From Actinomycetota bacterium (GTDB lineage: Bacteria > Actinomycetota > CADDZG01 > JAHWKV01), in contig DASTUJ010000062.1 of the NCBI GenBank assembly GCA_035759705.1, forward strand, positions 1 to 32,963: a stretch of 32,963 bases of DNA. The letters run 5' to 3'. This document shows positions 1-32,963 of this stretch, in pieces. How positions within the stretch are numbered: position 1 is the first letter of the stretch; each line of letters opens with the position of its first letter. The notes under the pieces were generated by a model, which ran no database searches, was not told where the DNA came from, and saw only the letters and a program-made list of their open reading frames with translations. Position numbers and translations under genes: made by a program.

Positions 1-46
1 TCTGGGTTTCGGGGCTCTTCTGGACGATGGGTAAGCCCTATTGACC

Positions 47-66
47 TATAATCGACCCCTAGGGGT
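47..66 (+). promoter_or_regulatory. Promoter -10 element and palindrome upstream of the DUF3040 gene
   Basis: A perfect -10 hexamer TATAAT lies at 47-52. A 12-base perfect palindrome ACCCCTAGGGGT follows at 55-66, where transcription should start. The -35 is not convincing; TGGACG at 21-26 would give a 20-base spacer. The palindrome could be an operator or a short 5' hairpin. The start codon at 111 gives a leader of about 50 bases. Confidence 0.5.
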
Positions 67-110
67 TGCAGGCCTCGTCAAGGGTTTTCAGCCTGAAAGG
101 GAACGCCAGA

Positions 111-482
111 ATGCCTCTGTCAGACCGAGAGCAACAGATACTCCAGGAAATCGAGGACCAGCTCTACGAGCAGGACCCTGAGTTCGCGCGAGGCGTTTCC
201 TCAACCACTCTTCAGGTGCACCTGCTCAGAAACGTTCGGCGGGGAATCGCCGCTTTTGTCGCGGGTTTCGCCGTATTGGTCGTCTTTTTCTTCCAGACAA
301 AGCTGATTATCGGTGTCGCAGCCTTTCTTTTGATGCTCGCAGGAGCGGTCTACACCTACGACAACCTGCGCAAGATCGGGTCGGAACAGCTTCGGGTCCT
401 GCGAGAGCAGGCGCCGTTGTCCGACTTCGTGACACGAGTCCGGGGTCGCATTCGCGACATCGGAAACCGCGACGGCTCATAG
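111..482 (+). CDS. DUF3040 family small membrane protein
   Basis: This 123-residue protein has the DUF3040 layout common in actinobacteria. A short cytoplasmic N-terminus begins MPLSDREQQILQEIE, and two closely spaced hydrophobic helices follow at about residues 50-66 and 70-85, then a basic C-terminal tail. I chose the ATG at 111 because it begins the conserved MPLSDREQ motif and has AAAGGGA about nine bases upstream. An upstream TTG at 66 would only add a non-conserved leader. The molecular function of DUF3040 is not known. It is often found near the mraZ/dcw region of actinobacteria, as here, which hints at an envelope role but does not prove one. Confidence 0.8.
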   Translation: MPLSDREQQILQEIEDQLYEQDPEFARGVSSTTLQVHLLRNVRRGIAAFVAGFAVLVVFFFQTKLIIGVAAFLLMLAGAVYTYDNLRKIGSEQLRVLREQAPLSDFVTRVRGRIRDIGNRDGS

Positions 483-521
483 ACCCCGGGGCGTCTCCAA
501 AATTTAACCCTCAAGCTCTGG

Positions 522-549
522 TTGAGACTTGTGACCAGGGTCATACAGA
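522..549 (+). promoter_or_regulatory. Possible promoter with central dyad upstream of the MerR gene
   Basis: TTGAGA at 522-527 and TACAGA at 544-549 are separated by 16 bases. The spacer contains a 5-2-5 inverted repeat, TGACC-ag-GGTCA, at 532-543. The match to consensus is moderate. The rest of the 213-base gap (483-695) shows no ORF and no other clear signal. Confidence 0.3.
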
Positions 550-695
550 GCGGGAAAGTATTTCGAGTTGTGACGAAAAACCGCCTCCCGCCGTATTGCG
601 CACGGTTGCAGCGATTAGGTAGAACAACAGGACCGTCGATTTCCAATCCATTTCAAAACAGATGATGTTTCTAATTTTTTCGGAAGGGGCCACCG

Positions 696-1193
696 TTGGA
701 GGGTTTCAGCGTTCTTCAGGCATGTCGATTTACGGGGTGTACCAGCCATCAACTCCGTTATTGGGATCAGATCGGGTTGGTTCGTCCTAGCGTTCAGTCG
801 ACGGGAGGCCGCCCCGGAGTCCGGCGTCTGTACTCGTTTCGTGACCTGGTAGCTCTCAAGGTTGTGAAGGCTCTGCTCGACGGAGGGATGTCTCTCCAGC
901 GGGTGCGCCGGGCCTACGAATACCTTCGCAAGAAGGCCGGGTTGGAGGAGCACCTGTCGGGCGTCAAGTTGATCACCGATGGGCAGAGCATCTTCCGGGT
1001 CGCCAAGGACGACGGCGAGATCCTCGACGCACTGCGCCAGGGTCAGATGTCGTTCTTCGTCGCCATCGACCAGATCACTCGCAACCTTGACCAGGGCGTC
1101 GCAGAGTTCCTTCGAGACCGCGAGGAGTTCGTCGAGACCCTGAAGCTAGCCGGCGAGAATCTCCAGCAGGAGAGAGCCCGCCAGGCAAGGTAG
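696..1193 (+). CDS. ftsR: MerR-family transcriptional regulator of the FtsR / Rv1828 type
   Basis: This 165-residue DNA-binding protein has an N-terminal MerR winged helix: HQLRYWDQIGLVRPS near residues 18-32, then RRLYSFRDLVALKVVKALL near 43-61. From memory, the whole length resembles the actinobacterial Rv1828/FtsR group. Shared features are the R(R/Q)LYSF(R/K)D core, a dimerisation helix, a 'DG' turn before a VY/IFR strand and a short C-terminal domain. In Corynebacterium glutamicum FtsR activates ftsZ, while the best-known homologues sit beside the FHA gene garA/odhI. Here the gene is alone upstream of the dcw cluster. The start is TTG at 696, with GGAAGGGG at 681-688. A strong terminator follows directly, so it is probably monocistronic. 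The MerR assignment is firm; FtsR orthology is an inference. Confidence 0.8.
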   Translation: MEGFSVLQACRFTGCTSHQLRYWDQIGLVRPSVQSTGGRPGVRRLYSFRDLVALKVVKALLDGGMSLQRVRRAYEYLRKKAGLEEHLSGVKLITDGQSIFRVAKDDGEILDALRQGQMSFFVAIDQITRNLDQGVAEFLRDREEFVETLKLAGENLQQERARQAR

Positions 1194-1204
1194 CGTTCCT
1201 TTTA

Positions 1205-1271
1205 AGCGGGGACAGATCCCTCGGGGCTCTCGATAATCGGGAGTCGCCCAGGGATCCGTCCCCGCTTTTTT
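1205..1271 (+). terminator. Strong Rho-independent terminator after the MerR gene
   Basis: The left arm at 1205-1221 and right arm at 1250-1266 form a 17-bp stem with one mismatch (AGCGGGGACaGATCCCT against AGCGGGGACgGATCCCT). The loop is 28 bases, and a run of six T residues follows at 1266-1271. It starts 12 bases after the stop codon. On the minus strand the T run is missing, so it acts in one direction. Confidence 0.85.
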
Positions 1272-1350
1272 GCGGGCGCTCGGGCGCGCTCGGTGCCGTG
1301 GCGGCCGCAACTGAAGTTGTCTTGCTTTGGTCCTGGCCCTAAACTCGGAC

Positions 1351-1590
1351 CTAGGACGCCTCCCCCGTCCAAGGGAGTTCCGACACCGCACGCCCATCGT
1401 CGGTGCCGGACTCAAGGTAGCTGTTTATGAAGGCCTGGATCTCGATCCAGCTCGAAAAGTAAACGCGGGTACCGTCGAGGAGGCACGTCATGTGGCCACG
1501 AAAGTCTAAAGGCGGGCCGTCCTGTGCGGGGTCCTCGCGCCACATCCTAAGGACGAAGGACTGGCTTTCTGGTTCGGGAGCCGTGGGCAC
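1351..1590 (-). CDS. Small conserved hypothetical protein
   Basis: This 79-residue protein is encoded opposite to its neighbours. Its core, SFVLRMWREDP then DFRGHMTCLLDGTRVYFSS and IQAFINSYLE, matches a pattern I recall in many short actinobacterial and Chloroflexota proteins (S/F-V-V-R-I/L-W ... W-R-G-x-I ... G ... Y-F/L ... I-x-x-F-I). I know of no assigned function. The start is GTG at 1588-1590 with AAGGGA at 1606-1611 on this strand. It is divergent from the BTAD regulator, 27 bases away, and shares a promoter region with it, so the two are probably co-controlled. Overlapping plus-strand frames here are shadows. Confidence 0.65.
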   Translation of the reverse strand: MPTAPEPESQSFVLRMWREDPAQDGPPLDFRGHMTCLLDGTRVYFSSWIEIQAFINSYLESGTDDGRAVSELPWTGEAS

Positions 1591-1619
1591 GCCGGTTAGT
1601 ATATTCCCTTACAGAATAT
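1591..1619. promoter_or_regulatory. Divergent promoter with inverted repeat
   Basis: ATATTC at 1601-1606 and GAATAT at 1614-1619 form a perfect inverted repeat with a 7-base spacer. On the plus strand TATATT at 1600-1605 can be a -10 for the BTAD gene. On the minus strand TATTCT (positions 1618 to 1613) can be a -10 for the small gene. The plus-strand start at 1618 would then be leaderless or nearly so. Confidence 0.45.
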
Positions 1620-2487
1620 GGACGCACGCGTCTTGGTAACCGCTGCGTCCGGCCTGTTTTCGTCGCACGAGCGCGACTGGCCCCGGCACTCGGTTGGCCG
1701 GCCCTACTCGTTCATGCTCCTCGGCCGGTTCCAGGCCCGCCGGGAACGCGCCGACTGGGCCCAGCTGGAGGCCCACAAGATGCAGGAGATCATCTCGTAC
1801 CTGCTGCTGTTCCGGCAGCGCCCCCACCAGCGGGAGGTCCTGGCCGGGACGCTCTGGGGGTCAAGCTCCCGCCCGCGGTCCCGAAAGAACCTGAGACAGA
1901 GTCTGTGGCAGCTGCAGGAGAAGGCCCAGGCCATCACTCCGGAGGGCGCCGAGACCCCGCTGCTCCTGGTGGGCAAGGAGTGGGTGCAGGTCAACCAGGA
2001 GGGCATCTGGCTCGACGTGGCGGAGCTGGAGGCCGCGTTCAACAGCGTCCAGTCGACCGCCGGCGAACGCCTGTCCGAGGAGCAGGCTGCGACGGTGGCG
2101 AATGCGATCGAGCTCTATCGCGGCGACCTGCTGGAGGGCTGGCAGGAGGACTGGTGCGTCTTCGAACGGGAGCGCCTGCAGGCGATCAACCTGTCGATGC
2201 TGGAGAAGATGCTCGGGTACTGCGAGGCCACCGGCCGCTTCGAGGAGGGCCTGGTCCACGGCGAGCGCCTTTTGAGGCACGACCGCGCCCACGAGAGGGC
2301 CCACTGGCGGATGATGAGGCTCAACTACCTGGCCGGCGACCGCACCGGGGCGCTGCGCCAGTTCGACAAGTGCCGGGTCGCTCTCGCCGAGGAGCTGGGG
2401 GTCGCCCCGGGCCGGCTGACCAGGACCCTGTACGAACAGATATGCGCCGACGTCGAAGGAGCGCTCGCCCCGATCACTGCGCGTTAA
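1618..2487 (+). CDS. BTAD-containing (SARP-like) transcriptional regulator
   Basis: This 289-residue protein has an OmpR-like winged-helix DNA-binding domain at about residues 30-140 (MLLGRFQARR, YLLLFRQRPHQREVL, SRKNLRQSLWQLQ). It is followed by a bacterial transcriptional activator domain built of TPR-like helices at about 145-280 (IELYRGDLLEGWQEDW, ERLLRHDRAHERAHWRMM, ALRQFDKCRVALAEELG). This is the short SARP-type architecture without an ATPase domain. Targets cannot be read from the sequence. The start at 1618 gives about 30 residues before the conserved core, and the ATG at 1714 looks too late. No Shine-Dalgarno site precedes 1618, so leaderless initiation from the divergent promoter is likely. 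The small gene on the other strand is a candidate target. Confidence 0.85.
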   Translation: MDARVLVTAASGLFSSHERDWPRHSVGRPYSFMLLGRFQARRERADWAQLEAHKMQEIISYLLLFRQRPHQREVLAGTLWGSSSRPRSRKNLRQSLWQLQEKAQAITPEGAETPLLLVGKEWVQVNQEGIWLDVAELEAAFNSVQSTAGERLSEEQAATVANAIELYRGDLLEGWQEDWCVFERERLQAINLSMLEKMLGYCEATGRFEEGLVHGERLLRHDRAHERAHWRMMRLNYLAGDRTGALRQFDKCRVALAEELGVAPGRLTRTLYEQICADVEGALAPITAR

Positions 2488-2565
2488 AAACACCGCCTCC
2501 CAATCCCCTCTACGGCCCTCTCCGGTTTAATTACGGATCGGACAACCGACGGACTCGACGCGTCT

Positions 2566-2571
2566 TATACT
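2566..2571 (+). promoter_or_regulatory. -10 element of the HNH endonuclease gene
   Basis: TATACT at 2566-2571 is a near-consensus -10 in the 167-base gap before the HNH gene. No clear -35 is seen at the expected distance. The rest of the gap holds nothing else I can support. Confidence 0.4.
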
Positions 2572-2654
2572 TTCGTCCAGCGTCCGCGGTGCGGTGTGTG
2601 ACGTGGGACTTGCCGGACGCCTTGGCAGCTACACAGCCACGGAGGAGATGGGGC

Positions 2655-3197
2655 TTGGGGAGAGCGCTCGTTCTAAACGCCTCTTACCAGCCGCTCTGTG
2701 TCGTATCGGCACGGAGGGCGGTTGTTCTAGTGCTGAAGTCCAAAGCCGTCATCGAACAGCCGGCCGACGAAGGAACGTTCTCCTCAGAGAAGATGACCAT
2801 GCCGGTCCCGTCGGTGGTGCGCCTGGTCTACTTCGTCAAGGTTCCCTACCGGGCCAGGGCCTCGCTCAGCCGCCGGGCGGTTTTCGTGCGGGACGAGTTC
2901 GAGTGTCAGTACTGCGGTTCGGCGGCTGAGAACGTCGACCATATCCACCCCCGCTCCAAGGGCGGCACCCACACCTGGGACAACGTCGTTGCGTCCTGCC
3001 GGCCGTGCAACGCCCGGAAGGAGAACATGCTCCTGACCGAGACGAACATGAAGCTGCGGCGGCCTCCCCACGTGCCGAAGGACAGCCTGTTCCTCATCAC
3101 GGCAGCGGGGAAGATCCACCCGGCCTGGGAGCCGTATCTGATGACGTCATCCGCTCCCCGCGAGCCGGTTGACCCAAGGCTCCTGTCTACGGGCTGA
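2655..3197 (+). CDS. HNH endonuclease family protein
   Basis: This 180-residue protein has a beta-rich N-terminal part (ALVLNASYQPLCVV, RAVVLVLKSKAVIE) and a classical HNH domain at about residues 78-125. The first Cys pair is C84 and C87 (CQYC), the catalytic DH pair is D95-H96 in VDHIHPRSKGG, and the second zinc pair is C115 and C118 in CRPCN, with the final N of the motif at 119. Such stand-alone HNH proteins are widespread in actinobacteria; their substrate is unknown. I chose the TTG at 2655 because GGAGGA at 2641-2646 sits eight bases upstream and the encoded MGRALVLNASYQ is the usual family N-terminus. The open frame running upstream through the BTAD gene is a shadow. Confidence 0.85.
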   Translation: MGRALVLNASYQPLCVVSARRAVVLVLKSKAVIEQPADEGTFSSEKMTMPVPSVVRLVYFVKVPYRARASLSRRAVFVRDEFECQYCGSAAENVDHIHPRSKGGTHTWDNVVASCRPCNARKENMLLTETNMKLRRPPHVPKDSLFLITAAGKIHPAWEPYLMTSSAPREPVDPRLLSTG

Positions 3198-3297
3198 CCG
3201 GCAAAGCACTACCTGTAGTAGCCGTTCCGGCCGTCTGCTCCACCCCTAGCGGTGGACTCTGGTCCGCAATCCCTGAATGGTTTCTGAATAAACATCC

Positions 3298-3380
3298 AAG
3301 TGGTGCGACGCGCCCTCAATAAACACTCGAAATCGTTGACTCTGCTCTCCGAAGTGGCGTAACGTGGCGCAAAGTGGTGG
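3298..3380 (+). promoter_or_regulatory. MraZ-box direct repeats and mraZ promoter
   Basis: Three tandem 10-base repeats occupy 3351-3380: GAAGTGGCGT, AACGTGGCGC and AAAGTGGTGG. A fourth AAGTGGTGCG lies upstream at 3298-3307. TTGACT at 3336-3341 can be a -35, with TAACGT at 3360-3365 as a poor -10 (18-base spacer) inside the repeats. MraZ proteins of other phyla bind direct repeats of a GTGG/TGGG-type core with a 10-base period ahead of their own gene, so this is a probable autoregulatory operator for the whole dcw operon. The leader to the mraZ start is about 95 bases. Confidence 0.8.
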
Positions 3381-3465
3381 GAAGGTCCACCCGACCGGCC
3401 TGGAGATCCTACGCGGAAGGCCGCCTCTTCCAGGGGATTCAGGAGTTTGAAATTGGAGACGACGA

Positions 3466-3888
3466 ATGCTGCTCGGAGAGTTCGCCCACACGCTGGACGC
3501 CAAGGGGAGGGTTTTCCTTCCGGCGAAATGGCGGGAGGAGCTGGCGGGCGAGGTCGTGGTGACGGCGGGCCAGGAGCGCTGCTTGTTCGTGATGACCAAA
3601 CAGGCTTTCTCCCGCCGGGCAGAACAGCTCGAGGCACTCTCCTCGGACCAGAAGGCCAACCGGGACTACAAGAGGATGTTCTTCTCCTCCGCATCGGAGG
3701 AGTCGGTCGACAAGACCGGCCGTATGTCCATCCCAGCCGCGCTTCGGCGTTTCGCGGGGTTAGAGGGCAAGGAAGTGATGTTGATAGGCGTATCGGACCG
3801 CGCAGAGATCTGGGACAAGGCCTCGTGGACGAGTTACAGACAAAGCGTTGAGGGCAGTTACGCAGAGATAGCCGAGGAGCTCACCTGA
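3466..3888 (+). CDS. mraZ: Transcriptional regulator MraZ
   Basis: This 140-residue protein, of usual family length, has two SpoVT-AbrB-like DNA-binding halves. Each carries the signature: LDAKGRVFLPAKWRE at about 10-24 and VDKTGRMSIPAALRR at about 85-99. MraZ forms ring-shaped oligomers on the nucleoid and represses the dcw cluster that it opens. The ATG at 3466 is preceded by GGAG at 3455-3458. The direct repeats at 3298-3380 are the expected binding site. It is the first gene of a run of wall and division genes that continues with few gaps to ftsQ. Confidence 0.95.
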   Translation: MLLGEFAHTLDAKGRVFLPAKWREELAGEVVVTAGQERCLFVMTKQAFSRRAEQLEALSSDQKANRDYKRMFFSSASEESVDKTGRMSIPAALRRFAGLEGKEVMLIGVSDRAEIWDKASWTSYRQSVEGSYAEIAEELT

Positions 3889-3934
3889 TCTGCGCAAGCA
3901 GCAGGCCGGGTGCAACAGAGTGGAAGGAGCGGTA

Positions 3935-4063
3935 ATGGACGGAACATCAGGGGGGAGCCTTTTCAAGGAGGTTAGGGAGACCTTTCTGCTGCTGGGTATC
4001 TCGGCCAGTGTGCTGAGCGGCTACCTGGGCCTGGCCCTGGTTCTGTTCCGGGCCGCCGGATGA
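3935..4063 (+). CDS. 42-residue single-pass membrane protein between mraZ and rsmH
   Basis: This small gene encodes 42 residues, starting ATG at 3935 and ending TGA at 4061-4063. The Shine-Dalgarno site GGAAGGAG lies at 3922-3929 and is among the strongest in the window. The N-terminus is short and polar (MDGTSGGSLFKEVRET), followed by one hydrophobic helix at about residues 17-38 (FLLLGISASVLSGYLGLAL) and a one-Arg tail. Codon third positions are mostly G or C, as in the neighbouring genes. It sits 46 bases after mraZ and ends four bases before the rsmH start, so it should be co-transcribed and coupled to rsmH. I do not recognise a family. A division-linked micro-membrane protein is a reasonable guess, no more. 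Confidence 0.65.
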   Translation: MDGTSGGSLFKEVRETFLLLGISASVLSGYLGLALVLFRAAG

Positions 4064-4067
4064 ACAT

Positions 4068-5051
4068 TTGCCGGTAGAGGGACCTGCCGAGGAGAAGGGC
4101 GCCGGCTTTCGCCATGTGCCCGTGCTCTCCGGCCCGGCACTCGAGTGGCTCACGCCGGCACTGACGGGTGAGGGGCCGCTGGTCGACTGCACCCTGGGCG
4201 CCGGCGGGCACTCCGAGGCGTTCCTCAGGGCCCTTCCGGACTTGGTGGTCATCGGCATCGACCGCGACCGGGACGCGCTGGAGGCGGCACAACGCCGGCT
4301 GGAACCGTTCGGAAGCCGGATGCGGCTGGTGCAGACCAACTTTGCAGACATCGAGCAGGCAGCGAGAGGTGAGGGTTATGAGCAGGTGGGAGCGATTCTT
4401 TACGACCTTGGGGTTTCTTCTCCCCAGCTGGATCGCGCCGAGCGAGGTTTTGGCTTCCGGAGCGGCTTTCCTCTGGATATGCGCATGGACCAGGAGGCAG
4501 ACCTCAAGGCTCAGGACATCGTGAATAATTATTCAGAAGATCGTCTTGTCGACATCATCTTCCGGTACGGCGAGGAGAAGTTTGCCCGCCGCATCGCCCG
4601 CGCGATAGTGCTGCGCCGGGCCGTGAAACCGTTCGAGGAGGCGTCCGACCTGGCGGAAGTGGTTAAAACGGCCATACCGGCCGCGACCCGGCGGACCGGC
4701 CCGCACCCGGCCCGCCGAACCTTTCAGGCGCTTCGCATCGAGACGAACGCCGAGCTCGAGTCCCTCGAGCGTTCACTGACGACGGCGGTGGACCTGCTGC
4801 GCCCCGGGGGACGGGTGGCCGTCATCAGCTATCACTCGCTGGAGGACCGGATAGCCAAGCAGACGTTCCGGACCGCGGCCGAAGGCTGCACCTGTCCCAA
4901 GGACATGCCCATCTGCGTATGCGGTAAGTCGCCACGGGTGAAGGTTCTGACGAACCGGCCGGTGCGGCCGGACGAACAGGAGACCGCCCGCAACCCCAGG
5001 TCCGACAGCGCCCGCATGCGGGTGGCCGAGAAGGTGCGCGAGGCCGCCTGA
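4068..5051 (+). CDS. rsmH: 16S rRNA (cytosine-1402-N4)-methyltransferase RsmH (MraW)
   Basis: This 327-residue SAM-dependent enzyme methylates N4 of C1402 in 16S rRNA at the decoding centre. The SAM-binding motif TLGAGGHS lies at residues 42-49, followed by GIDRDRDAL, the YDLGVSSPQLD motif and the GFGFRSGFPLDMRMD segment typical of the family. The C-terminal part carries a Cys cluster (CTCPKDMPICVC) and the RNPRSDSARMR ending. The start is uncertain: TTG at 4068 has only GGA as a weak ribosome site, but translation can be coupled to the small gene ending at 4063. Its last base overlaps the ATG of the next gene. Confidence 0.95.
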   Translation: MPVEGPAEEKGAGFRHVPVLSGPALEWLTPALTGEGPLVDCTLGAGGHSEAFLRALPDLVVIGIDRDRDALEAAQRRLEPFGSRMRLVQTNFADIEQAARGEGYEQVGAILYDLGVSSPQLDRAERGFGFRSGFPLDMRMDQEADLKAQDIVNNYSEDRLVDIIFRYGEEKFARRIARAIVLRRAVKPFEEASDLAEVVKTAIPAATRRTGPHPARRTFQALRIETNAELESLERSLTTAVDLLRPGGRVAVISYHSLEDRIAKQTFRTAAEGCTCPKDMPICVCGKSPRVKVLTNRPVRPDEQETARNPRSDSARMRVAEKVREAA

Positions 5052-5650
5052 TGTCCGCCGTTCCTCAGAGGCCGGGCTCCAGCCCGGTGGTGCCGTCACA
5101 GCCCGCTCCGGCGGGTCTCACCGTGTTGCCCAGGGTGCGCAGAGGCCGGGTGGCCAAGGGGGCGCGGAGGCATTCGAAGCTCGGTGCGATGTTCCGGTCC
5201 AACCCGGTACGGGTTTCGATCGGGCTGCTGGTGGTCGCCGGGGTCGTCTTCGGCCTGGTCCTGCTGAACATCCACGTCGCCCAGACATCGTTCCACCTGT
5301 CCGACCTCCAGCGGCAGGCCGCCGAGCTGCAGACCGAGCAGCGCCGGCTGCGCTACGAGGTGGCGAAGGCGGAGTCGCCGGAGAAGATCGTCGAGATGGG
5401 GACAACCCTGGGCCTGGTTGCCCCGGCATCGCAGGAGTACATCGACGGACCTGTTTTAACGGCCGGCGGCCGCCCTTCCGAACCTGACATGGCGGCCCAA
5501 GCGGACAGCCACGCCGAACCTGACTCAAACGGCCGCCCTGACGCACAGCACACGGCGGTCCAAGCGGACGGCCGCGCCGAACCCGACGCTTCCCGCGCCG
5601 GGCGCGACCTCGCCTCGGACGCTGACCGCAAGGAGGAGCCCTCCCCCTAG
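5051..5650 (+). CDS. ftsL: FtsL-like septum protein with repeat-bearing C-terminal tail
   Basis: This 199-residue protein occupies the ftsL position between rsmH and ftsI. It has a basic cytoplasmic N-terminus (about 1-54), one transmembrane helix at about 55-75 (SIGLLVVAGVVFGLVLLN), and an FtsL/FtsB-type coiled coil at about 80-110 (DLQRQAAELQTEQRRLRYEV). The SPEKIVEMGTTLGLV segment then leads to the tail. Such proteins join the FtsQ-FtsB-FtsL complex that activates FtsW and FtsI. Unusually, residues 140-181 consist of two 21-residue copies (GRPSEPDMAAQADSHAEPDSN and a diverged copy) in a polar, disordered tail outside the membrane. Family assignment rests on topology and position because sequence conservation in FtsL is low. 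Confidence 0.8.
   Translation: MSAVPQRPGSSPVVPSQPAPAGLTVLPRVRRGRVAKGARRHSKLGAMFRSNPVRVSIGLLVVAGVVFGLVLLNIHVAQTSFHLSDLQRQAAELQTEQRRLRYEVAKAESPEKIVEMGTTLGLVAPASQEYIDGPVLTAGGRPSEPDMAAQADSHAEPDSNGRPDAQHTAVQADGRAEPDASRAGRDLASDADRKEEPSP
5491..5587 (+). repeat. Direct repeat inside the ftsL-like gene
   Basis: Two 34-base copies at 5491-5524 and 5554-5587 differ at four positions and are offset by 63 bases, so they keep the reading frame. Both encode the core AQAD/VQAD-x-x-AEPD. This is an in-frame duplication of a 21-residue unit in the protein tail. Confidence 0.8.
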
Positions 5651-5663
5651 GGGAGCTATCACG

Positions 5664-7397
5664 ATGGCTAAGGCGAGGGTTCGTTCCACTCTTCGGCTGC
5701 TCACGCTCATGTGCGTGATGCTGGCCGGCTCGGGCGTGGTCGCCGGCCGGCTGTTCTGGCTCCAGGTGATGGACTCCAGCCGCATGAGCGCGATGGCCGC
5801 CGAGCAGCGCCTGCGCACGCTGACCCTGCCGGCTCACCGGGGGTCGATCCTGGCCTCCGACGGCACCGAGCTGGCCATCTCGATGGACACGCAGACGGTT
5901 TACGCCAGCCCTCGCGAGCTGAAGGACCCGGTAGCGGCGGCGCAGGCACTGGCACCGATCCTCGGCATCGACACCGGCAAGCTCCAGGCCAAGCTGACCG
6001 GGGACTCCGGCTTCGTCTACCTCGCCCGCAGGCAGGAGCCCGATATCGCGCGGCAGGTCGGGGACCTGAAGATCCCGGGGGTGGGCCTCATCCCCGAGCC
6101 GAAGCGCTACTACCCGTCCGGACCGCTGGCGGCCCAGGTGGTGGGGTTCGTCGGCGACGAGAACACCGGGCTTGCCGGGCTGGAGAGCGCATACGAGGAC
6201 GTGCTGACCGGCAGGCCGGGCAAAGCCGTCACCGAGCGCGACCCGGCGGGCCGGATCATCCCGGTGGGGGAGTCTTCGGTCACGGAGGCGGTCGAGGGCA
6301 ACGACCTGGTGCTGACCATCGACAAGCAGATCCAGTACGAGGCCGAAGCCGCGCTGGCCCGGGCGGTGAAGCAGTGGAACGCCAACGGCGGCACGGTCAT
6401 CGTGATGAGCCCGGAGACCGGCAACATCCTGGCCATGGCCAGCAACCCGACCTTCGACCCGAACGACCTGAAGTCGAGCAACGCCGCCTCGCGAAAGAAC
6501 GCTGCGGTGGTCGACGTGATGGAGCCCGGCTCCGTGAGCAAGATGGTGACGGCGGCGGCAGCCCTCGAGACCAGCGTCACGACGCCGACCGAGCTCATGC
6601 GGGTCGACGACGAGCTGCGGATCGGCGCCAAGACCTTTAAGGACTCCCACCCGCACCCGGTGCAGACCCTGACCTTCTCGCAGGTGATCCAGTCGTCTTC
6701 CAACGTGGGTACGATCAAGGTGGCCGAGCGGCTCGGCAAGCAGAGCCTGTACGACTACCTCGTCCGCTTCGGGTACGGCCGCAAGACCGGCCTGGGGTTC
6801 CCGGGTGAGTCGGCCGGGATCCTTCCGAAACCGGACAAGTGGTGGCAGACGTCGCTGGGAACGATCGCGATCGGGCAGGGCGTTGCGGTCACGCCGCTGC
6901 AGATGACCAAGGCGTACGCCACGCTCGCCAACGACGGCGTGGAGGTGACGCCGAACCTGGTGCTCGCCACCGTGGACGCGTCGGGCCGCAAGCACAATGC
7001 CGAGAACCCGCAGGGCGAAAGGGTCATCGACCGCGCCACGGCCGAGACGCTCACCGACATGCTCGTCGGGGTGACCGCCGGCGACTCCGGCACCGGCAGC
7101 GCGGCAGCGATTCCGGGCTACCGGGTGGCCGGCAAGACCGGTACCGCACAAAAGCCGAAGATCGGCGCCGCCGGGTACTCGGGCTACATGGCGTCGTTTG
7201 TCGGCTTTGCGCCGGCGGACAACCCCAAGCTGGTGGTGTCGGTGGTGCTGGACGACCCGAAGCCCTTCCTGGCAGGCGAGACCGCGGCGATCACCTTCAA
7301 GGAGATCATGCAGTTCTCGCTCCGCCGCCTGGGTGCCGAGGGGGCCCCCGGACGGCTGCTCCAGGGCCCCGCTCTCGCCGCTCCGCCCTCGGAGTAG
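5664..7397 (+). CDS. ftsI: Septal class B penicillin-binding protein (transpeptidase) FtsI
   Basis: This 577-residue enzyme crosslinks septal peptidoglycan with its partner FtsW. An N-terminal signal anchor at about 10-33 is followed by the pedestal domain (RGSILASDGTELAIS) and the transpeptidase domain. Catalytic motifs are S290-V-S-K293 (in EPGSVSKM), S345-S-N347 and K491-T-G493 (in GKTGTAQK). There are no C-terminal PASTA domains, as expected for FtsI rather than for the elongation PBPs with PASTA. The ATG at 5664 has GGGGAG about nine bases upstream. It lies 13 bases after the ftsL-like gene. The long open frame on the opposite strand here is a GC-driven shadow. Confidence 0.95.
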   Translation: MAKARVRSTLRLLTLMCVMLAGSGVVAGRLFWLQVMDSSRMSAMAAEQRLRTLTLPAHRGSILASDGTELAISMDTQTVYASPRELKDPVAAAQALAPILGIDTGKLQAKLTGDSGFVYLARRQEPDIARQVGDLKIPGVGLIPEPKRYYPSGPLAAQVVGFVGDENTGLAGLESAYEDVLTGRPGKAVTERDPAGRIIPVGESSVTEAVEGNDLVLTIDKQIQYEAEAALARAVKQWNANGGTVIVMSPETGNILAMASNPTFDPNDLKSSNAASRKNAAVVDVMEPGSVSKMVTAAAALETSVTTPTELMRVDDELRIGAKTFKDSHPHPVQTLTFSQVIQSSSNVGTIKVAERLGKQSLYDYLVRFGYGRKTGLGFPGESAGILPKPDKWWQTSLGTIAIGQGVAVTPLQMTKAYATLANDGVEVTPNLVLATVDASGRKHNAENPQGERVIDRATAETLTDMLVGVTAGDSGTGSAAAIPGYRVAGKTGTAQKPKIGAAGYSGYMASFVGFAPADNPKLVVSVVLDDPKPFLAGETAAITFKEIMQFSLRRLGAEGAPGRLLQGPALAAPPSE

Positions 7398-7491
7398 GGA
7401 CCCTGACCTCTGCTCTGCGGCTCCCTCTGCGGATGCCGCCTCCGCCGGCCGCCCTTCTCGCGGAACGCCTTCAAATGGGATGCTCTACGGA

Positions 7492-8943
7492 ATGAACCTT
7501 GGAACAGTCGCCCGGGCGCTCGGCGTCCCGGCTCCCGGCGACGCCGGCACCGAGATCACCGACCTGGCATACGACTCCCGGACCGTGGCTCCCGGCGCCC
7601 TGTTTTTCTGCGTCCGGGGCCAAAAGCAGGACGGGCACGACCACGCGGTCCGTGCGGTGGAGTCCGGGGCTGCAGCACTGGTTGTCGAACACGAGGTCGC
7701 TTTCGACGGAGCCCGGGTGCCCCAGCTGGTCGTCGCAAACAGCCGGGCCGCCATGGGTGCCCTGGCCGCCCCGTTCTTCGGCGACCCCAGCCGCACCGTA
7801 GCCGTGGCCGGCGTCACCGGGACCAACGGCAAGACGACAATCACCTACCTTTTGGAGTCGGTCTTCCGGGCGGCCGGGGACCCGGCCGGGCTGATCGGTA
7901 CCGTCGAGACCCGGGTCGCCGGGCGGTCGACTCCCGCGGCTAGAACCACCCCCGAGGCGGTCGACATCCAGCGCCTGCTGCGGCAGATGGCGGACGCGGG
8001 TGTGCGCATGTGCGCCCTGGAGGTGACCTCGATCGGGATCGAGAGCGGCCGGACCGAGGGCATCAACTTCGACGTCGCCGTGTTCACGAACCTCACGCAC
8101 GATCACCTCGACCACCACGGGACGATGGAGAGCTACTACGCGGCGAAGTCGAAGCTGTTCACCTCGCCCGGCCCGAGGGCGGCCGTGATCAACGCCGACG
8201 ACCCCTACGGCCGCCGCCTGGCCGCCGAGCTGTCCTACACGCCGCTGCGCTTCGGGATCCAGGAGGAAGCCGATGTGGTGGCCGTAGACGTAGCTGCCGG
8301 CAGCCGCGGTTCGAAGTTCCGGGCGGTGGGCTGCGGCCTCGACCTGCCGTTGAGTGTGCGCCTGCCCGGGTTGTTCAACGTATCCAACGCACTTGCCGCC
8401 GCCTCGGCAGCGGTGAAGATGGGGATCGCTCCCGAGGCTATCGCCGCCGGCATCGCCGGGCTTGCGTCCGTCCCCGGCCGTTTCGAGCCGGTGGATGAGG
8501 GGCAGGGCTTTCTGGTGGTGGTCGACTACGCTCACACCCCCGACGCTCTAGCCAACGTGCTGCGGGCCGCCCGAGGGCTGACCGATGGGCGGGTGCTCGC
8601 AGTTTTCGGGTGCGGCGGCGACCGGGACAGGAGCAAGCGCCCGGAGATGGGGGAGGCAGCGGTGCGGCTGGCCGACGTAGCGTACGCCACCTCGGACAAC
8701 CCGCGCAGCGAGGACCCGGTGGAGATCCTGAAGGAGATAGAGCAGGGGATGACGGGTGGAGAGTACCGGGTCGTAGTCGACAGGGAGCAGGCGATTGCCG
8801 AGGCGCTGGCCGACGCGGCCGAGGGCGACGTGGTGGTTATCGCCGGCAAGGGCCACGAGACCGGCCAGACTGTGGGCGGAACGGTCCTGCCGTTCGACGA
8901 CCGGCTGGTGGCCGCCCGGATCTTGAAGGGGATGCAGCAGTGA
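7492..8943 (+). CDS. murE: UDP-MurNAc-L-Ala-D-Glu:diaminopimelate ligase MurE
   Basis: This 483-residue cytoplasmic ligase adds the third residue of the peptidoglycan stem peptide. The ATP loop GTNGKTT has its lysine at K114, followed by the THDHLDHHG motif and the C-terminal substrate motif D402-N-P-R405. DNPR is the form seen in enzymes that use meso-diaminopimelate; lysine-adding MurE usually has a different residue at the Arg position. I chose ATG 7492 (MNLGTVARALG) with GGGA upstream; ATG 7480 is possible and adds four residues. The gap of 94 bases after ftsI has no clear terminator. Its stop overlaps the murF start by four bases. Confidence 0.93.
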   Translation: MNLGTVARALGVPAPGDAGTEITDLAYDSRTVAPGALFFCVRGQKQDGHDHAVRAVESGAAALVVEHEVAFDGARVPQLVVANSRAAMGALAAPFFGDPSRTVAVAGVTGTNGKTTITYLLESVFRAAGDPAGLIGTVETRVAGRSTPAARTTPEAVDIQRLLRQMADAGVRMCALEVTSIGIESGRTEGINFDVAVFTNLTHDHLDHHGTMESYYAAKSKLFTSPGPRAAVINADDPYGRRLAAELSYTPLRFGIQEEADVVAVDVAAGSRGSKFRAVGCGLDLPLSVRLPGLFNVSNALAAASAAVKMGIAPEAIAAGIAGLASVPGRFEPVDEGQGFLVVVDYAHTPDALANVLRAARGLTDGRVLAVFGCGGDRDRSKRPEMGEAAVRLADVAYATSDNPRSEDPVEILKEIEQGMTGGEYRVVVDREQAIAEALADAAEGDVVVIAGKGHETGQTVGGTVLPFDDRLVAARILKGMQQ

Positions 8944-10322
8944 GAATTTCTTTGGTTGAGGCGGCCCGGGTGATGGGCGGCCCGTTCGACGGTCTGGACC
9001 GGGCCGTCCGGATGACCGGCGCCGTGGTCGACTCCCGCCTGATAAGGCCGGGCGACGCATTCTTTGCGCTCAAGGGCGACTACCTGGACGGGCACGACTT
9101 CGCCGCCGAGGCGCTTCGAAAGGGGGCCTCCGCCGTGGTGGTCGGCCGGACGGTGGGCACCGACCCTGCCCGGACCATTCTCCTATCGGACCCGATGGCA
9201 GGGCTGGTGTCGCTGGCCGGCTGGGTCCGGGATGTCCTGAACCCGATCGTCGTCGGGGTCACCGGCTCCACCGGCAAGACCTCGGTCAAGGACCTCCTGG
9301 CGTCGATCGTCCGGGGCCAGATGCCGGTGATCGCCTCCGAGAAGTCGTTCAACAACGAGCTGGGGGTGCCACTGACCCTGGTGAAGACCAGGGCCGACAC
9401 CCGGGTGGTCGTGGTGGAGATGGGGGCCCGGGGCGTAGGCCAGATCAAGCAGCTGTGCAAGCTTGCCCGCCCCCACATCGGCGTCGTCACCAACGTCGGG
9501 GTCACCCACTACGAGCTGTTCGGGTCCCGGGCTGCCATCGCCCAGGCGAAGGGCGAGCTGGTCGAGGCGATCCCGGAGGGCGGCGCGGCCGTTCTCAACG
9601 CCGACGACCCGCTGGTGGCCGGCATGACCCGGCGAAGGGGCGAGCTGGTCGACGTCCTTACCTACGGCATCGCGCAGAAAGCGTGGCTGCAGGCCCAGGA
9701 AGTTCGTTTCGACCGCCTGGGCCGTCCGACCTTCCGGCTGGTCCAGGGGTCCCTGCGGGGGGTCTGGGTCGAGATGAAGGTCAGCGGGATCCACCAGGTG
9801 ATGAACGCGCTGGCCGCCTCGACGGCCGCCCTGGCGCTCGGCCTGACGCTGGAGGACTGCCGCGCCGGGCTGGAGGCAGCCGAGATCTCCCCCTGGCGGA
9901 TGCAGGTCCGGGAGGTCGGGGATGCGGTGATCGTCAACGACGCCTACAACGCCAGCCCCACCTCGGTGGCCTCGGCGCTGCAGACCTGTGCAGGAATGAC
10001 CCGGGACGAAGGTCGCCTGGTGGTTATCCTGGGCCACATGGCGGAGCTCGGAAACATCGCGGAGACCGAGCACCACCGGATCGGGGCTCTGGCCGCTTCG
10101 CTGGCGGCCCGCCTGATAGTGGTGGGCCGGGGGGCGGAACCTATCGCCGCCGGTGCGATTCAGGCCGGTATGACCGACGTCCTCCAGGTGCCGGACGCGG
10201 TGGCGGCCGCCGCTGCGGTGGGTCCCCTGGGAGCGGGGGACGTCCTGCTGGTCAAGGGCTCCCGGGTTGCGGCTTTGGAGCAGGTCTCCGACATGGTCGC
10301 GCAGGGGATGGCGAGCGCTTGA
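8940..10322 (+). CDS. murF: UDP-MurNAc-tripeptide:D-Ala-D-Ala ligase MurF
   Basis: This 460-residue ligase adds D-Ala-D-Ala to the UDP-MurNAc-tripeptide in the cytoplasm. The N-terminal domain (GAVVDSRLIRPGDAFFALKG) is followed by the ATP loop GSTGKTS with K113, the EMGARGVGQI segment, and the NDAYNASPTS motif of the family. The GTG start at 8940 overlaps the murE stop (GTGA) and has AAGGGG about seven bases upstream. It ends in TGA overlapping the mraY start. Length is normal. Confidence 0.95.
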   Translation: MRISLVEAARVMGGPFDGLDRAVRMTGAVVDSRLIRPGDAFFALKGDYLDGHDFAAEALRKGASAVVVGRTVGTDPARTILLSDPMAGLVSLAGWVRDVLNPIVVGVTGSTGKTSVKDLLASIVRGQMPVIASEKSFNNELGVPLTLVKTRADTRVVVVEMGARGVGQIKQLCKLARPHIGVVTNVGVTHYELFGSRAAIAQAKGELVEAIPEGGAAVLNADDPLVAGMTRRRGELVDVLTYGIAQKAWLQAQEVRFDRLGRPTFRLVQGSLRGVWVEMKVSGIHQVMNALAASTAALALGLTLEDCRAGLEAAEISPWRMQVREVGDAVIVNDAYNASPTSVASALQTCAGMTRDEGRLVVILGHMAELGNIAETEHHRIGALAASLAARLIVVGRGAEPIAAGAIQAGMTDVLQVPDAVAAAAAVGPLGAGDVLLVKGSRVAALEQVSDMVAQGMASA

Positions 10323-11371
10323 GACAGATCCTTGCCGCCGCCGCCCTCTCCTTTTTATTGGTGTTGATCTTCACGCCGGTTGCCATCCGGATCCTCAGGC
10401 GCAAGAGCATCGGCCAGTTCGTCCGGGAGGACGGGCCTAAAGCGCACATCGTGAAGAAGGGCACCCCGACGATGGGGGGCATCGTGATCATCGCCGGGTC
10501 GCTGGCGGCCTATGCCGTCTCCCACTTCGTCGGGCGGCCGACGGACTTCACCCCCAGCGGCCTGCTTGCGATGGGGACCCTGGTGGCCATGGGCATCCTG
10601 GGCTTCATCGACGACTACCTGAAGATCAACCGCCGGCGGTCGCTCGGCCTCAACAAGACGGCCAAGCTGCTGGGCCAGGCGGCGGTCGCGGTCGGCTTCG
10701 TATTTGCCGCCCGCTTCACCCAGGCCATCGAGGAGGTGTCGTTCGTCCGCCCACTGGGGTTTGCGCTGGTGGGGGTGCTGTTCGCCCTCTGGGTCTTTCT
10801 GATCATCGCGGCGACCACCAACGGGACCAACCTGGCCGACGGCCTCGACGGCCTCTGCTGTGGGTCGGGCGCCATGGTGATGGGCGCCTACGTGATCATC
10901 ACCTTCTGGCAGTTCAGGCACCCCTGCCTCGGCCTCGACGGCCAGGCCGGATGCTACCTCGCGTCCGACTCCCTCGATCTGGCCCTGGTCGCCGCCAGCA
11001 TGGTCGGGTCCCTGGCGGGCTTTTTGTGGTGGAACGCCGCCCCGGCGAAGATCTTCATGGGCGACACCGGGTCGCTGGCGCTGGGAGGGGGAATGGCCGC
11101 GCTGGCCATCCTGACCAACACCCAGCTGCTTCTGATCGTCCTGGGCGGCCTGTACGTGGTCGAGGTCTCGTCGGTGGTCCTGCAGGTGATCGCCTTCCGG
11201 GTCTTCAAGCGCCGCATCTTTCTCATGGCCCCGATCCACCACCACTTCGAGCTACTCGGCTGGCCCGAGTTCACCGTGATCGTCCGCTTCTGGGTTCTGG
11301 CCGCGCTTTCGATCGCCTTCGGGCTGGGGTTGTTCTACGGCGAGTTCATCAACGCCGGCGGAGCGGGTTGA
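10319..11371 (+). CDS. mraY: Phospho-MurNAc-pentapeptide transferase MraY
   Basis: This 350-residue integral membrane enzyme transfers phospho-MurNAc-pentapeptide to undecaprenyl phosphate, making lipid I. About ten hydrophobic helices are seen. Signature motifs are HIVKKGTPTMGG near the N-terminus, the D98-D99-Y-L-K pair that binds magnesium and the lipid carrier, TNGTNLADGLDGL, FMGDTGSLALGG and the HHHFE loop. The start is TTG at 10319, overlapping the murF stop as TTGA, with GGGGA about ten bases upstream. An extra loop of about 20 residues with two cysteines (HPCLGLDGQAGC) lies between helices in the middle and is not typical of the textbook enzymes. Confidence 0.95.
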   Translation: MRQILAAAALSFLLVLIFTPVAIRILRRKSIGQFVREDGPKAHIVKKGTPTMGGIVIIAGSLAAYAVSHFVGRPTDFTPSGLLAMGTLVAMGILGFIDDYLKINRRRSLGLNKTAKLLGQAAVAVGFVFAARFTQAIEEVSFVRPLGFALVGVLFALWVFLIIAATTNGTNLADGLDGLCCGSGAMVMGAYVIITFWQFRHPCLGLDGQAGCYLASDSLDLALVAASMVGSLAGFLWWNAAPAKIFMGDTGSLALGGGMAALAILTNTQLLLIVLGGLYVVEVSSVVLQVIAFRVFKRRIFLMAPIHHHFELLGWPEFTVIVRFWVLAALSIAFGLGLFYGEFINAGGAG

Positions 11372-12759
11372 GCCCACCACAACGGGTCCTGATCCTCGGC
11401 CTGGGCAAGATGACCGGCGCCGCTGTAGCCGACGTGCTCCTCTCCTCGGGCGCCGAGGTCCGCGCCCACGAGTCCTTCCCGACTCCGGCCCGGGAGGAGC
11501 TGGCGGCCCGGCTGAGCGAACGGGGCGCCAGGGTCGGCTTCGGTGAGCCGGACGAGGCAGTCGTCGAGGAGCTTCTCGGCTGGGCCGACCTGATCGTCCC
11601 CAGCCCCGGGGTCCCCCCGTCCAACCCGGTCCTGGCCGCGGCGCTGGCCCGGGGCACCAAGGTGATCAGCGAGGTGGAGCTGGGGTACGGGCTGGCCAGG
11701 GGCCCGGTGCTGGCGATCACCGGGACCAACGGCAAGACCACCACGACGACCCTGCTGGCCGAGATCCTCCGCGAGGCCGGCAAGCCCGCCGAGGCGGTCG
11801 GCAACATCGGTGTCCCCTTCGTCACGGCGGCCAGGGACTCGGCGGCCGGCGCCTTTCTGGTCGCCGAGCTCTCGAGCTTCCAGCTGGCGTTCATCGACAG
11901 GTTCCAGCCCGCGGCGGCGATCGTCCTCAACGTCGGCGACGACCACTACGACTGGCACTCCGGGTACGAGGACTACCTCGCCGCCAAGGGCAGGATCACC
12001 GAGAACCAGAAGGCGGACGAACGTCTGGTGATCCGGGTCGACGACCCGGGCTGCATGGCCATTGCCGCCGGGTCGAAGGCGGAGATAGCCGGGTTCGGTC
12101 TGGACGCTCCGGAGGAGGTGTGGGCAAGGCTGAAGACCGGCCTGGGGAGACCGCCGGCTCTGGTGGCCGGGATGGACGGTGGCGAGATGGCGACGTTCGA
12201 CGGAAATACCCGCACCGTCCTGACTAACTCCCGGGATATCCGCATGGACGGCCCCCACAACCTTGAGAATGTGATGGCGGCAGCACTTGCCGCTTTGAAG
12301 TTCGGAGTAGCGCCCGAGGCCATTGCCTCGGTTGCCAGCCGGTTCGGCAACCTGCCGCACCGCACCGAGCTGGTCGCCACTGTGGACGGGGTGAGATATG
12401 TCGACGATTCCAAAGCCACCAACCCGCACGCCACCCTCAGGGCCCTCAGGGGTTTGAGCAACGTCGTGTTGATAGCGGGAGGCCGGGCCAAGGGCCTGGA
12501 CCTGTCGCCGCTTTCCGAGGTCGCCGGCCAGGTGGCCGGCCTGGTTGTGATGGGGGAGGCGGCCGAGGAGCTGCTGCAGGTTTTCGCATCGGTTCCCTCC
12601 GCCCCGGCGGAGGACGTGGAGGAGGCGGTGCGGCTGGCAGCCGCCATGGCGCGGCCCGGGGACACGGTCCTTCTTTCTCCGGCCTGCTCGAGCCTCGACC
12701 AGTACACCGACTACGCCGAACGGGGAAATCGCTTTCAGAACGCGGTGCGCTCCCTGTGA
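11368..12759 (+). CDS. murD: UDP-MurNAc-L-alanine:D-glutamate ligase MurD
   Basis: This 463-residue ligase adds D-Glu to UDP-MurNAc-L-Ala. A Rossmann-like N-terminal domain (VLILGLGKMTG) is followed by the ATP loop GTNGKTT with K123, the NVGDDHYDWH segment, and the C-terminal region with DDSKATNPHAT and LLSPACSSLDQY, which are MurD signatures. TTG at 11368 overlaps the mraY stop as TTGA, and GGCGGAG lies upstream. It overlaps ftsW by four bases. Confidence 0.95.
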   Translation: MSPPQRVLILGLGKMTGAAVADVLLSSGAEVRAHESFPTPAREELAARLSERGARVGFGEPDEAVVEELLGWADLIVPSPGVPPSNPVLAAALARGTKVISEVELGYGLARGPVLAITGTNGKTTTTTLLAEILREAGKPAEAVGNIGVPFVTAARDSAAGAFLVAELSSFQLAFIDRFQPAAAIVLNVGDDHYDWHSGYEDYLAAKGRITENQKADERLVIRVDDPGCMAIAAGSKAEIAGFGLDAPEEVWARLKTGLGRPPALVAGMDGGEMATFDGNTRTVLTNSRDIRMDGPHNLENVMAAALAALKFGVAPEAIASVASRFGNLPHRTELVATVDGVRYVDDSKATNPHATLRALRGLSNVVLIAGGRAKGLDLSPLSEVAGQVAGLVVMGEAAEELLQVFASVPSAPAEDVEEAVRLAAAMARPGDTVLLSPACSSLDQYTDYAERGNRFQNAVRSL

Positions 12760-13970
12760 CCGCTGCAACCGTCAACCCGCCCGCCGCCGAGGATGGCGCT
12801 ACCAGGTCCCGGCTCGGGCACCTGCTCGACAAACCGCACCTGCCCCTTCTGCTCACCTGCCTGACCCTGGTTGCGATCGGCCTACTGATGATCCTGTCGG
12901 CCTCCTCGGTTCAGGCGTTCAGCCGGTTCGGCACCTCGTTCTCGTACTTCAAGCGGCAGATGGTCGGGGTTGTCATCGGCCTGGTCGCAATGGCGGTCAT
13001 GGCCCGGAGCGACTACCGGCACCTGCGGCCGCTGGCCCGGCCGCTTCTCGGGGCCTGCCTGGTGATGCTCGCCGCCGTGATCCTGCCCGGGATCGGCTCC
13101 ACCCGGGGCGGCTCGAGCCGGTGGCTGATTGTCGGGCCGTTGAGCATCCAGCCGTCCGAGATCGCAAAGCTTGCCCTCATCATTTTTGTGGCGACGGTTC
13201 TGGAGTCCAAGGGGGTCAAGATCAGGGACCCCCGGGAGCTGGCGGTGCCGGTCCTGCCGATGACCGGCCTGGTCTGCCTTCTGGTGATAGCCCAGCCCGA
13301 CCTCGGCACCACGATCATCCTCGGGGGATCGGTCCTGGTGATCCTCTTCCTCGCCGGCGCCCAGATGCGCCACGTCGGGTTGTTGTCGGCCTTCGGGCTG
13401 ATCTCGGTGGTGATCCTTGCCTTCACCCGCTCCTACCGGAGGGAGCGGGTCTTCTCGTTCCTCAACCCGTGGGCGGACCCCCTCAACACCGGCTACCAGG
13501 TCATCCAGGGTCAGATAGCCCTGGGCAGCGGCGGCTTCTTCGGTGTAGGCCTCGGCGCCAGCCGGCAGAAGTGGTCGTACGTGCCGAACGCACACACCGA
13601 CTTCATCTTTGCCATCATCGGCGAGGAGCTGGGCCTGGCCGGCACGCTGATCGTCCTGATCCTGTTCGTCTTCCTTATGTACCTCGGAATCCGGGTCGCC
13701 CGTCAGGCCCCGGATCGTTTTGGGATGCTCCTGGCCGGAGGGATCACCGGCGTCATTGCGATGCAGGCGCTGATCAACATGGGGGCGATCTCCGGCCTGC
13801 TTCCTATCACCGGCGTCCCGCTTCCCCTGATTTCGTTCGGAAGCTCGTCCCTGGTGCTCACCATGGCCTCGGTCGGCATCCTCCTTTCCATCGCCAAGAG
13901 GGGGAAGAAGAGCAGCGGCAAGGCTCGGTCAACGCCTGCCATCAACCCTAAAGTTGCAGTAAAGGCTTAA
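12756..13970 (+). CDS. ftsW: Septal SEDS glycosyltransferase FtsW
   Basis: This 404-residue polytopic membrane protein polymerises lipid II at the septum together with FtsI. A polar N-terminus of about 27 residues precedes roughly ten transmembrane helices. SEDS hallmarks include NPWADPLNTGYQVIQGQIAL, GLGASRQKWSYVPNAHTDF, IGEELGLAG and the final GSSSLVLTMASVGILLSI. The GTG start at 12756 overlaps the murD stop as GTGA. The tail is Lys/Arg rich. A 49-base gap separates it from murG. Position between murD and murG favours FtsW over RodA. Confidence 0.95.
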   Translation: MTAATVNPPAAEDGATRSRLGHLLDKPHLPLLLTCLTLVAIGLLMILSASSVQAFSRFGTSFSYFKRQMVGVVIGLVAMAVMARSDYRHLRPLARPLLGACLVMLAAVILPGIGSTRGGSSRWLIVGPLSIQPSEIAKLALIIFVATVLESKGVKIRDPRELAVPVLPMTGLVCLLVIAQPDLGTTIILGGSVLVILFLAGAQMRHVGLLSAFGLISVVILAFTRSYRRERVFSFLNPWADPLNTGYQVIQGQIALGSGGFFGVGLGASRQKWSYVPNAHTDFIFAIIGEELGLAGTLIVLILFVFLMYLGIRVARQAPDRFGMLLAGGITGVIAMQALINMGAISGLLPITGVPLPLISFGSSSLVLTMASVGILLSIAKRGKKSSGKARSTPAINPKVAVKA

Positions 13971-14019
13971 CGGTATCGACGCACATTCAGAAGAGGTTGA
14001 AGGTGCTTCCCGCCCCGGG

Positions 14020-15126
14020 TTGAGGGTGATCCTTGCCGGAGGGGGCACCACCGGCCACCTGTCTCCCGGGCTTGCGGTTGCGGACCTCCTCCGTTCCCGG
14101 GGCGCTGAGATCCTGTTCATCGGAACGCCCACCGGACCGGAAGCTCGGATCGTCCCGAACAGCGGCTACCCCTTCAAGGCGGTTTCCGTGATCGGCCGGG
14201 GGCCCGGGAAAGTGACCGTGCGGAACCTTCAGGCGGTTACCAAGCTGGGCGTCGCAACCCTGAAGGCGCTGAAGATTCTCCGCACCTTCAAGCCGGATGT
14301 GGTGGTCGGCACCGGGGGCTACGTCAGCCTCCCCGCCGCAGCTGCCGCCAGGCTGGCCGGCGTCCCGCTGGTCCTGCACGAACAGAACAGCGTGCCGGGC
14401 ATGGCCAACCGGGTTGCGCGCCGGTTTGCGACCGCAGTCGGGGTCAGCTTCCCCGGCACCGAGAGGTTCTTCGGCCCGGGCGCGGTCCTGGTGGGCAACC
14501 CGGTCAGGGAGGCCCTGAACAAATTCGACCGGCCGGCGTTGCGCCCTCGCGGGCTTGAGGAGTTCGGCCTGGAGGACGGCCGGCCCACCCTGTTGGTCTT
14601 CGGCGGCAGCCAGGGGGCCCGCAGCATCAACGAAGCGGTGACTGGGGCCTACGACGGGCTGCGTTCCTCCGACCTGCAGATCCTGCACCTGGCCGGGCCG
14701 CGGAACGCCGGGTTGGTGGAGAAGGCGGTTGAGGACCAACGGCAGCCGGGGGACTCACTCGTCTACCGGGTCGTGGGCTATACGGACTCGATGGAGCTGG
14801 CTTACGCTTGCAGCGATCTGGCGTTGTGCCGGTCCGGGGCGTCGACCGTGGCGGAGCTGGCGGCGGTGGGGCTCCCGGCCCTGCTGGTCCCCCTGCCGAT
14901 ATCGCTGGACGACGACCAGAGGAAGAACGCTGAAGCGGTAGTAGAGGTTGGAGGAGCTCGCATGATCTTGAACGCCGACCTGAACCCTCAAGTAGTGGTT
15001 GAGATGGTTGAGGGTCTTATCCGGGACCCCGCCGAGCTCGCCTCGTTGGCCCAGGCGGTGCGTACGCTGGCCCGCCCGGACGCCGCCGAGAGGTTCGCCG
15101 AGCTGGTTGAAGGTTCGGTGAAGTAG
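14020..15126 (+). CDS. murG: UDP-GlcNAc:lipid I GlcNAc transferase MurG
   Basis: This 368-residue GT-B enzyme on the inner membrane face converts lipid I to lipid II. GGGTTGH lies at residues 7-13, then HEQNSVPGMANR, VFGGSQGARSIN and the C-terminal donor site region CRSGASTVAELAAVGLPALLVP. TTG at 14020 gives the usual MRVILAGGG start, but the ribosome site (GAAGG) is about 14 bases upstream and weak; GTG at 14026 is a poorer choice. It ends directly before murC. Confidence 0.95.
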   Translation: MRVILAGGGTTGHLSPGLAVADLLRSRGAEILFIGTPTGPEARIVPNSGYPFKAVSVIGRGPGKVTVRNLQAVTKLGVATLKALKILRTFKPDVVVGTGGYVSLPAAAAARLAGVPLVLHEQNSVPGMANRVARRFATAVGVSFPGTERFFGPGAVLVGNPVREALNKFDRPALRPRGLEEFGLEDGRPTLLVFGGSQGARSINEAVTGAYDGLRSSDLQILHLAGPRNAGLVEKAVEDQRQPGDSLVYRVVGYTDSMELAYACSDLALCRSGASTVAELAAVGLPALLVPLPISLDDDQRKNAEAVVEVGGARMILNADLNPQVVVEMVEGLIRDPAELASLAQAVRTLARPDAAERFAELVEGSVK

Positions 15127-16503
15127 ATGTTGAAGCTAGACCCATCCTGGCGCCGGGTCCACATGGTCGGCATGGGCGGCGCCGGCATGAGCGCCATCGC
15201 CCGGGTCCTGACCCAGGCGGGCATCACGGTCACCGGGTCGGACGCTCGTGAGTCCGCCGTCCTGGAAGGCCTGCGTGCTCTGGGCGTCCGGGCCGACGTC
15301 GGCCACCGGGCCCGCCAGGCGGAGGGCGCCGACGTGCTGATCGTCACCAACGCAGTTGCTCCGGGCAACGTCGAGGTCGAGTTTGCGAGGTCGAACGGCA
15401 TCCCCATCCTGTGGAGAGGCCAGGCCCTGGCGCAGATCGTAGGGAGCCTCCGGACGATTGCGGTCAGCGGAACCCACGGGAAGACGACCACGTCGGGCAT
15501 GGTGGCCACCGTGCTGGCCCACGCTGGGATGAACCCCACCTACCTGCTGGGCTCCGACCTGGCCGGACGCGGTTCCGGCGGCCGCCTGGGGGAGGGCGAC
15601 GTCGCGGTGGTCGAGGCAGACGAGGCGTACCGTTCGTTTCTCTGGCTCGAGCCTGCGATCTCCGTGGTGACCAACATCGACCGGGACCACGTGGACCACT
15701 ACGACAGCTGGGAGACGCTCCAGGAGGCGTTTGCGACCTTCATGTCGAAGTCCACGGAGGCGGTGGTCGTCTGCGCCGACAACCCCCGCGCGGTGCAGGT
15801 TGCCGGTGCGCTGGCGACCATGACCTACGGGTTTGCCGAGGAGGCGACCGTACGGGCCGCCGGCCTCGAGTCGGGGGCCGGAGGCTCCGACTTCCGGCTG
15901 TTCGTCGACGGGGTCGACAGCGGCCCGGTGCACCTCCAGGTTTCCGGCCGGCACAACGTCCAGAACGCCCTCGGCGCAGCAGCCGCCTGCCTCAGCCTCG
16001 GCCTGGACGCGGCTACGGTGGCGGCGGGCCTGGCTGCGTTCGGCGGGGTAAGCCGCAGGTTCGAGTACCGGGGGATGTTCGAGGCGGCCCACCTGGTGGA
16101 CGACTACGCCCACCACCCGGCCGAGATCGAGGCGACGCTTGCCGCCGCCCGGTGGGGCCCCTGGAAGCGTGTGATCGCAGTGTTTCAACCGCACCTGTAC
16201 AGCCGGACCCAGGCCCTCTGGAGGGAGTTCGGGGCCTCCCTGGGGGCGGCCGACGTCGTGGTGGTCACCGATGTCTACGGCGCCCGGGAGGAGCCGGTCC
16301 CCGGGGTCACCGGAAAGCTCATCGTCGACGCCATCTGCGAGTCCTCACCCGGACGCAAGGTGATCTACGCCCCCCGCCTGGACGACGCCGCGCGGTACGT
16401 GCGCAGCATCGTCCGGCCGGACGACCTGATCCTCACCCTGGGGGCCGGCGACATCACGACCCTGCACGACCGTCTCATCGGCGATGCGCCGGCCGACCGG
16501 TAG
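15127..16503 (+). CDS. murC: UDP-MurNAc:L-alanine ligase MurC
   Basis: This 458-residue ligase adds L-Ala to UDP-MurNAc, the first step of stem peptide synthesis. It has an N-terminal MGMGGAGMSAIA nucleotide fold, the ATP loop G115-T-H-G-K119-T-T, EADEAYRSFL and DYAHHPAEIEA near the C-terminal domain. ATG at 15127 follows the murG stop with no gap. The gene also abuts murB. Confidence 0.96.
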   Translation: MLKLDPSWRRVHMVGMGGAGMSAIARVLTQAGITVTGSDARESAVLEGLRALGVRADVGHRARQAEGADVLIVTNAVAPGNVEVEFARSNGIPILWRGQALAQIVGSLRTIAVSGTHGKTTTSGMVATVLAHAGMNPTYLLGSDLAGRGSGGRLGEGDVAVVEADEAYRSFLWLEPAISVVTNIDRDHVDHYDSWETLQEAFATFMSKSTEAVVVCADNPRAVQVAGALATMTYGFAEEATVRAAGLESGAGGSDFRLFVDGVDSGPVHLQVSGRHNVQNALGAAAACLSLGLDAATVAAGLAAFGGVSRRFEYRGMFEAAHLVDDYAHHPAEIEATLAAARWGPWKRVIAVFQPHLYSRTQALWREFGASLGAADVVVVTDVYGAREEPVPGVTGKLIVDAICESSPGRKVIYAPRLDDAARYVRSIVRPDDLILTLGAGDITTLHDRLIGDAPADR

Positions 16504-17472
16504 GTGCGCCGGGTGCCCGAAAACCTGGACGAAACGCTCGGTCAGGCCGCAGCGGAGATAGGCGCCGCCGCCTCCGGCCGGGTGGCGTTCAAGGAGCCTC
16601 TGGCGCCGTTCACCTCGTTCCGGGTGGGGGGACCGGCCGGGGTGCTGGTGGAGCCCCGGGACGAGAAGGACCTCGAGGTGACCGGCTCCGTGGTCGCCAG
16701 GCTGGGCCTGGACGTGCTGATCCTGGGGCGGGGGTCCAACGTCCTGATCGGCGACGACGGCTTCCCGGGCGTGGTCATCCGCATGGGCAAGGGGTTCGAG
16801 TGGATCCGGTCGGCAGGCGAAGACGGAGTTGAGGCCGGAGGGGGCGCCAACCTCCCTCAGGTGGCCAACTGGGCCAGGCGTCGCTCGCTGGCCGGCATGG
16901 AGTTCTCGGTGGCCATCCCGGCGACCGTCGGCGGGGGAGTGGCGATGAATGCCGGCGCCCACGGCGCCAGCCTGTCGGACGTCCTGGAGTCCGCCCGGGT
17001 CTGCCACCTGGCCGAGGGCCGCACCGAGGAGATCACGGCCGAGGACCTGAACATGACCTACCGCAAGACCGCAGTGGGCCCGGGCAGCCTGGTCTGCTCG
17101 GCCCGGTTCAGGCTGGTTCCCGGGGACCCGGCGGAGATCGCGGCAAGGATGGAGAAGTACCGAATCCACCGTACCGAGACGCAGCCGGCGGATGCCCCCA
17201 ACGCGGGGTCGACTTTCCGGAACCCCCAGGGACACTCGGCCGGCGGCTTGATCGAAGCTACCGGGCTCAAGGGCCACCGGATCGGCGGCGCCGAGGTGTC
17301 GCCCAAGCACGCCAACTTCTTTTTCGCCCGGCCCGGCGCCAAGGCCCAGGACGTCTTCGACCTGATGGTCTTCGTGCAGGCCGCCGTCGAGAAGGAGCAC
17401 GGTGTCAGGCTGCTGCCCGAGGTCCGGATCATCGGCTTCTTCGACAACGCGGACGAGCTCAAAACCCAATGA
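16504..17472 (+). CDS. murB: UDP-N-acetylenolpyruvylglucosamine reductase MurB
   Basis: This 322-residue FAD enzyme reduces UDP-GlcNAc-enolpyruvate to UDP-MurNAc using NADPH. FAD-binding motifs are LGRGSNVLIGDDGF and IPATVGGGVAMNAGAHG. The proton-donor serine is S236 in GSTFRNP, and the C-terminal PEVRIIG with its glutamate is present. It lacks the long tyrosine loop of the E. coli enzyme, so it fits the type II group. GTG at 16504 directly follows murC; GTG at 16513 with AGGTG upstream is an equally good start, nine bases later. It overlaps ftsQ by four bases (ATGA). Confidence 0.95.
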   Translation: MRRVPENLDETLGQAAAEIGAAASGRVAFKEPLAPFTSFRVGGPAGVLVEPRDEKDLEVTGSVVARLGLDVLILGRGSNVLIGDDGFPGVVIRMGKGFEWIRSAGEDGVEAGGGANLPQVANWARRRSLAGMEFSVAIPATVGGGVAMNAGAHGASLSDVLESARVCHLAEGRTEEITAEDLNMTYRKTAVGPGSLVCSARFRLVPGDPAEIAARMEKYRIHRTETQPADAPNAGSTFRNPQGHSAGGLIEATGLKGHRIGGAEVSPKHANFFFARPGAKAQDVFDLMVFVQAAVEKEHGVRLLPEVRIIGFFDNADELKTQ

Positions 17473-18173
17473 AGCTGCTGAAGATACTGGCGCTCCTGGT
17501 GGTCGGTGCGGTGATCTACCAGGGAGTCCAGGCGGTTTCGAGATCGCGCTCGCTACAGCTCGACAAGTTCGAAGTAGAGGGCAACACCGAGGCCCGCATC
17601 AGCACCGAAACCGTGATCGCAGCCACCGGCGCCGAGGTCGGCGACCAGTTGTTGGGCATCTCCACGCAGAAAGTCTCGAGGGAGCTGGAGAAGCTGCCGT
17701 GGGTGGCCGAAGCCAGCGTCGAGCGGATCCTCCCTTCGACGCTCCGGATCTCGATCGACGAGCGCGAGCCGTCCTTCGTCATCCAGACCGGGCAGGGCCC
17801 CTTCCTGGCCGACGGCCGGGGACTGGTGCTGCAGGAGGGGAGCGAGGAGCTGGTCAACGTGGTCGAGATGCCCCTGCGGCCGATCCGTCCGGGCACCCGG
17901 ATCTCCACCTCGGAGTTCGTGCACGCCTCCCGGATACTGCGTTCCCTCCCGGCGGATATCCGTTCCCGGGTGACCTCGATCCGGGCGCCGTCCATCGACC
18001 AGATTCAAATCGAGACCGGCACCGGACCGTTGATCTTCTACGGCGCAGCGGAGAAGGTCGACGAGAAGAATTTCGCAGTCGAAACCCTCCTGGAGCGTAC
18101 AAAAAGTGCGTCGCCGAAGGTCGCAGTCATAGATGTGCGGGTCCCCGCCCGCCCGGTTACGCGCCCCCGCTAG
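17469..18173 (+). CDS. ftsQ: Cell division protein FtsQ
   Basis: This 234-residue bitopic protein has a very short cytoplasmic end, a transmembrane helix at about residues 4-23 (LLKILALLVVGAVIYQG), a POTRA domain at about 30-100 (LDKFEVEGN, LPWVAEASVERILPSTLRISI, EREPSF) and the FtsQ/DivIB beta domain. It links FtsL/FtsB to the septal synthases. ATG overlaps the murB stop. It is the last gene of the tightly packed first dcw block; 184 bases follow before the next start. Confidence 0.92.
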   Translation: MKLLKILALLVVGAVIYQGVQAVSRSRSLQLDKFEVEGNTEARISTETVIAATGAEVGDQLLGISTQKVSRELEKLPWVAEASVERILPSTLRISIDEREPSFVIQTGQGPFLADGRGLVLQEGSEELVNVVEMPLRPIRPGTRISTSEFVHASRILRSLPADIRSRVTSIRAPSIDQIQIETGTGPLIFYGAAEKVDEKNFAVETLLERTKSASPKVAVIDVRVPARPVTRPR

Positions 18174-18230
18174 AGCAGCCTCAAGCGCCACTTGAGGGCG
18201 CCTCACTTGTCGAACCCCGCTATTACAGCT

Positions 18231-18260
18231 CGTAAGCCTTGCGCTTACGCTTTATAACTT
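18231..18260 (+). terminator. Possible weak terminator after ftsQ
   Basis: CGTAAGC (18231-18237) and GCTTACG (18243-18249) form a perfect 7-bp stem with a 5-base loop, followed by the T/A-rich CTTTATAACTT. A second perfect hairpin, CCTCAAG-cgcca-CTTGAGG, lies at 18179-18197 without a T run. The T tract is poor, so attenuation is as likely as full termination. TATAAC at 18253-18258 could alternatively be a -10 for the next gene. Confidence 0.35.
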
Positions 18261-18286
18261 CTATCTTCCTCCACGTACGAATGTGC

Positions 18287-18325
18287 GGTTACCAAGCCGG
18301 CCCCAAACGCCGGCGGGACGTAACC
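18287..18325 (+). other. Predicted leader hairpin upstream of the winged-helix gene
   Basis: GGTTAC (18287-18292) pairs with GTAACC (18320-18325), and GCCGG (18296-18300) pairs with CCGGC (18310-18314) inside it. This gives a two-tier hairpin that ends 32 bases before the chosen start at 18358. Its role is unknown. Confidence 0.4.
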
Positions 18326-18357
18326 ATTGGCGTCATTCAGGGGAACGGAATCGAAGT

Positions 18358-18837
18358 TTGGTAAACAAGCCGGAGGAGGGCCAGTATCAAATCTGCCTCA
18401 AGAGAGGGGATTCGGAGCTCCAGGTGAGCGCTCCCGACCAGGCGTGGGTCGAGGCCAAGGTCGAGGAGCTGATGAGATGGCTGCCGGCCTCCCCGCCTAC
18501 CCAAAACGTGGCTTCCGGAGCAGTGGCCGCGGCAGCCTCCGCCCCCGCCAAGGCACCCTCCCTCGCCGAGCACGTCCGGGCGGTGGGGCCCTCGGGCGGG
18601 CTGGAGCACGTGCTGGCAATCGGGTACTACCTGGAGCGGTACTCACGGCTCAACGGGGGCTTTCGCCGGCGGGACCTGGCCGAGGCTTTCAAAGCTGTTC
18701 GGTACCAGCACTCGAACCCCGGGGTCCCGATCGCAACCGCCAAGCGCCAGGGCCTGCTCATGGACGGCGAGGAGCACGAGAAGCTGCTGCTGACCGAGAC
18801 GGCCGAGCGCTGGGTGGAGGAGCGGCTCGGCGCATGA
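18358..18837 (+). CDS. Unrecognised winged-helix-like protein between ftsQ and ftsZ
   Basis: This 159-residue soluble protein has no family name I can give. The N-terminal 45 residues look like a small beta-alpha unit (QYQICLKRGDSELQV, then AWVEAKVEELMRWL). A flexible Ala/Pro linker spans about 46-75. The C-terminal half, HVLAIGYYLERYSRLNGGF-RRRDLAEAF, KRQGLLMDGEEHEKLLL and LTETAERWVEERL, follows the pattern of helix-turn-helix modules in which an YYLE helix is followed by a recognition region and a GLL wing. TTG at 18358 is chosen because MVNKPEEGQYQI begins the folded part, with GGAA at 18347-18350; an in-frame GTG at 18283 would place the leader hairpin in coding sequence. Position suggests a division-linked regulator. 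Confidence 0.65.
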   Translation: MVNKPEEGQYQICLKRGDSELQVSAPDQAWVEAKVEELMRWLPASPPTQNVASGAVAAAASAPAKAPSLAEHVRAVGPSGGLEHVLAIGYYLERYSRLNGGFRRRDLAEAFKAVRYQHSNPGVPIATAKRQGLLMDGEEHEKLLLTETAERWVEERLGA

Positions 18838-18878
18838 GCCCGGCGGCGAGCGCACGTTCGAATCCCAATATGCAAACT

Positions 18879-18915
18879 ACACGCGTGTTCTTCGCGAACG
18901 ATTGTTGACCACGTG
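18879..18915 (+). promoter_or_regulatory. Palindromes upstream of the ftsZ promoter
   Basis: Three perfect palindromes lie in 37 bases: ACACGCGTGT at 18879-18888, TTCGCGAA at 18891-18898 and CACGTG at 18910-18915. The first two end just before the -35, where an activator would bind. The third overlaps the edge of the -35. Confidence 0.45.
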
Positions 18916-18933
18916 TGCGCCCGCGCATATATT
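18905..18933 (+). promoter_or_regulatory. ftsZ promoter
   Basis: TTGACC at 18905-18910 and TATATT at 18928-18933 are separated by exactly 17 bases, the best housekeeping-sigma match in the window. Transcription should start near 18940, giving a leader of about 85 bases before the ftsZ GTG at 19025. Confidence 0.8.
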
Positions 18934-18967
18934 GCTGTTCATTCGATTCAACTAGTGGTTTAGGGTA

Positions 18968-19020
18968 ACTCTCAGTGAACCTTTGGTCGAGAGTCAAACT
19001 TCCCCCTCACCCGGAGGTGA
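18968..19020 (+). other. Structured ftsZ leader
   Basis: ACTCTC (18968-18973) pairs with GAGAGT (18989-18994), with ACC-ttt-GGT able to pair inside the loop. Then TCACC (19007-19011) pairs with GGTGA (19016-19020), whose 3' arm is part of the Shine-Dalgarno site GGAGGTGA at 19013-19020. The second hairpin could limit ribosome access. Confidence 0.45.
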
Positions 19021-19024
19021 AATA

Positions 19025-20290
19025 GTGGCAGCATCGCCGCAGAACTATTTGGCAGTTATCAAAGTCGTCGGTATTGGAGGCGGCGGAGTCAACGCCGTTA
19101 ACCGCATGATCGATGCGGGTCTCAAGGGCGTTGAGTTCATCGCCGTCAACACCGACGCTCAGGCGTTGCTGATGTCGGACGCCGACGTGAAGCTGGACAT
19201 CGGCCGGGACCTCACCCGAGGCCTGGGCGCCGGCGCAGACCCCGAGCTCGGCCGTCAGGCCGCAGAAGCTCACCGTGACGAGATCGAAGAGGTGCTGAAG
19301 GGCGCCGACATGGTCTTCGTAACCGCAGGAAAGGGCGGCGGCACCGGAACCGGTGGCGCACCCGTAGTGGCGGAGATCGCCAAGAGCCTCGGTGCTCTGA
19401 CAATCGGTGTTGTGACCCGGCCGTTCGCATTCGAAGGCCGCCGGCGCAGCGTCAACGCCGAGCAGGGAATCATGAAGCTGAAGGAGAGGCTGGACAGCCT
19501 CATCATCATTCCGAACGACCGCCTGCTTCAGGTCTGCGACGAGACCACCTCGGTGCTCGAGGCCTTCCGCATGGCTGACGAGGTCCTGCTGCAGGGCGTC
19601 CAGGGCATCACCAACCTGATCACCATCCCCGGGTTGATCAACCTGGACTTCGCAGACGTGAAGGCGATCATGTTGAACGCCGGCTCGTCGCTTATGGGCA
19701 TCGGGAACGCACGCGGCGAGGACCGGGCCGTCATGGCCGCCCAGAACGCGGTGTCGTCTCCGTTGCTCGAAGCTTCTATCGACGGGGCCCGCGGCGTGCT
19801 GATCAGCATCTCCGGTGGCAGCGACCTCGGACTGTTCGAGGTCAACCAGGCCGCGAACATCATCGCCAAGTCGGCCCACCCGGACGCCAACATCATCTTC
19901 GGTGCGGTTATCGACGACCAGCTCGGCGACGAGCTGCGGCTTACCGTCATCGCATCCGGATTCGAGCGGTCGGAGTTCGCCGGCGCCGGTGGCGCCGGAA
20001 GGGCGCCCTCCGTCTCGGCTCCGGGCAGCCCGTACGGCGGCAGCCTGCCGTCGGTAGGGATTCCGCAGCCCCAGCCCATCGGCAGCTACATGGCCGAGGA
20101 CGACCTGGACGTGGAGTACGAGCTCGACCGCGAGCCGGTCATCACCGACATCCGGGAGCCCATGCCCCGCCGCACCAGGGAGCCTGCCTACAACGCTCCC
20201 CGGGAGCCGCAGGTCACCCACGTCTTCGACGCCGATGCGGATGACGACGACGACGACCTGGACATTCCGAGCTTCCTTCGGCGGAGGTAG
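19025..20290 (+). CDS. ftsZ: Cell division tubulin FtsZ
   Basis: This 421-residue GTPase forms the Z ring. It has [14 protein letters not shown] near the N-terminus, the tubulin signature GGGTGTG at residues 104-110, [11 protein letters not shown] as the T7 loop that completes the neighbouring active site, and an acidic, disordered linker. The conserved C-terminal peptide DIPSFLRRR ends the protein and should bind SepF. GTG at 19025 is preceded by the excellent site GGAGGTGA; an in-frame TTG at 18983 lacks one. It has its own promoter at 18905-18933. The next gene begins about 60 bases downstream with no terminator seen. Confidence 0.97.
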
Positions 20291-20349
20291 GGGAAAGAAC
20301 TGAGCGAGGAGTAGGTAGACCACTGCTTGAACCTGCGGAACGCGATGGC

Positions 20350-21057
20350 TTGCTGTTTCTTGTCCCCCCTCGAACGGCGGGCGTTGCGTTCACCACACGG
20401 TTAGGAGGTTCAAGCGGTGGTCCCTACTCCGGACTCAACCTCGGTACGGCAACATCGGATGATCCGGCGAAAGTCCGGGCGAACCGGGAACGGGTCGCCC
20501 GGGCTCTCGGCGTTTCGGAGGATTGGGCACTACTGAAGCAGGTCCACGGCAATTCCGTGGTCAAGGTGAATACGGGAGTCAGGTTCGCAACGTTGACATA
20601 CGAGGCTGATGCACTGCTCATGCGGCCAACCGGTGTGCCGGCAGCCGTAGTCGCAGCGGACTGTCTTCCGATCGCGCTGGTGGGCGGGGAGGAGCGCGGC
20701 GTAGTTCATGCCGGCTGGCGCGGGCTCTGCGCCGGGGTGATCGAGACGGCCGTCACGGCTTTCGAAGGCGGCCGGCCCACCGCCTGGATCGGCCCGAGCA
20801 TCGGACCCTGCCACTACCAGGTGGGCGCGGAGGTGGTCGAAACCTTCCGGTCGGCCAACCCCGAGGCTCCCGAGTTCTGGACCCCCGACGGCGACCGGTT
20901 CCGGTTCGACCTGCGGGCCGCAGCCAGGTGGGTGCTCAGGAAGGCGGGCGCCCAGGTGGACGACGACGACCCGCCCTGCACCTTCTGCGACTCCCGGTTC
21001 TACTCGTTCCGGCGGGACGGCGAGACCGGCCGGCACGCCGTGGTGGTCTGGCGGTGA
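20350..21057 (+). CDS. pgeF: Peptidoglycan editing factor PgeF (YfiH/DUF152 family)
   Basis: This 235-residue protein belongs to the laccase-like YfiH family, whose E. coli member removes L-Ser wrongly put into UDP-MurNAc. Metal and catalytic residues are in KQVHGN, AADCLPIAL and VVHAGWRG, with GPSIGPCHYQVG near the middle and FYSFRRDGETGR at the end. The TTG at 20350 is the first standard start in frame, but the codons just upstream (LLEPAERDG) also look like coding sequence, so the true start may be a non-standard codon such as CTG 20323, with AGGAG at 20307-20311. The gene overlaps the next by four bases. Confidence 0.9.
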   Translation: MLFLVPPRTAGVAFTTRLGGSSGGPYSGLNLGTATSDDPAKVRANRERVARALGVSEDWALLKQVHGNSVVKVNTGVRFATLTYEADALLMRPTGVPAAVVAADCLPIALVGGEERGVVHAGWRGLCAGVIETAVTAFEGGRPTAWIGPSIGPCHYQVGAEVVETFRSANPEAPEFWTPDGDRFRFDLRAAARWVLRKAGAQVDDDDPPCTFCDSRFYSFRRDGETGRHAVVVWR

Positions 21058-21788
21058 CCCTGACTTTGACCGACCCGATTGCCACGTCCCTCGACCGCGT
21101 CCGGCGGAGCATCGACGATGCGGCCATCGCAGTCGCGAGGGACCCGTCGGACGTCACGCTGATTGCCGTCTCCAAAGCCTTCCCGGCAAGCTCGATCGAG
21201 CGGGCGTTGGCCGCCGGACAGCAGGACTTCGGCGAGAACCGGGTCCAGGAGCTGGCGGCGAAGTTCGCGCAGCTGGGCGGACGGCCGAGCTGGCACTTCG
21301 TCGGCAGGCTGCAGCGCAACAAGGTCCGGCAGGTCCTGGCCACCGGGGCGGTGATCCACTCGGTCGACCGGCTGGAGCTTGCCGCGGAAATCAACGCCCG
21401 AGCCGGGGCGCCGGTCCGGGTCCTGCTCGAAGTCAACGTCACAGGCGAACCCCAAAAGGGCGGAGTGGAGCCGGATGAGCTGGGCCGGTTGACCGAAGCG
21501 GCCCTGGGAATGCCCAACCTCCAGGTCGTCGGGTTGATGACCATGGCCCGAAAAGCCGGCGATCCCGAGCTGGCCCGGCCCTACTTTGCCGAGCTGGCGC
21601 GCCTGAGGGACGAGTTGGTAGAGGGATATTCGCCCATGATCCGCCATCTTTCGATGGGTATGAGCCAAGATTATCGAGTAGCTGTAGAAGAAGGCGCCAC
21701 GATGGTGCGTGTCGGTGAAGCGATCTTTGGTCCGCGCACCCCTCCGCAGACTTTGAGGGCCGAACAACTGGGGGAGTCAGAAAGGTGA
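21054..21788 (+). CDS. YggS/YlmE-family PLP homeostasis protein
   Basis: This 244-residue protein is a single-domain fold-type III PLP-binding protein (YggS, PROSC, YlmE). The PLP lysine is in LIAVSKAFP, followed by FGENRVQEL, WHFVGRLQRNKVRQV, VLLEVNVTGEPQKGG, GLMTMA and LSMGMSQDY, all family hallmarks. It buffers cellular pyridoxal phosphate and amino-acid pools and has no known catalytic turnover. The GTG start overlaps the pgeF stop (GTGA). It is conserved in this place between ftsZ and sepF in Gram-positive bacteria. Confidence 0.93.
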   Translation: MTLTLTDPIATSLDRVRRSIDDAAIAVARDPSDVTLIAVSKAFPASSIERALAAGQQDFGENRVQELAAKFAQLGGRPSWHFVGRLQRNKVRQVLATGAVIHSVDRLELAAEINARAGAPVRVLLEVNVTGEPQKGGVEPDELGRLTEAALGMPNLQVVGLMTMARKAGDPELARPYFAELARLRDELVEGYSPMIRHLSMGMSQDYRVAVEEGATMVRVGEAIFGPRTPPQTLRAEQLGESER

Positions 21789-21793
21789 GTTCC

Positions 21794-22309
21794 ATGAGCG
21801 TCTGGAAGAAGACACTCCTGTATCTGGGACTGGTCGAGGAAGATGAGATGGACGGCCAGCTGGACCTCGTCGACGAGACCCCGCAACGGGCTCCATCCAC
21901 CATCCGCAAGATCAGCCGCGAAGAGCTGAGCTCGGTCCATCGGCCGCGGGCTGCGGTGCAGGAGCAGGGTTCGGTTCGCCAGGCCCAGGCGTTCCAGCAA
22001 ACCGCCCAGGCACAGCCTTCGGCGCCTCGTGCCCTCGGCCAGATCCACAAGGTTTCCCCGGCTGCCTACGACGACGCCAAGGAGATCGGCGACAAGTTGA
22101 AGTCCTCGGTGCCGGTCATAATGAACCTCCAGGGCGTCGAGGACGACACGTTCAAGCGCCTTACCGCCTTCGCCTCGGGTTTGGCGTACGGCCTGGGCGG
22201 GGACGTGCAGAGGCTGGGGCCGCGCATGTACCTGATCACACCGGCGAATGTCGAAGTTTCGGCGGAGGACAGGCAGCGCCTCAAGCGAGGCCTGTTCAAT
22301 GAATTTTGA
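21794..22309 (+). CDS. sepF: Cell division protein SepF
   Basis: This 171-residue protein anchors FtsZ to the membrane in bacteria without FtsA. The amphipathic N-terminal helix MSVWKKTLLYLGL should insert into the membrane. A variable Gln/Ala-rich linker follows, then the SepF core at about 85-165 (IGDKLKSSVPVIMNLQGV, RLTAFASGLAYGLGGDVQRLG, MYLITPANVEV). I chose ATG 21794 since AGGTGAG lies six bases upstream and the helix begins there; GTG 21785, overlapping the previous stop, adds three residues and is possible. Confidence 0.95.
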   Translation: MSVWKKTLLYLGLVEEDEMDGQLDLVDETPQRAPSTIRKISREELSSVHRPRAAVQEQGSVRQAQAFQQTAQAQPSAPRALGQIHKVSPAAYDDAKEIGDKLKSSVPVIMNLQGVEDDTFKRLTAFASGLAYGLGGDVQRLGPRMYLITPANVEVSAEDRQRLKRGLFNEF

Positions 22310-22327
22310 AACCGGGAGTGAGCGTCA

Positions 22328-22621
22328 TTGAGTCTTGTTGCCGTAATCCTTCTGCGCACCCTGCAGATCTACGGGTGGATCCTGGTCGGCCGGATCATTC
22401 TGTCGTTCATCCCGCTGTTCAGCCCGGGATGGCAGCCGCCGCCTTTCCTCACGCCGATAGTGGACCTGATCTACGGGATGACCGAACCGCCGCTGCAGTT
22501 CATACGACGCTACGTTCCACAACCCATGGGCTTTCCGTTCGATCTGTCGTTCATCATCTTGTACGTGATCGTGAGACTGATCTTGCCCCAGGTGATCATC
22601 TACTCCCTGGCCGGCTTCTAA
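22328..22621 (+). CDS. YggT family membrane protein
   Basis: This 97-residue protein has two hydrophobic segments (about 5-30 and 72-95) and the YggT signature RIILSFIPLF, then LTPIVDLIYGMTEPPLQFIRRYVP. The TTG start at 22328 has GGGAGTG about eight bases before it. The family is conserved between sepF and divIVA in Gram-positive bacteria and cyanobacteria; its role in the envelope is not well defined. It lies 18 bases after sepF and 10 bases before divIVA. Confidence 0.9.
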   Translation: MSLVAVILLRTLQIYGWILVGRIILSFIPLFSPGWQPPPFLTPIVDLIYGMTEPPLQFIRRYVPQPMGFPFDLSFIILYVIVRLILPQVIIYSLAGF

Positions 22622-22631
22622 GGAGGGCTCT

Positions 22632-23639
22632 ATGACATTGACGCCGCGCGAAATCCAGGAGAAGCAGTTTCACGACGCATTCCGGGGCTACAACCACGAA
22701 GAGGTCGACCTTTTCATCGACCAGGTCGCCGAAGCGTACGAGACGATCTTCAAAGAGAACCAGACGTTCAACCGCCGGCTGGAGGAGCTTCGGGAGCAGC
22801 TGAACAACGCCCCGGCGGCCGCCCCCGCCGCCGCAGCGGCTGCCGCGCCGGCCCAGGGCATTCCGGCCGTCCGCTCGGAGTCCGAGGACATGCTCAAGCG
22901 CATGCTCGTCACCGCTCAGGAGACCGCCGACAAAGCGGTCGCCAACGCCCGGGCCAAGGCTCAGATGCTGGTCGACGAGGCCGAGATCAAGGCCCGGCGT
23001 ATCGAGGAGCAGGCGGACTCGGTCAGCTCGACCACGCTTCAGGACGCCCAGCGGCGTGCCCGTGACCTTCTCACCACGGCGCAGCAGGAGGAAGCGGAGC
23101 TGAGGGACCGGATCGAGGGGATGCGGGCATTCGAGAGGGAGTTCCGCGCCCGGCTTTCTGCGTTCATCCGGTCGCAGCTCGAGCTGCTGGAGACCAAGCC
23201 GCTCATCTCGACCACGACCCCGGGACCGGTGACATCACCGTTCTTCGACCGCTCGAAGCTTTTGAGCGAGACGATCGAGAAGTTCGGCGACTACGGGCTT
23301 CAGCGTTCGGCGGCGTCGAGTGCCCCGGCTCTGGAGGCTACGCCACCCGCCGATGCTCCCGCCGCCGAGGCGCCGGTAGACGAGGCGCCGGGTGCGCCCG
23401 AGCCGCAACCCGAAACCGTGGCCAGCACCCCCGACTGGTTGTCGGATCCCGAAAGCTCTTTGGACTCGTCGATCACGGACGAGCCGCCCAGCTGGTCATC
23501 AGAACCGGCCCCTTCGGAGCCCGTGGAGCCGGGAGTTCCGGTTGGAGCGGCGCCCTCCGAGGAGGGGGACAAGGCCTCCAAAAAGGCTCCGTCGTCCGAG
23601 ACGAAGTCCATTCACGAGCTGTTCTGGGGCGAGGACTAA
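22632..23639 (+). CDS. divIVA: DivIVA / Wag31 polar scaffold protein
   Basis: This 335-residue protein has the DivIVA N-terminal domain (LTPREIQEKQFHDAFRGYNHEEVDLFID, given here in part: KQFHDAFRGYNHEEVD) that senses curved membrane, followed by coiled coil, an Ala/Pro linker at about 57-78, and a second long coiled coil at about 85-185 (TADKAVANARAKAQMLVDEA). The last 140 residues are acidic, Pro/Ser/Glu-rich and disordered. DivIVA marks poles and septa in actinobacteria and directs tip growth. ATG at 22632 has AAGGAGG at 22620-22626. Confidence 0.93.
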   Translation: MTLTPREIQEKQFHDAFRGYNHEEVDLFIDQVAEAYETIFKENQTFNRRLEELREQLNNAPAAAPAAAAAAAPAQGIPAVRSESEDMLKRMLVTAQETADKAVANARAKAQMLVDEAEIKARRIEEQADSVSSTTLQDAQRRARDLLTTAQQEEAELRDRIEGMRAFEREFRARLSAFIRSQLELLETKPLISTTTPGPVTSPFFDRSKLLSETIEKFGDYGLQRSAASSAPALEATPPADAPAAEAPVDEAPGAPEPQPETVASTPDWLSDPESSLDSSITDEPPSWSSEPAPSEPVEPGVPVGAAPSEEGDKASKKAPSSETKSIHELFWGED

Positions 23640-23762
23640 CTCCGGCTCATTCGGGGGAGTGTTGTTATGCACCCAACCCTGAAAGAATCTAGCCGGTCAG
23701 AGTTTTTCTGAGCCGATTAGACTTGCCGGAAAGGCACTCCCAGCGACGGCGGAAGGATCTAA

Positions 23763-24875
23763 GTGTTCAAGGCTTCGATTGCTCTGGTGCTCATCGCTTT
23801 TGGCGCACTCGCCTACGGTTGGTTGTCCAACGACGACACCATTCTCTACGCATCCATCGGGGCCAGCATCCTTGCCGGTCTGTTCCTTCTTCGCGCCACC
23901 CTGGCCGACCGGAAGGCCGGTTACGCCCCGGAGCCCAAGGCCCCCCGGCCCGAGCGCCCCGCACGGGAGCCCCGTGAACGAAAGCCGAAAAAGGGCGAAG
24001 CCGCCCCGGCACGTCAGCGCCGCGGCAGCGGCCGTCTGGATTCCGATGAGCCGACTCGCCAGATGGACGTAGCCACCGACGACGACTCCGATGAAGAGCC
24101 GCTGTCGTCGCTCAGGCCGCAGAGAGGCCGCCGGGGTCGCCTCCCCGACGCCCCCGCAGGCGCAGCCTGGGCAGAGGCCGAGCAGGGCTACGACGACACC
24201 GAGTTTGAAGAAGAGGACCAGGGCATGGGCCCTCCCTCCTACGACGCGGATTACGGCGACGAAGAGTACGACGACGATTACGCCGCGCCGGCCGCCCAGG
24301 CGCAGGGCGCCGCCGCCGACGACTTCCGGAGCCGGCTGGCCGCCGTCCTGGGGTCGGCCGGGGAGGAGGCCCCGCCGCCCCCGCCCGCACCGGTCCCGCC
24401 GCGTGCCCGCCGGGTCACGCCGGTGACACCCGAGATCGACGAAGCGCCCCCCGTCGCTCCGAAGCGGCGCGGCCGCAGGAAACCCGAGCCCTTGATCGAG
24501 CCCGAGCCCGAGCCCGAGTACGAGGACGCCTCTGAGGAGAGCGAGCCCGAGTGGGTCCGGATAGAGGACGTCCCGAACATCCCCAAACCGGCCCCCACGG
24601 ACGAGATGATCCATTACCGCCCCCGGCGTCCGGCAGTCGCCGCCGCGCCCGAGGAGGACGAGCCGGTCGAACCGGAGGAGCCGCCGGCTCCCCGCCGCCG
24701 CAGCACGGCCTCGGAGGTGCGACCGGTCGGGGCCAAGCGCCCGCCGGCCCCCAGAAGCTCCGGCGTCACCCGGGTGTCGCCCGCCGAGAAGACGACCAGG
24801 GCAAGGGCGGCCAAGCCCCAGGATCCCGATGCACCGCCTCCCCGGAGGGGCAGGCCCCCCCGGCCCAAGCCGTAG
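23763..24875 (+). CDS. Two-helix membrane protein with long charged tail and AT-hook-like end
   Basis: This 370-residue protein begins with two hydrophobic helices at about 3-21 and 27-44 (SIALVLIAFGALAYGWL, TILYASIGASILAGLFLL). The remaining 320 residues are cytoplasmic by the positive-inside rule and rich in Pro, Glu, Asp, Arg and Ala, with no predicted fold. Blocks alternate between acidic (EEEDQGMG, DYGDEEYDDDY, EPEPEPEYED) and basic. The extreme C-terminus, PPPRRGRPPRPKP, matches the AT-hook core (RGRP flanked by basic and Pro residues), and PKRRGRRKPEP resembles it. GTG at 23763 has GGAAGGA upstream; TAGACT at 23718-23723 may be a -10. I do not recognise the family. Its place after divIVA suggests an envelope or chromosome link, unproven. 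Confidence 0.75.
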   Translation: MFKASIALVLIAFGALAYGWLSNDDTILYASIGASILAGLFLLRATLADRKAGYAPEPKAPRPERPAREPRERKPKKGEAAPARQRRGSGRLDSDEPTRQMDVATDDDSDEEPLSSLRPQRGRRGRLPDAPAGAAWAEAEQGYDDTEFEEEDQGMGPPSYDADYGDEEYDDDYAAPAAQAQGAAADDFRSRLAAVLGSAGEEAPPPPPAPVPPRARRVTPVTPEIDEAPPVAPKRRGRRKPEPLIEPEPEPEYEDASEESEPEWVRIEDVPNIPKPAPTDEMIHYRPRRPAVAAAPEEDEPVEPEEPPAPRRRSTASEVRPVGAKRPPAPRSSGVTRVSPAEKTTRARAAKPQDPDAPPPRRGRPPRPKP

Positions 24876-24916
24876 TACGCCGGCACCCGAAGGTTCTTGC
24901 GGGTCCCTATCGCGGG

Positions 24917-24932
24917 TAGTCTCATTACCGTG
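24917..24932 (+). promoter_or_regulatory. -10 element for a leaderless glgB transcript
   Basis: TAGTCT at 24917-24922 is followed after seven bases by GTG at 24930-24932. This is the TANNNT-N7-RTG layout of leaderless actinobacterial mRNAs. No Shine-Dalgarno site precedes this GTG or the upstream TTG at 24897. Confidence 0.5.
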
Positions 24933-26837
24933 CATTCGTCCGAGCCCCTGCCCCAAAGCCCCATCTCCGCCGACGACCTCCATCTGTTCAACGAGGGGTC
25001 CCACGCCGGACTCCAATCGAAGCTGGGGGCTCATCTCGTGGGCGGCGACAACCCGGGCGCCCGGTTCGCGGTGTGGGCGCCCAACGCCTCCTACGTCACG
25101 GTCTTCGGGGACTTCAACGACTGGGACAAGCACGCTCACCCGCTGAAGATGCGCGCCGACTCGGGCATCTGGGAGGTCTTTGTCCCCGGTGTGGCGAAGG
25201 GCAGCCGCTACAAGCTCCACGTCGAGGCCCCTCGGGACGGGTTCCAGGTCGACAAGTCGGACCCTTACGCCATCCACAACGAGACCCCGCCCGCCACGGC
25301 ATCGGTGGTCTGGGACCTGGAATACGAGTGGGGCGACGAGGAGTGGATGGCCCGCCGCCGGGCTACCGGCGCCACAGACGCGCCGGTGGCGATCTACGAG
25401 ATGCACGTCGGCTCCTGGATGCACGGCCCGGACGACGGCTACCTCAACTACCGGGATCTGGCCCCGAAGCTCATCGAGTACCTCCAGAAGCTCGGGTTCA
25501 CCCACGTCGAGTTCATGCCGGTCATGGAGCACCCCCTCTACGCATCGTGGGGGTACCAGACCACCGGGTACTTCGCCCCCACCAGCCGCTACGGGACCCC
25601 GCAGGACCTCATGTTCCTCGTCGACCAGCTCCACCAGAGCGGGATAGGGGTGGTCCTGGACTGGGTCCCCTCGCACTTCCCAACCGACGAGCACGGCCTG
25701 GGGTATTTCGACGGCACCCACCTCTACGAGCACGAGGACCCCCGCCAGGGCTTCCACCCGGACTGGACCAGCTACATCTTCAACTACGGCCGCAACGAGG
25801 TCCGCAGCTTCCTGCTGTCGAGCGCGATGTACTGGCTGACCACCTACCACGCCGACGCGCTGCGGGTGGACGGGGTCGCGTCGATGCTTTACCTGGACTA
25901 CTCCCGGGCGCCGGGCGACTGGGTCCCCAACCAGTACGGTGGCCGCGAGAACCTCGAGGCGACGAGCTTTCTGCGCCGGATGAACGAGGACGTCTACCGG
26001 GCGCTCCCGGACGTGCAGACCATGGCGGAGGAGTCGACCGACTGGCCGATGGCCTCCCGTCCGACCAGCGTCGGCGGCCTGGGTTTCGGCTACAAGTGGG
26101 ACCTCGGCTGGATGCACGACACGCTGCAGTACTTCAAGCTCGACCCGGCTCACCGCAAGTACCACCACAACGAGCTGACCTTCCGGATGCTCTACGCCTT
26201 CACCGAGAACTTCGTCATGCCCCTGTCGCACGACGAGGTCGTGCACGGCAAGGGGTCGCTCATCGGGCGGATGCCCGGCGACGAGTGGCAGAAGTTCGCC
26301 AACCTGCGCCTGCTCCTGGGCTACATGTACGGGCAGCCGGGAAAGAAGCTGCTGTTCATGGGCGGGGAGTTCGGCCAGGACTCCGAGTGGCGCCACGAGA
26401 ACGCCCTGCAGTGGGACCTGTTGCAGTACCCGGTCCACTCGGGCGTCTCCCAGTGGGTGGGCGACCTGAACCGTCTGTACACCTCCGAGCCGGCGCTGCA
26501 CGAGCTCGACTGCGACCCCGGCGGGTTCGAGTGGATTGCCGCGGACGACAGGGAGGCCTGTGTGATCAGCCACCTCCGCAAGGCGGCCTCCGGGAAGGGG
26601 ACCTACCTGCTGGTGTACAACTTCACCCCCGTTCCCCGCTACAACTACCGGATAGGCGTCCCCGAGGGCGGCACCTGGCGGGAGATGGCGAACAGCGACT
26701 CCGAGTACTACGGGGGGAGCGGCCTCGGAAACCTCGGCCTGGTGGAGGCGGCGGCCGCTCCGGCCCACGGCCGGGAGTGGTCGGTGGAGCTGACGCTGCC
26801 CCCGCTGGCGTGCCTGTTCCTCAAGAGCTCGGCGTAG
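24930..26837 (+). CDS. glgB: 1,4-alpha-glucan branching enzyme GlgB
   Basis: This 635-residue GH13 enzyme makes alpha-1,6 branches in glycogen. A CBM48 domain at about 35-120 (FAVWAPNASYVTVFGDFNDW) is followed by the catalytic barrel. The nucleophile is D314 in LRVDGVAS, the acid/base is about E367 in MAEEST, and the third acid is in LSHDEVVHGKGS. GGEFGQDSEW and the GH13 C-terminal beta domain end it. The protein lacks the extra N1 domain of some enzymes, consistent with its length. GTG 24930 is chosen on the -10 spacing; TTG 24897 would add eleven residues. glgX follows after 37 bases. Confidence 0.93.
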   Translation: MHSSEPLPQSPISADDLHLFNEGSHAGLQSKLGAHLVGGDNPGARFAVWAPNASYVTVFGDFNDWDKHAHPLKMRADSGIWEVFVPGVAKGSRYKLHVEAPRDGFQVDKSDPYAIHNETPPATASVVWDLEYEWGDEEWMARRRATGATDAPVAIYEMHVGSWMHGPDDGYLNYRDLAPKLIEYLQKLGFTHVEFMPVMEHPLYASWGYQTTGYFAPTSRYGTPQDLMFLVDQLHQSGIGVVLDWVPSHFPTDEHGLGYFDGTHLYEHEDPRQGFHPDWTSYIFNYGRNEVRSFLLSSAMYWLTTYHADALRVDGVASMLYLDYSRAPGDWVPNQYGGRENLEATSFLRRMNEDVYRALPDVQTMAEESTDWPMASRPTSVGGLGFGYKWDLGWMHDTLQYFKLDPAHRKYHHNELTFRMLYAFTENFVMPLSHDEVVHGKGSLIGRMPGDEWQKFANLRLLLGYMYGQPGKKLLFMGGEFGQDSEWRHENALQWDLLQYPVHSGVSQWVGDLNRLYTSEPALHELDCDPGGFEWIAADDREACVISHLRKAASGKGTYLLVYNFTPVPRYNYRIGVPEGGTWREMANSDSEYYGGSGLGNLGLVEAAAAPAHGREWSVELTLPPLACLFLKSSA

Positions 26838-26874
26838 CACCGGTGAACGTCCGGAGCGACGGGGGCCTGTACTG

Positions 26875-28979
<2,105 letters not shown>

Positions 28980-28980
<1 letters not shown>

Positions 28981-30128
28981 TGGCCGTCATCTACAACCCC
29001 CTGGACCCCGAGGTCCACGCCGACCCGTACCCGCACTACCGGCAGTTGCGGGAGGAGGACCCGGTGCACCGGAGCCCCCTCGGCTTTTGGGTCGTCTCCC
29101 GCTACTCCGACGTCGCCTCCCTGGTCCGGGACCACCGGCTGGGGCACGAGGTGGACGTGTCGATGGACGGGGCGTCGATGCTGTTTCGCGATCCACCGGC
29201 TCACACGCGGCTGCGGTCCCTCGTCAGCAAGGCGTTCACGCCCCGGATGCTGGAGCGCCTCCGGTCCCGGATCCGGACCATCGTCGACGAGAGCTTGGTT
29301 CGGGCCCGCGAGGCCGAAGAGATGGACGTCATAGCCGACCTCGCCTTCCCACTGCCGGCGACCGTAATCAGCGAGATGCTCGGGCTGCCGGTGGAGGACC
29401 ACGCTCGGTGCCGCCGCTGGGCGGGAGCCCTAACGAGGACCCTGGACCCGGTCCTGAGCGACGAGGACGCAAGTGAGATAGCCGCGGCGTCGATCGAATT
29501 CGACGCCTACCTGTCCGAACAGGTGGCCGCACGCCGCAGCCGGCCGGGGGACGACCTGTTGACGGCGCTGCTCGCCGCCGAGCAGGAGGGGGATCGGCTG
29601 AGCCCGTACGAGCTGCTGTCGACGGTCTCGCTGCTGTTCGTCGCCGGGCACGAGACCACCACCAACCTGATCGGAAACGGGTTCCTCGCCCTGCTCCGCA
29701 ACCCGGACCAGCTCCGACGGCTCCGGGAGGACCCGAGGCTGTTGCGGAGCGGCATCGAGGAGCTGCTGCGCTACGACAGCCCGGTGCAGTTCCTGATCCG
29801 CACGGTCAAGGAGCCGGTCACGGTGGGGGACCGGCGGCTGGAGCGGGGCGACCCGGCCCTGCTGCTGATTGCGGCCGCCAACCGCGACCCGGACGAGTTC
29901 CGGGACCCGGACGTGCTGGATGTCGGCCGCCCCGACGCCAGGCACCTGTCGTTCGGCGGCGGCATCCACTTCTGCCTGGGGTCGGCGCTGGCTCGGATGG
30001 AGGGGCAGATCGCCATCGGGGCGCTGGTGTCGATGTTCGACGACTTTGCATTCGACCCGGCAGCCCTGCGCTGGCGGGAGCACATCAACCTGCGGGGCCT
30101 GGTATCGCTCCCGGTCAGGGCGAGCTAG
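28980..30128 (+). CDS. Cytochrome P450
   Basis: This 382-residue soluble bacterial P450 is of normal length. It has RDPPAHTRLRSLVSKAFTP near the C helix, the I-helix oxygen-binding motif A222-G-H-E-T-T227, the K-helix pair E261-x-x-R264, and the heme loop FGGGIHFCLG with the iron ligand C332. It belongs to the broad CYP107-like bacterial class; the substrate cannot be predicted. No ferredoxin or reductase gene is nearby. The GTG start overlaps the glgX stop by one base. Its 3' end overlaps malQ on the other strand by 14 bases (30115-30128). Confidence 0.93.
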
Positions 30129-31959
30129 GGCGCGCTTTGCGCAGTACCCCGGTTACCTCGCCCACCAGCGGGTGGCTCTTCAGCTCCTCCAGCGACTTCG
30201 GCAGGGCGATCTTCCAGTTGGGCCAGCCTTCGGTGACGCCGGGCATGTTGGGCCGGTCGGTCGATCCGACTGCGTCCTCCAGGGTCGCCAGGACAATCCG
30301 CGCCGGCGATTGAGCCAGCTTCTCGTACACCGCCGGGATCACCTTATCGACGGGCTCGTCGGGAGCGGCGCTCGCAGCCACCCGAAGGCGGTGCCGCATC
30401 TCCTCCATGCCGTCGTCGTTCGCCGGGAGCTCCAGCGTCTTCTGAACCCGGTGGTCGCCGCCCCGCCAGACCCCGGCCAGCGTCGGGAGGTCGTGGGTGG
30501 TCACCGCCGCCATGGATTCGGCGGGGATCTCCTCGGCACTGTCCTCGAAGATCAGCAGGCGGTAGGAGAGCATCGACCGGGCGGCCATCTCCTCCCGGAC
30601 CTGCGGCTCCACCGTCCCCAAGTCCTCCCCGACCACAAACGCCTGCGCCCGCTGGCTCTCAAGAGCGACGATGTCGAGCAGCTCGTTCGCCGGGTACCTC
30701 ACGTAGACGCCCTCGGATGCGTCGCAGCCGTCCGGGATCCAGAACAGCCGGAACAGTCCCATGACGTGGTCGATGCGCATGCCGCCGGCCTGGGACAGGG
30801 CGGAGCGGATCATCTGGATGAACGGCTCGTACCCCGCCGCCCGCAGGCGTTTGGGGTGGAAGCCGGCGATGCCCCAGACCTGGCCGGCCCGGTTGAACTC
30901 GTCGGGCGGGGCGCCCAGGGCGAAACCGGAGGCGAACGCGTCGCCCCAGATCCAGGCGTCGGCGCCGGAAGGGTCGACGCCCACCGGGAGGTCCTTGACC
31001 AGCCCCAGGTGCCGGCCGGCCATCGCCAGCTGACCCTCCAGGTGCCACTGCAGCCACTTGTGGAACATCACGCGGGAGCTGTACTCCCGGCGGAAGTCGG
31101 TCACTTCGGGGGTGCCGGGGTGCCGGACGCCCTCCGGCCAGTCCGAGCACGGGCCTTCGTACTGCTCGGCGAGGGCGCAGAAGATGGCGAAGTCGTCCAG
31201 GGAGCGGCCCTGGTCCTCGCAGTAGCGGTCGAACTCCGCGTGGCCAGCAAAGTCCCGGAACATGAGCTCCAGGGCGGGGCCCTTGGCGGCCCAGACCGCA
31301 TCCCGGTTGATCAGCGGAGCTGCGTTCAGGGCCCGGCCGGCATCGCGGAACGGTTCGATCGGCCCTTCCGACCCGACTATGCGGTCGACGTTCAGGTACA
31401 GGGGGTTACGGAAGCTGCGGCTGCTCGGGTAGTAGGGGCTCGGCTCTATCGCACGGCCCGGGGTGGCGGCCCCCAGCGGGTTCATCATGATGAGGCTTGC
31501 GCCCTCGGTGGCCGACCAGCGAGCCAGCTCCTCCAGGTCGGCCAGGTCGCCCATGCCCCAGCTGCCGGCCGAACGCAGCGCATAGAGCTGGGCGGCCCAG
31601 CCCCAGACCCGCAGGTTCTCGGGCAGGAAGCATGCGCCCGGGCTGACGATGAGGCGCCTGGGTACGTCGTCCTTTCCCCGGATCGTGTGGTAGCCGAACG
31701 GCATGTGGTCGGGGATGGTGCCCTCGACCGCCATCTCATCGCCGGTGTCGGTGTCGACCAGAGCTGGCCCTTCGAACGAGAGTTGGGCGCCCCGGCGGAG
31801 AACCAGCGGGCCCTGCTCCTCGGGCCCCCGGGGGCTGTCCTCCTCGATCGCTTCGAGGACCTTGACGAGCGAGGACTCGGGCGACAGCTTGAAGCTACCC
31901 TGGTAGTCCTCGTAGCCGATGTCGACCCCGGCCGCCCGGGCCCGGGCTTCTAGGTCCAT
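30115..31959 (-). CDS. malQ: 4-alpha-glucanotransferase MalQ (amylomaltase)
   Basis: This 614-residue GH77 enzyme moves glucan segments between maltodextrins. An N-terminal extension of about 130 residues, as in actinobacterial and E. coli MalQ, precedes the barrel. Characteristic segments are SWGMGDLADL, SPYYPSSRSFRNPLYL, the nucleophile D397 in MRIDHVMGLFRLFW, the acid/base E445 in VGEDLGTV and D490 in TTHDLPTLAG. The ATG at 31957-31959 begins MDLEARARAAG; no clear ribosome site precedes it. It is convergent with the P450 gene and overlaps it by 14 bases, so the two transcripts would share complementary 3' ends. Confidence 0.93.
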   Translation of the reverse strand: MDLEARARAAGVDIGYEDYQGSFKLSPESSLVKVLEAIEEDSPRGPEEQGPLVLRRGAQLSFEGPALVDTDTGDEMAVEGTIPDHMPFGYHTIRGKDDVPRRLIVSPGACFLPENLRVWGWAAQLYALRSAGSWGMGDLADLEELARWSATEGASLIMMNPLGAATPGRAIEPSPYYPSSRSFRNPLYLNVDRIVGSEGPIEPFRDAGRALNAAPLINRDAVWAAKGPALELMFRDFAGHAEFDRYCEDQGRSLDDFAIFCALAEQYEGPCSDWPEGVRHPGTPEVTDFRREYSSRVMFHKWLQWHLEGQLAMAGRHLGLVKDLPVGVDPSGADAWIWGDAFASGFALGAPPDEFNRAGQVWGIAGFHPKRLRAAGYEPFIQMIRSALSQAGGMRIDHVMGLFRLFWIPDGCDASEGVYVRYPANELLDIVALESQRAQAFVVGEDLGTVEPQVREEMAARSMLSYRLLIFEDSAEEIPAESMAAVTTHDLPTLAGVWRGGDHRVQKTLELPANDDGMEEMRHRLRVAASAAPDEPVDKVIPAVYEKLAQSPARIVLATLEDAVGSTDRPNMPGVTEGWPNWKIALPKSLEELKSHPLVGEVTGVLRKARPSSP

Positions 31960-32131
31960 GGACCGGCGCGGACTATCGAGGGGTACAAAGGCATGCCCTG
32001 AGTATGCCGCACGGGGCCGGGAGCTAAACCGTCAGTCTCAACCGCAAGACGGGATCCTGAAGGTTTGCCCGATTTGTCGGAGAATCAGTGGCATTGGCCC
32101 ATAGTCACGCGAGAGCTGGGAGAGAAAGTCA

Positions 32132-32548
32132 ATGAACAAAGTCCCCGACACCCATCGCGACATCTTGGAGGCGAACGGGACCGCATTTCTTGCGACCACC
32201 GGTCCCAATGGCGCTCCGCAGATCACGCCCACCTGGTACGAGTGGGATTCGTCCAGCGAGCAGTTGCTGGTGAGCACCCTTGCCGGCCGTCAGAAGTACC
32301 GCAACCTGCAGCAGGACCCACGCCTGGCGGTCTGTATCGTCGCCCCCGAAGACCCGTACCGCTACGTCGAGATCAGGGGCTCGGCGAAGATCGAGCCCGA
32401 CGAAGACCACCGGCTAGCCAACGCGCTCGCCAGGAAGTACATGAACCTGGAGGCGCTACCCCAGGAGATGTTGGGCGAAGGGCGCGTGGTGATCCGGGTG
32501 ACCCCGCAGAAGTTCGTGTGCTACGGAGCGCCCACCGAAACCGGCTAG
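32132..32548 (+). CDS. PPOX-class F420-dependent (or FMN) split-barrel oxidoreductase
   Basis: This 138-residue protein has the pyridoxamine-5'-phosphate-oxidase-like split barrel. The family pattern reads AFLATTGPNGAPQITPTWYEWD, here quoted in part as FLATTGPNGAPQITPTWYEW, then GRQKYRNLQQDPRLAV and DPYRYVEIRGSAKI. This matches the Rv1155-type F420/FMN group rather than true PdxH. The substrate is unknown. ATG at 32132 has GGGAGAG about ten bases upstream. It is convergent with the ArsR gene, 18 bases between stop codons, and is separated from malQ by a 172-base gap in which I see only weak promoter-like sequences. Confidence 0.85.
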   Translation: MNKVPDTHRDILEANGTAFLATTGPNGAPQITPTWYEWDSSSEQLLVSTLAGRQKYRNLQQDPRLAVCIVAPEDPYRYVEIRGSAKIEPDEDHRLANALARKYMNLEALPQEMLGEGRVVIRVTPQKFVCYGAPTETG

Positions 32549-32566
32549 GCCGTGAGCTGTCCGGGG

Positions 32567-32917
32567 TCATGTCCTGTCCTCCTTGGTGGCGCCGTGGGGG
32601 TGTTGTTTTGCTGCCCGGTAGGTCGATTCCGCGGCCTCCTTCAGGCGGCCGAGCGACGTCCCCCAGAAGCCTTCGAGGTACCGATGCAGCTCTTGGAGGG
32701 ACTCGAGGTTCAACTCGTAGAGGTTCTTGGTCCCCTCCTCGGTCATCTTTACGACCCCTGCCTCTTTCATCAGGCGCAGGTGTTTGGAGATGGCCGGGCG
32801 GCTTACCGGCAGGCCGGCGGCCAGCCGTCCGACAGGCTGGGGGCCGGCGCGCAGCAGGTCGACCAGCGCCAGCCGGGTGGGGTCGGCAAGAACCTGAAGG
32901 GTCGCTTGGTAACTCAT
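32567..32917 (-). CDS. ArsR-family transcriptional repressor
   Basis: This 116-residue winged-helix protein begins MSYQATLQVLADPTRLALVD, the usual ArsR N-terminus. The recognition helix is in VSRPAISKHLRLMKEAGVV, and the wing follows (KMTEEGTKNLYEL). A C-terminal helix (LQELHRYLEGFWGTSL) likely dimerises it. It has no CxC metal site, so it is not a classical arsenic or cadmium sensor; such forms often sit next to SRPBCC/AHSA1 genes. I chose the ATG at 32915-32917 over a more distant GTG at 32944, as the extra residues would be read across the operator. Its target outside itself lies beyond the window. Confidence 0.85.
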   Translation of the reverse strand: MSYQATLQVLADPTRLALVDLLRAGPQPVGRLAAGLPVSRPAISKHLRLMKEAGVVKMTEEGTKNLYELNLESLQELHRYLEGFWGTSLGRLKEAAESTYRAAKQHPHGATKEDRT

Positions 32918-32942
32918 TGGATACGGTAACTGTAAGGTTACC
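32908..32942. promoter_or_regulatory. Probable ArsR operator
   Basis: GGTAAC at 32925-32930 and GTTACC at 32937-32942 form a perfect 6-bp inverted repeat with a 6-base spacer. A third GGTAAC copy lies at 32908-32913, inside the first codons of the ArsR gene. A dyad placed over the start region suits autorepression. Confidence 0.65.
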
Positions 32943-32963
32943 AAGGTCGCCTGTCAACCAGTT

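Follow-up and report, generated by a model that had tools for sequence, protein, structure and literature searches.

Membrane complexes can have small accessory subunits with a single transmembrane pass, such as KdpF, CydX and MgtS, and membrane insertion can be sensed by leader or arrest peptides of the MifM type. Closer to cell division, FtsL and DivIC are single-pass proteins with a periplasmic coiled coil, encoded in the dcw cluster, and CrgA (PF06781) is a small membrane protein of actinobacterial division, with about 90 residues in its profile. The protein described here, 42 residues long and encoded between mraZ and rsmH in the window (the whole stretch of 32,963 nucleotides that was analysed), has points in common with each of these.

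Like FtsL and DivIC, it is a single-pass protein from the dcw cluster, but no extracytoplasmic coiled coil follows its helix, and a separate FtsL-like gene is found after rsmH (5051-5650). None of the 31 members scanned had a Pfam or NCBIfam FtsL/DivIC match, so that identity with these proteins was rejected. The FtsL-like candidate codes for 199 residues, sits at the place expected for FtsL and has a weak Pfam DivIC match (E 0.09). Identity with CrgA, or replacement of it, was discarded as well: CrgA is encoded elsewhere than the mraZ-rsmH gap, the ORF family has no PF06781 match, and CrgA is present alongside it, in the source genome itself at a separate locus (G000:C89:11463-11696). With the KdpF, CydX and MgtS type the small protein shares one conserved transmembrane helix, short tails and a position in an operon of larger genes, although no sequence relation was found and the window gene belongs to the dcw cluster. 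The likeness to the MifM type lies in a transmembrane-bearing small ORF placed just 5' of another gene and possibly coupled to it. However, the family is conserved at Glu12 and along a stripe of the helix (see below), instead of most strongly at the C-terminal end as in arrest peptides, and it has a paralogue away from rsmH.

No family of Pfam, NCBIfam, PHROGs or PDB matched above the curated cut-off. The best Pfam matches were weak ones to isolated members (BcsF, for instance, at E 0.002 in one of 31), and no paper dealing with a gene in the mraZ-rsmH gap turned up in the literature searches. Judged by these comparisons, the small gene would stand for a family of one-helix small membrane proteins that is new, seems undescribed and stands out by its genomic place.

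The mraZ-rsmH gap of the window

The window carries an actinobacterial dcw cluster, in which mraZ, rsmH, ftsW, ftsQ, ftsZ, sepF and divIVA were confirmed by Pfam, while the FtsL-like, ftsI, mur, mraY and murG genes were identified from ORF translations only. Between ftsQ and ftsZ, an ORF of at most 184 residues (18283-18837) matched nothing in Pfam at E 0.001. The features at the head of the cluster are listed in Table 1.

Table 1. Coordinates of the small gene and of the features that surround it in the window.
Feature	Position	Strand	Evidence
Likely operator of the operon, 5' of mraZ: three GTGG cores at 10-bp spacing that resemble a MraZ box, GTGGCGTAACGTGGCGCAAAGTGG	3354..3377	+	Repeat scan; congeners
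mraZ, upstream neighbour	3466..3888	+	Pfam MraZ, E 2.1e-34
Shine-Dalgarno of the small gene: GGAAGGAG	3922..3929	+	Read from the sequence; 5 nt upstream of the ATG
Small gene, 42-residue single-pass membrane protein	3935..4063	+	pN/pS; same-gap homologues; profile searches; predicted helix 5-41
rsmH, downstream neighbour; TTG start, weak Shine-Dalgarno	4068..5051	+	Pfam MraW methylase, E 6e-115; start spacing and Shine-Dalgarno in relatives

The initial annotation had described a 42-codon ORF that lies in this gap, and the coordinates agree with it: the ORF begins 46 nt after the mraZ stop with an ATG at 3935, ends with a TGA (4061-4063) 4 nt before the TTG of rsmH at 4068, and translates as MDGTSGGSLFKEVRETFLLLGISASVLSGYLGLALVLFRAAG. 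The very strong Shine-Dalgarno site and the single transmembrane helix attributed to it were both recovered, the latter as a single helix at residues 5-41 in the AlphaFold model (mean pLDDT 90). So were the GC-rich third positions, since GC by codon position was 0.64/0.48/0.76, the same pattern as in the neighbouring mraZ (0.59/0.45/0.81) and rsmH (0.71/0.49/0.80). An in-frame GTG at 3920 is unsupported as an alternative start because relatives hold the 42-codon length, which was found exactly in six of the six members of the family-level group f1 (the window and five others).

Both of the sequence checks proposed with that annotation, a test of synonymous sites and a search for the gap ORF in related genomes, came out in favour of a gene. 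Within the genus (in which the close congener L002, "Actinomycetes bacterium OFTM18", is an unclassified MAG), pN/pS ranged from 0.24 to 0.39 in the frame of the small ORF, versus 0.99-4.4 in the other two frames. Random mutants with an equal number of changes had a median pN/pS near 0.9, and for each pair none of 500 was as low as the value observed. Frame and helix were conserved in the related genomes, and each of the other seven genomes in the order encodes a one-helix protein at the same position between mraZ and rsmH. With frame, start, length and amino acids conserved, the small ORF is confirmed as a real gene, beyond chance. A spurious ORF with no product, to which its shortness might point, is thus extremely improbable, being contradicted by the pN/pS values, the fixed length and the homology across families detected by a profile built from the class only (see below). 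What the comparisons show is a protein family that is conserved, selected at the amino-acid level and fixed in its operon place.

Distribution of the family

Within the class, 22 of the 23 genomes have a homologue in the gap. Outside the order, in the rest of the class (f3), the gap protein has the same layout in 14 of 15 genomes, typically R-E-L-x2-S-I-x-LLALTGSSVGGLLGMVAIATRALGR. The sole class genome without it is G011 (L096 / L233), in which rsmH comes almost directly after mraZ and the rest of the genome yielded no copy. This genome has lost the small gene, which is therefore not indispensable.

Beyond the class, three further family-level groups in the Actinomycetota also have gap homologues, at 18 of 18 loci examined (f12, 3/3; f9, 12/12 with readable gaps; f47, 3/3). 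When the class-only HMM was run against 97 outgroup loci (6085 reading frames), its 16 best matches were gap ORFs of f12, f47 and f9 (E 1e-10 to 0.2), and the first stray match appeared at E 0.29. A profile from a wider alignment, which already includes most of the sequences that it matched, gave 32 matches below E = 1e-5 in 247 whole Actinomycetota genomes, all of them in the gap bar one paralogue in G021; four genomes absent from that alignment (G158, G168, G187, and G079) scored 1e-11 to 1e-8, beside their own mraZ. These matches indicate that the family is not peculiar to the source genome and is spread across several Actinomycetota lineages. On an RsmH tree (a single gene with quick support only, and with the uncertain f44 and f57 scored as present), its presence requires at least seven changes.

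The initial claim that most genomes have nothing at this place agrees with the wider sample. No convincing homologue was found at about 70 further loci of Actinomycetota or at 77 of Firmicutes, which have rsmH directly after mraZ or a longer gap devoid of a transmembrane ORF; the median gap in the Firmicutes loci was 22 nt, and most of the other Actinomycetota families had no transmembrane ORF there. Similar one-helix gap ORFs occur in L131 (f57) and in L155 and L227 (one genus of f44), and may be strongly diverged homologues or have arisen independently. Being missed by the class-only HMM, they are omitted from the family counts, which also leave out a weak ORF in L186 (f28).

The second copy in G021, MSLTSASKQRGFAGELGKGVSLVAVSGALVGGVLGIAALGLRALGL, is located on the minus strand at about 1565-1705 of L235 (G021:C146). 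It has a strong Shine-Dalgarno and stands alone between two opposite-strand genes, outside the dcw cluster, which loosens the tie of the family to the dcw operon.

Helix anatomy and expression

The anatomy of the protein was examined in 25 aligned homologues, with no gap between Leu9 and the C-terminal tail. Ahead of the helix, Glu12 is the only invariant column (25 of 25 rows), and Leu19 is nearly invariant. Positions 24, 28, and 32 are all Gly, Ala or Ser in 23 of the 25 rows and form a stripe (A/G-x3-small-x3-G) along the helix; among the other i/i+4/i+8 triplets, 21/25/29 is small in 18 rows and the remainder in 0-4. Such a conserved stripe of small residues in a helix is a usual sign of tight helix packing. 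Position 39 is Arg or Lys in 21 of 25 rows (Arg39 in the window protein). Every member has one hydrophobic stretch followed by only 3-10 residues, the C terminus differs between groups, and the segment ahead of Leu9 is short and variable. Net charge over 36 members pointed to N-in for 26 and N-out for five, with five ties, the window protein being among the latter, with no charge bias. Overall, the likelier topology seems to be N-in, the C-terminal tail on the outside being very short.

The GTGG array upstream of mraZ is the only one of its kind in the window, with none expected in shuffles, and is identical in three congeners. Its repeats are similar to the published MraZ site, (AAAGTGKN3)3 (PMC5282649; see also PMC8475190), and suggest MraZ control of the operon that carries the small gene. 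The latter is probably co-expressed with mraZ and the other dcw genes, under regulation by MraZ. Shine-Dalgarno-like matches of 4-8 nt precede the homologues with a readable start. In the genus, the match is 5-7 nt for the small ORF versus 0-3 nt for rsmH, and the two genes are 4-22 nt apart. Both spacing and asymmetry are compatible with translational coupling, and the strong site of the small ORF against a weak or absent one ahead of rsmH suggests that rsmH is probably translated partly by coupling. No RNA element was found in the region, which gave no Rfam match and a fold no more stable than that of shuffles.

Possible roles of the small protein

The small protein had been proposed in the initial annotation as a division or MraZ accessory factor. 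The part of this proposal that stands, strongly supported by conservation, is that the first dcw gene has a real small membrane protein tied to it, one not recognised before. The accessory role is what we infer from position, likely co-regulation and helix anatomy, and place alone is no proof of a role in division. Our favoured reading, which we consider a good possibility although somewhat short of probable, is that the protein serves division or wall synthesis as an accessory subunit. The single-pass helix, probably N-in/C-out and made with mraZ and the dcw genes, would pack through its small-residue stripe against itself or against a helix of FtsW, FtsI, MraY, FtsL or FtsQ, and the protein would assist or regulate envelope synthesis or division as a small subunit. 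At the same time, the strongly initiated translation of its ORF would aid the ribosome start at rsmH a few nucleotides downstream. A membrane partner encoded by dcw is favoured because of the fixed operon place and the stripe; as no known family was matched, the partner is a guess. More tentatively, several Actinomycetota groups could encode, at the head of their dcw clusters, a lineage-wide subunit for division or wall synthesis, so far undescribed and missed owing to its length, with a glycine-zipper-like helix through which it forms oligomers or binds FtsW, FtsI or MraY.

The Shine-Dalgarno asymmetry and the short distance to rsmH would also suit a leader or coupling ORF, with the main role of bringing ribosomes to the weak start of rsmH or of sensing membrane insertion, and with a dispensable finished peptide. 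However, there is amino-acid selection along the whole helix, the most conserved residue is Glu12 and not the C terminus, the G021 paralogue lies away from rsmH, and the mRNA structure is not unusual; we regard a leader-only role as unlikely, and less likely than an accessory subunit. We are equally doubtful of a membrane protein whose only tie to dcw is the shared transcript, its function being unrelated. The lack of known relatives and the copy kept elsewhere in G021 would fit this, yet the gap position has been held over family-level divergence. Lastly, the peptide could tether or modulate MraZ (or RsmH) at the membrane, with feedback on dcw expression, in agreement with a family always found between mraZ and rsmH (the G021 copy excepted). 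The cytoplasmic segment available for this ahead of Leu9 is, however, only short and variable, and many lineages have mraZ and rsmH without the small gene, which makes such a factor rather improbable.

Returning to the accessory subunit that we favour, dcw is among the best studied bacterial gene clusters, and none of the family libraries searched contains the conserved family at its head. Studies of Actinomycetota may thus have overlooked a component of their division or envelope control.
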